From the NCBI RefSeq assembly GCF_900143245.1, contig NZ_FRDK01000007.1, forward strand, positions 124,001 through 188,000: a DNA stretch of 64,000 nt, written 5' to 3'. The stretch is from Flavobacterium fryxellicola (GTDB taxonomy: Bacteria > Bacteroidota > Bacteroidia > Flavobacteriales > Flavobacteriaceae). This document shows positions 1 to 64,000 of the stretch, in pieces. A program made the translations under genes and the position numbers. A model generated the notes under the pieces. That model was given only the letters and a program-made list of their open reading frames with translations, was not told where the DNA came from and ran no database searches. The stretch's first letter is position 1. Each line of letters starts with the position of its first letter.

Positions 1-184
1 TATCATTATATGTAGCAAATTCTTCTAATTTCTCTGTCAACTCTTTTTTGATTTCAGAATTGATTTGGTTTGCTCTTTTAGCCATAATGGTTATTGCTTC
101 ATACACATTACCAGTAGGTTCTTCAATAACATTTTTGTTGTATGTTATTGTATTTACTGGAGCATTCGTCTTTTTTAAATCCAT
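1..184 (-). CDS. rpoZ: RNA polymerase omega subunit, partial (cut by window start)
   Basis: Reading leftward from the ATG at 184, the frame stays open to base 1 (61 codons) and gives a protein starting MDLKKTNAPVNTITYNKNVI, followed by NVYEAITIMAKRANQIN. That is the N-terminus of the Bacteroidota-type omega subunit, which helps assemble and stabilise core RNA polymerase; the conserved part is the YEAITIMAKRANQI helix. The C-terminus lies outside the window. It starts 8 bp after the bamD stop on the same strand, so the two are probably one transcript. Identification is from remembered family sequence, not a search. Confidence 0.8.
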   Translation of the reverse strand, partial: MDLKKTNAPVNTITYNKNVIEEPTGNVYEAITIMAKRANQINSEIKKELTEKLEEFATYND

Positions 185-192
185 GACTTTAT

Positions 193-987
193 TTATTTAG
201 TAAATTTTTGTAAATCTTTATCTATTCGCACTAACATTTCGTTAGCTACTTTTTTGTATTTTGTTTCGGCATTAAATTTCATCAGATTTAATTGGGCAGT
301 TTTGGCAACAATTAATCGATCTTGCATTTTTGCAGGAACACTATTAATAGCCAATTGGTAGGCTGAATCAAATTTGTAATACAAAGCATCTTCTTTGAAT
401 GGTGTTCCAGGATAATCTGCAACAAAATTATCTAAAGCAACAATAGCCGATTTAAAATCTGATATTGTATTGTATCCCTTCGCATTTTCATATACCTTTT
501 TCTCGATCTTTTCACTCAGTACTTTTACAGCATTATTAGCTTCTGTTACATACTCGGAGTTTGGATAAGTATCAATAAAGGATTGCAATTTGTCTAATGC
601 TTTATTCGTATCTGTTTGATCTAAGCTGAAAACTGGAGACAACATCGAATAACTTTTTGCGCCTAAATACGCCGCTTCTTGTACTTTTTCACTTTTTGGA
701 TATCCAGAAACGAAACTTTCAAATTGATATCCTGCTAAATAATATTGTTTTGTTTTATAGTACGATTGCGAAAACATGTAAAACAATTTCTCCGCTTGAG
801 GTTTCCCTCTGTACGCTGGAGCAATTTGCTCAAAGATCCGTATTGCTTTAGAATATTTTCCAGCATCATATAATTTAGTAGCCATGTCAAACTTAACAGC
901 AACATCTTCGGATTTTAATGCTTTTTGGTATTCGTTGCAAGAACTAAACACAGCGACAAGAAGCAATAGAGATAGTAGTTTTTTCAT
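193..987 (-). CDS. bamD: Outer membrane assembly lipoprotein BamD
   Basis: A 264-residue lipoprotein of the BamD/ComL family, part of the BAM complex that inserts beta-barrel proteins into the outer membrane. It has a signal peptide and a lipobox ending at Cys17 (VFSSC). Helical TPR-like repeats follow: ATKLYDAGKYSKAIRIFEQI near residues 35-55, and a GYQFESFVSGYPKSEKV repeat. Length is normal for the family. A well-formed promoter lies upstream (1053-1082), and rpoZ follows after 8 bp. The leader contains a small hairpin, ACCGAA/TTCGGT. Confidence 0.88.
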   Translation of the reverse strand: MKKLLSLLLLVAVFSSCNEYQKALKSEDVAVKFDMATKLYDAGKYSKAIRIFEQIAPAYRGKPQAEKLFYMFSQSYYKTKQYYLAGYQFESFVSGYPKSEKVQEAAYLGAKSYSMLSPVFSLDQTDTNKALDKLQSFIDTYPNSEYVTEANNAVKVLSEKIEKKVYENAKGYNTISDFKSAIVALDNFVADYPGTPFKEDALYYKFDSAYQLAINSVPAKMQDRLIVAKTAQLNLMKFNAETKYKKVANEMLVRIDKDLQKFTK

Positions 988-1052
988 TTTTTTACTTTTT
1001 TTATGATTTCTTGGTTGAAACAGCCTACGAAATCATACCGAAGTTTCGGTGG

Positions 1053-1082
1053 CAAATTTAGTTATTAATTTAGCGACTTCAA
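1053..1082 (-). promoter_or_regulatory. Bacteroidota-type promoter for bamD-rpoZ
   Basis: On the minus strand there is a TTG at 1082-1080, exactly 19 bp, then TAAATTTG at 1060-1053. This matches the known Bacteroidota primary-sigma consensus (-33 TTG, -7 TAnnTTTG). It lies about 65 bp before the bamD ATG. Confidence 0.7.
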
Positions 1083-1115
1083 AATATATTTTTTGTTTAA
1101 AAGAAAACTCCTTTT

Positions 1116-2003
1116 TTAGGCTTGTTTGTTGACTTTTTTTACAAATTGATCAATTCTTCCGGCCAATTCATCATCTACTTTTACTAATGGCAAACGCACG
1201 GTGTTTTCGGATATTCCCTGTGATAGAAACACTTGTTTGATTCCGGCTGGATTTCCTTGCTCAAAAATCATATCAATACAATCAGATAAAAGGTAATGAC
1301 ATTTAAAGGCTTCATCCACTTTTCTATTCAGGCCTAAGCGAATCATTTCAGAAAATTCCTTAGGAAAACCTTGACCAATAACTGAAATTACGCCTGCTCC
1401 ACCTGCTAAAACTATTGGTAAAGCAATCATATCATCGCCTGAAATCACCAAAAAATCTTTTGGTTTGTCTTTCAATAATTGCATCGCTTGAACAAGATCT
1501 CCTGCCGCTTCCTTTATTGCAACAACATTTTTGAATTCAGTAGCCAAACGCAAAACAGTTGAAGGCAACATATTACTCGCTGTTCTTCCTGGAACATTAT
1601 ACAAAATCACTGGAATTGGAGAAGTTTCCGCTATCGCTTTAAAATGCTGATAAATCCCTTCTTGTGTAGGTTTATTATAGTACGGTGAAACAGAGAGTAT
1701 CGCTGCAAATGCTGATAAATCTCTTGTTTTCAACTCTTCGATAACTTTCGCTGTGTTGTTATCTCCCACTCCCAACACTAAAGGCAGCGCCCCATTATTA
1801 GCTTCGATTACAGTTTGGATAACGATTTCTTTTTCTGCTGGAGACAAGGTTGCATTTTCGGCTGTTGTACCTAATACTACCAGATATTCAATTCCTCCAT
1901 CGATAGAAAAATTAACAATTCTTTTTAATGCTTCAGTATCAATTGAAAAATCTTGTTTAAATGGAGTTACAAGGGCAACACCCGTTCCTATTAATGATTG
2001 CAT
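1116..2003 (-). CDS. dapA: 4-hydroxy-tetrahydrodipicolinate synthase
   Basis: Condenses pyruvate with aspartate semialdehyde, the first committed step of the lysine/diaminopimelate pathway, in the cytoplasm. The 295-residue TIM barrel has the Schiff-base lysine K164 ([10 protein letters not shown]), the tyrosine of the YNVPGRT motif (Y135) and the GTTAE loop (T46-T47), all as expected. Length is normal. It starts 9 bp downstream of a small flavobacterial conserved gene (2013-2531), so the two are likely cotranscribed. Confidence 0.96.
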
Positions 2004-2012
2004 AACTTAGAT

Positions 2013-2531
2013 TTATATTTTGTTTAATAATTTTAAATATTTAAATAATTCACTTACAAAAATGGTGTAAGTTTTGATTGTTGTTTTAATCATAAAATGA
2101 TTTAATCTTTTATCTACTGACGAGAATCCCACTTTAAATTGGGCTTTTGAATGGTGCGTAATTTGCATTAAAATAGCGCTCTCTTTTTCATAATAACTAA
2201 TTAAAAGATCAAACTTTTCAGCACTAAACGCAACAATATCGGCATTTGAAATTTGACCGTTCCATTTAAGATCTCCCGCAACAAATGTGGTATAAAGGTT
2301 TTTTTCGTTCTTCCTAAATTTATTGTGAAATACCATCACTTTCAAATTGTCCCTTGCAATTCCGTTAGCCGTTAGGGCTTCAATCAGCAGATCCGTTTGT
2401 TCAAAATCAGTTGCATCAATCAATAAGCCAACGTTTTGTATTGCGCCGACAGCGTTTGTATTTTTTAAATTTTTCAAGTGATTTTTAAGTGATTTTTTTA
2501 CAAAAAAATTCTTTATATGATTTAAAAACAT
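2013..2531 (-). CDS. Conserved flavobacterial protein, DUF6913-like
   Basis: A 172-residue soluble protein with a basic N-terminus (FFVKKSLKNHLKNLKN) and a central NVGLLIDATDF segment. I recall it as the DUF6913 family, commonly found next to dapA in Flavobacteriia. No catalytic motif or signal peptide is visible and the function is unknown. Spacing of 9 bp to dapA suggests an operon. It is divergent from the 5'-nucleotidase gene at 2579; a TAATTTTG element (TAnnTTTG form) lies in the divergent spacer, but its -33 box is weak. Confidence 0.65.
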   Translation of the reverse strand: MFLNHIKNFFVKKSLKNHLKNLKNTNAVGAIQNVGLLIDATDFEQTDLLIEALTANGIARDNLKVMVFHNKFRKNEKNLYTTFVAGDLKWNGQISNADIVAFSAEKFDLLISYYEKESAILMQITHHSKAQFKVGFSSVDKRLNHFMIKTTIKTYTIFVSELFKYLKLLNKI

Positions 2532-2578
2532 ATTACTTTTACTTGGTTACAAAATTAATTAATTAAGTCGCATTTAAA

Positions 2579-3358
2579 ATGGTAAATCTAAAAAAGTATA
2601 ATGACGTTTCTAAACTTTTTGTTATATTCTTAACATTTTTTTTAGTTGTCTCTTGCAGCAAACAAAATTACTACGTTACTAAAATTGAAGGAAAACGAAT
2701 TCCTATTACCGAAAAAGAAAATCAAGTTCCTGAAATTGAAAATTTCATAAAACCATATCGGGAACACATCAATAAAGATTTAGACAGCGTATTAGCCTAC
2801 TGCCCAGAAACTTTAGATAAGAGCAGTGGGAAATGGCAAACTAAAATTGGTAATTTGATGGCCGATGTTACTTTAATGAGAGGCAATATAGTTTTTCAAG
2901 CTAGAGAAAAAAAGAAAATCGATATTTGCTTGCTCAATAGCGGAGGAATTCGCTCTATTTTACCTAAAGGAAATGTAACAGCAAGAACTGCTTTTGAGAT
3001 CATGCCTTTTGAGAATAGCTTGGTAGTAATTGCATTAAAAGGAGCGCAAATTATTGAAATGGTTGATTTTTTTATCGCTGAAAAAAAACCACATCCTTTA
3101 GCTGGAGTAACTTTTACTATTGATAAAAATAATAACGCCAAAAATATAGAGGTGCAAGGAAAGCCGGTTCAAAAAGAGACTATATATTATGTTGGAACGA
3201 ATGACTATTTATCAAATGGAGGAGACAATATGAATTTCTTTAAAAAAGGAGTACAGAAATTTGATTTAGAGTATAAACTGCGCACTATTCTTATTGATTA
3301 TTTCAAAGCAGTAGACACGATTCCCGTAATAAATGATATCAGAATTACAGAGGAATAA
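2579..3358 (+). CDS. 5'-nucleotidase C-terminal domain lipoprotein
   Basis: This 259-residue lipoprotein (lipobox FFLVVSC) consists of the substrate-binding 5_nucleotid_C domain only. Seen motifs are LLNSGGIRSILPKGNVTAR, FEIMPFENSLVVI and the nucleotide-binding GTNDYLSNGGDN. It lacks the metallophosphatase half. That half is encoded by the next gene (3501-4412), so the two products probably work together in the periplasm as a split UshA-like nucleotidase. The gene order, C-domain first, is the reverse of the domain order in fused enzymes. Confidence 0.85.
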   Translation: MVNLKKYNDVSKLFVIFLTFFLVVSCSKQNYYVTKIEGKRIPITEKENQVPEIENFIKPYREHINKDLDSVLAYCPETLDKSSGKWQTKIGNLMADVTLMRGNIVFQAREKKKIDICLLNSGGIRSILPKGNVTARTAFEIMPFENSLVVIALKGAQIIEMVDFFIAEKKPHPLAGVTFTIDKNNNAKNIEVQGKPVQKETIYYVGTNDYLSNGGDNMNFFKKGVQKFDLEYKLRTILIDYFKAVDTIPVINDIRITEE

Positions 3359-3400
3359 ATAATTGAAATGAGACAAACTAATTAGTGTAGAAAGACATAA

Positions 3401-3487
3401 AATCCTAGCCCCGATTGAAGTGAAAATCCTTTTTGTCCGACTTTTTGGCGGATAAAAAGATTGCAACGAAAAGCGGGAAATAGCTTC
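3401..3487 (+). ncRNA. Flavo-1-like structured RNA element, copy 1
   Basis: One of four related intergenic elements in the window. An outer stem AGC-CCCG pairs with CGGG-AAATA-GCT. An inner hairpin runs AATC-(bulged C)-CTTTTTGTCCG against CGGATAAAAAGATT. The other copies have CCTG/CAGG in the outer stem, so this copy shows a compensatory U-A to C-G change. It fills the gap between the two 5'-nucleotidase genes. Assignment to Rfam Flavo-1 is from memory; the structure itself is read from the sequence. Confidence 0.6.
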
Positions 3488-3500
3488 AAAAAAATAAAAA

Positions 3501-4412
3501 ATGAAAAGAAGAGAATTTATAGAAAAAACCGCCGCCAGTTCGGCTTTACTGAGTTTAGGCGTATCATTGAGTAGCTTTGAATCATCTAAAACCAGACAAC
3601 TGACGGTTTTACACACAAATGACGTGCACAGTTATATTGATCCATTTCCAGCAGATCATCCTAGAAATGCTAATATGGGTGGCGTAGCACGAAGAGCAGC
3701 ATTAATTGAAACCATACGAAAAGAAAACCCAAACGTTTTGTTACTGGATGCTGGTGATATTTTTCAGGGAACACCTTATTTTAATTATTATGGTGGAGAA
3801 TTGGAATTTAAATTAATGAGTATGATGCAATACGATGCCTCTACAATAGGAAATCATGACTTTGACAATGGAGTTTCAGGTTTGCTTGCGCAAATGCCTC
3901 ATGCAAAATTTGAGTTTCTTTCTGCTAATTATGATTTTAAAAACACGGTCCTGGATGGTTTTGTAAAACCATATAAAATATTCAACAAAAACGGAATAAA
4001 AGTGGGTGTTTTTGGCCTTGGAATTGAACTTGCTGGACTCGTTGATAAAGGAATGTATAAAGAAACAATTTATAATGATCCTCTTGAAACGGCACAAGAT
4101 ATGGTCCGGATTTTAAAGAAAGAACAACAATGTGATCTAATAATATGCTTGTCGCATTTGGGTTACAAATATAGAGAGGAACCAAATAAGATATGTGACT
4201 TAAAATTGGCTGAGCTGACTCAGGATATTGACCTAATTATTGGTGGACATACACATACCTTCTTAGACAAACCTACTGTGGTAAAAAATCTAGCTGGACA
4301 GGACGTTTTAGTAAACCAAGTAGGTTGTTACGGCATTAATTTAGGACGAATAGACTTTTATTTAGACAATAAAAAAGCCAAAACTTTTGAAGGAAAATCG
4401 ATTATAGTTTAA
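3501..4412 (+). CDS. Metallophosphatase, 5'-nucleotidase N-terminal domain, Tat-exported
   Basis: Catalytic half of a split 5'-nucleotidase (303 residues). The dinuclear metal motifs are LHTNDVHS, LDAGDIFQG, GNHDFDNG and GGHTHTF. The N-terminus MKRREFIEKTAASSALL is a twin-arginine-type signal, so it is probably exported folded to the periplasm, in contrast to the lipoprotein signal of its partner encoded upstream. It would release phosphate from nucleotides or related phosphoesters. A perfect hairpin terminator overlaps the stop codon. Confidence 0.88.
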   Translation: MKRREFIEKTAASSALLSLGVSLSSFESSKTRQLTVLHTNDVHSYIDPFPADHPRNANMGGVARRAALIETIRKENPNVLLLDAGDIFQGTPYFNYYGGELEFKLMSMMQYDASTIGNHDFDNGVSGLLAQMPHAKFEFLSANYDFKNTVLDGFVKPYKIFNKNGIKVGVFGLGIELAGLVDKGMYKETIYNDPLETAQDMVRILKKEQQCDLIICLSHLGYKYREEPNKICDLKLAELTQDIDLIIGGHTHTFLDKPTVVKNLAGQDVLVNQVGCYGINLGRIDFYLDNKKAKTFEGKSIIV

Positions 4413-4431
4413 CTATAATCGATTTTTTTTT
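4394..4431 (+). terminator. Rho-independent terminator of the 5'-nucleotidase genes
   Basis: A 16-bp perfect inverted repeat (arms 4394-4409 and 4411-4426, centred on the stop codon) is followed by a run of T to 4430. The end of the coding sequence itself forms the left arm. Confidence 0.8.
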
Positions 4432-4457
4432 GCTACTTCCAAGAAAAATACGATACG

Positions 4458-7191
<2,734 letters not shown>

Positions 7192-7251
7192 CTATTTTAG
7201 TTTTTGTATAAGCGTACTAAAATAACCAATTTAAAAGAGAAAACAACAAAA

Positions 7252-7725
7252 TTACGACTCAATAATCGAATTAATTTGCTTGTATAAGAGACCATCGCTC
7301 AAAAAAGCACCTTGCTGTATTAGGGCAAAAATAGAAGCATTGCGGTCTTCTGTGAATTCTTTTTTACCAATTTTCATTTCTATAGTATCGGTAAACATAT
7401 TATCACTAAGCCATTGCAAACCTTCTCGTGTCAAAAAATCAGTTTCTGGAACTACTGATTTTAAAACAATAGAATGAACATAGGTATCAAAGCACTGAAA
7501 AAGGAAAATATGATTTTTAGAAAAATGTTCTAAAAAAACTGCCTTTGTAAGAACCCCTTCCCAAACCAAATCAGAGAAAACATCTAATTCTTGTTCAGCA
7601 ACTTCTGGTCTTTCTGCTTTAATTTTATCCCACTCTGCTTTGTCAATAGTTTGAGTTGCTAAAAAAGTACTGAATTCCTGGTTCAATTCCTCAAATTGTT
7701 CTTTTGTTAATCTCGAATATTTCAT
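7252..7725 (-). CDS. Conserved flavobacterial protein, DUF6495-like
   Basis: A 157-residue acidic soluble protein without signal peptide or known catalytic motif, starting MKYSRLTKEQFEELNQEFS. I recall it as the DUF6495 family, restricted to Flavobacteriia. It sits alone between ligA and the rpsF-rpsR-rplI operon on the same strand, with 75 bp to ligA. Function unknown. Confidence 0.6.
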   Translation of the reverse strand: MKYSRLTKEQFEELNQEFSTFLATQTIDKAEWDKIKAERPEVAEQELDVFSDLVWEGVLTKAVFLEHFSKNHIFLFQCFDTYVHSIVLKSVVPETDFLTREGLQWLSDNMFTDTIEMKIGKKEFTEDRNASIFALIQQGAFLSDGLLYKQINSIIES

Positions 7726-7816
7726 TTATACTGAATTTATTTCAGCACCTTTTCTAAAAAAGGCACCTAACAGGTTATAATTTAGAGTAGCGAATCTGAA
7801 ACGAGTTCAGATTAAA

Positions 7817-7846
7817 CAAAAAAAATCCCGACTTCCATCGGGATTT
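7817..7846 (-). terminator. Terminator of the rpsF-rpsR-rplI operon
   Basis: The stem AAATCCCGA/TCGGGATTT (7823-7831 and 7838-7846) is followed on the minus strand by a T-run (complement of the A-run 7817-7825). It lies 22 bp after the rplI stop. Confidence 0.8.
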
Positions 7847-7867
7847 AAATATATAAATTTAAAAAAT

Positions 7868-8311
7868 TTATGCTTTTTCAGCAACAATTTCATAATCCAA
7901 TTCAACGATAACGTCTCTGTGTAAACGAACACTAGCAGTATACTTACCAGTACGTTTAACAATTCCGCTTGTGATGAATTTTCTTTCGATTTGTTGACCA
8001 CCTTTAGCTAAAGATTCAGCGATATCAATATTCGTGATTGAACCGAATAATTTTTCACCACCTGCTTTTGCAAAGATTTTAATTTCAATAGCTTTCAAAG
8101 CTTCTGCCAATGCTTTAGCATCTGCTACTACTTTAGCTTCTTTGTGCGCTCTTTGTTTTAGGTTTTCAGCTAATACTTTCTTTGCAGAAGAAGTAGCTAA
8201 ATGTGCTTGACCTGTTGGGATCAAAAAGTTACGACCAAAACCGTTTTTTACTGTAACGATATCGTCTTTAAATCCTAAATTTTGAACGTCTTGTCTTAAA
8301 ATAAGTTCCAT
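7868..8311 (-). CDS. rplI: 50S ribosomal protein L9
   Basis: Ribosomal protein L9, 147 residues, with the N-terminal signature MELILRQDVQNLGFKDDIV and the GFGRNFLIP motif, a long connecting helix, and a C-terminal domain ending VELDYEIVAEKA. Last gene of the rpsF-rpsR-rplI operon, followed by a hairpin terminator. Confidence 0.98.
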   Translation of the reverse strand: MELILRQDVQNLGFKDDIVTVKNGFGRNFLIPTGQAHLATSSAKKVLAENLKQRAHKEAKVVADAKALAEALKAIEIKIFAKAGGEKLFGSITNIDIAESLAKGGQQIERKFITSGIVKRTGKYTASVRLHRDVIVELDYEIVAEKA

Positions 8312-8376
8312 GTTGTTGTCCTTTGTTATAGAAGTTAGGTTTCTTGTTTCAGAAAACCAACAACTGAGTTAAATTA

Positions 8377-8673
8377 TTATTTTAGTAAATCCGCTACATA
8401 AGGCATTAAAGCTAAGTGACGTGCTCTTTTCACAGCAACTGACACTTTTCTTTGGTACTTTAACGAAGTTCCTGTTAAACGACGAGGAAGAATTTTCCCT
8501 TGTTCGTTTACGAATTTTAATAAGAAATCAGCATCTTTATAATCAATATATTTGATACCTGATTTTTTGAAACGACAATACTTTTTTTGTTTGTTTGTTT
8601 CTATGTTCAAAGGCGTTAGATATCTGATATCTCCGTCTTTTTTTCCTGAAGCCGATTGTTGTAGTGTAGCCAT
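8377..8673 (-). CDS. rpsR: 30S ribosomal protein S18
   Basis: S18, 98 residues, recognised from the [16 protein letters not shown] region and [28 protein letters not shown] split over the C-terminal half. It follows rpsF by 2 bp. S18 forms a heterodimer with S6 on the 30S platform, which fits the gene order. Confidence 0.98.
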
Positions 8674-8675
8674 GA

Positions 8676-9017
8676 TTACGCTTTTGTTGCTTTTAATTTA
8701 GTTCTTCTTCTTTCAGCCCAAGAAATAGCGTGTTTGTCAAGACTTACAGTCAAGAAACGCATTACTCTTTCGTCACGTCTAAATTCAGTTTCAAAGGCAA
8801 TAAGAACTTCTCCAGCTACTTTGAATTCGAATAAATGGTAAAAACCAGATTTTTTGTTTTGAATTTCGTAAGCCATTTTTTTAAGGCCCCAGTCTTCTTT
8901 CGACACCATTTCTGCTCCTCTACTAGTAAGAAAATCTTCAAATTTGCTTACTGTTTCCTTTACCTGAACTTCAGATAAAACGGGATTTAAAATGAAAACA
9001 GTTTCATAATGATTCAT
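8676..9017 (-). CDS. rpsF: 30S ribosomal protein S6
   Basis: S6, 113 residues from the ATG at 9017, giving [16 protein letters not shown]. The open frame extends 14 codons further upstream, but that stretch overlaps the promoter (9047-9076) and is not S6-like, so I use the internal ATG. The RNA-binding fold motifs [18 protein letters not shown] and [17 protein letters not shown] are present. First gene of the operon. Confidence 0.97.
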
Positions 9018-9046
9018 AAATATATATTTATTTGTTATTTTGGGTG

Positions 9047-9076
9047 CAAAAGTAAGCAATAATTCTTAGCAAACAA
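9047..9076 (-). promoter_or_regulatory. Bacteroidota-type promoter for rpsF-rpsR-rplI
   Basis: On the minus strand TTG (9076-9074), exactly 19 bp, then TACTTTTG (9054-9047), a full match to TTG-N19-TAnnTTTG. It is 30 bp before the rpsF start codon. Confidence 0.8.
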
Positions 9077-9182
9077 GTGTTATTCCGTTTTATTCGACGT
9101 ATGACAAAAAAAAACCGTTCAATTATTTTTTTTTAATAAAAAAGTAGTATGTTTACGTAGCCAAATCTTTAAATACATTATT

Positions 9183-9878
9183 ATGAAACTAAACTGTGTC
9201 GTGGTGGATGATAGCTCTATCCAGAGAATGATTATCGCTAAATTAGTTAATAATCATCAAAATTTACACCTAATAGGCGATTTTTCTAATGCAATCGAAG
9301 CAAAAAGTTGCATGTCCATTCACAACGTGGACCTTATTTTTCTTGATATCGAGATGCCAGTAATTAGTGGTTTTGATTTTCTTGATGGCTTAAAAATTAA
9401 ACCCCAAATTATTTTCATTACCTCCAAGGCTGAATATGCCATGAAAGCTTTTGATTACGATGCAACGGATTATCTTCAAAAACCAATCGCAATTGATCGA
9501 TTTAATGCTTCGGTAAAAAGAGCTATTGATTTCCATTTACTAAAAAAAGACAATAAAGAAGAAGAAGGCGAGCATATTTTCATTAAAAGTAATTTAAAAA
9601 AACTCAAAATTTTCACTTCGAAAATAAAATGGATCGAGGCATTTGGTGATTACGTAAGAGTAGTTACGGAGGAAGATAGTAATTTAGTTCTTTCTACAAT
9701 GAAATCCTTTGAGAATGATTTATCCAAAGAAAAATTTGTCAGAGTACATAAATCATATATCATTAACATTGATAAAGTAGAGCGATTTAATAGTAAATAC
9801 GCTGAAATTGGAATGACAAAAATTCCTTTGAGCCGACACAAAAAAGAAGATTTAGTGCGGGCACTTTCCTTTTCCTAA
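9183..9878 (+). CDS. LytTR-family response regulator
   Basis: A 231-residue two-component response regulator. The receiver domain (1-120) has phospho-acceptor D55 (LIFLDIEMP), the acidic pair VVDD and the lysine of DYLQKP. The C-terminal LytTR DNA-binding domain (about 132-231) carries FIKSNLKKLKI, WIEAFGDYVRV and VRVHKSYIINI. No sensor kinase gene is adjacent, so it is an orphan here. It converges on priA with 9 bp between stops. Confidence 0.93.
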   Translation: MKLNCVVVDDSSIQRMIIAKLVNNHQNLHLIGDFSNAIEAKSCMSIHNVDLIFLDIEMPVISGFDFLDGLKIKPQIIFITSKAEYAMKAFDYDATDYLQKPIAIDRFNASVKRAIDFHLLKKDNKEEEGEHIFIKSNLKKLKIFTSKIKWIEAFGDYVRVVTEEDSNLVLSTMKSFENDLSKEKFVRVHKSYIINIDKVERFNSKYAEIGMTKIPLSRHKKEDLVRALSFS

Positions 9879-9887
9879 ACGCTTATG

Positions 9888-12338
9888 TCAATAAAAATCT
9901 ACATTTAACGAAACTTTTATAGCTCTAAACTGAGCAACAGCCTCAAAACTATTCAGCATTTTTTGAATGGTTTTTTTTGTGTTTCCAATAGACACATTGT
10001 GCGGTATTTTAATAATAATTGTGCGAATGTATTCATTTCTAATGCGGCTAATAGCGGGCTCTTCAGGGCCTAATACCGGCATATTCAGGTTTTGACTCAT
10101 CACTTGGTACAACCACATCGATCCTTCCTTCAATTTATCAAAATCACGCTGTTTCAAGGTAATTTTTATAATTCTAAAATAAGGAGGGTATTTGTAAATT
10201 TGTCGATCATATACCTGTTCTTCATACATTCCAAGATAATTATTAGTAGTGACTTGTTGTATCGTATTGTGATTGGGATTGTAGGTTTGTATGATTACTT
10301 TTCCTTGCTTTTCAGAACGTCCAGCTCTGCCGGCAACCTGAGTCATCATTTGAAAACTTCTTTCGAAAGCCCTAAAATCAGGATGATACAACATAGTATC
10401 AGCATTCATAATCCCCACTAAACTTACATTATCAAAATCTAAGCCTTTGGCTAACATTTGAGTTCCAACTAGGACATCCATTTCTCGGTTCTTAAAACCA
10501 TCAATGATTTTTTCAAAACCAAATTTTCCTCGGGTCGTATCTTGATCCATTCGTCCTATTTTTGAATTAGGAAAAATAGATAATAATTCTTGTTCAATTT
10601 GTTCGGTTCCAAAACCTTTTGTAGTCAAATCAATACTAGAGCAGGCGTGACAATGCGTTGGTTTAGCCATGCTATAGCCGCAATAGTGGCATCGCAATTG
10701 GTTTTTATGTTTGTGATAGGTCAAGCTCACATCACATTGTTGGCATTGTGGAACGTGGCCACAAGTAATACACTCTACTACAGGAGAATATCCTCGTCTG
10801 TTTTGAAATAAAATTACTTGTTCCCCTAATGACAATGCATTTGTTATTTCTGCAATCAAAACATCGCTGAAATGTCCCGTCATTTTCTTGCGAAAGTATT
10901 TGTCTTTCAAATCCACCAATTCAATATTTGGCATCATTACATTTCCATACCGCTGTGAAATCTCGACTAAACCAAATTTGTCTGATGTAGCGTTATAATA
11001 GGTTTCAATACTAGGTGTTGCGGAACCTAAGAGCACTTTAGCCTTGTGGGAATGAGCCAGAACAATTGCTGCGTCTCGCGCATGATAACGCGGAGCGGGA
11101 TCGACTTGCTTAAATGTTTGCTCGTGTTCCTCATCAACGATTATAAATCCCAAATTATCAAAGGGCAAAAACAGTGCGGACCTCGCTCCTATTATTACTT
11201 GTGCTTTCTGGGAGTTTTGTAGTACTTGATTCCACACTTCGATTCGCTCATTATTATTGTATTTCGAATGAAAGACAGCCACTTTGTTACCAAAATATGT
11301 TCTTAACCGACCTACTAATTGCGTGGTCAAAGCAATTTCAGGAAGTAAATACAAAATTTGTTTACCAGCTTCCAGATATTCTTCAATCAGTTTAATATAA
11401 ATTTCTGTTTTCCCGCTAGACGTTACTCCATGAAGCAAGCACACCTCTTTTAGAACAAAACTAGCTTTAATTTCTACGAAAGCGTCCTGCTGGGCAGCAC
11501 TCAATATCAATTCTTGTTCATTTATTTTTCCATTGAATAGCACTCTGTCTTCCTGCAGAAAATAATCTTCTAAAATTTCTTTTTCGATTAAGGCTTTTAC
11601 GATTGCCGGCGAAGAATTGGCCTCTTCAACAAGTTTTTTTACAGTAATTGGTTTCTTTTCCATGGCGCTCAACTGGAAATAACGCATAACGATTTCCTTT
11701 TGCTTGTGAGCACTTTTCAAAATTTCCAATAATTCGCTCAATCCTTGATTGCTCTCGTATTTAGAATGCAAACGCACGTAGCGCACTAACTTCGGTTTGT
11801 AGCTTTCCTGAATTTCTTCATGAAGTACTAGGATGTTTTTATCAATTAACTTTTGGATAACAGGAAAAATATTTTTCTTGTTTAAGATTGCAATAATATC
11901 TTGAACTTTTAAACTATTTTGTTGTTGCAAAGCTTCGTATACCAAAAACTCATCATCTGTGAAAAGGCTAGTATCTACAGTAGCATTGGTTTTTTGAGAA
12001 ATTAGGGTTTCGCTTTCCAGCAAAAGTGCACTGGGCATAGCACCGCGATACACATCCCCAATAGCACACATATAATAAGAAGCTATCCATTGCCAATGCT
12101 TAATTTGGATTTGGGTGACTATTGGATTTTCATCTAGAATTTGATGAATTTCCTTGGCCTCATACAAACCGGGTTTATTTTGATGAATTTCAATAACTAA
12201 AGCCGTGTAAATTTTACTTTTACCAAAAGGAACTGCTACTCTCATCCCTATTTGAATGTAATGAAACTCTGCCTCAGAAATACTGTAGGTAAATGTTTTA
12301 GCAAGGGAAAGTGGTAAAATTACTTCTACGAAATGCAT
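9888..12338 (-). CDS. priA: Primosomal replication protein N' (PriA helicase)
   Basis: Restarts stalled replication forks and loads the primosome. The 816-residue protein has an N-terminal 3'-DNA-binding domain, Walker A GVTSSGKT at 304-311, a DEEH box at 402-405, and the eight-cysteine zinc-binding insert (Cys523, 526, 532, 535, 550, 553, 563, 566) typical of the family. The start codon lies only 8 bp from a 30-copy heptamer array (12347-12556), so the leader and any promoter must be inside or beyond the array. Confidence 0.96.
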   Translation of the reverse strand: MHFVEVILPLSLAKTFTYSISEAEFHYIQIGMRVAVPFGKSKIYTALVIEIHQNKPGLYEAKEIHQILDENPIVTQIQIKHWQWIASYYMCAIGDVYRGAMPSALLLESETLISQKTNATVDTSLFTDDEFLVYEALQQQNSLKVQDIIAILNKKNIFPVIQKLIDKNILVLHEEIQESYKPKLVRYVRLHSKYESNQGLSELLEILKSAHKQKEIVMRYFQLSAMEKKPITVKKLVEEANSSPAIVKALIEKEILEDYFLQEDRVLFNGKINEQELILSAAQQDAFVEIKASFVLKEVCLLHGVTSSGKTEIYIKLIEEYLEAGKQILYLLPEIALTTQLVGRLRTYFGNKVAVFHSKYNNNERIEVWNQVLQNSQKAQVIIGARSALFLPFDNLGFIIVDEEHEQTFKQVDPAPRYHARDAAIVLAHSHKAKVLLGSATPSIETYYNATSDKFGLVEISQRYGNVMMPNIELVDLKDKYFRKKMTGHFSDVLIAEITNALSLGEQVILFQNRRGYSPVVECITCGHVPQCQQCDVSLTYHKHKNQLRCHYCGYSMAKPTHCHACSSIDLTTKGFGTEQIEQELLSIFPNSKIGRMDQDTTRGKFGFEKIIDGFKNREMDVLVGTQMLAKGLDFDNVSLVGIMNADTMLYHPDFRAFERSFQMMTQVAGRAGRSEKQGKVIIQTYNPNHNTIQQVTTNNYLGMYEEQVYDRQIYKYPPYFRIIKITLKQRDFDKLKEGSMWLYQVMSQNLNMPVLGPEEPAISRIRNEYIRTIIIKIPHNVSIGNTKKTIQKMLNSFEAVAQFRAIKVSLNVDFY

Positions 12339-12346
12339 GGATTTTT

Positions 12347-12556
12347 GGTTATCGGTTGTCGGTTATCGGTTATTGGTTATCCGTTATTGGTTGTCGGTTG
12401 TCCGTTATTGGTTGTCCGTTATCGGTTATCGGTTATCCGTTATTGGTTATCTGTTATCGGTTGTCCGTTATCGGTTGTCGGTTATCGGTTGTCTGTTATC
12501 CGTTATCGGTTATTAGTTAACGGTTAGTAGTTAACGGGTTTCTGTTACCGTTATCA
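12347..12556. repeat. Tandem array of about 30 heptamers (GGTTATC)
   Basis: About 210 bp made of consecutive 7-bp units, mostly GGTTATC with variants GGTTGTC, CGTTATC, GGTTATT and TGTTATC. Units degrade at the right end (AGTTAAC, GGTTAGT). Three heptamers are 21 bp, so the array is open in several frames and produces spurious RLSVIG-repeat ORFs. It occupies the whole leader of priA. Confidence 0.9.
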
Positions 12557-12605
12557 AGTTTGAATGGCGGACAAAAAAATAAGGATTTTAAACAAAAAAA
12601 TAAAT

Positions 12606-13034
12606 TTACTTTACTCTGTTCCAAGTTTGTGTTCTTCCAAATAAAGAAACGCCAATGTACCCGCGTACTTTTAATTTGTCATTTCCATCCAACGCCAAAA
12701 AGCATTTGTATTGTTTCCCCGTAGTGGGGTCAAGAATTTTGCCTGAATTGTATTCTTTACCATCTTTTTTGAGACCTTTAATAATAACAAGTCCCATCAC
12801 TGGTTTATTTTTTTCTTCGCCTGAACATTCGGTACACACGCTTTTTTTCTTATCAACATCAATGATGTCAATTATTTTTCCGTAGATTTTTCCAGAACGC
12901 TCGTAGATTTCAACAATTGATTTGGCTTTACCCGTTTCGTCATCAATAGTTTTCCATTTTCCCAGTACGCTGTGGCTTTGACCATAAAAAGCCATTGAAA
13001 TAAATAAGGCAAGCATTGTAATAGTATTTTTCAT
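12606..13034 (-). CDS. Secreted DUF2147 family protein
   Basis: A 142-residue protein with a Sec signal peptide (cleavage after FYGQ) and the DUF2147 pattern: VLGKWKTIDDETGKAKSIVE, a CTEC cysteine pair near residue 69, then GKILDPTTGKQYKC. Probably periplasmic. The fold is lipocalin/fatty-acid-binding-like in family descriptions and the function is unknown. A Flavo-1-like element lies directly upstream on the opposite strand. Confidence 0.85.
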   Translation of the reverse strand: MKNTITMLALFISMAFYGQSHSVLGKWKTIDDETGKAKSIVEIYERSGKIYGKIIDIIDVDKKKSVCTECSGEEKNKPVMGLVIIKGLKKDGKEYNSGKILDPTTGKQYKCFLALDGNDKLKVRGYIGVSLFGRTQTWNRVK

Positions 13035-13045
13035 TTTTTTATTTT

Positions 13046-13128
13046 TTAGCCCTGATAGCAGTGGAAATCCTTTTTTCTCGTTTCTTTAACGAGAAAAAAG
13101 ATTGCAACGAATAGCAGGAAATAGCTCC
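13046..13128 (+). ncRNA. Flavo-1-like structured RNA element, copy 2
   Basis: The best-formed copy. The outer stem is AGC-CCTG with CAGG-AAATA-GCT. The inner hairpin is AATC-(C)-TTTTTTCTCG with CGAGAAAAAAGATT around a TTTCTTTAA loop, with one bulged C as in the other copies. It points away from the DUF2147 gene and sits between it and the YihY gene. Confidence 0.65.
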
Positions 13129-13157
13129 TAAAAGTAAAACTATTTTGATTTAATTAA

Positions 13158-14066
13158 TTATTCATTTTTTGCTTTTAACTTGTTTACTGAGGCATTCAGT
13201 TCGAAACCCAACAGTAATATCATGCAGTTGATCCAAATATAAAACATCAAGACCAATAATGTACCTATTGAACCATATAATTCATTGTATTGTGAAAACT
13301 TTGTGACCCAAATCCCAAAAAAATAGGAATCCAAAACAATCAAAATGGTTGTAAATACGGACCCTATGGAGATGAAAGCTCTGTTTTTGTCATGTTTGGT
13401 ACCAAATTTAAAAAGTACAGAGGTTGTGATTAAAATCATCGCAATAACGAATGCATACCGCCCTAGAACGACCAGTTGAACTTGGTCACTAAATACTGTT
13501 TTTTGTATAATCACCTCAAAAACAACGATGATCGATACGGTTACGATTAGCAAAAGCGACAATAATAAGGACATGCCTAATGCTACTACATACTGGCGTA
13601 TAAAACCCCTTTTGATTAGTACATGTCTAGAGGTTTCAAATCCCCCTAAGATTCCATTCAATCCATTGGCCATCAAGAATATGGACAATATAAATCCAGA
13701 AGACAATAAACCTGAATCACTATTATTAAGAATATCGGTAATGATTTTATAAATGGCATCATAAGTATTAGGAGGCACTCCATCCTTGACAAACATCAAA
13801 AAATCTTCCTGAAAACCCGCAATAGGTATAAATGGGATTAGATTTAAGATAAAAAGAGCAAAGGGAAACAGCGCCATAAAGAAACTAAATGCAATGGCGC
13901 TCGCATGATAGGTTAAAGCGCTTTCTACGATTCCTAGACCATATAATTCCAACAAATCATATAGAGATAGCCCTTTTAGCCACGGAAGCTCTATCTTTTT
14001 TAAACCATAGACGAGATTCCGTACGACTGGGATTCTTTTCAGTTTTGCTTCAATTTCTTTACTCAT
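13158..14066 (-). CDS. YihY/BrkB family inner membrane protein
   Basis: A 302-residue protein with about six membrane helices and the family signature YHASAIAFSFFMALFPFALF near residue 60, plus the C-terminal YGSIGTLLVLMFYIWINCMI helix. YihY/BrkB proteins are often misannotated as ribonuclease BN; their transport role is not settled. The start overlaps the nadC stop by 4 bp, indicating translational coupling. Confidence 0.9.
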   Translation of the reverse strand: MSKEIEAKLKRIPVVRNLVYGLKKIELPWLKGLSLYDLLELYGLGIVESALTYHASAIAFSFFMALFPFALFILNLIPFIPIAGFQEDFLMFVKDGVPPNTYDAIYKIITDILNNSDSGLLSSGFILSIFLMANGLNGILGGFETSRHVLIKRGFIRQYVVALGMSLLLSLLLIVTVSIIVVFEVIIQKTVFSDQVQLVVLGRYAFVIAMILITTSVLFKFGTKHDKNRAFISIGSVFTTILIVLDSYFFGIWVTKFSQYNELYGSIGTLLVLMFYIWINCMILLLGFELNASVNKLKAKNE

Positions 14067-14920
14067 ATTGCTTTTAAGCTCAAATCCATGTTATAAACAG
14101 AATGTGTTAAGGCGCCAGAGGAAATAAAATCTACTCCGCAATCCGCATAGCTGCGAATGGTATTTTCGTTGATATTTCCAGAAGATTCCGTTAAGCATTT
14201 TCCACCAATCAAAGTTACTGCTTTTTTAGTATCATCAAAATTGAAATTGTCTATCAAAATTCTGTAAATACCTTCGCTTTTCAAAATCTCATTGATTTCG
14301 TCTAAATTTCTGGCTTCGATAATGATTTTCAAATCCAGATTTTTTTCCTTGAGATAGGCTTTTGTTTTGGCTATGGCCAATGTTATTCCGCCAGCGAAAT
14401 CATTGTGATTGTCCTTTAGCATTACCATATCATATAAAGCAAAACGGTGGTTTTCGCCTCCGCCAATTTTAACTGCCCATTTCTCGCAGGCTCGGAAACC
14501 TGGAGTAGTTTTACGAGTATCTAGAATTTTAGTTTTGGTTCCTTTCAATAAACGAACATATTCTTTAGTTTTAGTCGCAATAGCCGACATTCTTTGCATT
14601 GAATTCAAAACAACTCGTTCTGATTTTAGAATAGATTGCGAACTTCCCGAAACATGAAAAACAATATCCCCTTTCGTTACTGAAGTTCCATCCTCAATGA
14701 AGGTTTCTATTTGCAAATTAGGATCAACAAATCCAAAAATCATTTTGGCGAAAGCTACTCCTGCAATTATACCATCTTCTTTTACAAGTAACTTCGCTTT
14801 TCCAGTTGCTGTTGCAGGAATACAGGCCAAGGAACTAAAATCACCTGGACCAACGTCCTCGCGTATCGCATTTTTAATTATTAATTCTAACTCTTTTTTA
14901 AACTGCGCCTCGCTAATCAT
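14063..14920 (-). CDS. nadC: Nicotinate-nucleotide pyrophosphorylase (carboxylating)
   Basis: Quinolinate phosphoribosyltransferase of de novo NAD synthesis, 285 residues. Motifs seen are DTRKTTPGFRACEKWAVKIG with GGGENHR following, KDNH, and the C-terminal ESSGNINENTIRSYADCGVD. Length is normal. It overlaps the YihY gene by 4 bp. nadA and nadB are not in the window. Confidence 0.96.
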   Translation of the reverse strand: MISEAQFKKELELIIKNAIREDVGPGDFSSLACIPATATGKAKLLVKEDGIIAGVAFAKMIFGFVDPNLQIETFIEDGTSVTKGDIVFHVSGSSQSILKSERVVLNSMQRMSAIATKTKEYVRLLKGTKTKILDTRKTTPGFRACEKWAVKIGGGENHRFALYDMVMLKDNHNDFAGGITLAIAKTKAYLKEKNLDLKIIIEARNLDEINEILKSEGIYRILIDNFNFDDTKKAVTLIGGKCLTESSGNINENTIRSYADCGVDFISSGALTHSVYNMDLSLKAI

Positions 14921-15126
14921 AATATCTAAATTTATGGAATGCTAAAGTAAGGTATATTTTGTGGATTTGAAAATTTGTAGACGGGGTTCTTTACAAAAAA
15001 AGGAAGCCATGGCGCTAGTTATAAGAAAGACCTTCAATACTGCAATTTAAAAAAACAGCATCTTTAAATCTTTCGCCATTATGCTAATACTAAAAAAGAT
15101 TAGGGCTCACAAAATCATACACAAAG

Positions 15127-15158
15127 TTGGCGGTTTCCTATTTAAAATCTTATATTTG
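15127..15158 (+). promoter_or_regulatory. Candidate promoter of the repeated-motif lipoprotein gene
   Basis: TTG at 15127-15129 and TATATTTG at 15151-15158 (TAnnTTTG), with a 21-bp spacer, slightly longer than the usual 19. It lies 25 bp before the ATG at 15184. Confidence 0.45.
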
Positions 15159-15183
15159 AAAATAGTAATTTAAACCTTGCTTT

Positions 15184-15621
15184 ATGAAATATTTTATAAG
15201 TTTGCTTTCTGTAATGTTATTTCTAATGACTTCTTGTAAAAAGGAAGCGGAACAGGAAAGTAGCACCACTCCAACAAATGTAGTTCCTTTTACCGAAGTC
15301 GGCAGGCAGATGCAAAATCAATCCCAAACTATTGCGCAGCCACAAAACACAAGTCCACAGACAGGAGCCGTTGCACCTGGTATGAATCCGGCGCATGGTC
15401 AACCGGGTCACCGATGTGATATTGCTGTGGGAGCTCCTTTAAATGCTCCGGTTGCAACAACACAAACAACCGTAAAACAAAATGCAACCGCTCCTGCTCC
15501 AACCGTAACTACTACTGCGGCTCCAGTAGAAACAACTCCAACACCAGAAGGAATGAATCCGCCACACGGACAAACCAACCATCGATGTGACATTGCTGTA
15601 GGCGCACCATTACCAAAATAA
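15184..15621 (+). CDS. Lipoprotein with duplicated GMNPxHGQxxHRCDI motif
   Basis: A 145-residue lipoprotein (lipobox FLMTSC, Cys18). It consists of a low-complexity Thr/Pro/Ala/Gln linker and two copies of a 21-residue motif at residues 66-86 and 123-143, identical at 18 positions. Each copy contains GMNP, HGQ and HRCDIAVGAPL, giving two His and one Cys per copy, which could bind a metal. I have seen this motif in flavobacterial hypothetical proteins but know no function. A CIA30-family gene follows after 32 bp. Confidence 0.75.
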   Translation: MKYFISLLSVMLFLMTSCKKEAEQESSTTPTNVVPFTEVGRQMQNQSQTIAQPQNTSPQTGAVAPGMNPAHGQPGHRCDIAVGAPLNAPVATTQTTVKQNATAPAPTVTTTAAPVETTPTPEGMNPPHGQTNHRCDIAVGAPLPK

Positions 15622-15653
15622 GACTTTAAAAATTTATTTTTAAACTAAAAAAA

Positions 15654-16145
15654 ATGAATCCAAAACTAATTTTTAAATTTAGTTCCGATAGTGATTTAAG
15701 GCATTGGAAAGTAGTCAATGATGCGGTGATGGGTGGAAAATCAAAAAGCAAATTGCACCTCAATGCTGAAGGAAATGGCACATTTGAAGGTGCTGTTTCT
15801 TTAGAAAATAATGGGGGATTTTGTTCCGTCAAATACGTCTTTGAACCTATAACTTTAGAGAAAAGCACGTTCATTTTCATCCATTTGAAAGGGGATGGCA
15901 AAAAATATCAATTTAGAGTAAAATCCAACACCAGTGATTCCCATTCCTACGTTTACCTCTTTCAAACTACCGCTGACTGGCAAACAATACAAATTCCTAT
16001 CAGCGAATTGTACCCTGCTTTTAGAGGACAAAAATTAAATATGCCCAATTATAATGGATTCAATTTAGAAGAAATAGCTTTCTTGATTGGGAATAAAAAA
16101 GAGGAACAATTTCAATTGGTTGTGGATCGAATTGAGGCCAAGTAA
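15654..16145 (+). CDS. CIA30 family protein
   Basis: A 163-residue protein with the CIA30 (complex I intermediate-associated protein 30) jelly-roll pattern: WKVVNDAVMGGKSKSKLHL, GGFCSVKY, FIHLKGDGKKYQFRVK, and WQTIQIPISELYPAFRGQ. Bacterial members are small single-domain proteins of unsettled function; mitochondrial relatives assist complex I assembly. No signal peptide, so cytoplasmic. Probably cotranscribed with the preceding lipoprotein gene. Confidence 0.85.
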   Translation: MNPKLIFKFSSDSDLRHWKVVNDAVMGGKSKSKLHLNAEGNGTFEGAVSLENNGGFCSVKYVFEPITLEKSTFIFIHLKGDGKKYQFRVKSNTSDSHSYVYLFQTTADWQTIQIPISELYPAFRGQKLNMPNYNGFNLEEIAFLIGNKKEEQFQLVVDRIEAK

Positions 16146-16199
16146 CTACTTTTTGACATATTCAAACCATAATAATTCATACAAAAGTTTGAATTTCTC

Positions 16200-16207
16200 T
16201 ATCTTTG
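16200..16207 (+). promoter_or_regulatory. -7 element for rlmH
   Basis: TATCTTTG (TAnnTTTG form) 21 bp before the rlmH ATG. I see no clear TTG at the expected -33 distance. Confidence 0.45.
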
Positions 16208-16228
16208 CAGCACTGAAATATAATAAAA

Positions 16229-16702
16229 ATGAACATCAAACTGATTGCTATTGGTAAAACCGATAACAAAGCACTACAAACTTTAATAGACGATTATACA
16301 AAGCGTTTGTCTTTTTATATCAAATTTGATTTGGATATTATCCCAGATATAAAAAATGTAAAAAACTTATCTGAAAGTCAACAAAAAGAGAAAGAAGGCG
16401 AATTGATTTTATCGAAAATTACGCCTACCGATCAATTGATTTTATTAGATGAAAACGGTAACAATTTCTCTAGCGTTTCTTTTTCAGAAGAATTACAAAA
16501 AAAAATGAACTCCGGAATAAAAACTTTAGTATTTGTAATTGGTGGTCCGTATGGTTTTTCGGATACGGTTTATGCTAAAGCGCAAGGCAAAATATCGCTA
16601 TCGTTGATGACATTTTCGCATCAAATGGTACGTTTATTTTTTATCGAACAATTGTATCGTGGCTTCACGATTTTAAAAAACGAGCCGTATCATCACCAAT
16701 AA
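16229..16702 (+). CDS. rlmH: 23S rRNA (pseudouridine1915-N3)-methyltransferase
   Basis: RlmH, a SPOUT-class methyltransferase that acts on position 1915 of 23S rRNA in the assembled ribosome. The 157-residue protein shows the trefoil-knot SAM site FVIGGPYGFSD and the C-terminal signature LSLMTFSHQMVRLFFIEQLY ending in NEPYHHQ. Length is as expected. Confidence 0.97.
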   Translation: MNIKLIAIGKTDNKALQTLIDDYTKRLSFYIKFDLDIIPDIKNVKNLSESQQKEKEGELILSKITPTDQLILLDENGNNFSSVSFSEELQKKMNSGIKTLVFVIGGPYGFSDTVYAKAQGKISLSLMTFSHQMVRLFFIEQLYRGFTILKNEPYHHQ

Positions 16703-16742
16703 AAAGTGATTCGTGTTCATTCGCAGTTTTCAGCTGATTTGA

Positions 16743-17363
16743 TTAATAAATAAACTCCTCCTTGCTTTTAAAATCTAAATGTAAGCTTTCGATAAAAATT
16801 TTATTCTGCAAATAGCTTCCAAAACTAAGATTTCTGTGAAAGCCAAAACTAAAATCATTTGCTTGTTCCCTTGATAAAATTTGGATCAATACTTCTTTGA
16901 CTTTTTCTTTTTTGACAATTGCATTTTCAATTAGGACTTCATTATTTTTATTGAAATAAATTACAGCAGCAGTAGGTTTCTTCATTTTGTAGTACACATT
17001 TGTAAAAGGGATGAAAGCTAAATTTTTTCCAATCGAATCGGCATAAGAATAATAATTTTCAGCTTTTTCATTTTTATGTGCTTTTTCTTCCCGTTTTTTC
17101 TGTTGCAATTTTATCACTTGGGGAACAACTAGGCGCAGTGGCAACCGTTTGTCTATATTTAAGATCCAATTGGTAGAAATAATACTGTTTTTTCGGTTTA
17201 CTTCTGCTAGTGTATCTTTATCTTTTGTTCTGAAAAAAATATAAATAGGCGAATGATCTTGCACATCGGCTACGACCGTAACATCTGATTTAGGCAACAG
17301 GATATCTTCTTTATATCCACAAGAAAAAAGGACAAAAAGAACAATTAAGGTAAAATATTTCAT
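16743..17363 (-). CDS. Hypothetical lipoprotein
   Basis: A 206-residue protein with a lipoprotein signal (FVLFSC, Cys15) and a mixed alpha/beta body that includes a basic segment QQKKREEKAHKNEKAEN. No family recognised. It starts 2 bp after the folP stop on the same strand, so it is probably translated from the folP message. Its location would be the periplasmic face of a membrane. Confidence 0.7.
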   Translation of the reverse strand: MKYFTLIVLFVLFSCGYKEDILLPKSDVTVVADVQDHSPIYIFFRTKDKDTLAEVNRKNSIISTNWILNIDKRLPLRLVVPQVIKLQQKKREEKAHKNEKAENYYSYADSIGKNLAFIPFTNVYYKMKKPTAAVIYFNKNNEVLIENAIVKKEKVKEVLIQILSREQANDFSFGFHRNLSFGSYLQNKIFIESLHLDFKSKEEFIY

Positions 17364-17365
17364 CT

Positions 17366-18190
17366 TTATAAATTAATTTTATTAAATAATTGAACACATT
17401 CCATAGCTTCTTTGACATCATGAACTCGAAGGATTTTAGCCCCTTTGGTCAATGCCAAAGTATTTAAAATAGTTGTTCCGTTTAATGCCTTTTCTATTGT
17501 GATGTCCAGCGTTTTATAGATCATCGATTTCCTAGAAACTCCGATAAGTAATGGCAATTCGAGCATTTTAAACAATTCCATTTTTTGAAAAACCTCAAAA
17601 TTTTGATCGATCGTTTTAGCAAAGCCAAAGCCTGGATCTATGATTAAATCATTGATTCCAAAACGTCTCGCTTCTGCTACTCGTTCTGAAAAATAATACA
17701 GCATTTCTTTGACAATATCTTCGTAATTGGTAAGACTTTGCATGGTTTGTGGATTGCCTCGCAGGTGCATCATAATATAAGGAACATTGTGTTTTCCCAC
17801 TACTTCCAACATTTTATCATCTAGTTTTCCTGCCGAAATGTCATTTACGATTGCGGCACCAATGTCAATAGTAGCTTTAACAACTTCACTTCTAAAGGTG
17901 TCAATGGACAATAATGTCTCTGGAAAATGTTTTAGAATTAAATCTACAACTGGAACAATTCTTGAAATTTCTTCCTTTTCAGACACAAATTCTGCATTGG
18001 GTTTACTCGAGTAAGCGCCAACATCTATAAAAGTAGCGCCATCAAGTAGCATTTTTTCGACTTGGGAAAGGATTTCGGTTTCATTTCTATACTTTCCGCC
18101 ATCAAAAAAGGAGTTTGGCGTCACATTCAAAATCCCCATTACTTTGGGCGTTTCTAAGTCAATAAGTATTCCTTTACAGTTAATCGTCAT
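17366..18190 (-). CDS. folP: Dihydropteroate synthase
   Basis: Joins p-aminobenzoate to dihydropterin pyrophosphate in folate synthesis; target of sulfonamides. The 274-residue TIM barrel has MGILNVTPNSFFDGG, the FIDVGAYSSKP loop, IIDPGFGFAKT and IGVSRKSM. Length is normal. Divergent from the DUF1599-DoxX genes, an arrangement I recall as common in Bacteroidota. Confidence 0.96.
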   Translation of the reverse strand: MTINCKGILIDLETPKVMGILNVTPNSFFDGGKYRNETEILSQVEKMLLDGATFIDVGAYSSKPNAEFVSEKEEISRIVPVVDLILKHFPETLLSIDTFRSEVVKATIDIGAAIVNDISAGKLDDKMLEVVGKHNVPYIMMHLRGNPQTMQSLTNYEDIVKEMLYYFSERVAEARRFGINDLIIDPGFGFAKTIDQNFEVFQKMELFKMLELPLLIGVSRKSMIYKTLDITIEKALNGTTILNTLALTKGAKILRVHDVKEAMECVQLFNKINL

Positions 18191-18278
18191 GCGTTTATGG
18201 TTTTAAAGACTTCAAAATTCTGCATTCAAAAAAAATATCTTATTTTTGAAAAAATTTGAATACAAATATACACCAATA

Positions 18279-18824
18279 ATGAAGAATACTTCAAAGGAAT
18301 ATGACACTGTTATTGCAACTTGTCGCACGCTTTTTGTTAACAAAATGAAAGATTACGGCTGTGCTTGGCGCATTTTAAGATTGCCATCGCTTACCGACCA
18401 AATCTACATTAAAGCCCAAAGAATTAGAAGCTTACAAGAAAACGAAGTTCGTAAAATTGAAGAAGATGAAACAGGCGAATTTATAGGAATCATCAATTAT
18501 TCCATTATGGCGTTGATTCAACTAGAATTAGGCGTTGCTGACCAACCTGACTTAAGTGTTGAAAAGGCGACTGAATTATACGATTCCAAAGTAAAACTGA
18601 CCAAAGATTTAATGGAAAATAAAAATCATGATTATGGGGAAGCTTGGCGCGAAATGCGTGTGAGTTCCTTAACTGATTTGATTTTGCAAAAATTACTTCG
18701 CGTCAAACAAATTGAAGATAATAAGGGAAAAACTATAGTTTCTGAAGGAATCGATGCTAATTACCAGGATATGATTAATTATTCGATTTTTGCCTTAATT
18801 TTAATGGGTTTTGGAAATAATTAA
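18279..18824 (+). CDS. DUF1599 domain protein
   Basis: A 181-residue protein from the ATG at 18279 (the frame is open from a TTG at 18246, but the extra residues look like leader). It contains two DUF1599 repeats: MKDYGCAWRILRLPSLTDQI and NKNHDYGEAWREMRVSSLTD. The family has been linked to nucleotide modification by domain context, without biochemical proof that I know of. The DoxX gene that follows starts 19 bp after its stop. Confidence 0.85.
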   Translation: MKNTSKEYDTVIATCRTLFVNKMKDYGCAWRILRLPSLTDQIYIKAQRIRSLQENEVRKIEEDETGEFIGIINYSIMALIQLELGVADQPDLSVEKATELYDSKVKLTKDLMENKNHDYGEAWREMRVSSLTDLILQKLLRVKQIEDNKGKTIVSEGIDANYQDMINYSIFALILMGFGNN

Positions 18825-18843
18825 TAAAAGCAATCAAAAAAAA

Positions 18844-19944
18844 ATGAAAAATATAATTACTCAATTTTCTAGAATATTCGTTGGAATATTGTTCATCATT
18901 TCAGGATTAATTAAATTAAACGACCCCATCGGGTTTTCCTACAAACTGGCAGAATATTTCAGTGAACCTGTTTTTAACATGCCTTTTTTCGTACCGTTTG
19001 CTTTAGCATTTGCGTTGTTTTTAGTGATTTTAGAAGTAGTTTTAGGAATTATGCTACTTATTGGATATAAAACTAAATTTACTATTTGGAGTTTATTACT
19101 TCTGATTGTAATGTTCACTTTCCTAACTTTTTATTCTGCTTATTTTAATGTGGTAAAAGATTGTGGTTGTTTTGGCGACGCTTTGAAACTAACCCCTTGG
19201 CAATCTTTTACAAAGGATATTGTCCTATTGTTTTTTATAATTATATTGTATGTAAACAGAAAATTGATTCAGCCATTGTTTAACAATAATGTTCAAAATA
19301 GTGTTATTTACGCCAGTATCGTTTTATCTTCCCTTATGGGAGTATTGGTTTTGAACCACTTACCATTAATCGATTTCAGACCTTTCAAAGTTGGAAATAA
19401 TATACAGAAAGGGATGCGCATTCCGGATGGTGCTGAAAAATCAGTGGTAGAAATGGTTTTTATTTACAAAGTGGGCGGAGTTGATAAAGAATTTACTGAA
19501 AAAGACTTGATGAATATTCCAGAAGGTGCTGTTTTTGTAGACCGAAAAGACAAAGTAATTACGGAAGGTTATGTACCCCCTATTCATGATTTTACTATGG
19601 AAAAAGAGGGTTCAGACTATAAAGAAGAATTTTTAGAAGCATCAAAAGTGATGCTCATTGTCGCCTACGATTTAGTGCATGCAGATGAAGATGGCTTAGC
19701 CAAAATGGAAAAACTAAATGCAGATGCTAAAGCAAAAGGATACCAAGTAATTGGAATGACCGCTTCCTCCCCAGAAGAAATAGCGGCAGCAAAAAAACAA
19801 TTCGGAATGACCTTTGATTTCTATTTCTGTGATGCTATCACCTTGAAAACCATCGAAAGAGCTAATCCTAGCATCGTCATTCTAGATAAAGGAACAATAC
19901 TGCAAAAAGTGCATCACAATGATCTCGCAGATTTGAAATTATAG
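18844..19944 (+). CDS. BT_3928-type DoxX membrane protein with thioredoxin-like C-terminus
   Basis: 366 residues from the ATG at 18844. The N-terminal half has four DoxX-type membrane helices with FVGILFIISGLIKLNDPIGF and a VKDCGCFGD loop. The C-terminal half (about 190-366) looks like a thioredoxin-fold domain facing the periplasm, but I see no CxxC in it. The next gene encodes a TlpA-like protein that has one. Quinone-linked or redox function is inferred from the DoxX family. Confidence 0.8.
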   Translation: MKNIITQFSRIFVGILFIISGLIKLNDPIGFSYKLAEYFSEPVFNMPFFVPFALAFALFLVILEVVLGIMLLIGYKTKFTIWSLLLLIVMFTFLTFYSAYFNVVKDCGCFGDALKLTPWQSFTKDIVLLFFIIILYVNRKLIQPLFNNNVQNSVIYASIVLSSLMGVLVLNHLPLIDFRPFKVGNNIQKGMRIPDGAEKSVVEMVFIYKVGGVDKEFTEKDLMNIPEGAVFVDRKDKVITEGYVPPIHDFTMEKEGSDYKEEFLEASKVMLIVAYDLVHADEDGLAKMEKLNADAKAKGYQVIGMTASSPEEIAAAKKQFGMTFDFYFCDAITLKTIERANPSIVILDKGTILQKVHHNDLADLKL

Positions 19945-20018
19945 ACGGAATTTAAGATTGTATTGAAGCAAGAGCTACTAAAGATACTCTTCAATAACAA
20001 ATATTTGTTATAAAGTTA

Positions 20019-20071
20019 GGATAGGAACTGTAAACACTTTTTAGGAGTACTTGCAGTTTCCATCCTTTTTT
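20019..20071 (+). terminator. Imperfect hairpin with T-run in a 359-bp gap
   Basis: GGATAGGAACTG (20019-20030) pairs with CAGTTTCCATCC (20054-20065) with two mismatches and is followed by six T. It lies 75 bp after the DoxX stop. The rest of the gap (19945-20303) is AT-rich with no coding frame. A TAACTTTG element (20278-20285, TAnnTTTG) precedes the next gene. Confidence 0.5.
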
Positions 20072-20303
20072 GTTTACGGTTTATCAGTACACTTTAAGAC
20101 AAAAAATTATAGGATAAAAAGCAATCGTCTTTAGTCTAAAAAAGAAAAGGCATGCTCACGATATTAAAAATTTTAGTTTGGCCGTATTATTTATCAACTA
20201 CAACGATATTTTTAAGTATTTTTAAAGTTCAACTTCCAAAAAAGAGTATTCTGTAGGAATGGTTCAATTTGTTTGATTAACTTTGTTATAAAACTATTTG
20301 ATA

Positions 20304-20798
20304 ATGAAAAAAATAATACTACTTCTGGTAGCAGCTGCAACATTCTCGTGTTCTAAGCCTCAAAAAACCGAATTCTCCAAAGAAGCTTTATCAGAAACTC
20401 TTTTAGCCACGGATGGAAGCCAAGTTGCTTTTCAGGATATTTTAGAAAAATACAAAGGTAAAACGCTAGTCATTGAAGTTTGGGCCTCTTGGTGCGGTGA
20501 CTGCGTACAAGCAATGCCAAAAATAAAAGACTTACAAGCTAAAAATCCTGATGTTTCATACCTGTTTATTTCAATGGACAAAACCGCCGATAAATGGAAA
20601 ATTGGAATTGAAAAACACGATTTAAAAGGAGATCATTTCATGTCAAATGACCATATGAAAGGCGTTTTTGCCACAGCTGTAGATGTAGATTGGATTCCGA
20701 GATACATTGTTGTTGACAAAAACGGAAAAATCGCTTTGTACCGTGCTATTGAAACTGATTTTGACAAAATCAATGAGACCCTAGAAAGTTTAAGATAA
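20304..20798 (+). CDS. TlpA-like thioredoxin-fold lipoprotein
   Basis: 164 residues from the ATG at 20304 (an upstream in-frame start adds only two residues). Lipobox TFSC with Cys16 is followed by a thioredoxin fold with the redox motif WCGDC (Cys64, Cys67) and the cis-proline region VDWIPRYIVVDKNG. It is expected to act as a periplasmic thiol-disulfide oxidoreductase, perhaps together with the DoxX protein encoded upstream, whose own thioredoxin-like domain lacks cysteines. Confidence 0.88.
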   Translation: MKKIILLLVAAATFSCSKPQKTEFSKEALSETLLATDGSQVAFQDILEKYKGKTLVIEVWASWCGDCVQAMPKIKDLQAKNPDVSYLFISMDKTADKWKIGIEKHDLKGDHFMSNDHMKGVFATAVDVDWIPRYIVVDKNGKIALYRAIETDFDKINETLESLR

Positions 20799-20885
20799 AT
20801 TCTCTAAATAGTAAAGAGAAATAAAATACCTTATACAGCGCTTTCAAAAAATTTAAAACCAAAAACTAAATATAACACCACTAAT

Positions 20886-21638
20886 ATGAGAAAAAAGATT
20901 GTTGCAGGAAACTGGAAAATGCATAAAAATGCAGAACAAACAGAAGATTTATTGAATGAATTAATAGCAAAAATCCCAACTGAGACCTTGGTGCACGTTA
21001 TTGTAGCGCCTACTTTTGTGAACTTGGCTTCTGCTGTCGATCATTTAGAATTTACTAATATCGAAGTTGCTGCACAAAATGTTCATCAAGCAGAAGGTGG
21101 TGCTTTTACGGGCGAAATTTCAGCTGATATGTTGAAAAGTGTTGGTGTGGATACCGTAATTCTGGGACATTCAGAACGCAGAGCTATTTTCCATGAAACA
21201 GACGCAGTAATAGCCAATAAAGTAAATACTGCATTGGAACATGACATGAGAGTTATCTTTTGCTTTGGAGAAGAATTAAAGGACCGCCAATCTAAAAATC
21301 ATTTTAATGTCGTTGAAAATCAATTGAGAGATGGTTTATTTCATATTGAAGCTAAGGACTGGGAAAGTATTGTTTTGGCCTACGAGCCAGTTTGGGCAAT
21401 AGGAACTGGAGAAACAGCTTCTCCTGAACAAGCACAAGAAATGCATGAGTTTATACGAGAAACGGTTCGTAAAACTTTTGGAAGTGACATTGCTGAAAAT
21501 GTATCTATCCTTTATGGTGGAAGTGTAAAACCGGATAATGCAAAAGAAATTTTCTCAAAACCAGATGTTGACGGAGGTCTTATTGGTGGTGCTGCACTCA
21601 AAGCAGACGATTTTGTCGCCATCGTTAACGCACTATAA
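20886..21638 (+). CDS. tpiA: Triose-phosphate isomerase
   Basis: Interconverts dihydroxyacetone phosphate and glyceraldehyde 3-phosphate in glycolysis. 250 residues with N9 and K11 (AGNWKMHKN), H95 (GHSERR), catalytic E167 (AYEPVWAIGTG), and the phosphate-binding YGGSVKPDNA and GGLIGGAAL loops. A bidirectional terminator follows. Confidence 0.98.
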   Translation: MRKKIVAGNWKMHKNAEQTEDLLNELIAKIPTETLVHVIVAPTFVNLASAVDHLEFTNIEVAAQNVHQAEGGAFTGEISADMLKSVGVDTVILGHSERRAIFHETDAVIANKVNTALEHDMRVIFCFGEELKDRQSKNHFNVVENQLRDGLFHIEAKDWESIVLAYEPVWAIGTGETASPEQAQEMHEFIRETVRKTFGSDIAENVSILYGGSVKPDNAKEIFSKPDVDGGLIGGAALKADDFVAIVNAL

Positions 21639-21657
21639 AAGTTTACTTAAAAAACGT

Positions 21658-21694
21658 AAAAAAAGCGGTGATTTTCTATCACCGCTTTTTTTTA
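21658..21694. terminator. Bidirectional terminator between tpiA and the porin gene
   Basis: Stem GCGGTGAT/ATCACCGC (21665-21672, 21678-21685) flanked by A and T runs, so it works for both converging genes. It overlaps the porin stop codon. Confidence 0.85.
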
Positions 21695-22915
21695 TATGCC
21701 TATTTCCACCTGAAAACGCAGATACCAATTATTTTTTATACTTCCATCAAAATAATTTAAAGTATCTAAAGTTAATTCACTTTGAAGTTTGAAACTGTGC
21801 TCCCAAATATATTTAGTCATGCCCACCGTATATTGTTTGGAATTTGGTGCCAACGCTTGAATATCTTTCCCTAGTTTTTGTGTTGAATATCGTCCAATGA
21901 CTTCATAATTTGAAGGAAAATTATAACTCAACTGATAATCAAATCCACTACCTACATAAGCAAAATTTGATTGTGCGTTATTCTCTGGATTTATTGTAAC
22001 AGCATTTCTTGATGTAGCTCTAGACATGTAACTTGACATTGCTGCCCATCCATTGTATTTTAACATGGCATCTAACATTACTGATTTCAAGGTGCGCTCT
22101 TCAAACAAATCATTTCCTAATTGCCCCTGTGTTCTCTTGGCGTGATTATTTTGTTGAAAAGCTCCAGAAAGCAATAATTTAGGCCTTTTTTCTCTTACGA
22201 TATCCCCTTCAAAATAAGTACCATCTTTAGCAAAAGATCCAAATGGCAAAAGCTCCACTTTACCAGTCACTGCGACTCCAGCATCAGCATTCCCAGTGAT
22301 GTTACGTCCTTCACCAGTAGAAATCGCGGTTTTAAAATTGTATGAAAATTTATCTTTAAATTCATTAATATTGTGAATTTGAAAACCAAAATCCCTATCA
22401 ATCGTAAAACGGGCATTATTAATAGAGCGATCTGTTAATTGCAAACCGCCAGATGAATTAACACGCTGGCGATTCCCAGGTAATTTAGTTTGTCCAAAAC
22501 CGATATTCCAATGTTTATTAGGTCTGTAAAAAACAACCGCATCCCGAATAATATTAATATTTTCCCCTTCTTTAATTTCTCCCACATCACCTGGAGCAAA
22601 GGACAATTGAATGGCATATAAGAATTTTGGCGTTCCTACATATCCATCCAATCGCAAACGCAAACGTCTAATTTGTCCATCATAAGCTCCATCTTCCCCG
22701 TCATTGTCCAAATAAGTTACTCTGTTTTGCATCCGAAAACGAATATTCAACTGGTATAAACTGTCTGGAGAAGTAATTCCAATTCCTTTTCCAAAGCTGT
22801 AGTACGGAAGTGCCGATAATTTCAAATCGTTATCCTCTTTCGTCTGTTTGATGTTTTCTTGAGCAGTTCCTAAATAACTGTACAAGAACACCAAAAAAAG
22901 TGTCATTTTTTTCAT
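21692..22915 (-). CDS. Porin, phosphate-selective porin O/P family
   Basis: A 407-residue outer membrane beta-barrel with a Sec signal (LFLVFLYSYLGTAQ). Family signs are YQLNIRFRMQNRVTY, IRRLRLRLDGYVGTPKFLYA near residue 85, alternating amphipathic strands, and an aromatic-containing last strand (WYLRFQVEIGI). Members take up phosphate or other anions; the substrate here is not evident. Confidence 0.85.
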   Translation of the reverse strand: MKKMTLFLVFLYSYLGTAQENIKQTKEDNDLKLSALPYYSFGKGIGITSPDSLYQLNIRFRMQNRVTYLDNDGEDGAYDGQIRRLRLRLDGYVGTPKFLYAIQLSFAPGDVGEIKEGENINIIRDAVVFYRPNKHWNIGFGQTKLPGNRQRVNSSGGLQLTDRSINNARFTIDRDFGFQIHNINEFKDKFSYNFKTAISTGEGRNITGNADAGVAVTGKVELLPFGSFAKDGTYFEGDIVREKRPKLLLSGAFQQNNHAKRTQGQLGNDLFEERTLKSVMLDAMLKYNGWAAMSSYMSRATSRNAVTINPENNAQSNFAYVGSGFDYQLSYNFPSNYEVIGRYSTQKLGKDIQALAPNSKQYTVGMTKYIWEHSFKLQSELTLDTLNYFDGSIKNNWYLRFQVEIGI

Positions 22916-22987
22916 TCTTAGTAGTGTGTTTATCTTGCAAATGTAAAATAAAAATTGATTTCCAAATGCGATTTAAATAGTGATTGC

Positions 22988-22995
22988 TACCTTTG
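22988..22995 (+). promoter_or_regulatory. -7 element for prmA
   Basis: TACCTTTG (TAnnTTTG) 14 bp before the prmA ATG. The short distance implies a very short leader. No clear TTG at -33. Confidence 0.4.
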
Positions 22996-23009
22996 TAAAA
23001 AAAAGAAGC

Positions 23010-23870
23010 ATGTCAAACATATATATTGGGTATCATTTTACTATTGAATCAAAAGACCAAAGCGATAGCGAACAAGCGAAACAATTAGGTTCTGAAATAT
23101 TAATTGCCGAGTTAGGAGAAAGGGCCTTTGAGAGTTTTACTGAAACGCAAACGGGGGTTTCAGCTTTTGTTCAAAAGGATTTATGGGACGAAACTATTTT
23201 AGAAGACATTCATATTCTGCAATCGGAAGAGTTTACAATAACTTATACTTTTGAAGAGATTGCACAAGTCAATTGGAATGAAGAATGGGAAAAGAATTTT
23301 GATGCTATTGATGTAGATGGAAATTGCCACGTTCGCGCGCCTTTTCACCCTAAAACAGATGCCGAATTTGATATTGTAATTGAACCTAAAATGAGTTTTG
23401 GAACAGGTCACCATGAAACAACGCACATGATGATTCAACATTTACTAGAAATGGATGTTACCGGACAAAAAACACTCGACATGGGCTGTGGAACTGCAAT
23501 TTTAGCAATACTTGCTGAGATGAAAGGCGCACAACCCATTGACGCCATTGATATTGACAACTGGTGTTACCTAAACTCTATCGAAAATGCAGAACGTAAT
23601 AACTGCAAACACATTACCGTTTATGAAGGAGAAGCTGCTTTATTGGTAGGCAAAAAATACGATTTGATTATTGCCAACATCAACAGAAATATTTTGTTGA
23701 ACGATATGCAAAGTTATGTGGACAGCTTAAATCCAAATGGAACATTGCTCTTAAGTGGTTTCTACCAAGAGGATATTCCATTCATAGACACTGCTTGTAC
23801 AGAGAAAGGGTTAACTTATGTTAAAAAACTGGAAAGAAACAATTGGGTGTCTTTAAAATATGTAAATTAG
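23010..23870 (+). CDS. prmA: Ribosomal protein L11 methyltransferase
   Basis: Methylates lysines of L11. 286 residues from the ATG at 23010; the frame is open from an upstream GTG at 22980, but that stretch contains the promoter element, so I use MSNIYIGYHF. SAM-binding motif LDMGCGTAILAI, the FGTGHHETTHMM substrate loop and IIANINRNILL are present. The clpS gene follows after 46 bp. Confidence 0.95.
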   Translation: MSNIYIGYHFTIESKDQSDSEQAKQLGSEILIAELGERAFESFTETQTGVSAFVQKDLWDETILEDIHILQSEEFTITYTFEEIAQVNWNEEWEKNFDAIDVDGNCHVRAPFHPKTDAEFDIVIEPKMSFGTGHHETTHMMIQHLLEMDVTGQKTLDMGCGTAILAILAEMKGAQPIDAIDIDNWCYLNSIENAERNNCKHITVYEGEAALLVGKKYDLIIANINRNILLNDMQSYVDSLNPNGTLLLSGFYQEDIPFIDTACTEKGLTYVKKLERNNWVSLKYVN

Positions 23871-23916
23871 TAGTGATGTTTTTTTATTAATTACGAAAGT
23901 ACAAAAACCTACAAAA

Positions 23917-24192
23917 ATGAGTACTAAAGAAAAAGTAAGAGAAAGAGTAAGTGTCAAAGAAGCAATACAATTAGACCATGAAATTGTAGTTTACAACGAT
24001 GATGTAAATACTTTTGACCATGTTATTGAAACTTTAATTCGCGTTTGTGATCACACGCCTGAGCAAGCAGAACAATGTTCCTTGATTGTACATTATAACG
24101 GAAAGTGTACCGTAAAAACTGGTTCTTACGAAAAATTGAAACCACAATGCACCCAATTATTGGAAGCAGGTTTAAATGCAGAGATTATTTAA
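23917..24192 (+). CDS. clpS: ATP-dependent Clp protease adaptor ClpS
   Basis: A 91-residue N-recognin that delivers N-degron substrates to ClpAP/ClpCP. It has the core VVYNDDVNTFDHVIETLIRV and the CSLIVHYNGKCTV segment of the family. Follows prmA and is likely cotranscribed. Confidence 0.93.
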   Translation: MSTKEKVRERVSVKEAIQLDHEIVVYNDDVNTFDHVIETLIRVCDHTPEQAEQCSLIVHYNGKCTVKTGSYEKLKPQCTQLLEAGLNAEII

Positions 24193-24287
24193 AGAATAGT
24201 AGAAACTTCCCATAGAGAAATAAAATGCTGTGGATAATTTAAAAACATTTTCTTTTATTCTATATTTGAATACTAAAAATAGTTTTT

Positions 24288-25559
24288 ATGGAAGAATATG
24301 GTAAAATTTTAGTTTTTGTAATGCCCATTTTTTTAATTTTAATTATCCTTGAAAAAATATACGGGCATTACAAAGGAGAAGACACTTCCCCAAATATGGA
24401 CTCCGTTTCGAGTGTAAGCTCCGGAATGGTTAATTCCCTAAAAGATGTATTGGGGCTCAGTATCACGCTGGTTTCCTATGATTGGATTGCCTCCAAAATA
24501 GCTTTGTTTGATTTAGAAGCAACAGTTTTAACTTATGTTATTGGTTTTATTGCTATCGATTTTTACGGGTATTGGAGCCATCGAATGTCTCACCAAATTA
24601 ATTTCCTGTGGAATAAACATGCTATTCATCACAGTAGTGAGGAATTCAACTTAGCATGTGCCTTGCGGCAACCCATTTCTAGTTTTGTCAACCTGTTTAC
24701 CTTTTTGCTGATTCCAGCAGCACTTTTAGGTGTTCCCTCCAAAGTGATTGCGATTACCTTACCCATTCATTTATTCCTGCAATTCTGGTATCATACTAAG
24801 CACATTAAAAAAATTGGTTTTCTAGAACATTTATTGGTTTCTCCCTCACATCACCGGGTACATCATGCCATCAATCCCGAATATTTGGATAAAAATCATT
24901 CACAGATATTTATAATTTGGGACAAATTGTTTGGCACTTTTCAAGCAGAATTAGCGTCGGTTCCTCCTGTTTTCGGCATTACAAGACCAGCACGAACATG
25001 GAATCCAATCCGCATTAATTTCCAACATTTGTCATTGCTAATTACCGATGCTTGGCGCGCCGAAAACTGGAAAGATAAGTGTATAATTTGGTTCAAACCT
25101 ACAGGTTGGCGTCCAGAGAATTTTGAAGAAAAATATCCAGTAACTAAAATCACAAATGTGTATAACTTTGAGAAATATGGAACTCAACATTCCAAAAAAC
25201 TGATGTATTGGTCCATTTTTCAGGCAATTACTACCTTAATATTAATTAGCTATCTGTACAACTCCATTGCAATAATAGGCTTGCCAAATGTATTTATTTA
25301 CGGTGCTTTTATTTTTTTGACCGTTTATAGTTACACGGAATTAATGGATACGCGAAAAATTTCTATGCTATGGGAAAGCATCCGTTTTGTGGTTGGTATT
25401 GGATTAATTTTCTATTTTGGAGATTGGTTTGGAATGAACCAACTTTTTCCTTTTGCTAGTTACATTATTGCGGCTTATCTTCTTTTATCTCTAGTAGTAA
25501 CGTTATATTTTGTAAGAAGAAATTTTGAAAAAGAAACATTAATAGTACTTCAATCCTAA
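24288..25559 (+). CDS. Fatty-acid hydroxylase superfamily membrane enzyme, alkylglycerol monooxygenase-like
   Basis: A 423-residue membrane di-iron enzyme of the sterol desaturase/fatty acid hydroxylase superfamily. The metal-binding histidine clusters are HRMSH, HAIHHSS and HRVHH (about residues 97-190). After the catalytic domain come further membrane helices, as in alkylglycerol monooxygenase (TMEM195), which cleaves ether bonds of alkylglycerols. The next gene, 9 bp on, is a lysoplasmalogenase-like protein. The shared theme of ether lipids is inference. Confidence 0.82.
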   Translation: MEEYGKILVFVMPIFLILIILEKIYGHYKGEDTSPNMDSVSSVSSGMVNSLKDVLGLSITLVSYDWIASKIALFDLEATVLTYVIGFIAIDFYGYWSHRMSHQINFLWNKHAIHHSSEEFNLACALRQPISSFVNLFTFLLIPAALLGVPSKVIAITLPIHLFLQFWYHTKHIKKIGFLEHLLVSPSHHRVHHAINPEYLDKNHSQIFIIWDKLFGTFQAELASVPPVFGITRPARTWNPIRINFQHLSLLITDAWRAENWKDKCIIWFKPTGWRPENFEEKYPVTKITNVYNFEKYGTQHSKKLMYWSIFQAITTLILISYLYNSIAIIGLPNVFIYGAFIFLTVYSYTELMDTRKISMLWESIRFVVGIGLIFYFGDWFGMNQLFPFASYIIAAYLLLSLVVTLYFVRRNFEKETLIVLQS

Positions 25560-25568
25560 AATCACCTT

Positions 25569-26240
25569 ATGAAAAGCAACATAATAGTAAAGAGTTTTAT
25601 TGGTTTTAGTTTAGTTTATCTTTTGTTAATTCTATTGGGACAAGAAGATTATGCATGGTTTTTAAAACCATTTCTGTTGCCTTTTCTCTTACTCGCTGTT
25701 TACACACATGAAAGATTTGTTACCAAAAAAATTCTATTAATAGCCTTGACGTTGTCTTGGATAGGTGACATCATTTTGATGTTTGCGGATCAAGGGAAGC
25801 TTTATTTTATTGCAGGATTACTTGCTTTTCTCCTTTCGCATATTTTCTATATCCTACTTTTCAGCAAACAATTAAAAATTTATTTAAAGAAAAGTAAAAT
25901 CATTTATTGGGTTGGAGTTACTGCAATAGCCTTTTATTTAATTGTGCTACTATTGCTTTTATTACCTAGTTTGGGAGACTTAAAAATTCCAGTTTTTATT
26001 TATGCGCTAACAATTTCAATTATGTTATTATTTGCCTTAAAAGGCTTTTTAAACTGGCAAAAACCAGCGAACATTTATATTCTAATTGGAGCCATTATTT
26101 TTGTCGCATCCGATAGTATTTTGTCATTTGATAAATTTTATGCCCCATTGCAATACAGTTCCTTTCTGATTATGACAACTTACCTCATTGCGCAATACTT
26201 AATTGTGGTAGGCATTTTAAAATTAAACCAAAAAAAGTAG
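25569..26240 (+). CDS. YhhN/TMEM86 family, lysoplasmalogenase-like membrane protein
   Basis: A 223-residue protein with about eight membrane helices. The YhhN pattern is clear: LKPFLLPFLLLAVYT, ALTLSWIGDIILMF (conserved GD), LAFLLSHIFYILLF, and a second acidic site in FVASDSILSFDKF. Animal members hydrolyse the vinyl-ether bond of lysoplasmalogens. It follows the alkylglycerol monooxygenase-like gene by 9 bp and is almost certainly coexpressed with it. Confidence 0.82.
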   Translation: MKSNIIVKSFIGFSLVYLLLILLGQEDYAWFLKPFLLPFLLLAVYTHERFVTKKILLIALTLSWIGDIILMFADQGKLYFIAGLLAFLLSHIFYILLFSKQLKIYLKKSKIIYWVGVTAIAFYLIVLLLLLLPSLGDLKIPVFIYALTISIMLLFALKGFLNWQKPANIYILIGAIIFVASDSILSFDKFYAPLQYSSFLIMTTYLIAQYLIVVGILKLNQKK

Positions 26241-26265
26241 CGTTTTCCTATGAAAACACTACTTC
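26236..26265. terminator. Hairpin between convergent genes
   Basis: AGTAGCGTTTTC (26236-26247) pairs with GAAAACACTACT (26252-26263) with one mismatch. It overlaps the YhhN stop and faces the YedE gene. There is no strong T-run, so it may only partly terminate. Confidence 0.45.
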
Positions 26266-26284
26266 GTCACTAGATGTCTTTTAA

Positions 26285-26701
26285 TTAATGAGGCAGTTTA
26301 CTCTTCAATAATCCGTAGAGATATGTTCCTACAAGTGCTCCAAAAAGCACTATTAACACGGTCCAAAAACCAGCACCAAGCAAAATGAATATAGGCCCTG
26401 GGCAGGATCCCACTAATGCCCAACCCAATCCAAAAAACAATCCTCCAATCCAATACCGTGCTGATCCTTTTTCTTTGTCAGGGATTTCAATCGATTCTCC
26501 CTTAATGTCTTTTATGTTATTTCGTTTTATGATTTGGATTCCAATTATTCCTGTCAAGATCGCAACCGAAATAATTCCGTACATGTGAAAGGACTGAAAG
26601 TGGAACATTTCATAAATGCGATACCAAGAAACTGCTTCTGATTTAGTGAGCACGATTCCAAAAATGAATCCAACCAAAAGATATTTTACTATATTTTTCA
26701 T
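26285..26701 (-). CDS. YeeE/YedE family membrane protein (DUF6691-type half)
   Basis: A 138-residue protein with four membrane helices and the cysteine motif GLGWALVGSCPGP. It forms a pair with 26737-27297, which carries the other characteristic motif. Together they match the two-gene YeeE/YedE transporter type linked to thiosulfate or other sulfur compounds. It begins 35 bp after its partner on the same strand. Confidence 0.85.
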   Translation of the reverse strand: MKNIVKYLLVGFIFGIVLTKSEAVSWYRIYEMFHFQSFHMYGIISVAILTGIIGIQIIKRNNIKDIKGESIEIPDKEKGSARYWIGGLFFGLGWALVGSCPGPIFILLGAGFWTVLIVLFGALVGTYLYGLLKSKLPH

Positions 26702-26736
26702 GCTTTAAATTTTAAATGATACTAACGTTACTTTTC

Positions 26737-27297
26737 CTACTTTACAATTAAGGGCAATAACAAATGTGCCATGATCAGCCCACCGATAAAAAACCCAATC
26801 ACCGCTTTTAGAGATGGAATTTGCAAATTACTTAAACCCGAAATAGCGTGACCTGAAGTACAACCTCCCGCATAACGAGAACCAAAACCGATCAAAATGC
26901 CTCCGATAAGCAAAATAAAAATGCTTTTTGGAGATTCTAAAATGGAGTTTCCAAAAAGTGCATCTGGAACTAATTTTCCATTTGGAGCATCGATTCCGAG
27001 CGCTGCTAACTGCGAAATTGTTTGAGGATTAATGGTTACATTTGAGGCATCACTCATAAAATGCACGGCAACAAAACCACCTAACATGGCACCCAAAACG
27101 ACCACTAAATTCCACCGTTGTGCTTTCCAATCAAAATTAAAAAAGGCGACTTGTTTTCCTAAACCAGCCATAGAACAAAGCGAGCGTAAATTAGAAGACA
27201 TTCCGAATGATTTACCTAAATAAATAAGAGCCAACATAATCATACCGATCAAAAACCCAGAAATATACCACGACCAAGTCTGAAAAATTACATTCAT
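26737..27297 (-). CDS. YeeE/YedE family sulfur transporter subunit
   Basis: A 186-residue inner membrane protein with five to six helices and the conserved motif GFGSRYAGGCTSGHAISGLS, whose cysteine lies in the substrate path in structures of related thiosulfate transporters. First gene of the pair. Upstream on the minus strand is a TATCTTTG (-7 form) 18-25 bp before the ATG. Confidence 0.88.
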   Translation of the reverse strand: MNVIFQTWSWYISGFLIGMIMLALIYLGKSFGMSSNLRSLCSMAGLGKQVAFFNFDWKAQRWNLVVVLGAMLGGFVAVHFMSDASNVTINPQTISQLAALGIDAPNGKLVPDALFGNSILESPKSIFILLIGGILIGFGSRYAGGCTSGHAISGLSNLQIPSLKAVIGFFIGGLIMAHLLLPLIVK

Positions 27298-27482
27298 AAT
27301 TGTTTTTTTTGGGCAAAGATAAGAAGCATTTTAACAGATAAAATGATAAATAAAAAATTCCGTAAAAAAGGTTTTTAAATATCATAGGAACTCGTTTTGC
27401 GATTGAAGTTCTATCTATCTTTGCAGCATTGTAAACATAAGATTCTCTAATTACATTTTTCCTTTTTAATACTACCTACAAT

Positions 27483-27932
27483 ATGAAAAAATCGATTCTT
27501 CTTTTTGCTATCCTAATTAGTATGACCTCTTGTTCGAGTACACAATCTACTTTGAAAAATACTGATGAAAACGCACCAAATCTTGTGTTGGGTAAAGACA
27601 ATACGTTTGTAATTACTGAATTTAGTACAGACAAAAAATATGGCTTTGATAAAGACTATCCCATTAATTTATTTTTCAATAACACAAAAAATGAAACTGT
27701 CAATCAGCAACGATTTTTTAATGCTCTTGCTGGGCCTAATGGTGAAAAGATAACCTTTATAAAGTTAGAAAACTGCTGCCCGTTTCCGACAAAAAGAAGC
27801 GACCTTGGTGCTGGATTTTTAGAGGTATTCGAAATAAAGTGGGCTGGGCAAAAAAAACCAATTCTGCTTTACGTTAACATCTATGAAAAAGGAATTTTGA
27901 TGGTTCCAATGGGTTTTTCGTTAAAAAAATAA
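27483..27932 (+). CDS. Hypothetical lipoprotein upstream of kdsA
   Basis: A 149-residue lipoprotein (lipobox MTSC, Cys17) with a predicted beta-rich body, a CCPF cysteine pair near residue 98, and the conserved-looking NLFFNNTKNETVNQQRFFNA. No named family recognised. Being next to kdsA does not make it an aldolase. A TATCTTTG -7-like element lies about 60 bp upstream. Confidence 0.7.
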   Translation: MKKSILLFAILISMTSCSSTQSTLKNTDENAPNLVLGKDNTFVITEFSTDKKYGFDKDYPINLFFNNTKNETVNQQRFFNALAGPNGEKITFIKLENCCPFPTKRSDLGAGFLEVFEIKWAGQKKPILLYVNIYEKGILMVPMGFSLKK

Positions 27933-27972
27933 TAGATTTTGAACACCATAATATCCTAATAAACAAATTCTA

Positions 27973-28042
27973 TAGCCCTGATGGCAGTAAAAATCCTCCC
28001 GTTTTTCAGGGAGATTGCAACGTACAGCAGGAAATAGCTCTC
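27973..28042 (+). ncRNA. Flavo-1-like structured RNA element, copy 3
   Basis: Outer stem AGC-CCTG with CAGG-AAATA-GCT. The inner hairpin is much shorter than in the other copies: AATC-(C)-TCCC with GGGAGATT around GTTTTTCA. The sequence of the inner stem differs entirely from copies 1 and 2, yet pairing and the bulged C are kept. It sits between the lipoprotein gene and kdsA, same strand. Confidence 0.6.
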
Positions 28043-28096
28043 AATAAAAAGTTAATAATAAAAATTATTTAGAATTCATAAATCGTAAAACCTAAC

Positions 28097-28104
28097 TATC
28101 TTTG
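28097..28104 (+). promoter_or_regulatory. -7 element for kdsA
   Basis: TATCTTTG (TAnnTTTG) 21 bp before the kdsA ATG at 28126. Its presence also argues against the in-frame TTG at 28102 as the start codon. No clear TTG at -33. Confidence 0.45.
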
Positions 28105-28125
28105 CACCTTCAAAAAATAACTACT

Positions 28126-28944
28126 ATGAACATACATAATATTCCCCAAATTAAGCATACCGAAAGTGGTAACTTCTTCTTATTAGCTGGTCCTTGTGCC
28201 ATTGAAGGGGAAGAAATGGCGCTGCGAATTGCCGAAAAATTAGTTGGAGTTACTGATAATTTACAAATTCCTTTCGTTTTTAAGGGCTCGTTCAAAAAAG
28301 CCAATCGCTCCAGAATTGATAGTTTTTCAGGAATTGGCGATGAGAAAGCACTCAAAATTCTTAGAAAAGTTTCAGAAACTTTTGGAGTTCCTACCGTTAC
28401 TGACATTCACACGAATGAAGATGCGGATATGGCTGCTCAATATGTAGATGTACTTCAAATACCTGCTTTTTTAGTACGCCAAACTGATTTAGTAGTGGCT
28501 GCTGCCAATACAGGAAAAGTGGTTAATCTAAAAAAAGGCCAATTCATGAGTCCAGAAAGCATGAAACATGCAGTTCAAAAAGTATTGGATTGCCACAACA
28601 ATAACGTGATGGTTACGGACAGAGGAACCATGTTTGGTTACCAAGATATGATTGTTGATTTTAGAGGAATTCCTACCATGCAACAGTATGCTACTACCGT
28701 TCTTGACGTGACTCATTCGCTGCAACAACCCAACCAAACGGCTGGTGTGACTGGCGGAAGACCAGATATGATCGAAACTATTGCCAAAGCCGGTATTGCT
28801 GTAGGTGTAGATGGGATTTTTATTGAAACCCATTTTGATCCTGCTAATGCAAAAAGTGATGGTGCTAATATGCTACATTTGGATTATTTTGAATCCTTAA
28901 TGACCAAGTTAGTTGCCATCAGAAAAACAATAAATACATTTTAA
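28126..28944 (+). CDS. kdsA: 3-deoxy-8-phosphooctulonate synthase
   Basis: Makes KDO-8-phosphate from arabinose 5-phosphate and PEP for lipopolysaccharide core. 272 residues from the ATG at 28126, giving MNIHNIPQIK. Motifs are LAGPCAIEGEE, FKGSFKKANRSRIDSFSGIG, VLQIPAFLVRQTDL, VTDRGTMFGY and DVTHSLQQPNQ. A short outer-membrane-type protein gene follows after 19 bp. Confidence 0.96.
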   Translation: MNIHNIPQIKHTESGNFFLLAGPCAIEGEEMALRIAEKLVGVTDNLQIPFVFKGSFKKANRSRIDSFSGIGDEKALKILRKVSETFGVPTVTDIHTNEDADMAAQYVDVLQIPAFLVRQTDLVVAAANTGKVVNLKKGQFMSPESMKHAVQKVLDCHNNNVMVTDRGTMFGYQDMIVDFRGIPTMQQYATTVLDVTHSLQQPNQTAGVTGGRPDMIETIAKAGIAVGVDGIFIETHFDPANAKSDGANMLHLDYFESLMTKLVAIRKTINTF

Positions 28945-28963
28945 ATTTAGGCCCTCAAATTCA

Positions 28964-29809
28964 TTGAAACATCTTTTTTATTATTCCGCATTCCTTACTA
29001 TTTTATTGACCAATAACGTAACTGCGCAGGAAACTACAGAAATTCAAAATAAATACACAACGCATAACAAAGGTAAATTTTTTATATCGTGGGGAGGAAA
29101 CAGAGACACCTACTCCAAATCAGACATAACTTTTAAAGGTAAAGATTATAATTTTACATTAGAAAATGTGGAAGCACATGACAAACCAAAAGGCTGGCAT
29201 GTAGATTATATCAATCCTTCAAGAATGACGATTCCCCAGACTAATTTTAGAATGGGTTACTTCTTGGGTGATCATTATAGCATAGCTATAGGAGTCGATC
29301 ACATGAAATATGTCATGACGCAAGACCAAACCGTTACTAGCGATGGCTATTATCCTAAACCAGGATCGTATGATGAAATATTGCCCAACAGTCAAGTTTT
29401 ACTGACAGAAGAATTTCTAAAGTACGAACATACTGATGGTTTAAATTATATCAATACTGAAGTATCTCGACATGACGATATCTCCTCATTGTTCCATATT
29501 GAAAATACCGATAAAATTCAAATCAATTTAACGGAAGGCGCTGGTTTTGGTCTTTTATATCCAAAAACAAACACAACCTTATTGGGGAAAGAACGACATG
29601 ATGATTTTCATGTTTCCGGTTACGGCACCTCGTTAAAAGCAGGACTGAATGTTACTTTTTTCAAGCACTTTTATTTACAAGGAGAACTCAAAGGCGGTTA
29701 TATCAATATGCAGGATATTAGAACAACACAAAGTACTGAAGACAGTGCTTCTCAAGACTTTTTCTTTTTCCAGAGAATTATTGCGGTTGGAGGAATATTC
29801 AAGATCTAA
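28964..29809 (+). CDS. Outer membrane beta-barrel-like protein, TTG start
   Basis: A 281-residue protein whose signal peptide (MKHLFYYSAFLTILLTNNVTAQ) begins at the TTG codon at 28964; no ATG is available at this position, so I take TTG as the start. The mature part has alternating strands and ends in an aromatic strand with hydrophobic end (IAVGGIFKI), as outer membrane barrels do. No named family recognised. It probably shares the kdsA transcript and ends at a terminator. Confidence 0.72.
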   Translation: MKHLFYYSAFLTILLTNNVTAQETTEIQNKYTTHNKGKFFISWGGNRDTYSKSDITFKGKDYNFTLENVEAHDKPKGWHVDYINPSRMTIPQTNFRMGYFLGDHYSIAIGVDHMKYVMTQDQTVTSDGYYPKPGSYDEILPNSQVLLTEEFLKYEHTDGLNYINTEVSRHDDISSLFHIENTDKIQINLTEGAGFGLLYPKTNTTLLGKERHDDFHVSGYGTSLKAGLNVTFFKHFYLQGELKGGYINMQDIRTTQSTEDSASQDFFFFQRIIAVGGIFKI

Positions 29810-29827
29810 ATATTTTTTTAAAACATT

Positions 29828-29864
29828 AAAAATAGGCTGTTGTTTTACATCGGCCTATTTTTGT
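29828..29864 (+). terminator. Terminator after the kdsA transcript
   Basis: AAAAATAGGC (29828-29837) pairs perfectly with GCCTATTTTT (29853-29862). It is 19 bp after the stop of the barrel protein gene. Confidence 0.75.
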
Positions 29865-30055
29865 TTAAGCTCTATTTTAATACTTTGCTTAGAAAATCCA
29901 CTTTTTTAACTAAAAATTTGTTAGAAATATTGCTTTTGTTTTACTATTTAATGATTAAATTTGAGAATATCTTTTCTTTTAAAAATAATCGCCGCTAAAC
30001 AATTCATAAAATTCGTTTGAGCCCGACATCTCAATAATAAATACTATTAAACGCA

Positions 30056-31147
30056 ATGACCAAAAACAAAACTAATCCTGATGTAGAGGGAATTTATCAC
30101 TTTGATAATTTTTTTAATATCTCGGCTGATCTTATTTGTATTGCAGGGTTTGATGGTTATTTGAAGAGAATAAATCCCGCACTTTCTAAATTATTAGGGT
30201 ACACCGACGAGGAGTTGTATGCAAGACCAATCAGTAGTTTTGTTTATGAGCCAGACCTTAAAAATACAATAGAAACTAGGGAACATATATATAAAAACAA
30301 TCCGCTCTTAAATTTTGAAAATCGATATTTGACTAAAGCCGGAGAAATTGTCTGGTTATCTTGGACATCAATGCCGGTTGTGTCTGAGAAATTAGTATAT
30401 GCAATTGCCAAGAACATCACTCACAAAAAAAAAGTGGAAGAAGAACGCAATTTACTTCTTGCAAATCTTACCCAAATTAACAAAGAACTCACCATTTTAT
30501 CACATAAAACATCCCATGATTTAAAGTCTCCCATAAATAATATGCTATCTGTTTTCAGCCTCATTGATGTTTCAAAAATAAATGATCCAGAAACGTTGGA
30601 GTTAGTAGAAATTCTTAAATTAACCAGTGAAAATTTAAAACAAACTTTAAATGATTCTATTGATCAATTAGTAGAAAACGAAAGTATCAATACTCAAATT
30701 GAAGAAATAAATTTAAATGAATCACTCGCTGAAGTTCTTGTCTCTATAAATTCCTTAGTACGCGATTCAAAAGCAGTTATTAATATTGACTTTTCAGCTT
30801 TTGAAAAAATCAATTTTAATAAAGCATATATCAAAAGTATTTTTTTAAATTTATTAACCAATTCCATAAAATATTCAAAAGCAAATCAGGCCCCTTACAT
30901 TAACATCCAATCAAAAAAAATAAATGGAGTTGATCAATTGCTTTTTTCTGATGAAGGTCTGGGTTTTGATATGGATAAGGTGAAAGATAAGATTTTTGGA
31001 TTGTATGAAAAATTCCATAGTAACAGTGACAGCAATGGTATAGGATTGTATTTGGTTTACAATCACATCACTAGCTTAGGCGGAAGAATTGCAGTAGAAA
31101 GTAAGATAAATGAAGGTGCTACATTCACCATTTCATTCAAATATTGA
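30056..31147 (+). CDS. Cytoplasmic PAS-domain sensor histidine kinase
   Basis: A 363-residue kinase without membrane segments. PAS domain at about 15-125 (ICIAGFDGYLKRINPALSKL), short coiled linker, phospho-acceptor H154 in SHKTSHDLKSPINN, N-box NLLTNSIKYS, and G-boxes DEGLGFDM and GIGLYLV. No response regulator gene is adjacent; the nearest in the window is the orphan LytTR regulator at 9183. The ligand sensed by the PAS domain is unknown. Confidence 0.92.
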   Translation: MTKNKTNPDVEGIYHFDNFFNISADLICIAGFDGYLKRINPALSKLLGYTDEELYARPISSFVYEPDLKNTIETREHIYKNNPLLNFENRYLTKAGEIVWLSWTSMPVVSEKLVYAIAKNITHKKKVEEERNLLLANLTQINKELTILSHKTSHDLKSPINNMLSVFSLIDVSKINDPETLELVEILKLTSENLKQTLNDSIDQLVENESINTQIEEINLNESLAEVLVSINSLVRDSKAVINIDFSAFEKINFNKAYIKSIFLNLLTNSIKYSKANQAPYINIQSKKINGVDQLLFSDEGLGFDMDKVKDKIFGLYEKFHSNSDSNGIGLYLVYNHITSLGGRIAVESKINEGATFTISFKY

Positions 31148-31189
31148 AAAAAAATGGGACTCTAGCACCTTCAGTATTTCCATCTATTT

Positions 31190-32569
31190 CTATTTTTGAA
31201 TTCCGTTTTGATCTATCAAATAGAGCAAAGAAGCCATTGCTGCAGCTCCCAACTCTAACTCCCTTTTATTGACTGCATCAAACGTATCATTTGCAGCATG
31301 ATGGTAATCAAAATAACGTTGTGAATCCGGTTGCAATCCAACTTTTACAATTTGTTTGGATTTCAAAGGTCCAATATCAACCCCAGAATGTCCCTTTACA
31401 AATTTGTGAATCAGATACGGTTCAAATAAAGTAACCCAACTACTGATTTTGTTGAAATTTGCTTCATCGGCATCTATTGAAAAACCTCTTGGTGAAAAAC
31501 CACCCGAATCACTTTCTAAAGCAAAAATATGGTTTTCCTTGTTTTTATTGGATTGATCTTCATATTCTTTTCCACCACGGACCCCATTTTCTTCATTCAT
31601 AAACAGCACCACTCGCAGTGTGTTTTTTGGCTTATAGCCAATGTTTTTGAAGATATTCAAGACTTCCATACTTTGTACACATCCTGCACCATCGTCATGC
31701 GAACCATCGCCCAAATCCCAAGAATCTAGATGTCCACCCACAACCATAATTTGTTCTGGATACTCCGTTCCTGTCATTTCGCCAACAACATTATACGACA
31801 ACACATCATCAAAGGTTTGACACGATTGTTTCAGATAAAAAGAAGCATTTGGATTTGCTTGTAAACTCTTGCTTAAAAGTTCTGCGCCGTTGGTGCTAAT
31901 AGCCGCTGCAGGAATTCGTTGTTCTTCTACACTATCTCCATAATTCGTAGCACCAGTATGTGGAAAATCATCCAAACGTAAATTCATAGACCTCACAATA
32001 ACGGCTAAAGCTCCTAGTTTCCCAGCTTCTTTCGCGCCGGATGATCTTTGATCCACACAACTGCTGTAGGCTTTGAAGGTTTCAACAAATTCTGGATTCA
32101 TGGGTCTGTTAAAAAACACAATCTTTCCTTTGACATTAGCTTCGCCAAGTGCTGCTAATTCTTCTAAGCTCTTCACTTCAATAACAGTCGCTTTCAATCC
32201 TGTTTTTGGCGTGGCTACAGAACCACCAAGAGCACAAATTGGGAATATAACTTTTTGATTTCCAGTTTGTAAATACCCAATTTCTTTTTCGCCCCTAACC
32301 CATTTTGGCACCATCACTTCCTGTAGATACACTTTATCTAACCCAAGAGTTTCCAGTTGCGCTTTGGCGTACAAAACTGCTTTATCGGCTCCTGCAGAAC
32401 CTGATAGCCTAGAACCAATGGTGTTCGACAAATGTTCCAACCAAGGATAACATTTGGCATTAGTCAGCGAAGATTTATAAATTTCTTTAAGCGTTTGCTC
32501 GTCTTTGGTTTGTGCAAATGTGGTGAGGCCACCAATAAAAAGTGCGGCTAAAACGATTGATTTTTTCAT
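31190..32569 (-). CDS. M28 family zinc aminopeptidase, secreted
   Basis: A 459-residue exopeptidase with a Sec signal (LTTFAQ). A PA-type insert at about 110-260 is followed by the M28 zinc site: GGHLDSWDLGDGSHDDGAG (His and Asp), NEENG (catalytic Glu), ESDSGG and DYHHAANDTFD. Members resemble glutamate carboxypeptidase II and plasma carboxypeptidase Q. It lies at the end of the polysaccharide locus but beyond a terminator, so it may be a separate unit. Confidence 0.92.
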   Translation of the reverse strand: MKKSIVLAALFIGGLTTFAQTKDEQTLKEIYKSSLTNAKCYPWLEHLSNTIGSRLSGSAGADKAVLYAKAQLETLGLDKVYLQEVMVPKWVRGEKEIGYLQTGNQKVIFPICALGGSVATPKTGLKATVIEVKSLEELAALGEANVKGKIVFFNRPMNPEFVETFKAYSSCVDQRSSGAKEAGKLGALAVIVRSMNLRLDDFPHTGATNYGDSVEEQRIPAAAISTNGAELLSKSLQANPNASFYLKQSCQTFDDVLSYNVVGEMTGTEYPEQIMVVGGHLDSWDLGDGSHDDGAGCVQSMEVLNIFKNIGYKPKNTLRVVLFMNEENGVRGGKEYEDQSNKNKENHIFALESDSGGFSPRGFSIDADEANFNKISSWVTLFEPYLIHKFVKGHSGVDIGPLKSKQIVKVGLQPDSQRYFDYHHAANDTFDAVNKRELELGAAAMASLLYLIDQNGIQK

Positions 32570-32665
32570 AATAAATGGAAGTCTTTTTGAATAGGATTCT
32601 TAAGAATTTTGGTTTTGATTACAGTGGCAATTTCGTCATTCTCAACGAATATTTAGCACAGGATT

Positions 32666-32703
32666 CAAAAAAAAATCCTGCAAGAGTAAGTTCTTGCAGG
32701 ATT
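32666..32703 (-). terminator. Terminator of the GH97 gene
   Basis: AATCCTGCAAGA (32674-32685) pairs perfectly with TCTTGCAGGATT (32692-32703). On the minus strand it is followed by a T-run, immediately after the GH97 stop. Confidence 0.88.
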
Positions 32704-32708
32704 ATATT

Positions 32709-34805
32709 TTATTGGATGGGTTCAAAACTAATTGCTGTTCCGCCTCCAGGAGCTAAATTCAGCTTAATTTTAGATTTGCTAGTCACTACAGTAGTTCTGA
32801 TTTGATACGCAATAGGATTGCTTTTCCAATCTGCATTTTTTGCATCTTCATAGATGATGGCTTTGTATTTTTTTCCTTTAGATAAGAAATCCAATTTCAC
32901 CTCCGATTTCCTCGCATTCTCATCCGTAATTGCGCCTAAAAACCAGGTTTCTTTACCTTTGGTTTTTCGCGCAACGGTGACATAATCTCCCGGTTCTGCT
33001 TCTATATAAATACTGTTGTCCCAATCCGTTTCAACATCTTTTATAAATTGAAAAGCATCTGGATATTTTTCGTAGTTTTCTAATAAATCGGCTGCCATTT
33101 GCAAAGGCGAGTACATGGTTACGTACAACGCCAGCTGCTTGGCTAAAGTTGTATGGACCTGCTCTGTTTTATTTGTATCATAATAACTCATTTTGATTTC
33201 AAATATTCCGGGTGTGTAATCCATTGGTCCGCCTAGTTGTCTGGTGAATGGTAAAATGGTTTCATGCATCGGCGGATTCCCAATACTCCAGGCATTAAAT
33301 TCGTTTCCGCGAGCCGCTTCAGCAGCGATGTAATTAGGATACGTTCGTCCGTAACCCGTAGGCCTTGATGATTCATGAGAATTGATCATGATCTTATAAT
33401 CGGCAGCGCGTCTGGCAACAAAATTAAAATGATTGACCATCGATTGTCCGTCATGAAATTCGCCACGCGGAATAATTTTACCTACATAACCCGATTTTAC
33501 GGCTGGATAATCATATTTTTTCATCAAATCAAACGCGCGATCTAAATGTCTTTCATAATTACTAACTGATCCAGAGGTTTCATGATGCATAATCATTTTG
33601 ACCTTTTTTTCTTTGGCGTAAGCCGAAAGCGCCGCAATATCAAAATCAGGATAAGGCGTGGTAAAGTCAAAAACTTCCTCTTTCCAGTTGCCATTCCAGT
33701 CTTCCCAACCGGTATTCCAACCTTCGACAAGCACCCCGTCGAAACCGTTTTTTGCAGCGAAATCAATGTATCTTTTAGTATTTACAGTAGTTGCTCCGTG
33801 CTTTCCAGACGCTTTAGGCGCATCGGCAAAATTAGTCGCATTTTGAGAACCTGCATAATCCCACGTTGATTTTCCGACGTGCATTTCCCACCAGATTCCA
33901 ACATATTTCATTGGTTTAATCCAAGACGTGTCTTCTAATTTTGACGGTTCGTTTAGGTTCAAAATCATTTTAGATGCAACAATAGCTCTGGCATCATCAC
34001 TGATCATGATCGTTCGCCAAGGCGACACACATGGCGTTTGTAGATAGGCTTTGTCGCCAAGAGCGTTAGGAACCAATTCCGCTTTTAATTTGTAATTGAT
34101 CACATCAGCATTCAAATGCATCACTGGATAATTGACTACAGCCGCTTCAAAAATATTGAGATACAATCCTGATGGCGCTTTCATCATCAAAGGCGTTTGC
34201 ACCATATATTTCCCGGGAATTGATTTTACACCAATTCCATTATTCATATTGATTTTAGAGTTGTCAATCTCTGAAAATTTAGTTTCATTGTATTCGTATT
34301 CATTGCTGTCAAAATCCCCTGGAATCCAGAAAACTTTATTGTTTGCAGTAAAATTGAATTGGGTAACCTCATCAGAAATAATGAAATAATTCAACTCTGC
34401 TTGCTTTGGAAAATCATATCTAAATGCTACACCTTCATCAAAAACCCTAAAAATGATATTCATTTTTACCTTCGTTTCATTGTTTATGAGAGCGATAATA
34501 AGCTCGTTGTAATGATTAACAATAGTTGATTGTTCCCCTAAAACGGGTTTCCAAGACTCTTTAAAAGTACTCGTTTTTGAAGTTATAATTTCAAAATTAG
34601 CATCTAAGGCTGGTTTTTCTTTCAATTTTATTCCCAAAGCACTTTCCAAAACGACTGCTTTATTTTTATAGTTTACCGCATAAGAAGGCTGTCCGTTACC
34701 CACTACTTTAAAACTTAAGGCGATACTACCCGAAGGCGATACTACTTTTTGTGCCTGTGCAACACTTAATACAAATACGACACAAACAGAAAATAAATAT
34801 TTCAT
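32709..34805 (-). CDS. Glycoside hydrolase family 97, alpha-glucosidase type (SusB-like)
   Basis: A 698-residue secreted enzyme (signal ending AQAQ). N-terminal beta-sandwich (about 20-280), then a TIM barrel. The three glutamates E409 (MHHETSG), E478 (INSHESSRPTG) and E502 (RGNEFNAW) are spaced 69 and 24 residues, the same spacing I recall for E439/E508/E532 of SusB. This supports the inverting, calcium-dependent alpha-glucosidase group over the retaining alpha-galactosidases. It ends the polysaccharide locus or forms its own unit after the GH3 terminator. Confidence 0.92.
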   Translation of the reverse strand: MKYLFSVCVVFVLSVAQAQKVVSPSGSIALSFKVVGNGQPSYAVNYKNKAVVLESALGIKLKEKPALDANFEIITSKTSTFKESWKPVLGEQSTIVNHYNELIIALINNETKVKMNIIFRVFDEGVAFRYDFPKQAELNYFIISDEVTQFNFTANNKVFWIPGDFDSNEYEYNETKFSEIDNSKINMNNGIGVKSIPGKYMVQTPLMMKAPSGLYLNIFEAAVVNYPVMHLNADVINYKLKAELVPNALGDKAYLQTPCVSPWRTIMISDDARAIVASKMILNLNEPSKLEDTSWIKPMKYVGIWWEMHVGKSTWDYAGSQNATNFADAPKASGKHGATTVNTKRYIDFAAKNGFDGVLVEGWNTGWEDWNGNWKEEVFDFTTPYPDFDIAALSAYAKEKKVKMIMHHETSGSVSNYERHLDRAFDLMKKYDYPAVKSGYVGKIIPRGEFHDGQSMVNHFNFVARRAADYKIMINSHESSRPTGYGRTYPNYIAAEAARGNEFNAWSIGNPPMHETILPFTRQLGGPMDYTPGIFEIKMSYYDTNKTEQVHTTLAKQLALYVTMYSPLQMAADLLENYEKYPDAFQFIKDVETDWDNSIYIEAEPGDYVTVARKTKGKETWFLGAITDENARKSEVKLDFLSKGKKYKAIIYEDAKNADWKSNPIAYQIRTTVVTSKSKIKLNLAPGGGTAISFEPIQ

Positions 34806-34892
34806 TTTAATTGTTTTTTTTGAAAGGATAAAAGTAAATAAAATAGGGCTGTATTAAAGTATCCGTTTTAACAAATCCATTTTTTTTGTTAC

Positions 34893-34924
34893 AAAAAAAA
34901 CCCTTCGATATAGATACCAAAGGG
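34893..34924 (-). terminator. Terminator of the GH3 gene
   Basis: On the minus strand a hairpin with AGCCCTT...AAGGG (arms 34920-34924 and 34901-34905) is followed by eight T. It separates GH3 from GH97. Confidence 0.65.
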
Positions 34925-34949
34925 CTGATCTTAAATAAATAAACCAAAT

Positions 34950-37250
34950 TTATTTAATCAACTTAAAACTAACCTTATTAACAGTACTAGAATTTGTACC
35001 TACAAATACATCAAAACTACCAGGCTCAGCGATAAACTGCAAGTCTGAATTGTAGAATTTTAATTCTTCGATCCCTATTTCAAAAGTTACGGTGCGCTTC
35101 TCTCCTTTTTTAAGATTTATTTTTTGGAATCCTTTCAATTCTTTCACCGGTCTGGTAACCGACCCAACTAAATCTCTGATATACAATTGAACGACTTCTT
35201 TTCCATCATAATTTCCTGTATTTGTAACATCAACAGTAACATTCAATTTCTCCTTAAAATTGATTACATCCGATGAAATTTTCAAGTTTGAATAATTGAA
35301 AGTTGTGTAGCTCAGTCCAAAACCAAAAGGATATAGCGGCTCGTTTCTTTCATCGATATAATTCGATCTGAATTTCTCGAACTTTCCTTCCTTATTTCCA
35401 AGCGGTCTTCCCGTGTTTTTCTGATTGTAATAAATGGGTACTTGTCCCACACTTCTTGGGAAGGTAGCCGTTAATTTACCAGAAGGATTTTCTTTTCCAA
35501 ACAACACATCAGCAATTGCGCTTCCTGCCTCACTTCCTGCAAACCACGTATTCAATAGTGCTGGCACTGTTTCATTTTCCTCTACCAAGACTAAGGGACG
35601 CCCTGTAAATAAAACCAAAACTACCGGTTTTCCTGTTTTCAATAAGGCTTGCAGTAAATCTTTTTGCGCTTGTGGAATCTCTATATTCGTTCTACTACTG
35701 CTTTCTCCTGACATCTCAGCTGATTCTCCTAAAGCAGCTACAATTACATCCGATTGATTTGCGATTTTCAAGGCTTCCGCCAATAATTCTTCTGAAGTTC
35801 TGTTGTCGCGGTGCAAGGTTTTACCAAACATGGTTGCTTTTTCTTCAAAAGCCGCATCATAATCCAGATTGCTTCCCTTGGCGTAAAGCACATTTGAATT
35901 CTTTCCTGCAACTTCTTTGATCCCTGCAATAAGTGAAATGGATTTTTCCATGTTCGTAGCCACACTCCACGTACCCGCCATGTTCTCTTTGGCATCAGCC
36001 AATGGGCCAATGACCGCAATTGTTCCCGATTTTTTCAAAGGAAGTAACTGATTGTTATTTTTTAATAAAACTAAAGATTGTGCTGCAATAGCTCTTGCTT
36101 CTGCTCTATTTGCTGCTGTGAAGATTTCTGTTTTGGCTCTCTTTTCATCACAATATTTATAGGGATCATGGAACAATCCCAAATCATATTTGGCATTCAA
36201 AATAAGACGTGCGGCGTTATCAATTTGCTCCATGGTTACTTTTCCTTCTTCTACTGATTTTTTTAAAGTCGTCAGAAAACCTTCGCCCACCATATCCATT
36301 TCTATTCCAGCATTTAGGGCCAGAGCAGAAACTGTTTGTAAATCGCCCATTCCGTGTTCTATCATTTCAGGAATTCCAGTAAAATCAGTTACTACAAAAC
36401 CTTTAAATCCCCATTGTTTGCGCAGCACCTCAGTCATTAACCATTTGTTTCCCGTTGCTGGTATTCCATCAATTTCGTTGAATGATGCCATAACGGACCC
36501 AACTCCAGCATCGATAGCAGCCTTGTATGGAGGGAAATAATCATTGTACATTTTGATGCGGCTCATGTCTACCGTATTATAATCCCGTCCTGCTTCTGGC
36601 GCACCGTAGAGCGCAAAATGTTTCACACACGATAAAATGGTATTGTTTTTTGACAGATCATTTTGTTGGTACCCATTGACCATTGCTTTTGCAATTTGGC
36701 TTCCCAAGAACGGATCTTCACCCGAACCTTCCGAAACTCTACCCCAACGAGGGTCACGTGAAATATCAACCATAGGCGAAAAAGTCCAGTTAATTCCATC
36801 AGCGCTGGCTTCTTGTGCTGCAATTTGAGCTGTTCTTTCAATCAGTTTCATATCCCATGTAGACGAGAGTCCAAGCGGAATAGGAAATGTAGTCTCATAA
36901 CCGTGGATAACATCCATCCCAAAAAGCAACGGAATTTTCAGTCGGCTTTTTTCGACAGCAATCTTTTGTACTTCTTTAATTTTCTGAACTGATTTGATGT
37001 TAAATAAACCACCTACTTTTCCTTCTTCGATATTTTTAGCAACATTAGAACTACTCGCTGCTCCCGTAGTAATATCTCCTGAAGTAGGCAAATTCAATTG
37101 ACCTATTTTTTCTTCCAAAGTCATTTTCGAAAGTAAATCGGATACAAATTCTGTTCTAGGTTTAATGGCAACGCTCTTTTTGGAATTCTTTTTTTGGCTG
37201 TAGCCAAAAAAAGAAAAACCTATAAGGAATATAATAAGTTTAATTTTCAT
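34950..37250 (-). CDS. bglX: Beta-glucosidase, glycoside hydrolase family 3 (BglX-like)
   Basis: 766 residues from the ATG at 37250, which begins a signal peptide (MKIKLIIFLIGFSFFGYSQ); the 30 extra in-frame residues upstream lie within the preceding gene. It has the GH3 N-terminal barrel with nucleophile Asp in GFVVTDFTGIPEM, the KHFALYGAPEAGRDYN motif, the C-terminal alpha/beta sandwich and a fibronectin III-like domain (from about residue 665). Family members release glucose from beta-linked oligosaccharides including sophorose. Its start overlaps the preceding hydrolase gene by 11 bp. Confidence 0.93.
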   Translation of the reverse strand: MKIKLIIFLIGFSFFGYSQKKNSKKSVAIKPRTEFVSDLLSKMTLEEKIGQLNLPTSGDITTGAASSSNVAKNIEEGKVGGLFNIKSVQKIKEVQKIAVEKSRLKIPLLFGMDVIHGYETTFPIPLGLSSTWDMKLIERTAQIAAQEASADGINWTFSPMVDISRDPRWGRVSEGSGEDPFLGSQIAKAMVNGYQQNDLSKNNTILSCVKHFALYGAPEAGRDYNTVDMSRIKMYNDYFPPYKAAIDAGVGSVMASFNEIDGIPATGNKWLMTEVLRKQWGFKGFVVTDFTGIPEMIEHGMGDLQTVSALALNAGIEMDMVGEGFLTTLKKSVEEGKVTMEQIDNAARLILNAKYDLGLFHDPYKYCDEKRAKTEIFTAANRAEARAIAAQSLVLLKNNNQLLPLKKSGTIAVIGPLADAKENMAGTWSVATNMEKSISLIAGIKEVAGKNSNVLYAKGSNLDYDAAFEEKATMFGKTLHRDNRTSEELLAEALKIANQSDVIVAALGESAEMSGESSSRTNIEIPQAQKDLLQALLKTGKPVVLVLFTGRPLVLVEENETVPALLNTWFAGSEAGSAIADVLFGKENPSGKLTATFPRSVGQVPIYYNQKNTGRPLGNKEGKFEKFRSNYIDERNEPLYPFGFGLSYTTFNYSNLKISSDVINFKEKLNVTVDVTNTGNYDGKEVVQLYIRDLVGSVTRPVKELKGFQKINLKKGEKRTVTFEIGIEELKFYNSDLQFIAEPGSFDVFVGTNSSTVNKVSFKLIK

Positions 37251-37953
37251 TTTGTGTGTTTTTTGTTTGTTTGAACATCCAATCATAAATTTCTTGGTTG
37301 TCATATACTTGTGACCAACTATCGTGATTGGCATCATCAAAAATCGTTAATGAAACAGTGCCATTGCAAGTTTTTAATTTTTTATAAATGGCAATCGAAT
37401 AATCTACATTCACGACATCATCTAACAATCCGTGAAAAATTCGGGTGGGAATGGCTGCAATTTTACAGTTTTCTATCATTGGAATTCGATCCACAAATCC
37501 TGCAATAGGTACGAAAGCTGCAAAAGTTTCAGGATGGGCGAAAACAAGGTTCCAAGCACCCCATGCTCCCATACTTAACCCCGTGAGATATATTCTATGG
37601 CTATCAATCTTGTTTTCTTTTTGAATTTTTAAAATCAAGCGATACAAAACTTCTTCATCCCAATATTCATTTTCTGGACATTGAGGCGCCAAAACATAAG
37701 CATCTATTTCATGATTTTTTAAATACTTGAAAGGGCCGTGCGTTTTTACTTTTTCAATATCCGTTCCTTTTTCACCAGAACCATGAAGGAAAAGGATCAA
37801 CGGTTTTTTCTCGGTGGTATTCTCAGGAATATGCAAAACGAAATTCAACTCCCGTTTTTTAATAACTTCGGTTTTTATACTACCAATTACGTTGGATTGC
37901 GAAAAGGAATATTGAGCTACTAGCAATAGTAAAAAAAAAAGATTTTTATTCAT
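37240..37953 (-). CDS. Secreted alpha/beta hydrolase, esterase-like
   Basis: 237 residues from the ATG at 37953 (signal peptide LLLLVAQYSFSQ). The alpha/beta fold shows the oxyanion motif LFLHGSGEKG, nucleophile serine in GLSMGAWG, Asp in HGLLDDVV and His in DANHDSW. It resembles phospholipase/carboxylesterase or feruloyl-esterase-like members. The 11-bp overlap with GH3 means coupled translation. In this locus it could remove ester substituents from the glucan; that is inference. Confidence 0.8.
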   Translation of the reverse strand: MNKNLFFLLLLVAQYSFSQSNVIGSIKTEVIKKRELNFVLHIPENTTEKKPLILFLHGSGEKGTDIEKVKTHGPFKYLKNHEIDAYVLAPQCPENEYWDEEVLYRLILKIQKENKIDSHRIYLTGLSMGAWGAWNLVFAHPETFAAFVPIAGFVDRIPMIENCKIAAIPTRIFHGLLDDVVNVDYSIAIYKKLKTCNGTVSLTIFDDANHDSWSQVYDNQEIYDWMFKQTKNTQNEN

Positions 37954-37968
37954 TTTAGAAAGCATTGA

Positions 37969-38006
37969 AAAAACAGACTGTCTTTATGAAAAGGCAATCT
38001 GTTTTT
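37969..38006 (-). terminator. Hairpin between LamG and hydrolase genes
   Basis: AAAAACAGACTG (37969-37980) pairs with CAATCTGTTTTT (37995-38006) with one mismatch, and a T-run follows on the minus strand. It lies inside the locus and could attenuate expression of the enzymes downstream. Confidence 0.6.
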
Positions 38007-38019
38007 ACATTGTGAATTA

Positions 38020-39006
38020 TTATCTTTTTGTTTTTTCTAATTTATAAAGAGCCAGTACCTCGCTCGGACTCAACGCGGATTTATAAATTCTCATTTCATC
38101 CAACAAACCTGCATAATCAGTAGCCCAACCTTCATCACCGTGAGTAGTAGTAAGTGATGGTGAAGTACTAAATTGATTCGATCCAATCACTAATTGAGAT
38201 AAATTTGGAGTAGCAAAAACGATTGCTCCATAAAGAGGAGCGCTGTTAGGATTTGCGTTGCTTCCTGCGGGAGCACCCGGATTATCGCCATACAGAATAC
38301 AGGAACCTGTTAGATCCGCAAAGGGACTATTTGGCGTTCCATAAATACTATTAGAACCTTTTTCACCATTTTTGTACACTGAATATCGAGCTGTAGCGGC
38401 ATCATAGGTTAAGATTACATGAATCCACGTATCAATAGCTCCATCAATATTAAAAATGGGTCCTTGTCCACCCCAAGCGACTCTTTTATTTTCAATACCC
38501 ATCTTTAATCGAAGCGTTCCGGGTCTGTCATTATCGGGGTTTTCAAGAAATAAATTTAAACCTCCCCAAAAACCAGCTGGATTTACTAAGGAAAAAATTC
38601 CCTGAATCCCTTTCCCTTGACCAGGAGCGCCACCATCAGGTACGGTTTGACCGGATTTCATCCAAAAACTGAAACTGAAACTGCTTAAAGCACCCACTGC
38701 AGTTGCATTGTTATAAACGGCATAACGCTCTTGAACATTTGATCCTTGAAAAGCTTGGCCTTTGATCCCTTCCGTGTAAGTCAAGTTTTTTCCTATTCCG
38801 CTTAGACCTCCTTTAGAATCAGTGCTAGTACCATCAAAACTCCATTTTGCAATAAGATTGTCAGCATTGACCTCATCGGAAGAATTATAAGAACCTACTG
38901 GTGGCAACTCTAGCGGCTCGTTGCTGTCCACATTATCGGAGCAACTTGTCAATAACTGCAATGAAAGTGCTGTAGTGAGACACACTATTTTGATACCATT
39001 TTTCAT
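38020..39006 (-). CDS. LamG-like lectin-fold lipoprotein
   Basis: A 328-residue lipoprotein (lipobox LTSC, Cys22) with one concanavalin A/LamG-like jelly roll (about 50-320): LIAKWSFDGTSTDSKGG, SFSFWMKSG, WIHVILTYDAATARYSVYKN, and the C-terminal YAGLLDEMRIYKSALSPSEV. Likely exposed on the cell surface and binds the glycan handled by this locus, as other glycan-binding lipoproteins encoded next to SusC/SusD do. Confidence 0.85.
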   Translation of the reverse strand: MKNGIKIVCLTTALSLQLLTSCSDNVDSNEPLELPPVGSYNSSDEVNADNLIAKWSFDGTSTDSKGGLSGIGKNLTYTEGIKGQAFQGSNVQERYAVYNNATAVGALSSFSFSFWMKSGQTVPDGGAPGQGKGIQGIFSLVNPAGFWGGLNLFLENPDNDRPGTLRLKMGIENKRVAWGGQGPIFNIDGAIDTWIHVILTYDAATARYSVYKNGEKGSNSIYGTPNSPFADLTGSCILYGDNPGAPAGSNANPNSAPLYGAIVFATPNLSQLVIGSNQFSTSPSLTTTHGDEGWATDYAGLLDEMRIYKSALSPSEVLALYKLEKTKR

Positions 39007-39063
39007 GTTTTGTTTTTTTTAAATTAGTACTAATTTTTTTTAATGTTTTTAGCTGAATTTTGG

Positions 39064-40446
39064 TTAGAAACCATATTTCCCAGAATGGAAACCCAAATTA
39101 ATCAAGCCTTGTTTTACCTCTGGTGCATTCATAAACAGCTGCCACAACAAACCCGAGCGATAATTTTCGAGCATAACCATTTCTGGTCCTTGATCGATAG
39201 CCAAATAGCGTTGCGCAGTCCATTGATAATGCAAACTATGCGCGTCATAAAACCCTGCTACACCCCAAGTTTCATTTTTATAATTTTCATATAAATTGCG
39301 GATGAATGCTTTTGATTCTAAAGGAGTATAAACAATCGAACTAATCGCTGCCGTTGGCGAAATCACGCCTTTATCATTGCTTGGCATGTGCGCGTCATAG
39401 CCAACTGAACCATCAGCATTGCGGGAATAGGATGCAGTCAATCCCCAATAATTAGCACCATAACCTCGAAAATTCTTAGGATTAGCTACGGCATACAAAT
39501 AATTAATTTTAGTATGATTGGTATTCAAATCCCAATAATTAGCATATTGATCCGTCAACTGATTAGGGTCTAAACCCAAATAAGAATAATGGGCCCAAAA
39601 TAATGGTCCTCCAAATTCTTCTGCACCATTGTGTTTTAAAATCAAAGGAAGATTGTATTTCGTTCTAGCCGAAACAATACCTCCACTTCTCGCCCAGCCC
39701 TGGTGATAAGCGGCAGGAGCAATTGCATGTGTTGGTGAAGCGGCTGCCATAACATAAGTAATCAAGCATTCATTGTATCCTTCTAGTGGAAAATTCATTT
39801 CCCAATTGTAGTTAGGCGACCAATGCCAAAATAATTTGTTTTGATTGTTGGTGTACCATTGCCAGTCCACACCTTTCCATAACGCATCGAATTTTTGTGC
39901 TACTGCCTTCTCCTCTGTTGATCCGTTTTTAAAGTATTCGCGAACGGTTATCATTCCCGCTACCAGAAAAGAGGTTTCCACTAAATCGCCACCGTTATCT
40001 TTAGTCCCAAAAGGAATAACACGACCAGTAGTCCCATTGATCCAATGCGGCCAAGCGCCATGAAAACGCTCTGCAGTATTCAGGAAATTAGCAATTTTAT
40101 TAAGACGCTCTGCTCCTTGTGATTTTGAAATGTAACCGCGAGACATTGCCGAAACAATCGCCATTAAACCAAAACCAGAACCACCTGTGGTCACTATGTT
40201 TTGATCGAATGAAGGATCTTGCGGAATATAACGCTCTCTTGCCATGCCTGAATTTGACTCGGCATACTCCCAAAAATAAGCAAAAGTTTGTTTTTGTACT
40301 ACCTCTATTAATTCCTCATCCGTTAATTTTGCTACAGGTGGCGCGGTCACTGGTGGCGTAGTTGCCGGACCTTTATCAGTGCTTTGTCCAGAGGAATCAC
40401 ATCCAAGAAAAATAAAAAGCATGAAGAAAGCTGAAAATTTAATCAT
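39064..40446 (-). CDS. Glucoamylase-fold lipoprotein, GH144-type endo-glucanase
   Basis: A 460-residue lipoprotein (lipobox IFLGC) with the (alpha/alpha)6 glycoamylase domain (PF10091): FAYFWEYAESNSGMARERY, GGSGFGLMAIVSAMSRG, VETSFLVAGMI, YNECLITYVMA and the C-terminal DQGPEMVMLENYRSGLLW. I recall this architecture as GH144, whose characterised member from Chitinophaga pinensis is an endo-beta-1,2-glucanase. It would cut the chain at the surface or in the periplasm ahead of GH3. Confidence 0.82.
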   Translation of the reverse strand: MIKFSAFFMLFIFLGCDSSGQSTDKGPATTPPVTAPPVAKLTDEELIEVVQKQTFAYFWEYAESNSGMARERYIPQDPSFDQNIVTTGGSGFGLMAIVSAMSRGYISKSQGAERLNKIANFLNTAERFHGAWPHWINGTTGRVIPFGTKDNGGDLVETSFLVAGMITVREYFKNGSTEEKAVAQKFDALWKGVDWQWYTNNQNKLFWHWSPNYNWEMNFPLEGYNECLITYVMAAASPTHAIAPAAYHQGWARSGGIVSARTKYNLPLILKHNGAEEFGGPLFWAHYSYLGLDPNQLTDQYANYWDLNTNHTKINYLYAVANPKNFRGYGANYWGLTASYSRNADGSVGYDAHMPSNDKGVISPTAAISSIVYTPLESKAFIRNLYENYKNETWGVAGFYDAHSLHYQWTAQRYLAIDQGPEMVMLENYRSGLLWQLFMNAPEVKQGLINLGFHSGKYGF

Positions 40447-40533
40447 TTTAAATATTTTTATGTGGTTGTCCTAGCCTCCATCTCTTTCCTAAAATGCATC
40501 AGAAAAGAGAGAAAAGGTTTTGGAATTTTTTAA

Positions 40534-42003
40534 TTAATACCCTGGATTTTGTGTCGCTTTTCCATTTGACTGCGTGATAAATTTTTGAGGGATAGGAAAC
40601 AATTCATGTTTTCCTTCTACAAAAGTTTTCCCATCAACCGCCATAACTGCTTTCGCCTGACCCGTTCTAACAATATCAAACCATCTATCATGTTCAAAAG
40701 CCAATTCATGTCTTCTTTCGGCTCTAATAGCCGCTCTCAGTGCAACTTGACCTGATGCTGTTGTATTGGCTAAACCCGCTCTGTTTCTTACCCTATTTAA
40801 AGGTCCAGTCACATCTCCTGTACCGCTTTCGTTTGCCGCTTCAGCTTGCATCAATAACACTTCTGCGTAACGCAAGACGCGGATATTTTTAGTAGTTTCC
40901 CAATCCCCATTAAACGTTTCTGCTGTATTACTTACATACGCTTTTTCATTGTATCTCGGATTAGCTACAAAAGGAGAAACTAATCTTCCGTCCCACATCG
41001 TTTCACCAGCAAAAATGATTGTGGCATCTTTTCTAACATCACCAGCCTCATACGAGTTCGTTAATCCTAAAGTTGGTGTATTGAAACCCCAGCCCCAGCC
41101 ACTAGTTCCTCTAGCACCTTGAGATACCATATAGCCTTCAATACCTTGAGAAGGATTTCCACCAAATCCGCGTATTTCAAAAATAGATTCTACACTATCT
41201 TCCCCTACTTCTCTCCATATTGTTGCATAATTAGCCACTAAATTATAACCGATGACAGCAGCACACTGCTCTTTTACTCCAGGCCAATTTTTTTGATATA
41301 AATACACTTTTGCTAATAAAGCATGCGCAGCACCCTTAGTAGCTCTACCCAAATCAGTATTTGCATACCCTGATTTTTCAGGAAGTACAGCTATTGCAGC
41401 TACTAAATCTGTTTCAATAAAAGCATATACTTCTTCTTTCGATTTACGTATCAGGGTCATATCCGTATCTTCAGCAGAAGAGGGTACTGGTACATGATCC
41501 ACAATGGGAACACCACCGTAACATCGTACCAAATTAAAATACATTAAGGCACGAAGAAATTTAGCTTCCCCCGTTAATCTCGCGACCACCGCTGCATCGG
41601 CTTTGTCTAATTTAGGAAGATAGTTTAAAGCAATATTAGCCTTACTAATCCCTTGATAATTTGTTTCGAAAACTTGTTCGACAGATAATGAAGTGGCATC
41701 TAAAGTAAGTGCATCACATTTGTCTTTGTCAGCTCCTGTATCTCCTGGATCAGATCCTTTATCCGCATCATCCGAAGTCATACTTGTTAACCCGTTCCAT
41801 GAAAAAGAACTCGCATTAAAACTCAAAGCATTACTGTAAATAGCCGTAACAAAGCTTTTTGCGCCATCATTAGTATTGTAGATGGATAATAAATCAGCTT
41901 CGGCAATGTTTTCAGTTGAAGCAACTTCTATAAAGTCATTAGAACAATTAGTAGCGAGCAATGCAACAGCCACTAAAGTTATGGGTATCAATATTTTTTT
42001 CAT
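40534..42003 (-). CDS. SusD/RagB family nutrient-binding lipoprotein
   Basis: A 489-residue lipoprotein (lipobox LLATNC) with TPR-type helices and the SusD C-terminal signature NRVRNRAGL, IRAERRHELAFEHDRWFDIVR and PIPQ. It forms the lid on its SusC partner at the cell surface and captures oligosaccharides. Encoded 4 bp after susC. Confidence 0.95.
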   Translation of the reverse strand: MKKILIPITLVAVALLATNCSNDFIEVASTENIAEADLLSIYNTNDGAKSFVTAIYSNALSFNASSFSWNGLTSMTSDDADKGSDPGDTGADKDKCDALTLDATSLSVEQVFETNYQGISKANIALNYLPKLDKADAAVVARLTGEAKFLRALMYFNLVRCYGGVPIVDHVPVPSSAEDTDMTLIRKSKEEVYAFIETDLVAAIAVLPEKSGYANTDLGRATKGAAHALLAKVYLYQKNWPGVKEQCAAVIGYNLVANYATIWREVGEDSVESIFEIRGFGGNPSQGIEGYMVSQGARGTSGWGWGFNTPTLGLTNSYEAGDVRKDATIIFAGETMWDGRLVSPFVANPRYNEKAYVSNTAETFNGDWETTKNIRVLRYAEVLLMQAEAANESGTGDVTGPLNRVRNRAGLANTTASGQVALRAAIRAERRHELAFEHDRWFDIVRTGQAKAVMAVDGKTFVEGKHELFPIPQKFITQSNGKATQNPGY

Positions 42004-42007
42004 CTTA

Positions 42008-44989
42008 TTAAAATTTTACGTTAGCACCAATAAGGAATGAACTTAAAGTTGGATAAGCGTCAAGCTCTATTCCTTGCAATCCCATTGGATCACCATCATT
42101 ATTCAATTCAGGAGAATATCCAGTGAATTTTTGAGATATGAATGGATTTATTGCACTTGCATAGATGCGAAGTGAGGAGATTGAATTTGTTATTTTGGGT
42201 ACGGTATATCCTAAAGTAATGTTGTTTACTCTAAGAAAAGCACCTGATTCTAAATAATAGTCTGAGGATAATGGAACCGTATTAAACGGTGCAGGATTCC
42301 CTGCATTTGTATTAGAGGCGGTCCAAAAATCAGTAGCAATACTTGATTCTATATTTTCGTTACCAAAACGTTGTGCTTTTTTACCATTGTAAACCTTGTT
42401 TCCACCAACTCCATAGGTATCAACTGAGAAATCGATATTTTTATATTCGAAACCTAAATTCATCCCGTAATAATAGGTTGGTAAAGAAGATCCAAAGAAT
42501 TTTCGATCTGTTTCCACTGGATTGGAGGTAATTCCACCGTCTTTATCAAAATAAGTAAAGTTTCCATTCGCATCATAACCTGCAACTTCAAACAAATAGA
42601 AACTTCCTAACGGTTGTCCTACTTCTAATCGTTTAGTGAATTGTCCGTTGTTGATACTTCCTCCATTTTGTCTAATTGCAAGAGGGTTAAATACATTCGA
42701 CACTTCATTTTTATTGTTTGAATAATTGGCACCAACCCAATATTTTAAATCCTCATTGATGTTATCGTCCCAGCGCAAAGCAACTTCAAATCCAGTATTT
42801 GATATTACACCTGCATGAGCTGGAGTTGCACCAGTACCAACGGTTAGTGGCGGAGTAACATTCAGAATTACATTCGATGTGTTTTTATCATACCAGTCAA
42901 AAGATCCTGATAATTTATTATCTAATGCTTTAAAGTCTAAACCAACGGAGGTTTCTTCGGTGATTTCCCAGCCTAAAGTGGGGTCAATAAATGCACCAAT
43001 AGTAGTTCCTGAATAAAGGGAACCTCCGAAATCATATCCTAAACCGGCACCCGAACTGAAAGTTTGTTGATTAATAGGTACATTTTGATTTCCCAATCTT
43101 CCCCAACCACCACGTAGTTTTAAGAAATTAATCGTTTTACTTTCTGCAAGGAAGCCCTCTTTTGAAAGGACCCAACCCAAACCAAAGGAAGGGAAATTAC
43201 CCCATTTGTTATCCGAACCAAATTGGGAAGAACCATCTCTACGGATGGTACCTGTAAAAAGATATTTTTCCATCAACGTGTATTGGAATCTGGCAAAATA
43301 TCCAATTAAATTTCTTTGGTTTCCAATTACATGTCTTGTTACAAGATTATTTGCCGGAGAACTGGACAAATTTAAACTCCAATAGTTTGAGTTTTCTGGT
43401 ACGTTTCTACCTCTTACTTCTAATTCTTCACGGCTACCAAATTCTTGAGCTGACATTCCTAATGTTACCTCAACATCGTGAATATCGGCAAACTTCTTAT
43501 TGTAGGTCAAGAAATTATCAAAGTTCCAGTTGAAATAGTCACTTCTACCGGTTACTAATTCATTTATAGGATCCGCTGCAGAATAATTTGCAGCATCTCT
43601 TGTAGGATCAGCAGCCAGCCATAATTCACGTGAAGGCGTGTATGAAAATCTTTTAAACGTATTGTATTCTAAACCAACTCTGGACGTAAATTTCAAATCA
43701 TCCAAAATTTTATATTCCAAAGCAAGGCTTCCTTGTAATAAAAGATTTTTTTGTTCTTCGGTAAAAAACTGCAAATCAGCCACTGGATTACCAACATTAT
43801 TAAACACTTGTCCTACCGTTGAGGCTTGCCCATCAGCGCCAATTATAGGTCTTCCCCATTTTCCATTATCATATCGCACGGGAACCAAAGGGGATTGTTT
43901 GTATGCTGAAGTGAAAGCCGATAACGGTTTTGGTGTGGACCTTGAGATCGAACCACTAAAGGTTTGCGTAATTTTTAATTTATCAGAAAGTTTGTAATCA
44001 TTATTATTTCTAAAAGTAAAACGATTGAAATCCAATCCATCTAATACTCCTTTTTCGTCATAATAATTCAAACTAAATAAATAGCTAATTTTATCAGAGG
44101 ATCCAGAAAGCGATAAATTATTAGAAGAATACATGCCTAATCTGGTTATTTCATCAAACCAATTGGTGTTGTACCGCTGATCTGTTGAAAATCTAGTATT
44201 TTGTTCTGCTACATCAGAGTAATAGGCAAAGCGATTAGAACCTGCCATTTTAACCGTTTTTAGTGGTGTACGCACTCCATAAAAACCGTCATATTCAACG
44301 GAAGTTTTATCTCCCTTTCCTTTTTTGGTCGTAATAATAACCACTCCGTTAGCGGCTTGGTTTCCATAAATTGCTAATGAGGAAGCATCTTTTAATATAT
44401 CAAAAGAGGCGATATCATTTGAATTCAAATTATTAATATTTTTAGTGGGAATACCATCCACTACATACAATGGCGTTCTATCAGCGCCATAAGTACCAAT
44501 ACCTCTAATGATCAGTGAAGGAGAAGCACCCGGCACATCTGTCCCAATAACCTGAACACCTGCCGCTTTTCCTTGAATTGCTTGCGTGGCATTCAATACT
44601 TTAGTTTTGGTAATATCAGCGGATGAAAGTTGTGTAATTGCCCCAGTATTGTCTGATTTTTTTCGAGATCCATATCCAATAATCACCACCTCTTTCAGTT
44701 CAGTATCTTTGGAATCGCTTAATGTTATATTCATTACTCCGTCAGTTGCTGTTACTGAAATGGCTTCAAAACCGAGCATACTTATTTTTAATACCTCACC
44801 GATTTTGGCATTGATATTAAAATTACCATCAAAATCAGTATCGGCTGAAGTTTTAGATTCAGTTGCAATAATAATTGCTCCAGGAACTCCTAACCCGTCC
44901 TTATCCACTACTTTTCCCTTAATTACTTGACCAGACATGTAGGCTGGAAGCAACAGAAGTGCTAAAAAGCTAAAAATAATATTTCTCAT
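42008..44989 (-). CDS. SusC/RagA family TonB-linked outer membrane transporter
   Basis: A 993-residue TonB-dependent transporter. Signal peptide (AYMSGQ), carboxypeptidase-like N-terminal domain (IKGKVVDKDGLGVPGA), TonB box region, plug domain with the SusC signature LIIRGIGTYGADRTPLYVVDG and KDASSLAIYGNQAANGVVII, then a 22-strand barrel. With SusD it imports oligosaccharides released by the GH144-type enzyme. The 242-bp upstream gap carries a palindrome (45139-45172). Confidence 0.96.
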   Translation of the reverse strand: MRNIIFSFLALLLLPAYMSGQVIKGKVVDKDGLGVPGAIIIATESKTSADTDFDGNFNINAKIGEVLKISMLGFEAISVTATDGVMNITLSDSKDTELKEVVIIGYGSRKKSDNTGAITQLSSADITKTKVLNATQAIQGKAAGVQVIGTDVPGASPSLIIRGIGTYGADRTPLYVVDGIPTKNINNLNSNDIASFDILKDASSLAIYGNQAANGVVIITTKKGKGDKTSVEYDGFYGVRTPLKTVKMAGSNRFAYYSDVAEQNTRFSTDQRYNTNWFDEITRLGMYSSNNLSLSGSSDKISYLFSLNYYDEKGVLDGLDFNRFTFRNNNDYKLSDKLKITQTFSGSISRSTPKPLSAFTSAYKQSPLVPVRYDNGKWGRPIIGADGQASTVGQVFNNVGNPVADLQFFTEEQKNLLLQGSLALEYKILDDLKFTSRVGLEYNTFKRFSYTPSRELWLAADPTRDAANYSAADPINELVTGRSDYFNWNFDNFLTYNKKFADIHDVEVTLGMSAQEFGSREELEVRGRNVPENSNYWSLNLSSSPANNLVTRHVIGNQRNLIGYFARFQYTLMEKYLFTGTIRRDGSSQFGSDNKWGNFPSFGLGWVLSKEGFLAESKTINFLKLRGGWGRLGNQNVPINQQTFSSGAGLGYDFGGSLYSGTTIGAFIDPTLGWEITEETSVGLDFKALDNKLSGSFDWYDKNTSNVILNVTPPLTVGTGATPAHAGVISNTGFEVALRWDDNINEDLKYWVGANYSNNKNEVSNVFNPLAIRQNGGSINNGQFTKRLEVGQPLGSFYLFEVAGYDANGNFTYFDKDGGITSNPVETDRKFFGSSLPTYYYGMNLGFEYKNIDFSVDTYGVGGNKVYNGKKAQRFGNENIESSIATDFWTASNTNAGNPAPFNTVPLSSDYYLESGAFLRVNNITLGYTVPKITNSISSLRIYASAINPFISQKFTGYSPELNNDGDPMGLQGIELDAYPTLSSFLIGANVKF

Positions 44990-45138
44990 AGATTAATAAT
45001 TTGTTAAATTTATTACAGCCAAAGTAAATAATTACAACGTTATAGTTAGTTAAATGAAAATACTACATAATTACATCAAAATCGTAAAATAAGACAATAA
45101 ATCAATGTTTTATGGGAGCTAACGACGGCACAAGGACG

Positions 45139-45172
45139 CTACATCATGGCTGTATGATGTAGTAATGATGTA
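45139..45172. promoter_or_regulatory. Candidate operator: three ATGATGTA half-sites upstream of susC
   Basis: A perfect inverted repeat CTACATCAT/ATGATGTAG (45139-45147, 45154-45162), followed 2 bp later by a third copy ATGATGTA (45165-45172). It lies 150-183 bp before the susC ATG and after the regulator gene, so it may be the binding site of that regulator. Confidence 0.5.
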
Positions 45173-45231
45173 CTAGAATTTCACAACAAAAGAGGTTGTT
45201 TAATGTGGTATCGATAAAAATAACGGTTCTT

Positions 45232-47997
45232 TTATAGCGTTAATAAAAATTTAGAAAGATTTTCTTCTTGAGTAAGGTTGAGTTTCTTACGCAAACGATA
45301 GCGATGCAATTCCACCCCTCTGAAAGAAATGTTCATCATGGGTGCAATTTCTTTAGATGAAAGATTCATTTTTAAGTAAATGCAAAGCTTAATATCCTTT
45401 GAGGTTAGAGCCGGATATTTTTTAGACAGATGAATGATGAATTCATTATGAATTTGATTCAAATTGTTTTCGAATGTTTCCCACTCGTGCTTGTTCACCG
45501 CATTAATTTTAATGACTTTTTTAATTTCGCTTTTCAATTTATTGAAATCCATGTCGGAATCCAAAATTCCTTGAATATTCTCTATCATTTCACTTTGCTT
45601 GGCTATAGAAAGTGACTTACCGGCAACCTCTGATGATTTTGATTGCAATTCCAATTCTAAAATATGTTTCTCATATTCCTGGATATTCAATTCGTTATCG
45701 GCCTTTAATTCCATCTCGAGAATTTCCTTTTGATGCTTTACTTCTTCATCTCGCAACGCTAGCTTTTGCACGTATCGCATTTTATTCCATTTGTAATACA
45801 GATACAATATCAAACCGATAACAAGCAGATACAATGCAACCATCCACAGCGAAAAATACCAAGGCTTAGCCACAATAAACTGGAAATTAGAAAGCAAGTC
45901 ATAATTGAGTCCATCATGAAGATAAACGCTAATTTCCGTAGAGCCACTGTTTAAATTATTTAAAACAATCAGCCCTTCACTTACAGGGATAAATTCTTTT
46001 GTTCTGCTGATTTTATAAAACAAATTAGGTCTTTCTGCTCCATAAACACCGGATAGTACGTGTATCCTTAGCTCTGAATTATACGGAATCTTTGATTTAT
46101 TTTGAACCATTATATCATTCACAAAAGCTTCAATCCGAATTTTAGATTCATTCTTATCTAGTTCTTTTAATTGCAACGAAATAAAACCGTCATCCAGATT
46201 TAACAAATAATTATTTTTGTTTTTGAATACTTTTAAATTATCGTTTATAATTTTACCTCTGTAATATTTCTCCTGTACCGTATTGCGAACAAATTTGTTC
46301 CCTTTAGCAAAAATAGTATACAGCAGCCCTTCTTGAAGTAGTAGAAAGTGATTTTCATCAATGGAAACGATGTTGGACACATTTTTGAAGTTTGCATTAA
46401 ACAATTCATTTTCTTCTAATAGATTGGTGATTGAATTGTAAGTGTACCATAATTTATTTATTAAAAATAGAATCTCATTTCTAAACTCAAATATTTTTAC
46501 TCCAAAATCATTACTTATTTTACTGCTTTGGGTTACATTTTTTATAGTAGTTGTTTCGTACGCATCATTGTATAGAATTCGATACAGACCTCTGTTGCTA
46601 TCCGCAGCCCATATTTCGTTTTTTCTGTTTTGAGCTACATATTTAATCGGTTTTAATATTCCCTTTATTACAATGTTTTGGTTCAAATCCTTTGCATCAT
46701 TATAGATAAATACGCCACTATAGGTTGCTTGCAAATACGAATTATTAATGCTGCTTTTGGTTACATTCCAGCCTCCATTTATCGTATTTAATTTAGAGAA
46801 CAGGCCATTATCGTAAAGGAAAGTGCCTTCATTATGACCTATCAAATATTTGTTATTTATTTTACTAATATTCCAGGCTTGGCCTTGCGTATCCGGAATT
46901 AAGGAAAGTTGCTTGTCTTCGTATTTAAAAATCCCATGGTTAGAAGCCATCAAATAGCCTTTTGACGTGCTTGCAACAGAATAAACCGATCCCAAAATAC
47001 CTGAATTATCATAAAAAATAGAAATAGGAGAATTGACCTCAATATGAGCGACTCCATTGTCTAATCCCAACCATAAATCGCTCTCTTTGTCCAAAGCAAT
47101 ACTCAAAATTGAATTATTCATCAAGACATTATTCCGATTAATATTTTGATATGAATTATCATTTAGATCAAAAATATAAACCCCCTTATTAGCGGTTCCT
47201 ATGATTAATTTATTATTTTTAATGAAGGCAGCAACGTTGATGTTTGCTGCTTTCAAAATGGGATTTAGGGTACTATTCCAAGGTTTCAGAATACCATTTT
47301 CTAATACATAAACACCATTTTTTTTGGTAAAAAAATACGTTTTGTTTTGGAATTTTTCAATAGCATGAATTACGTTATTTTCTAAGATGGACCATCCTTG
47401 TATTTTCTCAAATGCAGCACCAGTCATTCTATAGATTCCTTTTTCTACTGAGGCTACTAATAGTTGATTGCCTACCACAAAGCAGTAAGAAACCAGAAAA
47501 GGGAATTTATTTTTCTGTATTACTTTGCCATCATACAAAAAAAGTCCATTAAAGGATTGAAAGTAAATTTTACCCTTAAATTTAAATATTTTCCAAATTT
47601 CCTCATTATCACTATCATCAAAAACCTTGGTTTTATCAGAAATGGAAACATAGATCATCTTTCCTTTTTGTCGGCTCCAATAGCCAAATTCTTTATACGA
47701 ACCTGTGTAAATGCGATCACCATCGACCATTACGGAACGAATTATCGTTTTGTTTGGCAAACTGTATTTCTCCCACTTTACACCATCATACCGCAATAAA
47801 TAATAATTGTTAGCAAAGTACATTGCACTATCATTGCCTTGTGCTACACTCCAGATCTGGTTATCGCCATGATAATCTGATTTGTTATAGTTTTCAACAA
47901 AGGGAAGCAACTCCTGCGAATAAAAGGGCAAGGAGCTGAAATATAAAAGGAAGAAGATGGTAATTTTAACTTTCAAAATAAGGTCTTTTATCTCCAA
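45232..47997 (-). CDS. Membrane-spanning propeller regulator with LuxR-type HTH
   Basis: A 921-residue protein: signal/anchor at the N-terminus, periplasmic beta-propeller repeats (about 30-640, YFANNYYLLRYDG-type blades), a Y_Y_Y-like domain (about 645-710), one membrane helix (about 712-735), a coiled coil, and a C-terminal LuxR/GerE-like helix-turn-helix (about 866-918, DIKLCIYLKMNLSSKEIAPM). There is no kinase domain, so the sensor seems to act on DNA directly from the membrane. Such proteins are encoded beside SusC/SusD in Flavobacteriia and regulate them. Confidence 0.85.
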   Translation of the reverse strand: MEIKDLILKVKITIFFLLYFSSLPFYSQELLPFVENYNKSDYHGDNQIWSVAQGNDSAMYFANNYYLLRYDGVKWEKYSLPNKTIIRSVMVDGDRIYTGSYKEFGYWSRQKGKMIYVSISDKTKVFDDSDNEEIWKIFKFKGKIYFQSFNGLFLYDGKVIQKNKFPFLVSYCFVVGNQLLVASVEKGIYRMTGAAFEKIQGWSILENNVIHAIEKFQNKTYFFTKKNGVYVLENGILKPWNSTLNPILKAANINVAAFIKNNKLIIGTANKGVYIFDLNDNSYQNINRNNVLMNNSILSIALDKESDLWLGLDNGVAHIEVNSPISIFYDNSGILGSVYSVASTSKGYLMASNHGIFKYEDKQLSLIPDTQGQAWNISKINNKYLIGHNEGTFLYDNGLFSKLNTINGGWNVTKSSINNSYLQATYSGVFIYNDAKDLNQNIVIKGILKPIKYVAQNRKNEIWAADSNRGLYRILYNDAYETTTIKNVTQSSKISNDFGVKIFEFRNEILFLINKLWYTYNSITNLLEENELFNANFKNVSNIVSIDENHFLLLQEGLLYTIFAKGNKFVRNTVQEKYYRGKIINDNLKVFKNKNNYLLNLDDGFISLQLKELDKNESKIRIEAFVNDIMVQNKSKIPYNSELRIHVLSGVYGAERPNLFYKISRTKEFIPVSEGLIVLNNLNSGSTEISVYLHDGLNYDLLSNFQFIVAKPWYFSLWMVALYLLVIGLILYLYYKWNKMRYVQKLALRDEEVKHQKEILEMELKADNELNIQEYEKHILELELQSKSSEVAGKSLSIAKQSEMIENIQGILDSDMDFNKLKSEIKKVIKINAVNKHEWETFENNLNQIHNEFIIHLSKKYPALTSKDIKLCIYLKMNLSSKEIAPMMNISFRGVELHRYRLRKKLNLTQEENLSKFLLTL

Positions 47998-48025
47998 ATA
48001 TAAACAGATTTATTAAATATAGAGC

Positions 48026-48058
48026 CAAAAAAAGCTTCTGGTTAGAGAAGCCTTTTTA
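48026..48058 (-). terminator. Terminator of ackA
   Basis: GCTTCT/AGAAGC stem (48034-48039, 48046-48051) followed on the minus strand by a T-run (complement of 48027-48033). It lies between the ackA stop and the regulator start. Confidence 0.65.
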
Positions 48059-48073
48059 GTACTTTTGCATTTA

Positions 48074-49273
48074 TTATGTCGTTAGCAATTCAAAAACCTG
48101 ATTGGCAATTTCAATTTCTTCATTGGTCGGAATAACTAATATTTTAGTTTTAGAGTCCTCAGTATTGATTTCTCGAATAGTCCTAGACCGAATTTCATTT
48201 TTGGACTCATCCAATTTTATTCCGAAATAATCCATATCAGTACACACTAATTTTCGGATGTAAGAAGAATTTTCTCCAATACCAGCCGTAAAAATAATAG
48301 CATCTAATCCATTTAAAACTGCGGTGTAGGAACCAATATATTTCTTTATACGGTAGGCATTCATGGCTAAGGCCAACTGACATTCTACATTTCCATTCTC
48401 TGCATTGGCTTCAATATCTCTCAAATCGCTGTAGCCGGTAAGTCCTAACATCCCACTTTGTTTTTGCAATAAGGTATTGACCGCTTCAAGCGAGTACCCT
48501 AAAGTATTGACCATGTAAAAAATCACGGATTGATCTACATCACCGCTTCGAGTGCCCATAATCAAACCATTCATTGGACCAAAACCAAGCGTATGATCCA
48601 CACTTTTTCCATCCTTTATTGCCGTCATACTACAGCCGTTTCCTAAATGTATGGTAACAATTTTAGAGCTTTCAGTTACCAAATTTTGTTTTAAATAATG
48701 AATCGCATTTTCGGATACATATTTGTGACTCGTTCCATGAAATCCATAGACACGTATTTTATTTTCTGTCAAAAGGTAATTTGGTATTGCATATTTGTGA
48801 GCAACAACTGGAATAGTTTGGTGGAACGCCGTATCAAAAACAGCGACTTGTGTGGCTCCACTAAAAATCTCCTCGGCCACAATTATTCCCTCTAAATTTG
48901 CGGGATTATGCAAAGGCGCTAATTCAAAAAGCTGCCTAATTTTATCTTTGACAGCAGCTGTAATAATGACCGTATTGGAAAAAGCACTTCCTCCATGAAC
49001 GACACGATGTCCCACGGCATCAATTTCTGCCGTGCTTTTTATAACTCCTATTTCGTCATCCATTAACAGTTGGGCAATTTTTTCTAAACCTATTTTATGG
49101 TTCGCAACAGGCAATGCTTCTTCTACTTTGACCGCATTAGTTACATACGTTAAATTTGAAGTTGCTAATCCTATTCTGTCAATCATGCCAGAACAAATGA
49201 CTTCATTCGCTGGCATGTCAATTAATTGGTATTTTATAGACGAACTACCTGAGTTTATAATTACTATTTTCAT
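48074..49273 (-). CDS. ackA: Acetate kinase
   Basis: Makes ATP and acetate from acetyl phosphate. 399 residues with NSGSSSIKYQLID at the N-terminus, VVHGGSAFSN, FDTAFHQTIP, HLGNGCSMTAI and FGPMNGLIMGTRSGDVD. Encoded downstream of pta, separated by a 333-bp gap with a direct repeat. Confidence 0.97.
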   Translation of the reverse strand: MKIVIINSGSSSIKYQLIDMPANEVICSGMIDRIGLATSNLTYVTNAVKVEEALPVANHKIGLEKIAQLLMDDEIGVIKSTAEIDAVGHRVVHGGSAFSNTVIITAAVKDKIRQLFELAPLHNPANLEGIIVAEEIFSGATQVAVFDTAFHQTIPVVAHKYAIPNYLLTENKIRVYGFHGTSHKYVSENAIHYLKQNLVTESSKIVTIHLGNGCSMTAIKDGKSVDHTLGFGPMNGLIMGTRSGDVDQSVIFYMVNTLGYSLEAVNTLLQKQSGMLGLTGYSDLRDIEANAENGNVECQLALAMNAYRIKKYIGSYTAVLNGLDAIIFTAGIGENSSYIRKLVCTDMDYFGIKLDESKNEIRSRTIREINTEDSKTKILVIPTNEEIEIANQVFELLTT

Positions 49274-49300
49274 GCGATATTTTATTTATTCAAATAATTG

Positions 49301-49580
49301 TTTGCCACTGAGACGCTAAGACACCACGTTTTTTATTATCATTTTAACTTATTAGTTCCTGATACTTTACAAATCTGTTTGGCTTTTTGACTTTCAGTCT
49401 TTGCGGCACTAGATTTACCTTCGCCGAAAAATTTAAAATCGCACCTTTTTATTTAATCAACTGGTTTTTTGCCACGAAGACGATAAGGTACCATGTTTTG
49501 TTACTATCATTTTAACTAATTCATTCTTTATCCTTTACAGACGTGTTTGGCTTTATGACTTTGTTACATTGCGGCACTAT
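49301..49580. repeat. Two degenerate 112-bp direct repeats between pta and ackA
   Basis: Copies at 49301-49412 and 49468-49580. Both begin TTTGCCAC, share an AGACG-TAAG block, ATCATTTTAACT, TACTTTACA or its variant CCTTTACA, GTTTGGCTTT-TGACTTT, and end TTGCGGCACTA. The rest of the 333-bp gap has no coding frame. The repeats separate two genes that are usually adjacent. Confidence 0.75.
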
Positions 49581-49606
49581 ATTTATTTATTTTAACTGTA
49601 GAATTT

Positions 49607-51700
49607 TTACAAACCTTGCGCCTGAATCGCAGTAATTACCACCGTATTGATAATATCATCTACCGTACAGCCTCGACTCAAATCATTTACAGGCTTGTTT
49701 AGTCCTTGTAACATAGGCCCAATTGCCAGCGCACCAGTTTCTCTTTGTACTGCTTTATAGGTATTGTTCCCTGTATTTAAATCGGGGAAAATCAAGACAC
49801 TCGCTTGTCCTGCTACTTCTGAATTCGGCATTTTACTTTTCCCAATAGCCATATCAACCGCTGCATCATATTGAATAGGGCCTTCTATTTTTAAATCGGG
49901 ACGTTTTTTTCTAACTATTTCGGTGGCCGCTCTCACTTTATCGACTTCATCTCCTTTTCCTGACGAACCAGAAGAATAGGAAAGCATGGCAATTTTTGGC
50001 TCAATGCCAAAAGCCAAACTAGAATCGGCAGAGGAAATCGCAATTTCTGCCAGTTGTTCTGCTGTAGGATTTGGGTTTATGGCGCAATCCCCAAAAACAG
50101 AAACTCGATCCTCTAAACACATAAAGAATACAGAGGAAACTACGGAGGAATTCGGTTTGGTTTTAATAAACTGCAGCGCAGGTAAAATGGTGTGCTGCGT
50201 GGTGTGTGCGGCACCGGAAACCATCCCATCTGCATGTCCTTTGTATACCATCATGGTTCCAAAATACGATACATCTTCCATTAAATCCTTGGCCATTCCT
50301 AGAGTTACATTTTTAGCTTTTCGCAGCTCATAATACGTATTCACATAATCATCGTAGTGCTCAGATTCTATGGGAGTAATGATTTGTACTTTGGAAAAAT
50401 CAAAAAACAATCCCAATTCTGCTACCTTACTTTCTATTTGTTTTTTATTACCAATAATAGAAATATCAACTACATCCATCTCTAATAAGCGGGAAGCCGC
50501 CATTATGATTCTGTCGTCATTTCCTTCCGGCAGCACAATATGTTTTCGATGCTGTCTCGCTCTTTTTACCAAATTATATTGGAACATTTTTGGAGTCATT
50601 CCTTCCGCCTCAAAAGTAATTAGTTTTTCAGCCAAGTTATCGATGTCCACATATTTTTCGAAAGTAGTAATAGAAATTTCAATCTTCTGCTTATTATTAG
50701 CATAAATTTTAGATTTTATAGATCCTATTTTGTTGGTGATAAAATAGGTTCCCTCTTCTACTGCGATAATGGGAACAATCGTGGAAAGACCCTCTATTAA
50801 TTTCAAAATACTAGGTTCTGGCAAGATATTCCCCGTCAAAACAATACCCGAAATCGTGGGATAATTCAAAGATTCATTGGCCTGCAAAGCTCCAAGAATA
50901 ATATCGGCTCGATCTCCAGGAGTAATCACCAAGCTATTTTCTTTTAAATGCAACAAATAATTACACAATTGCATGGCGCCTACACTAAAATTTCCAGTTT
51001 GGTTGTTCAAATGAGCAGCACCAAATAAGACTTTGGCATCCAACTCCTTTACGATTTCTTGAACTGTTGGATTATTCAAATTATGGATTAAAGGAATTGC
51101 ATTTACCAAGACGCCTTCAGGCAAACTTTTTCTTAGACCATTGGTGACTAACGCTATATTTTCGTGCTGCACTTTATTGGCAATTACAGCCAAAACCTCT
51201 ACATCTTTCACTTTAAAAGAATCGTAGGCAAGATACAAACTGTCCAATAATTCCTCTAGTGTTTTGCCAACGCCTGAACCCACAATAATCGTAGGAATCC
51301 CAAGATTTTTTGCAATCAGCACATTCATGTCTAATTCTATCACGGTTCCTTCCCCGCTAAATCCAGTTCCTTCAACAAGAACAAAATCAAATCGTTCCTC
51401 TAATTTTTTATATTTTTCAATAATTAGATCGAGAACTTCCCCTATTTTTCCTTTATTTTTCTTCTTGATTAATTTACTTTTAGTAATGGCGAAAGCATCG
51501 TCAAACGCGATATCCAAACCAAAATGACCAATCACCGTCTCAATGTGATTGTCAAATCCTCCTTCTTCAATATCTTCAATTATAGGTCTAAAATAGCCCA
51601 CCTTGGCAGTTTTACCAATTAGCATGCTCATTAGTCCTAGTGTGATAATCGACTTACCGCTATTTTGCTCGCTTGTCGCTATATAAATGGCCTTGTTCAT
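49607..51700 (-). CDS. pta: Phosphate acetyltransferase, long form
   Basis: Converts acetyl-CoA to acetyl phosphate. The 697-residue long form has an N-terminal P-loop-like DRTGG-containing regulatory region (about 1-370, starting IATSEQNSGKSIITLGL) and the C-terminal catalytic PTA domain (about 375-697) with VLPEGNDDRI, YFGTMMVYKGHADGMVSGA, YSSGSSGKG and LIFPDLNTGN. It works with AckA for overflow metabolism or acetate assimilation. Confidence 0.96.
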   Translation of the reverse strand: MNKAIYIATSEQNSGKSIITLGLMSMLIGKTAKVGYFRPIIEDIEEGGFDNHIETVIGHFGLDIAFDDAFAITKSKLIKKKNKGKIGEVLDLIIEKYKKLEERFDFVLVEGTGFSGEGTVIELDMNVLIAKNLGIPTIIVGSGVGKTLEELLDSLYLAYDSFKVKDVEVLAVIANKVQHENIALVTNGLRKSLPEGVLVNAIPLIHNLNNPTVQEIVKELDAKVLFGAAHLNNQTGNFSVGAMQLCNYLLHLKENSLVITPGDRADIILGALQANESLNYPTISGIVLTGNILPEPSILKLIEGLSTIVPIIAVEEGTYFITNKIGSIKSKIYANNKQKIEISITTFEKYVDIDNLAEKLITFEAEGMTPKMFQYNLVKRARQHRKHIVLPEGNDDRIIMAASRLLEMDVVDISIIGNKKQIESKVAELGLFFDFSKVQIITPIESEHYDDYVNTYYELRKAKNVTLGMAKDLMEDVSYFGTMMVYKGHADGMVSGAAHTTQHTILPALQFIKTKPNSSVVSSVFFMCLEDRVSVFGDCAINPNPTAEQLAEIAISSADSSLAFGIEPKIAMLSYSSGSSGKGDEVDKVRAATEIVRKKRPDLKIEGPIQYDAAVDMAIGKSKMPNSEVAGQASVLIFPDLNTGNNTYKAVQRETGALAIGPMLQGLNKPVNDLSRGCTVDDIINTVVITAIQAQGL

Positions 51701-51752
51701 TTTTTTTATTTTTTATTTAATTCAAAAAATTGAATGCTTTGGGTAAACGCTA

Positions 51753-52823
51753 TTAAAACCAACGGCGTTTTTTAAAGTAAATAATCATGCCAATAACGAT
51801 TAAAAACATAAAACCCATAACGGTTTGATACCCATATTTGTACTGCAGTTCTGGTAAATTTTCAAAATTCATTCCGTAAACCCCCACAATAAAAGTTAGC
51901 GGAATAAAGATGGAAGAAACGATGGTCAAGGTTTTCATAATCTCATTCATCTTATGCGTTTGTGCCGAGAAAAAGAAATTAGAAGCACTTTCTAGCGAAC
52001 CCATATCTGATTCTATTTGCTCTAAAAGTTCTAAACTCTTTTGATGCAATCGAGAAAAAAAAGTAAAATTTTCTACTTCAATTGCGTTAAAAACGTTGTC
52101 ATCTTTTATACTTTTAATATTGTATAGTGATTCCCGAAGTGGAATTATAGACCGCTTCAAGAAATTAAAATTATCCCTGTGCTTCTCAATGCGTTCCAGA
52201 ATTACGGGATCTGGGCTCTGCTTGCTTAGATTGATTAGCTCTTCCAGTTTATCTTCTTCATTTTCTAGCGTAATGTAGAAATTTTCCATGATGGCATCTA
52301 GTAGAACATACAATAGGTAATCCGCTTTCTTTTCTCTCACTAATCCAGAATGGGTGCGAATTCGCTCGCGAATATGAGTAAAAAAATCACTTCTTTTTTC
52401 CTGAAAAGAAATTAAAACCCCTTCTTTTATCAAAAAACTAATTTGCTCCACACTAATATTATCGGAGTTTTCCGCAGGCAATATTGATTTTATGTTGAAG
52501 AATAAAAATTTGTGTGACTCTTCCAGTTTCGTTCTTCTCACCGTATTCATAATATCGGCTAACATGAAATTATCTATTTTAAAATAATCGCCTATCGATT
52601 TTAACCATTCTACATTATTTAATCCATGAATATTAATCCAATTTGTTTTTTGATCATCTATATATTTATCTAGATTAGCCACTTTAAAATTTTCGTACTC
52701 TGATAAGTCCAAATCATCATAAACGAATAATTGCATCTCTGAATCCTTAGTTTTATGAATTCCAGTATACTCTAGATTATAAGGTTGTAATTTCCTTCCT
52801 TTTTTATACTTAATTTTTCTCAT
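51753..52823 (-). CDS. corA: Magnesium/cobalt transporter CorA
   Basis: A 356-residue channel with a long cytoplasmic N-terminal funnel and two C-terminal membrane helices. The selectivity motif YGMNFENLPE follows the first helix, and the protein ends in a basic tail (FKKRRWF). A coiled helix around 175-290 matches the stalk. Length is normal. It follows 52 bp before pta on the same strand. Confidence 0.95.
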   Translation of the reverse strand: MRKIKYKKGRKLQPYNLEYTGIHKTKDSEMQLFVYDDLDLSEYENFKVANLDKYIDDQKTNWINIHGLNNVEWLKSIGDYFKIDNFMLADIMNTVRRTKLEESHKFLFFNIKSILPAENSDNISVEQISFLIKEGVLISFQEKRSDFFTHIRERIRTHSGLVREKKADYLLYVLLDAIMENFYITLENEEDKLEELINLSKQSPDPVILERIEKHRDNFNFLKRSIIPLRESLYNIKSIKDDNVFNAIEVENFTFFSRLHQKSLELLEQIESDMGSLESASNFFFSAQTHKMNEIMKTLTIVSSIFIPLTFIVGVYGMNFENLPELQYKYGYQTVMGFMFLIVIGMIIYFKKRRWF

Positions 52824-53160
52824 TCAACTGATTTATGAAGTAATATTACAAAAATCTTTTTCAAATGTACCGCTGCTTGTCCACTTTGAAGCTCTTACAT
52901 CCAAGCATCCGTTTTGATTTGCTATTGTGAGAACAAAAATAAGCAGAAATAAATCGCTATCTTATGAGAAAAATCATGTAAAATTAACAAAGCCATATTT
53001 TTCAACGAATGTTAATTTATGTTAATTATTTAAAATTGAATTTTTAAACTGTATTTTTTTAAAAATATATCAATAGATTTGGAGATTAATGGTATAAAAA
53101 TAGAGGATTCTCCTATTTATATGCTAAAAACTAATTATTAACCATATTATGTAGAACTAC
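52824..53160. other. Intergenic region between corA and the metalloprotease gene
   Basis: 337 bp, very AT-rich, divergent promoter region. A TAGATTTG (-7 form) at 53074-53081 may serve the metalloprotease gene. I see no hairpin, RNA gene or conserved coding frame. Confidence 0.5.
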
Positions 53161-55722
53161 ATGCTTACAAAAAAACTAACCCTAATTATTGTATTTCTGT
53201 TGATTTTTTCTGCTCCAGAGACGTTTGCTCAAAGCAGAAAAAAGAAAAAAGCAGAAAAAAATGCCGTTACCAAAGTAGATACCAAGGCAAGTGACGCCAA
53301 AAAAGAACCTAAACCGTACAAGAAAGTAATTGATTCGAGTGCTGTTACGCAAAAAGGTTTGATCGATGTCCATAAAATTGACAACAAATATCTTTTTGAA
53401 ATTCCAGATTCTATTTTAGGAAGTGAAATGATGACGATCACCCGTTATTCTAAAACTCCTGCTGGTGGCGGAATCTTTGGAGGTGAAGAAATCAACAGAC
53501 AGGTGGTTCGCTGGGAAAAAGGATTAAATAACAATATCCTGCTGCGCTCCATTACCTACGTGATTATGTCTCCAGATGAAGATAAACCAATGGCTCAAGC
53601 GGTTAAGAATTCAACCTCGGATCCAATCATTGGCAATTATGACGTACTAGCGTATAAAAAAGATCAAGCTGGAAAAATTACTGGTTATGTGGTTGACTTA
53701 GCTACCACTTTTGATGCTGATGTGCAAACTTTTTCTTTGGATCCCATAAAGAAACAATTATTAAACATTCAAACGTTTCAAAAAGACCGATCTTTTATTT
53801 CAAAAGTTAGTAGTTTTCCTATAAATACTGAAATTAGAAGTGTAAAAACCTTTACTACAACGCCACCAAAAATCAATACCACGCCAACCCCAAAAATTGG
53901 AGTTGATTTACCATCCGCTTTAGATGCTGGAGTAATTACTGTGGAAATGAATACTTCCATGATTTTATTGCCAAAAAATCCAATGCGTAAAAGAGAATTT
54001 GATGCGCGTGTAGGGTATTTTGCCAATCAATATGGTGTATTTGAAGAAGAATCTCAAAAATCAGCTACCAAAGTATTTGCAGTAAGATGGCGTTTAGAAC
54101 CAAAATCTGTTGCCGATGCCCAAAAACAAAAAATGGGGGAATTGATTGAGCCTTTGAAACCTATTGTATACTACATTGATCCTGCTACTCCAGAAAAATG
54201 GAAGAAATTCATCAAGCAAGGTATTGACGATTGGCAGGTTGCTTTTGAAGCAGCAGGTTGGAAAAATGCTATTCGCGGTGAATATTGGCCAGAAAACGAT
54301 CCAACAATGAGTTTGGAAGATGCTCGCTTTTCTGTTTTAAGATACTTCGCAGCTGAAATTCAAAATGCTTATGGTCCAAACGTTCACGATCCAAGAAGCG
54401 GTGAAATTTTAGAAAGCCACATTGGTTGGTATCACAATATTATGAGTCTTTTAAGAAACTGGTATTTGATTCAAACGGCTGCGGTTGATCCTGCTGCTAG
54501 ATCTAAAAAGTTTGATGATAAATTAATGGGAGAACTAATCCGTTTTGTTTCCTCGCATGAGGTTGGACACACCTTAGGATTGCGTCACAATATGGGAGCC
54601 AGTTCAGCCACTCCGGTTGAGAAACTAAGAGACAAAGACTACCAAGATAAAAACGGTCATACTTCGTCTATCATGGATTATGCTCGTTTTAACTACGTAG
54701 CACAACCAGAAGATGGCGTTACTGCTTTGTTTCCAAGAATTGGAGATTATGATAAGTGGGCTATTAAATGGGGTTACTCCTATTTTGAAGACACTAAAAA
54801 TGAAGCGCAAGAAAAAGCATTCTTAAACGAAATGACTAAGGAAGCATATAAAAATAATCGCTTGTGGTTTGGTTCTGAATCCAGCCCTTACGATCCAAGA
54901 TACCAAACAGAGGACATAGGTGACAATGCAATGCGGGCTTCTGAATACGGAATTAAAAACTTAAAAAGAATCCTACCTAATTTATTACAATGGTCTAAAG
55001 AAGATGGCGAAAGTTATGCTGAACTAGAGGAGCTTTATGGCGCACTGACCGGACAATTTAGAAGATATATGGGCCATGTTACTAAAAACGTAGGTGGAAT
55101 TTATGATTCTCCAAAGACGTATGACATGTCTGGTAATCAATTTCAAGTAGTACCAAAAAGCATCCAAAAAGATGCTGTCGCTTTCTTGAACACACAATTA
55201 TTCACTACGCCAAAATGGTTATTGGATCACAACATTCTTTCCAAAATAAATCCTGAAAGCGGCGTTGAAGCGATAAAAGGAATGCAAGATGCGACCTTGT
55301 CTAGTTTGATGGCAGGAGACCGCATGGTGCGCCTTTTAGAAACCTCTACAGCCAATAAGGACAATTATTCTGTTGACGAATTAATATCTGATTTGAATAA
55401 GGGAATTTTCTCTGAGTTAAAAGGAAGCAGTTCTATCGACATGTATCGCAGAAACGTACAAAAATTGTATGTAGATAAAATGATTGAATTGCTAAAACCA
55501 GGTTCTACCACAGTGAGATCTGTTCCTGTAGGCGTAACGTATGGTTTCAATACCAGAAGAGTCAACTTAGCACAAACGGACTTACCGTCTATTGCGAGAG
55601 GCCAATTGAATGCGTTAAAAAATGATTTAAAAATGTCTTCTTCTCGAATAACGGATCGAATGAGTAAATATCACATACTCGATTTAATATCCAGAATTAG
55701 TGAAGCTTTAGATCCTAAATAA
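53161..55722 (+). CDS. Secreted zinc-dependent metalloprotease (DUF5117/DUF5118 type)
   Basis: An 853-residue protein with a Sec signal (FSAPETFAQ) and a Lys-rich segment after it. The metzincin-like zinc site SHEVGHTLGLRHN is at residues 465-477 (HEVGH 466-470), with SIMDYARFNYVAQPEDG downstream as the Met-turn region. This is the Bacteroidota family with DUF5118, DUF5117 and a C-terminal M10-like domain. The substrate is unknown. It ends at a strong terminator. Confidence 0.92.
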   Translation: MLTKKLTLIIVFLLIFSAPETFAQSRKKKKAEKNAVTKVDTKASDAKKEPKPYKKVIDSSAVTQKGLIDVHKIDNKYLFEIPDSILGSEMMTITRYSKTPAGGGIFGGEEINRQVVRWEKGLNNNILLRSITYVIMSPDEDKPMAQAVKNSTSDPIIGNYDVLAYKKDQAGKITGYVVDLATTFDADVQTFSLDPIKKQLLNIQTFQKDRSFISKVSSFPINTEIRSVKTFTTTPPKINTTPTPKIGVDLPSALDAGVITVEMNTSMILLPKNPMRKREFDARVGYFANQYGVFEEESQKSATKVFAVRWRLEPKSVADAQKQKMGELIEPLKPIVYYIDPATPEKWKKFIKQGIDDWQVAFEAAGWKNAIRGEYWPENDPTMSLEDARFSVLRYFAAEIQNAYGPNVHDPRSGEILESHIGWYHNIMSLLRNWYLIQTAAVDPAARSKKFDDKLMGELIRFVSSHEVGHTLGLRHNMGASSATPVEKLRDKDYQDKNGHTSSIMDYARFNYVAQPEDGVTALFPRIGDYDKWAIKWGYSYFEDTKNEAQEKAFLNEMTKEAYKNNRLWFGSESSPYDPRYQTEDIGDNAMRASEYGIKNLKRILPNLLQWSKEDGESYAELEELYGALTGQFRRYMGHVTKNVGGIYDSPKTYDMSGNQFQVVPKSIQKDAVAFLNTQLFTTPKWLLDHNILSKINPESGVEAIKGMQDATLSSLMAGDRMVRLLETSTANKDNYSVDELISDLNKGIFSELKGSSSIDMYRRNVQKLYVDKMIELLKPGSTTVRSVPVGVTYGFNTRRVNLAQTDLPSIARGQLNALKNDLKMSSSRITDRMSKYHILDLISRISEALDPK

Positions 55723-55729
55723 TGAAGTA

Positions 55730-55770
55730 AAAAGGGAAAATGTTTGATAGCATTTTCCCTTCTTTTTTTT
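55730..55770 (+). terminator. Terminator of the metalloprotease gene
   Basis: AAGGGAAAATG (55732-55742) pairs perfectly with CATTTTCCCTT (55751-55761) and is followed by a T-run. Confidence 0.9.
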
Positions 55771-55830
55771 AATCGATTTTACCTGTAAACTGAAATACAG
55801 TTTCCTTTAAAACACTTCTTTTTCAGCCTC

Positions 55831-56197
55831 TATTTATAAACCGCAGATTCACAGATTAAAATTTTAATAATCTGTGAATCCGCGGTTTTATTTTTTCATC
55901 AATGCAATTGCAAGACGCTCTTTTGGCGCAAGCCGAAAGGACACCTTTTAAAACGAGATGTGCCGTCTGTTGTGTTACCGTACTATTTATAAACCGCAGA
56001 TTTACAGATTAAAATTTGAATAATCTGTGAATCTGCGGTTTTATTTTTTTATCAATGCAATTGCAAGACGCTTTTTTGGCGCAAGCCGCAAGGACACCTT
56101 TTACAACGAGATGTACCGACTGTTGTGTTACCGTACTATTTATAAACCGCAGATTCACAGATTAAAATTTTAATAATCTGTGAATCTGTGGTTTCAT
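55831..56197. repeat. 153-bp tandem repeat with internal palindromes, 2.4 copies
   Basis: Units start at 55831, 55984 and 56137, giving an exact 153-bp period. Each begins TATTTATAAACCGCAGATT and forms a 21-bp inverted repeat (AAACCGCAGATTCACAGATTA against its near-complement) around an AT loop. The first two continue with CAATGCAATTGCAAGACGC, GGCGCAAGCC and GGACACC blocks. This fills most of the 601-bp gap before the rhodopsin gene. No coding frame. Confidence 0.9.
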
Positions 56198-56267
56198 TTT
56201 TTTAAAATCTGTAAATACACTAATCGCAGACCTTACAAAACGGTAAAACAATTGCATACTCTTTTTA

Positions 56268-56301
56268 CAAAAAAAAACCGAACTATCGCTAGTTCGGTTT
56301 T
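56268..56301 (-). terminator. Terminator of the rhodopsin gene
   Basis: AAAACCGAACTA (56274-56285) pairs perfectly with TAGTTCGGTTTT (56290-56301) around TCGC. On the minus strand a T-run follows. Confidence 0.9.
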
Positions 56302-56323
56302 CGAATTAAATATAAAAAAAGAA

Positions 56324-57049
56324 TTAATCTTTTGAAGACTTAACTGCTAAGCTATAAATTACTAAACCAAATCCAATTTTGTTGATAGCATCTGCAATGT
56401 TATACACTACATCGATGTTACCAGCAGGGATAAACGAGTTGTACCATCCTGTTGTTCCCATCATGTATCCTAATGGATAAATTGACCATCCAACGAGTAC
56501 AAACCAACACAAAATTTTGTGTGCTTTTAAAACTTCTCCACCAGCTGCTGCAGCCAATTTCGATGCTTCACCAAACCAGATTTCATACACGATAGCAAAA
56601 TAAGCAGCACCGGAAATGAATCCCCATAAGGCAGCACTTTCTGGAGCAATTACTTCTCCAATGTAACCTGTAACTAACATTACGATTGAATAGACAATCA
56701 TTTTCCACAGTAATGACTGTTTAGCTCCTGCTACTTTAAGTATGAGGTAAAACTCTAAACACATCAATGGCACCGTTAGTACCCAGTCAACGTAACGAAA
56801 GAATGTTGGAGACTCCCCAAATGAAGCCCAATAATCTCTCATGTAGAAATAATGTACCGCAGCAATAAAGGTAATCAAACCTGAAACTAATACTGAAGTT
56901 CGCCACTTTTTATCGAACTGGCTTAAGGATAAAAAGAAAAATGCCGAAGCGGCCATCATAGCCATACAGCCTACAAAGAAAGTAAACCCTACATAATCGG
57001 TTGGAGATAATTTTCCGACTAATCCTGAAATAAACATAAAATTTGTCAT
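56324..57049 (-). CDS. Proteorhodopsin, light-driven proton pump, green-tuned
   Basis: A 241-residue seven-helix rhodopsin. Retinal lysine K224 (ADAINKIG), counter-ion D88, T92 and donor E99 in RYVDWVLTVPLMCLEFYLIL form the DTE motif of proton pumps. H66 corresponds to the conserved His75 of proteorhodopsin and D220 to Asp227. The spectral-tuning position (105 in proteorhodopsin) is Met96, as in green-absorbing flavobacterial pumps. Divergent from blh, which supplies retinal. Confidence 0.97.
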   Translation of the reverse strand: MTNFMFISGLVGKLSPTDYVGFTFFVGCMAMMAASAFFFLSLSQFDKKWRTSVLVSGLITFIAAVHYFYMRDYWASFGESPTFFRYVDWVLTVPLMCLEFYLILKVAGAKQSLLWKMIVYSIVMLVTGYIGEVIAPESAALWGFISGAAYFAIVYEIWFGEASKLAAAAGGEVLKAHKILCWFVLVGWSIYPLGYMMGTTGWYNSFIPAGNIDVVYNIADAINKIGFGLVIYSLAVKSSKD

Positions 57050-57078
57050 AAAAATGATTTTAAATGGTTTTGTTTAAT

Positions 57079-57086
57079 CAAAAGTA
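57079..57086 (-). promoter_or_regulatory. -7 element for the rhodopsin gene
   Basis: TACTTTTG (TAnnTTTG) on the minus strand, 29 bp before the ATG. The -33 region is only TTT. It is in the 108-bp divergent spacer shared with blh. Confidence 0.5.
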
Positions 57087-57157
57087 TGAAAAGTTAAACG
57101 ATAAAAAAAATTTTTGTTTAATATTTTTTCACTATTTTTAAACAATAATTAAATGAA

Positions 57158-58054
57158 ATGAAAAATTATTCAAATATTGCAGTAGTAGCAAGCTTTTTCG
57201 GACTATGGATGGATTCCTTTTTGTCCACAAGGATGCAAATACTATCGGGTTTCTTGTTGATTTTTACCTTTGGAATTTTGCATGGTGCAAATGATTTGCT
57301 CTTAATTAAAAATACAAACGCGACAAAGCACACCAATTCTCGCTTTAAAATAATAGGTTATTACGTAATGGTTGTTTTAGCAGGTATCCTTTTGTTTTAC
57401 ATTATTCCGCAAGCAGCCCTTTTACTCTTTATCATTGTGAGTGCAAATCATTTTGGAGAACAGCAATGGCAAAATCTAGAACAAGACTTTCCAACTTGGC
57501 TCCTACTGCTATTCCACTTCTTGTATGGATTTGTTATTTTGCTATTGTTATTTTATTTTCACACCATTCAAGTACAGAACATCATCTTGAAAATAGCAAA
57601 TGTAAGTGTCCCGCTTCCTTACTTTTGGATATTGCTACAGGTTTCAGTTGGTGCTTTCATCAGTTTAAGTGCCTATTTTTATTGGAAATTAGAAAAAATT
57701 AGAAAAAAATTACTTTTAGAATTCTTTTTTTTAGTGCTCTTTGCTATCCTTTTTAAATCTTCCAGTTTAATATGGGGATTTGCGATCTATTTCGTTTTGT
57801 GGCACAGTATTCCTTCTATAGTCGACCAAATTAAGTTTTTAAATGGCTCCTTTTCTTTTACCTATTTTGTTGCCTATTGTCGAGCAGCAGGAGTTTACTG
57901 GCTCATCTCCATTGCAGGGATTGCACTGATCTATTTTATATTTAGAGAAGAGCAGCTTTTCAATGCTTTATTTTTCTCTTTCTTGGCTGCTATCACTTTT
58001 CCACATGCAGTAGTTATAACAAGAATGTTTGGCACAAAACAAACTACAAAATAG
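57158..58054 (+). CDS. blh: Beta-carotene 15,15'-dioxygenase, Brp/Blh family
   Basis: Cleaves beta-carotene into two retinals for the adjacent rhodopsin. A 298-residue integral membrane protein with the four family histidines: H42 (GILHGANDLLL), H98 (SANHFGEQ), H216 (LWHSIPS) and H283 (FPHAVVI). Divergent from the proteorhodopsin gene. The carotenoid biosynthesis genes are not in the window. Confidence 0.94.
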   Translation: MKNYSNIAVVASFFGLWMDSFLSTRMQILSGFLLIFTFGILHGANDLLLIKNTNATKHTNSRFKIIGYYVMVVLAGILLFYIIPQAALLLFIIVSANHFGEQQWQNLEQDFPTWLLLLFHFLYGFVILLLLFYFHTIQVQNIILKIANVSVPLPYFWILLQVSVGAFISLSAYFYWKLEKIRKKLLLEFFFLVLFAILFKSSSLIWGFAIYFVLWHSIPSIVDQIKFLNGSFSFTYFVAYCRAAGVYWLISIAGIALIYFIFREEQLFNALFFSFLAAITFPHAVVITRMFGTKQTTK

Positions 58055-58062
58055 AGAGGCAT

Positions 58063-58093
58063 AAAAAAACCGAGCCATTGCTGACTCGGTTTC
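58063..58093. terminator. Terminator between convergent blh and dnaK
   Basis: AAACCGAG/CTCGGTTT stem extended by CA/TG after one mismatch, loop TTGC, with an A-run on the left. It can act on the dnaK transcript and partly on blh. Confidence 0.65.
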
Positions 58094-58166
58094 TCCTATT
58101 TAAGATCCCGATAAAAATCAGGATAAGCGATTCACACCATTTTGTTGCACAAAATAGGTTCTCTGC

Positions 58167-60053
58167 TTATTTTACTTCTTCAAATTCAACGTCTTCAACA
58201 TTGTCTCCTTGAGCTGCATCCCCTTGAGGTTGTGCTTCTTGTTGACCTTGTTCTCCTTGAGCATACATTGCTTCAGTAGCTGTTTTCCAAGCTGCGTTGA
58301 TGTTGTCAAGAGCCGTTTGAATTGCAGGAATGTCTTGAGATTGGTGTGCCATTCTCAATTCAGTCAATGCATATTCTACAGCCACTTTGTTATCATCAGA
58401 TAATTTAGCTCCTAATTCTTTTAATTGCGTTTCAGTTTGGAAAATCATTCCATCTGCTTCGTTCAATTTTTCAGCTCTAGATCGTGCAATTTTGTCTGAT
58501 TCAGCGTTAGCTTCAGCATCTTGTTTCATTCTTTCGATTTCTTCAGAAGTTAATCCAGAAGAAGCTTCGATACGAATGTCGTGAGATTTACCAGTTCCTT
58601 TATCAGTAGCCGAAACTTTGATGATACCATTAGCATCAATATCAAAAGTTACTTCAATTTGTGGAACACCTCTTGGTGCTGGTGGAATACCGTCTAGGTT
58701 AAAACGACCAATTGTTTTGTTATCAGCAGCCATTGCTCTAGCGCCTTGCAATACGTGCAATTCAACTGTTGGTTGAGAATCTGCAGCGGTAGAGAAAACT
58801 TGAGATTTTTTAGTTGGAATAGTAGTATTAGACTCAATAAGAGTTGTCATAACTCCACCCATAGTTTCAATACCTAAAGATAAAGGTGTAACGTCAAGTA
58901 ACAATACATCTTTTACATCTCCAGAAAGAACTCCACCTTGAATAGCTGCTCCAATTGCAACAACTTCATCAGGGTTAACTCCTTTAGACGCTTTTTTACC
59001 AAAGAATTTTTCAACCTCTTCTGCAATTCTTGGCATACGAGTAGAACCTCCTACAAGGATCACTTCGTCAATATCAGAAACTGTTAAATTAGCATCTTTA
59101 AGCGCTTTAGCAACTGGTGCCATAGAACGTTTTACTAGTGCGTCAGTTAATTTTTCAAATTGTGCTCTCGTTAATTTTTTAACTAAGTGTTTTGGTCCTG
59201 AAGCTGTAGCCGTTACGTAAGGTAAGTTGATTTCTGTTTCAGCAGAAGAAGACAATTCAATTTTTGCTTTCTCAGCAGCTTCTTTCAAACGTTGCAAAGA
59301 CATTGGATCTAAACGCAAATCAATACCTTCTTCAGTTAAGAAATCAGCAGCTAACCAGTCAATAATTTCGTGGTCAAAATCATCTCCACCTAAGTGCGTA
59401 TCTCCATTTGTAGACAATACTTCAAAAACTCCGTCTCCTAATTCAAGAACAGAAATATCAAATGTACCTCCACCTAAATCGTAAACAGCAATTTTTTGAT
59501 CTTTCCCTTTTTTATCTAAACCATAAGCAAGTGCAGCTGCTGTAGGCTCGTTGATAATACGCATTACTTTTAGACCTGCAATTTCACCAGCTTCTTTCGT
59601 AGCTTGACGTTGAGCATCATTAAAGTAAGCAGGAACCGTAATAACCGCTTCCGTAACTGTTTGACCTAAATAGTCTTCTGCTGTTTTTTTCATTTTTTGA
59701 AGTGTCATTGCTGACAATTCTTGAGCAGAGTATAAACGACCATCAATATCCACACGTGGCGTATTGTTGTCCCCTTTTACAATTTTGTATGAAACTCTTT
59801 TTGCTTCAGCCGAAACTTCACCAAAACCTCGACCCATAAAACGTTTGATAGAAGCAATAGTCTTAGTTGGATTAGTTACCGCTTGTCTCTTTGCAGGATC
59901 TCCTACTTTAATTTCCCCACCTTCAACAAAAGCGATGATAGACGGTGTTGTTCTTTTTCCTTCTGCATTAGGAATAACAACTGCTTCATTACCTTCCATT
60001 ACAGAAACACAAGAGTTGGTCGTACCTAAATCAATTCCGATTATTTTACCCAT
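58167..60053 (-). CDS. dnaK: Molecular chaperone DnaK (Hsp70)
   Basis: 628 residues: nucleotide-binding domain starting [20 protein letters not shown] with [12 protein letters not shown] and [11 protein letters not shown], the linker [15 protein letters not shown], the substrate domain, and a C-terminal tail ending [11 protein letters not shown]. Full length. dnaJ and grpE are not in the window. Its upstream region looks sigma-54-like, with repeated TGTCA boxes. Confidence 0.98.
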
Positions 60054-60108
60054 TTTAAATATATTTAATTTTATTGTATACTAGTTTTAATGACTCGAAG
60101 TCGATAAG

Positions 60109-60124
60109 TCAATCTTTGTGCCAA
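60109..60124 (-). promoter_or_regulatory. Sigma-54-like -24/-12 element for dnaK
   Basis: Read on the minus strand: TTGGCACAAAGATTGA. It matches the -24/-12 form TGGCAC-N5-TTGC except that the final C is A. The spacing from GG to the downstream G is 12 bp. It predicts a start near 60098, giving a leader of about 45 nt. No TAnnTTTG form is visible. Confidence 0.5.
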
Positions 60125-60144
60125 TACAATACCCGCTAATAAAT

Positions 60145-60204
60145 TGTCAGTTTATGTTAAAAGTGACACCAATAAATCTGACAAGATGACATTTTCTATT
60201 GTCA
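60145..60204 (-). promoter_or_regulatory. Cluster of five TGTCA/TGACA boxes upstream of dnaK
   Basis: Boxes at 60145-60149, 60164-60168, 60179-60183, 60187-60191 and 60200-60204, in both orientations. The last two form TGACA-N8-TGTCA. They sit about 50-105 bp upstream of the predicted start, where sigma-54 activators usually bind. Confidence 0.5.
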
Positions 60205-60230
60205 TTATCTAAACAAGGACGTGGCTTTCT

Positions 60231-60319
60231 GGGAGCTATTCCTGCTATTCGTTACACTCTTTTTTTCCTCGCTATGGCGAGTCCTAAAAAGGATTTTCAC
60301 TGCTATCAGGGCTAGGATT
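60231..60319 (-). ncRNA. Flavo-1-like structured RNA element, copy 4 (diverged)
   Basis: Read on the minus strand: AATCCTAGCCCTGATAGCAG at the start and GAATAGCAGG-AATAGCTCC at the end, keeping the CCTG/CAGG and AGC/GCT outer pairs. The inner stem has CTCGC/GCGAG next to a mispaired T/A-rich part, and the 3' GATTGC has changed to GAGTGT. It looks degraded. Confidence 0.5.
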
Positions 60320-60723
60320 TTAGGGTACAAAACAAGCACGGCATAAAAATATAAATTTGTTTTGCGTATTGCTTTAGATTTATCTAGAATAGTGCATCTT
60401 TTACGTCTTATAAAATTTAATCCTTAAACACAGAAAAACAGACAATCCGAGCTTTAATTTAGTAGCAGTACGTGAAGCGCCTTTCTTGCTTTATAAATAC
60501 TGTAGCCCTATGTGGCAAAAACCCAAAAGGGAGGTCCAAAACCTAGTATAACGAACAAACATAAAAAAAGAAGAATCCGTGGCTATATTTTGCTACCAAC
60601 CCAACAAAGTGCCTTTCGCTTTTTACAAATCCCGTATTTCTGTTTGGTGAAAAAATCACAAAATAATCTCCAGCAACCATTGCGTACTAAAAAACAATAT
60701 CTTTAGTTTTTAAAGTATAGCGA
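60320..60723. other. Intergenic region upstream of the recombinase
   Basis: 404 bp between the Flavo-1-like element and the recombinase start. A GTG-initiated 64-codon frame (60512-60706) is present but has no recognisable family, no start signals and an odd composition, so I do not call it. No tRNA or obvious attachment repeat is seen. A promoter for the recombinase must lie here, but none is clear. Confidence 0.4.
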
Positions 60724-61767
60724 ATGAACTGGTCTGCAAAACTCCTCACACACAAAAACGAAAAACGAATAGCCGTTTATTTCGACAAAAATGTCGAATT
60801 CATTGCCCGAATCAAACAAATAGACGGCGCACGATGGAGCCAATCTTTAGTAGCATGGCATTTACCTGACACGGAAGAAAACCGAGGACGGTTTAAAATA
60901 AAACCTGCCTCACCTTCTTTGCCGTCAGTTGAAGGAATAGAACAAATCGAAAAATTCAAACAATGGCTGCGCTCCAAACGCTACAGCGAAAGCACACTTT
61001 CAACTTATTCTGACGCGTTGAAATCCTTTTTTGTATTTTATCGGGAGAAACCTATTGCCCAAATTAATAACGAAGACGTAATTATCTACAACAACGAGTA
61101 TATCTTGAAAAACAATCTTTCGGCATCCTACCAAAACCAGCTAACCAACGCTTTAAAATTATACTTTGCGACCATTCGGGAAACCAAAATCGAAATAGAT
61201 AAAATTCACCGACCAAAACGTTCCAAAGTTTTGCCTAATGTATTGAGTAAAGAGGAAGTGAAATTAATTTTAGAAGCACACACCAATAGCAAACACAAAA
61301 CAATGCTTTCGTTGATTTATAGTTGCGGATTGCGTTGTGGCGAATTAGTAGCTTTGCAACCTGTGCATATCGACTCGAAAAGAAACATAGTCTTGCTCAA
61401 AAACGCAAAAGGCAAAAAAGACAGGATTGTACCCTTGAGTCCCAAAATACTAAAACTACTGCGCGACTATTACGCCCTTTATAAACCAAAGACCTACTTG
61501 TTTGAAGGGCAATTTGCAGGAAAACCTTATGATTCTCGAAGTCTGCAGCTCATCTTAAAACAAGCCTTGGTAAAAGTCAATATCAAAAAGCCTGTTACGC
61601 TACATTGGTTGCGCCATAGCTATGCGACTCATTTATTAGAAAGCGGAACCGATTTGCGATACATACAAGAATTATTAGGACACAACAGCAGCAAAACTAC
61701 CGAAATATACACTCACGTTAGTACGAAAAGTATTCAACAAATAAAAAGTCCTTTTGATGATTTGTAA
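60724..61767 (+). CDS. Tyrosine recombinase, Xer/integrase type
   Basis: A 347-residue site-specific recombinase. An N-terminal arm (1-60, with ARWSQSLVAWHLP) is followed by a SAM-like core-binding domain (about 72-155) and the catalytic domain with R204 (GLRCGEL), K229 (AKGKKDR), H294 and R297 (LHWLRHSYATH), H320 (LLGHNS) and nucleophile Y329 (EIYTHVS). Between K229 and H294 there are only about 65 residues, without the extra helix insertion of integron integrases. It is followed, in the same direction, by a cassette array with attC-like sites that it may recombine. Confidence 0.93.
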   Translation: MNWSAKLLTHKNEKRIAVYFDKNVEFIARIKQIDGARWSQSLVAWHLPDTEENRGRFKIKPASPSLPSVEGIEQIEKFKQWLRSKRYSESTLSTYSDALKSFFVFYREKPIAQINNEDVIIYNNEYILKNNLSASYQNQLTNALKLYFATIRETKIEIDKIHRPKRSKVLPNVLSKEEVKLILEAHTNSKHKTMLSLIYSCGLRCGELVALQPVHIDSKRNIVLLKNAKGKKDRIVPLSPKILKLLRDYYALYKPKTYLFEGQFAGKPYDSRSLQLILKQALVKVNIKKPVTLHWLRHSYATHLLESGTDLRYIQELLGHNSSKTTEIYTHVSTKSIQQIKSPFDDL

Positions 61768-61790
61768 GAAAAAAATAGTACATTTGATTA

Positions 61791-61873
61791 TAATATAAAG
61801 CGAAACAAACCTTCGCATATACACCCATTTTTAGGTAGATTGGCGAAGGTTTGTTTCGCCTATATACAAGTTA
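61791..61873 (+). other. attI-like site between recombinase and first cassette
   Basis: A 17-bp perfect inverted repeat (61800-61816 and 61843-61859, GCGAAACAAACCTTCGC) is extended by TATA/TATA pairing, then TACAA, then the junction G/TTACC at 61870/61871. The left side lacks a TAAC core but has TAA. The site has the same right-hand geometry as the attC-like sites downstream. The hairpin may also terminate the recombinase transcript. Confidence 0.55.
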
Positions 61874-61913
61874 CCAGCAATATTACCTCAAAACCGCATA
61901 AACAACTGAAAAT

Positions 61914-62426
61914 ATGAATGTTGAATATTTTAATTTAGAAAAACCTAACAGAACTTCCGAATTCGAAATATTAAGAAAGGAAGCATCTAATTATTTAATT
62001 GAACAGCAAAAAATTATTGAAGATGCTTATGGAATTCATAAATATGAAGATTGGTTTTATGACCAAGAAACTGGAATTCTCACTTTCTCAAATGCTGAAA
62101 CAAAAGATAAAATTGTAGAAATACGATATGAAGAAGTTGGAAGTATTTCGAACATTAGTAAAACTTGGCTTTGGAGTTGGGCAAATCAACATATAGAACC
62201 GAAAGTTAAAACTGAAATTGAATTCGTAAGAGATTATGGAAAGGAAAATGACTTAGAATCTTTGACAAAAAGTAAATGGTTTGCGGACGAATATGATGCT
62301 TGGGAAATGACTGCAATTTCAGCTTATTTAATGAAAGCAAAAGGTGCTTATAGATTTCCATTAGAAAATACATTTTCATTTGTAATATATAAGGAAATAA
62401 TAAAACTTGAAAAATACTGCTTGTAA
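61914..62426 (+). CDS. DUF6882-like cassette protein
   Basis: A 170-residue soluble protein with the pattern ILTFSNAETKDKIVEIRYEEVGSIS, KTWLWSWAN and WEMTAISAYLMKAKGAYRFP, which I recognise as the DUF6882 family. Function unknown. The ATG is 43 bp after the cassette boundary. The stop codon is formed by the attC-remnant sequence at 62413-62445, a sign that the gene runs to its cassette end. Confidence 0.75.
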   Translation: MNVEYFNLEKPNRTSEFEILRKEASNYLIEQQKIIEDAYGIHKYEDWFYDQETGILTFSNAETKDKIVEIRYEEVGSISNISKTWLWSWANQHIEPKVKTEIEFVRDYGKENDLESLTKSKWFADEYDAWEMTAISAYLMKAKGAYRFPLENTFSFVIYKEIIKLEKYCL

Positions 62427-62445
62427 AAGCAATATTAGCTCAAAA
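62413..62445 (+). repeat. Remnant of a cassette junction inside cassette 1
   Basis: AATACTGCTTGTAA (62413-62426) resembles the attC left core AATACTGCTGGTAA at 62901. It is followed by AGCAATATTAGCTCAAAA (62428-62445), which matches the start of cassette 1 (61876-61893) at 17 of 18 positions. Left and right cores are directly joined, without the hairpin between them. Confidence 0.6.
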
Positions 62446-62456
62446 AAACTAAAAAT

Positions 62457-62810
62457 ATGATTTCAGAAATATTAGAATTTATTTCAACCCTAACTAGTTT
62501 ACCGAATCGAGAAACAAAACCAAATGAATCTAAAAAGGAATTTATAGTTTTTTTGTCATACTTAATAGCAATAGTCTCTTTGATTTTTATTGTTCCTGAG
62601 TTTAAAATTATAATGAAAAATGAAAACTCAAAACTTTTAATTATCTCGAATATTTTTACTTCTTTTATTTTATCATTAATTGTAATAAGCTTAATAAAGA
62701 AAATGAAAATCGTAGATGACTTAATTTTTACAACATTTATAACTATAATGATTGCTATGTTTTTACTTTTTTTTCTTATCACATTGTTGCTTATAAATAA
62801 TTATATTTAA
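62457..62810 (+). CDS. Small membrane protein in cassette 1
   Basis: A 117-residue protein with three hydrophobic helices (about 28-50, 60-82, 88-116) and a charged N-terminal segment SLPNRETKPNESKKEF. No family recognised. It starts 30 bp after the DUF6882 stop, with a leader similar to that of the DUF6882 gene (AACTAAAAATATG against AACTGAAAATATG). It was probably once a separate cassette. Confidence 0.6.
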   Translation: MISEILEFISTLTSLPNRETKPNESKKEFIVFLSYLIAIVSLIFIVPEFKIIMKNENSKLLIISNIFTSFILSLIVISLIKKMKIVDDLIFTTFITIMIAMFLLFFLITLLLINNYI

Positions 62811-62900
62811 AAGATAAAATGTAATTGAAACTAAAATTTGGCATAATATAAAGCTGGAAAATGATTTAGAAAAAAAACTTTGAAAAAACGAAATAAAAAA

Positions 62901-63041
62901 AATACTGCTGGTAACAGCGGTTTGCAAAAATGGCGAAATATGTGGTAAATTCACGTTTATCTTTCGCAATAAATTTTATCTTAGCCGAAAAATCTCGGTT
63001 ACGAAGTTCGCCACTTCCGCAAGCCGCGAGACGTTAGCGGT
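62901..63041 (+). repeat. attC-like recombination site 1
   Basis: Left core GCTGGTAAC (62907-62915), 1-nt spacer A, inner arm GCGGTTTGC (62917-62925), a second pairing TGGCGAA/TTCGCCA (62931-62937, 63007-63013), a long loop, inner arm GCAAGCCGC (63019-63027), 5-nt unpaired GAGAC (63028-63032), right core G/TTAGCGGT (63033-63041). This is the attC architecture: two stems around an asymmetric unpaired spacer. Confidence 0.7.
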
Positions 63042-63651
63042 CAGTTGTGAAAAAAAAACGTGATAAACAGAATCAATGAAAAATAATAAATATTTGAATT
63101 TTATTCCAATAATATTCAGTTTGATAGTTGTTTCTTTTTTTTTATTAAGGGCACAGAATGAAATTAACTATTTTAAAGAAAACAAAATCAATTTGAAAAT
63201 CATAAAGGTTGATAATTATTTTGACAAATCATTGCAATTTTACTACGATGAAAATCATTGCATAACTACAACTGACACAAAAAACGACACGCTACGAATT
63301 GGAGATTCAATTTCAAAAATAAATAACAGTACTAAATTTAAAGTATTCAGAAAAAATAAATTCGGAAAATATACTTTTTATAATGATTATGAAATTTCAG
63401 GGATCTGATTATTAATAGATCAAACTTGAAAATGAAAGTCTGAAAGCTTGAGTTTGAAAGCAGAAACTTGAAAAATGAATTTAATATTGATAAAATGAAA
63501 ATTCTGACTCACGAGATAACCGAACCGCTAACACTTGCTACAAGAGATTTGGGCATTTGGCTTAATTTAAAAATGGTCTTGTATTTGGGAGATTTGGCAA
63601 GTCCGAAAATAAGGCTTAATTTAACCCCAAACCTCTTGTAGCAAGGGGACG
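63034..63651 (+). mobile_element. Integron-like gene cassette 2
   Basis: 618 bp from TTAGCGGT (63034) to the G of G/TTATGCGG (63651). It has one small gene and an attC-like site. GTTAGCGGT at its start is perfectly complementary to ACCGCTAAC (63524-63532), the left core of its own site. Confidence 0.75.
63076..63408 (+). CDS. Small membrane-anchored cassette protein
   Basis: A 110-residue protein with one N-terminal membrane helix (FIPIIFSLIVVSFFLL, about 9-24) and an extracytoplasmic domain with strands (KINLKIIKVDNYFDKSLQFY, TLRIGDSISK). No family recognised. The only gene of cassette 2, starting 42 bp after the boundary. Confidence 0.65.
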   Translation: MKNNKYLNFIPIIFSLIVVSFFLLRAQNEINYFKENKINLKIIKVDNYFDKSLQFYYDENHCITTTDTKNDTLRIGDSISKINNSTKFKVFRKNKFGKYTFYNDYEISGI

Positions 63652-63660
63652 TTATGCGGC
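63518..63660 (+). repeat. attC-like recombination site 2
   Basis: Left core ACCGCTAAC (63524-63532), 1-nt spacer A, inner arm of 20 nt (63534-63553, CTTGCTACAAGAGATTTGGG), a 72-nt loop containing GGCTTAATTTAA twice (63559-63570, 63613-63624), inner arm 63626-63645 pairing with one mismatch, 5-nt unpaired GGGAC (63646-63650), right core G/TTATGCGGC (63651-63660). The same 1-nt against 5-nt asymmetry as site 1. Confidence 0.78.
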
Positions 63661-64000
63661 ACTTTAAAAACGACAGACCGAAATGCTAAATTGGTTCAAA
63701 GGACATAAACATTCAAAATATAGAGAAATCCTTCTCAATGCTTTTCCACGGACTTTGAAAAAGGACGTAGAAAGCGTATTGGATATTTTACCCTTTAAAG
63801 AAAATGATGTAAAACTTTGTGACGGAAAAATTCATAAAGTGGAAAACTTAATTCATCCTGACATTCAAACAGTCAATCTTGAAGGAGAACTTTTGACTAT
63901 ACCATACAGAGTTTATTTTAACGAACCTGATATTGAAAAGGAAACAACATTGACAAACCGACAAAAATCAATTCTCAACTGTATTTTTCTTCGACATCAT
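63652..64000 (+). mobile_element. Integron-like gene cassette 3, partial (cut by window end)
   Basis: Begins TTATGCGGC at 63652 and runs out of the window. Its gene starts 31 bp in. Its own attC-like site should lie downstream, with a left core close to GCCGCATAAC. Confidence 0.6.
63683..64000 (+). CDS. Hypothetical cassette 3 protein, partial
   Basis: An open frame from the ATG at 63683 to the end of the window (106 codons): MLNWFKGHKHSKYREILLNA at the start, then FPRTLKKDVESVLDILPF and LTIPYRVYFNEPDIEKE. Soluble, no signal peptide, no family recognised with confidence. Truncated by the window edge. Confidence 0.6.
   Translation, partial: MLNWFKGHKHSKYREILLNAFPRTLKKDVESVLDILPFKENDVKLCDGKIHKVENLIHPDIQTVNLEGELLTIPYRVYFNEPDIEKETTLTNRQKSILNCIFLRHH

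Follow-up and report, generated by a model that had tools for sequence, protein, structure and literature searches.

Can a chromosomal gene-cassette array be served by a tyrosine recombinase that is not an IntI integrase? This question is raised by the last part of the window, that is, the whole 64,000-nucleotide stretch of Flavobacterium fryxellicola DNA analysed here, where a recombinase gene is followed by small genes and long imperfect hairpins. As far as the available excerpts of the literature go, the additional domain of IntI is held to be necessary for integron recombination and is described as a defining characteristic (PMC9668308), and one survey kept matches only if they contained this domain or the 'intI patch' (PMC2426708). 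For Bacteroidetes, the excerpt of PMC9024848 reports a complete integron in Salinibacter ruber M1, found by IntegronFinder, earlier work having had only In0. Very probably, the locus described here is a chromosomal platform by which Bacteroidota capture genes in the manner of an integron, run by a recombinase other than IntI, a reading that relies on genome comparison, with catalysis inferred and no biochemistry behind it.

The recombinase and its place among tyrosine recombinases

The recombinase carries the complete R-K-H-R-H-Y catalytic set at R204, K229, H294, R297, H320 and Y329, just as the first-pass annotation had read it. That annotation had also described a non-IntI protein without room for the extra helix, and this is borne out: the catalytic Lys and the His of the HxxR motif lie 64 residues apart, against 105-106 in IntI (n=8) and 69-71 in resident Xer-type recombinases (n=7), and only helices 240-253 and 271-284 are placed between them in the structure model. 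This model was built from 38 sequences, because the protein folded alone gave a pLDDT of 37.7; residues 322-330, around the catalytic Tyr, stay below pLDDT 50. An N-terminal extension of about 70 aa is predicted to have a beta-beta-alpha-beta-beta-alpha order. This HARP-like domain is a candidate for the recognition of folded or branched DNA, a role that is inferred without binding data.

The NCBIfam model of IntI (TIGR02249) matches the protein with 193.4 bits over two stretches, below its cut-off of 265, compared with 371-507.5 bits for eight IntI controls (8/8 above the cut-off) and 101-144 bits for resident Xer proteins. The top HMM and PDB matches are XerA, and the scores with the Xer equivalogs are 213.2 bits for XerA (cut-off 220), 180.3 for XerD (329.6) and 179.3 for XerC (335.15). 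The seven resident Xer-type controls, trimmed to the matched part, score 318-327 bits (XerD) or 261-267 bits (XerC), and three of them pass XerA. Since these controls miss the XerD and XerC cut-offs as well (maxima 326.8 and 287.9), such a failure is a poor test of Xer identity. A scan of viral contigs for relatives of the recombinase gave a single weak partial match (31% over 67 residues).

Two trees were built, a careful one with 83 of 140 proteins and a quick one with 109 of 140; incomplete or decayed proteins were left out, as were many near copies, and the careful tree also went without long-branch rows. F. aciduliphilum is among the near relatives. In the careful tree, IntI forms a tight clade (eight rows) and the seven resident Xer-type rows form their own, both with support 100/100, and the window recombinase falls outside both. 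IntI and the array recombinases share one side of a 100/100 branch away from the Xer rows. The rows nearest to IntI are recombinases of Patescibacteria and Bacillota without the insertion (95/92), so the absence of the additional domain looks older than IntI. A single clade of array-linked recombinases is not shown (2 changes; in 6% of bootstrap trees they occupy one side of a branch).

The array and its attI-like site

Features of the locus. Positions are those of the window; L009 denotes contig positions 184001-192162, and window position = L009 + 60000.
Feature	Position	Strand	Remarks
Tyrosine recombinase, 347 aa	60724..61767	+	ORF; SAM-like domain and catalytic domain; no IntI additional domain
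attI-like site	61798..61870	+	palindrome arms 61800-61825 and 61834-61859, then CTATATACAAG; predicted cut G61870/TT, after G61870
Cassette 1, 1163 bp	61871..63033	+	first bases GTTACCAGCAATATT, which agree at 14/15 positions with the left core of its own attC read as reverse complement
Cassette 1 gene a, 170 aa	61914..62426	+	DUF6882 (PF21813)
Cassette 1 gene b, 117 aa	62457..62810	+	no family
attC 1	62906..63041	+	predicted cut G63033/TT
Cassette 2, 618 bp	63034..63651	+	
Cassette 2 gene, 110 aa	63076..63408	+	no family above cut-off
attC 2	63523..63659	+	predicted cut G63651/TT
Cassette 3, 1078 bp in all, to L009:4729	63652..64000	+	extends past the window
Cassette 3 gene start, 308 aa in full (L009:3683-4609)	63683..64000	+	Pfam PF18287, Hfx_Cass5

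The attC sites 1 and 2 are long imperfect hairpins with the layout 5' RYYYAAC ... GTTRRRY 3'. Apart from the sites named here, the hits of a first hairpin scan, which was too permissive, were dropped. When nine attC sites of this genome are aligned, 98.9% of the cells pair and 14 of the 17 stem pairs have changed on both sides; covariation amounts to 0.633, against 0.148 in shuffled and at most 0.104 in slid alignments, and none of 500 shuffles reaches the score. All five complete cassettes of the array match their own attC at the first 9 bases. The array is real and continues outside the window as far as the end of the contig, with sites at L009 4601-4737, 5772-5901 and 6724-6852; a lack of attC-like sites beyond 64 kb would have refuted the first-pass annotation. 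Its description of the units needs correction. That each of them ends in an attC hairpin is right for attC 1 and attC 2, but the first hairpin (61800-61859) is the attI-like palindrome, and genes a and b share one cassette and one attC. Genes a and b have similar leaders (repeats D4 and D5), and cassette 1 may have arisen long ago by the fusion of two cassettes.

The product of cassette 3 matches Hfx_Cass5, 'Integron Cassette Protein', a family named after integron cassettes, with 70.7 bits (cut-off 25, E 1.2e-19). This cassette has a counterpart in genome G129 (77% over about 1.09 kb) that looked like a whole shared cassette; a cassette DNA search of 150 genomes matched mostly attC sequence. 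Once opposite-strand second hits were removed (105 hits, leaving 89 sites), the bottom attC strand was found to fold more stably in 70 of the 89 sites and the top strand in 18, with a mean difference of 2.0 kcal/mol, which is suggestive only. On two contigs the left core of an attC holds a group II intron. Flavo-1 RNAs were detected.

The attI-like palindrome stays with the recombinase in relatives, and the sequence beyond G/TT varies. It could be aligned at 26 of 30 recombinase loci, and 24 of these 26 have G/TT at the equivalent place, followed by differing bases. The same gene order and boundaries in all relatives, which would have refuted the first-pass annotation, are therefore not what is found. 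Over the 26 loci the palindrome arms covary (0.417 against 0.175 shuffled). Even so, a folded attI is not established, because the arms pair in just 69.9% of the cells and an alternative pairing into local hairpins fits about equally well.

Cassette movement and spread

The array of one relative, genome G073, has 252 attC sites over 177 kb, with the recombinase directly before attI and the array. There, 245 of 251 cassette starts (97.6%) match the left core of their own attC at six or more of the 7 variable bases, against 11.6% for the attC that the start abuts and 8.5% for a random attC. This complementarity to the own, distal attC is the mark of circular cassettes. Covariation is uninformative in the G073 alignment, since the sites hardly vary. 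In a further relative, G045, three cassettes (715, 732 and 754 bp) are present in three copies each and a fourth (1227 bp) in two, with 99.7-100% identity that begins at the cut and stops 2-13 bases beyond. The two 1227-bp copies are 100% identical; one lies exactly at attI (GCATATATACAAG, cut, TTGGCGG) and the other behind an attC in the array. At sequence level, and without biochemistry, these comparisons show site-specific cassette movement with breaks at G/TT.

The spread of the sites was followed with an attC model, R1, built from the nine sites of this genome, which necessarily match it, and its E-values are approximate. Of 101 genus genomes 87 gave hits, as did 84 of 198 genomes across the phylum; the hits per genome were capped at 32 in the genus survey, 16 in the phylum survey and 150 in another scan, and none were found in the complete genus genomes G042 and G076. 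Among 53 genus genomes without a close recombinase, 43 still show one attC hit or more and 13 show ten or more, so either arrays persist without the recombinase or something else serves them. In 22 phylum genomes, attC sites within 20 kb of the recombinase were tallied by eye, among the matches listed only: they are co-directional and downstream in 18, co-directional and upstream in one, and upstream on the opposite strand in three. Several relatives have the array upstream of the recombinase, on the opposite strand. The co-directional layout pointed out from the sequence alone is hence present here and common in relatives, but not universal among them.

An IntI protein query (E<=1e-25) found no match in the 101 genus genomes and detected all four positive controls at E 1.6e-78 or better, although a very divergent IntI could escape a search with one query protein. 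A TIGR02249 scan of the same 101 genomes gave no match and was discarded because the 14 control genomes were silent too. The reservation, made at first sight, that the recombinase could have nothing to do with the array loses most of its force through this absence of IntI, through the conserved recombinase-attI unit followed by differing sequence, through the G045 cassette found both at attI and in the array, and through the higher number of attC sites in genus genomes with the recombinase (among the hits listed, median 15.5 against 4).

Two resistance genes known from hospital bacteria, tet(X2) and blaVEB, look like cassettes of the Bacteroidota system. The former is flanked by two attCs of Bacteroidota type. 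The cassette start TTAGCGGTAATTTAACCAG before blaVEB is found behind attI1 of a class 1 integron and, elsewhere, behind a relative of the window recombinase; at locus L169, R1 matched the blaVEB attC only (24.7 bits) and not those of the neighbouring aadB cassette. Repeated elements of 135 bp have been reported around blaVEB (Naas 2006, as cited in PMC3668210). The system would offer a concrete path for the conversion of tet(X) and blaVEB into mobile cassettes.

Proposed mechanism, alternatives and known systems

In the mechanism that we propose, the recombinase would capture circular cassettes by crossing the cassette attC with the attI palindrome directly behind its own gene. The cut would fall between G and TT, so that each new cassette enters beside attI in one orientation, and crosses between two attCs would allow cassettes to be excised, copied and reshuffled. 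If classical integrons are a guide, the reacting form of attC is probably a folded single strand, more likely the bottom one, and recombination would proceed without the IntI additional domain. The attC structure, the G/TT boundaries, the imprint of circular cassettes, the exact copies at attI and in the array, the varying attI contents and the lack of a detected IntI come from the comparison itself; the recombinase as the catalyst, the single-strand chemistry and the role of the N-terminal domain are inferences. We regard as evenly poised a wider proposal, by which this would be a second, phylum-wide integron lineage in Bacteroidota, with arrays of at least 250 cassettes, whose integrase never had the additional domain and may use the HARP-like domain to recognise attC, and also attI, in folded form. 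It would have been the source of the tet(X) and blaVEB cassettes for hospital bacteria, and would have been missed because surveys defined integrases by that domain.

A classical IntI, elsewhere or formerly present, might instead move the array, with the neighbouring recombinase uninvolved. The clusters in genomes without a close recombinase would fit this, as would C36 and C23 of the same genome, which have attI-like sites and cassettes and no recombinase match, and the blaVEB cassette is evidently usable by a classical IntI. We nevertheless consider it very unlikely in view of the empty IntI search of 101 genus genomes with its working controls, the position of the recombinase directly before attI and array in many relatives, the one with 252 sites among them, the G045 cassette present both at such an attI and in the array, and the richer attC content of genomes with the recombinase. 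Hardly tenable at all is the idea that the hairpins are ordinary repeats or terminators beside a Xer protein or the integrase of another element, even though intergenic hairpins often function as terminators and XerA, narrowly missed, is the closest equivalog. Terminators predict neither cassette starts that complement the left core of the next hairpin rather than the abutted one, nor identical copies ending at G/TT; attC hits are absent from G042 and G076; and the recombinase, outside the resident Xer clade, has XerD and XerC scores of 180 and 179 bits against 318-327 and 261-267. A phage or ICE integrase beside an operon was also considered and rejected.

The recombinase could, finally, be a genuine IntI from which the additional domain has been lost, which would make the locus a derivative of classical integrons and not a lineage of its own. 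This is unlikely, if less so than the preceding alternatives: classical integrons have attC boxes, the G/TT cut and one cassette start or more in common with it, the IntI model scores the protein above the resident Xer proteins, and the 100/100 branch keeps IntI and array recombinases together, whereas the IntI clade has insertion-free rows as its nearest neighbours and leaves the array recombinases outside. The first suggestion of an independent or divergent system stands as far as a non-IntI recombinase at the array goes, but it has not been demonstrated that the system arose independently of IntI; the tree does not settle how the two are related, and the blaVEB cassette start is common to both systems.

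For a platform run by a non-IntI recombinase, integron hallmarks without the additional domain would mean that there is another way to handle attC, or that the requirement is wrong. IntegronFinder looks for IntI, and integrons in Bacteroidota may look rare only under the old definition, with this attC type in so many genomes of the genus. The origin of integrons becomes testable with insertion-free relatives. Such members had been seen: in the 'Integron-like' subgroup of tyrosine recombinases the catalytic-domain insertion is not fully conserved (Smyshlyaev 2021, PMC8138268), and the excerpt of that paper at hand does not place the insertion-free members at cassette arrays.

Compared with known systems, the locus resembles a classical sedentary chromosomal integron in its cassette arrays, RYYYAAC/GTTRRRY boxes, G/TT cut and single orientation, and also in having up to hundreds of cassettes, integrase-less clusters, inserts in attC and cassette genes of mostly unknown function. 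Contrary to IntI, its integrase lacks the additional domain and has an extra N-terminal one. The locus further departs from classical integrons in its attI, a long palindrome with covarying arms at the 3' end of the integrase gene, in its attC, whose 17-pair stem contains an asymmetric spacer (1 versus 5-6 bases), and in the usually co-directional integrase and array, an arrangement that some classical integrons also have. With XerA, XerC and XerD the recombinase shares the catalytic fold, and it is set apart from Xer by far lower XerC and XerD scores than those of the residents, a separate clade, a Lys-to-His spacing of 63-64 instead of 69-71 residues and its linkage to cassette arrays.

Layout of the array and its recombination sites

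The locus studied here belongs to a genome of 3.71 Mb and lies on its contig C18 (192,162 bases), of which the window covers positions 124001-188000; there, a tyrosine recombinase gene is followed by hairpins and small genes read in the same direction.

Features of the recombinase locus (window coordinates)
Feature	Position	Strand
Tyrosine recombinase ORF, 347 aa	60724-61767	+
Hairpin downstream of the recombinase (attI-like palindrome)	61800-61859	same strand
Two small genes between the 61800-61859 hairpin and the first attC-like hairpin	61914-62810	same strand as recombinase
attC-like hairpin, then one gene	62906-63041	same strand as recombinase
attC-like hairpin, then gene start running off the window	63523-63659	same strand as recombinase

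The array goes on past the window, with attC-like sites, the hairpins that end cassettes, at 4601-4737, 5772-5901 and 6724-6852 of L009 (contig positions 184001-192162), and a group II intron (L009:7554) splits its last left core. Further attC-like sites of the same genome are found on contigs C29, C36, C37 and C23, several of them close to contig ends, and the covariance model R1, derived from nine of the genome's own attC sites, matches it 21 times in total. The two genes of the first cassette (window 61914-62810) have leaders that resemble each other (repeats D4 and D5), with no attC between them; possibly, this unit represents two cassettes fused after the loss of an attC. As a side observation, the Flavo-1 RNA (RF01705) occurs four times in the window (3403-3484, 13044-13125 and 27970-28038 on the plus strand, 60234-60317 on the minus strand); one copy lies around 400 bases ahead of the recombinase, and another precedes the attI-like site of C36.

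The nine attC sites, aligned over 142 columns, follow the layout RYYYAAC, one base, stem, loop, stem, 5-6 bases and GTTRRRY. Under a structure written by hand, with AAC/GTT and a stem of 17 pairs, 98.9% of the cells pair, 14 of the 17 stem pairs are changed on both sides, and covariation reaches 0.633, versus 0.148 for shuffled and at most 0.104 for slid alignments. Folding favours the bottom strand in 70 of 89 sites and the top strand in 18, by a mean of 2.0 kcal/mol. R1 matches (E ≤ 0.01) are present in 87 of 101 genomes of the genus and in 10 of 12 mostly complete ones; the other two among these 12, G042 and G076, give no R1 match and act as the negative control.

The capture-site-like attI consists of a long palindrome around ACCCAAATTTGGGT immediately after the recombinase stop, followed by YATATACAAG|TT. 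Of the 30 recombinase loci in the genus (29 of them listed), 26 could be aligned at this site; omitted are L023, where the site is partly lost, L026 and L034, which meet a contig end, and L043, which has no site. Sequences diverge after G|TT in 24 of these 26 loci, the other two (L027 and L040) reading G|AT. The palindrome arms vary among genomes with compensating changes (covariation is 0.417, with 0.175 after shuffling and no more than 0.131 after sliding, and 69.9% of cells pair), and an alternative pairing as two local hairpins scores about equally (0.431, 70.3%). A form of GCGTATATTTATGAG|TT, farther from the stop, appears in 7 of the 12 more distant relatives listed, with a looser form in the compared genome G073. 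Two additional attI-like sites of the window's own genome, on C36 and C23, are each followed by cassettes and have no recombinase match. Directly behind attI in L023, L027, L040 and the Chryseobacterium plasmid array L164 there are related sequences without any Rfam match, GGAAAAATCGCCCTTCGGGAC-like in L023, L040 and L164.

Imprint of circular cassettes and evidence of movement

If a cassette was formerly circular, its first bases must complement its own attC in the left core, and not the attC it follows. All five complete cassettes of the window array do so at their first 9 bases, with 11 to 14 matches within the first 15, and the intron-interrupted cassettes of C18 and C36 match their own attC over the remaining bases. 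The same imprint is evident in G073, whose 252 sites were located by a pattern that ignores the variable bases: 97.6% of 251 cassette starts agree with their own attC in at least 6 of the 7 variable positions, compared with 11.6% for the abutting attC, 11.6% for the attC after that cassette's own and 8.5% for an attC taken at random.

Movement is seen in the single-contig genome G045, which has 34 sites behind its recombinase gene (242428-243468, minus strand), all of them on that strand. Repeated cassettes there include a 715-bp and a 754-bp one, each in three copies that are 100% identical (for the 754-bp cassette, two copies stand in tandem), a 732-bp one in three copies (100 and 99.7%), a 1227-bp one in two copies (100%), and a 647-bp one in two copies (99.8%), the second of which begins where no site was detected. 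Identity spans cut to cut and ends 2-13 bases past. Of the two 1227-bp copies, one has its start precisely at the attI that follows the recombinase (GCATATATACAAG|TTGGCGG), the other comes after an attC far inside the array (GGAACG|TTGGCGG), and the far flanks differ for both. The same contig also encodes five copies (195670, 199644, 511288, 2170710 and 2175320) of another tyrosine recombinase, about 328 aa long and 37% identical. Two of them lie just past the array's far end and one beside an attC match; this protein may belong to a mobile element.

Most likely, the window recombinase integrates and excises these cassettes, although the chemistry, the strand choice and the part played by the N-terminal domain are inferred. 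It would join attC to attI at G|TT for integration, and attC to attC for excision and shuffling.

Cassette contents are diverse: the 251 cassettes of G073 encode proteins of 172 families, the longest ORF running with the array in 221 and against it in 5, and 25 lacking any ORF of 40 aa or more. Pfam matches were obtained for five of eight cassette proteins searched (five from the window's genome, three from G073), namely Hfx_Cass5, GmrSD, FRG and AAA_21, plus RES under its cut-off. The Hfx_Cass5 protein (PF18287, 70.7 bits, cut-off 25), from a family named for integron cassettes, is the product of the third window cassette.

Other elements are inserted at these sites. A group II intron lies in an attC left core, on the opposite strand, at two contig ends (L009:7554-8162 on C18 and L011:7317-7923 on C36), with Rfam RF00029 scores of 38.3 and 37.4 bits, slightly below the gathering score of 40, and such introns are also matched inside L164. 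Group IIC-attC introns target attC sites, and by analogy this intron may target those described here. An IS-like element found in several copies in L010 (C29:1-6000), with ends CAGGCTGTGAA and TTCACAGACTG, splits attC-like sites between ACG and TT.

A recombinase outside the IntI and Xer clades

The recombinase carries the catalytic residues R204, K229, H294, R297, H320 and Y329, and stays under the cut-offs of four models: 193.4 bits with the integron integrase (IntI) model (cut-off 265), 213.2 with XerA (220), 180.3 with XerD (329.6) and 179.3 with XerC (335.15). Eight IntI controls score 371-507.5 bits with the IntI model; seven resident Xer controls score 101-144 with it, and 318-327 with XerD or 261-267 with XerC, below those cut-offs too. 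Between K229 and H294 lie 64 residues, and 63-64 in full-length array-linked relatives with one exception of 68, the controls having 69-71 (Xer) and 105-106 (IntI). In a tree of 83 rows, IntI forms a single clade (100/100), closest to recombinases of Patescibacteria and Bacillota (95/92), and so do the Xer controls (100/100); the array-linked recombinases fall outside both and are not resolved as one clade.

The AlphaFold model (mean pLDDT 88.6, 38 sequences) predicts no helix where the IntI insertion would be, and a beta-beta-alpha-beta-beta-alpha N-terminal domain. Among the 50 PDB matches listed, XerA-type structures are best by E-value, and the highest query TM-score, 0.62, belongs to the integron integrase 2a3v. 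Domains of the HARP family bind forked DNA, and a single one of the 38 aligned sequences gives a Pfam HARP match (E 5.1e-6).

At E ≤ 1e-60, 48 of 101 genus genomes contain a relative of the recombinase; their median is 15.5 attC matches, versus 4 in the 53 genomes without one (p 4e-5; at most 32 per genome counted), and 43 of these 53 have at least one match. An IntI query gave no match in the 101 genus genomes (E ≤ 1e-25) and found all four control genomes. Across the phylum, relatives (E ≤ 1e-50) occur in 91 of 296 genomes (61 of 139 genera), and 84 of 198 genomes (50 of 102 genera) have attC matches at E ≤ 1e-4. Among named genomes, attC sites lie downstream on the recombinase strand (E ≤ 0.05) at 18 of 57 loci searched, for instance in Algoriphagus ornithinivorans, Winogradskyella ursingii, Zunongwangia mangrovi and Algibacter onchidii. 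The classical arrangement, with attC upstream on the other strand, is found in G022, G058, G084, L089, L103 and three phylum genomes. Two Chryseobacterium plasmids hold the recombinase at about 70% identity, one with six attC matches behind it (E ≤ 6e-4), so the system can reside on plasmids. Relatives also appear in records labelled outside Bacteroidota, namely L102 (Spirochaetota MAG), L104 (Undinarchaeales MAG) and L113 (Oceanirhabdus), the first two with the N-terminal extension.

Resistance-gene cassettes and known integrons

On an Empedobacter brevis plasmid (L170), tet(X2) is flanked by two attC matches (41.0 and 59.0 bits), and its start TTATGTGCC is complementary to its own left core GGCACATAAC. 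The tet(X3) gene of an Acinetobacter plasmid (L166) shares this start; 189 bases separate it from a relative of the window recombinase (45.8% identity) in front of it, and after it comes the apparent left half of such an attC, without an R1 match there. In a class 1 integron, the blaVEB-1 start TTAGCGGTAATTTAACCAG stands immediately behind attI1, the attC at its end matching R1 only weakly (24.7 bits, E 1.1e-4); on a Klebsiella plasmid (L168), the same start precedes blaVEB-3, behind ATATTAGGGAG and a 51%-identical recombinase, with no R1 match. One start is therefore found next to both kinds of attI, with the junction at G|TT. Judged by their sequences, the tet(X) and blaVEB genes resemble cassettes of the platform described here, their transfer history being inferred.

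No recognised description of this system was found in the literature, as judged by titles and the starts of abstracts, preprints and most subscription papers not being covered. NCBI labels one member 'site-specific tyrosine recombinase/integron integrase', so annotation already hints at the function. IntegronFinder 2.0 states that only In0 had been reported earlier in Bacteroidetes, and lists one complete integron, in Salinibacter ruber (PMC9024848); matches were chosen elsewhere for the additional domain or the intI patch (PMC2426708), and that domain was taken as defining (PMC9668308); the insertion of an integron-like subgroup is described as not fully conserved (PMC8138268).
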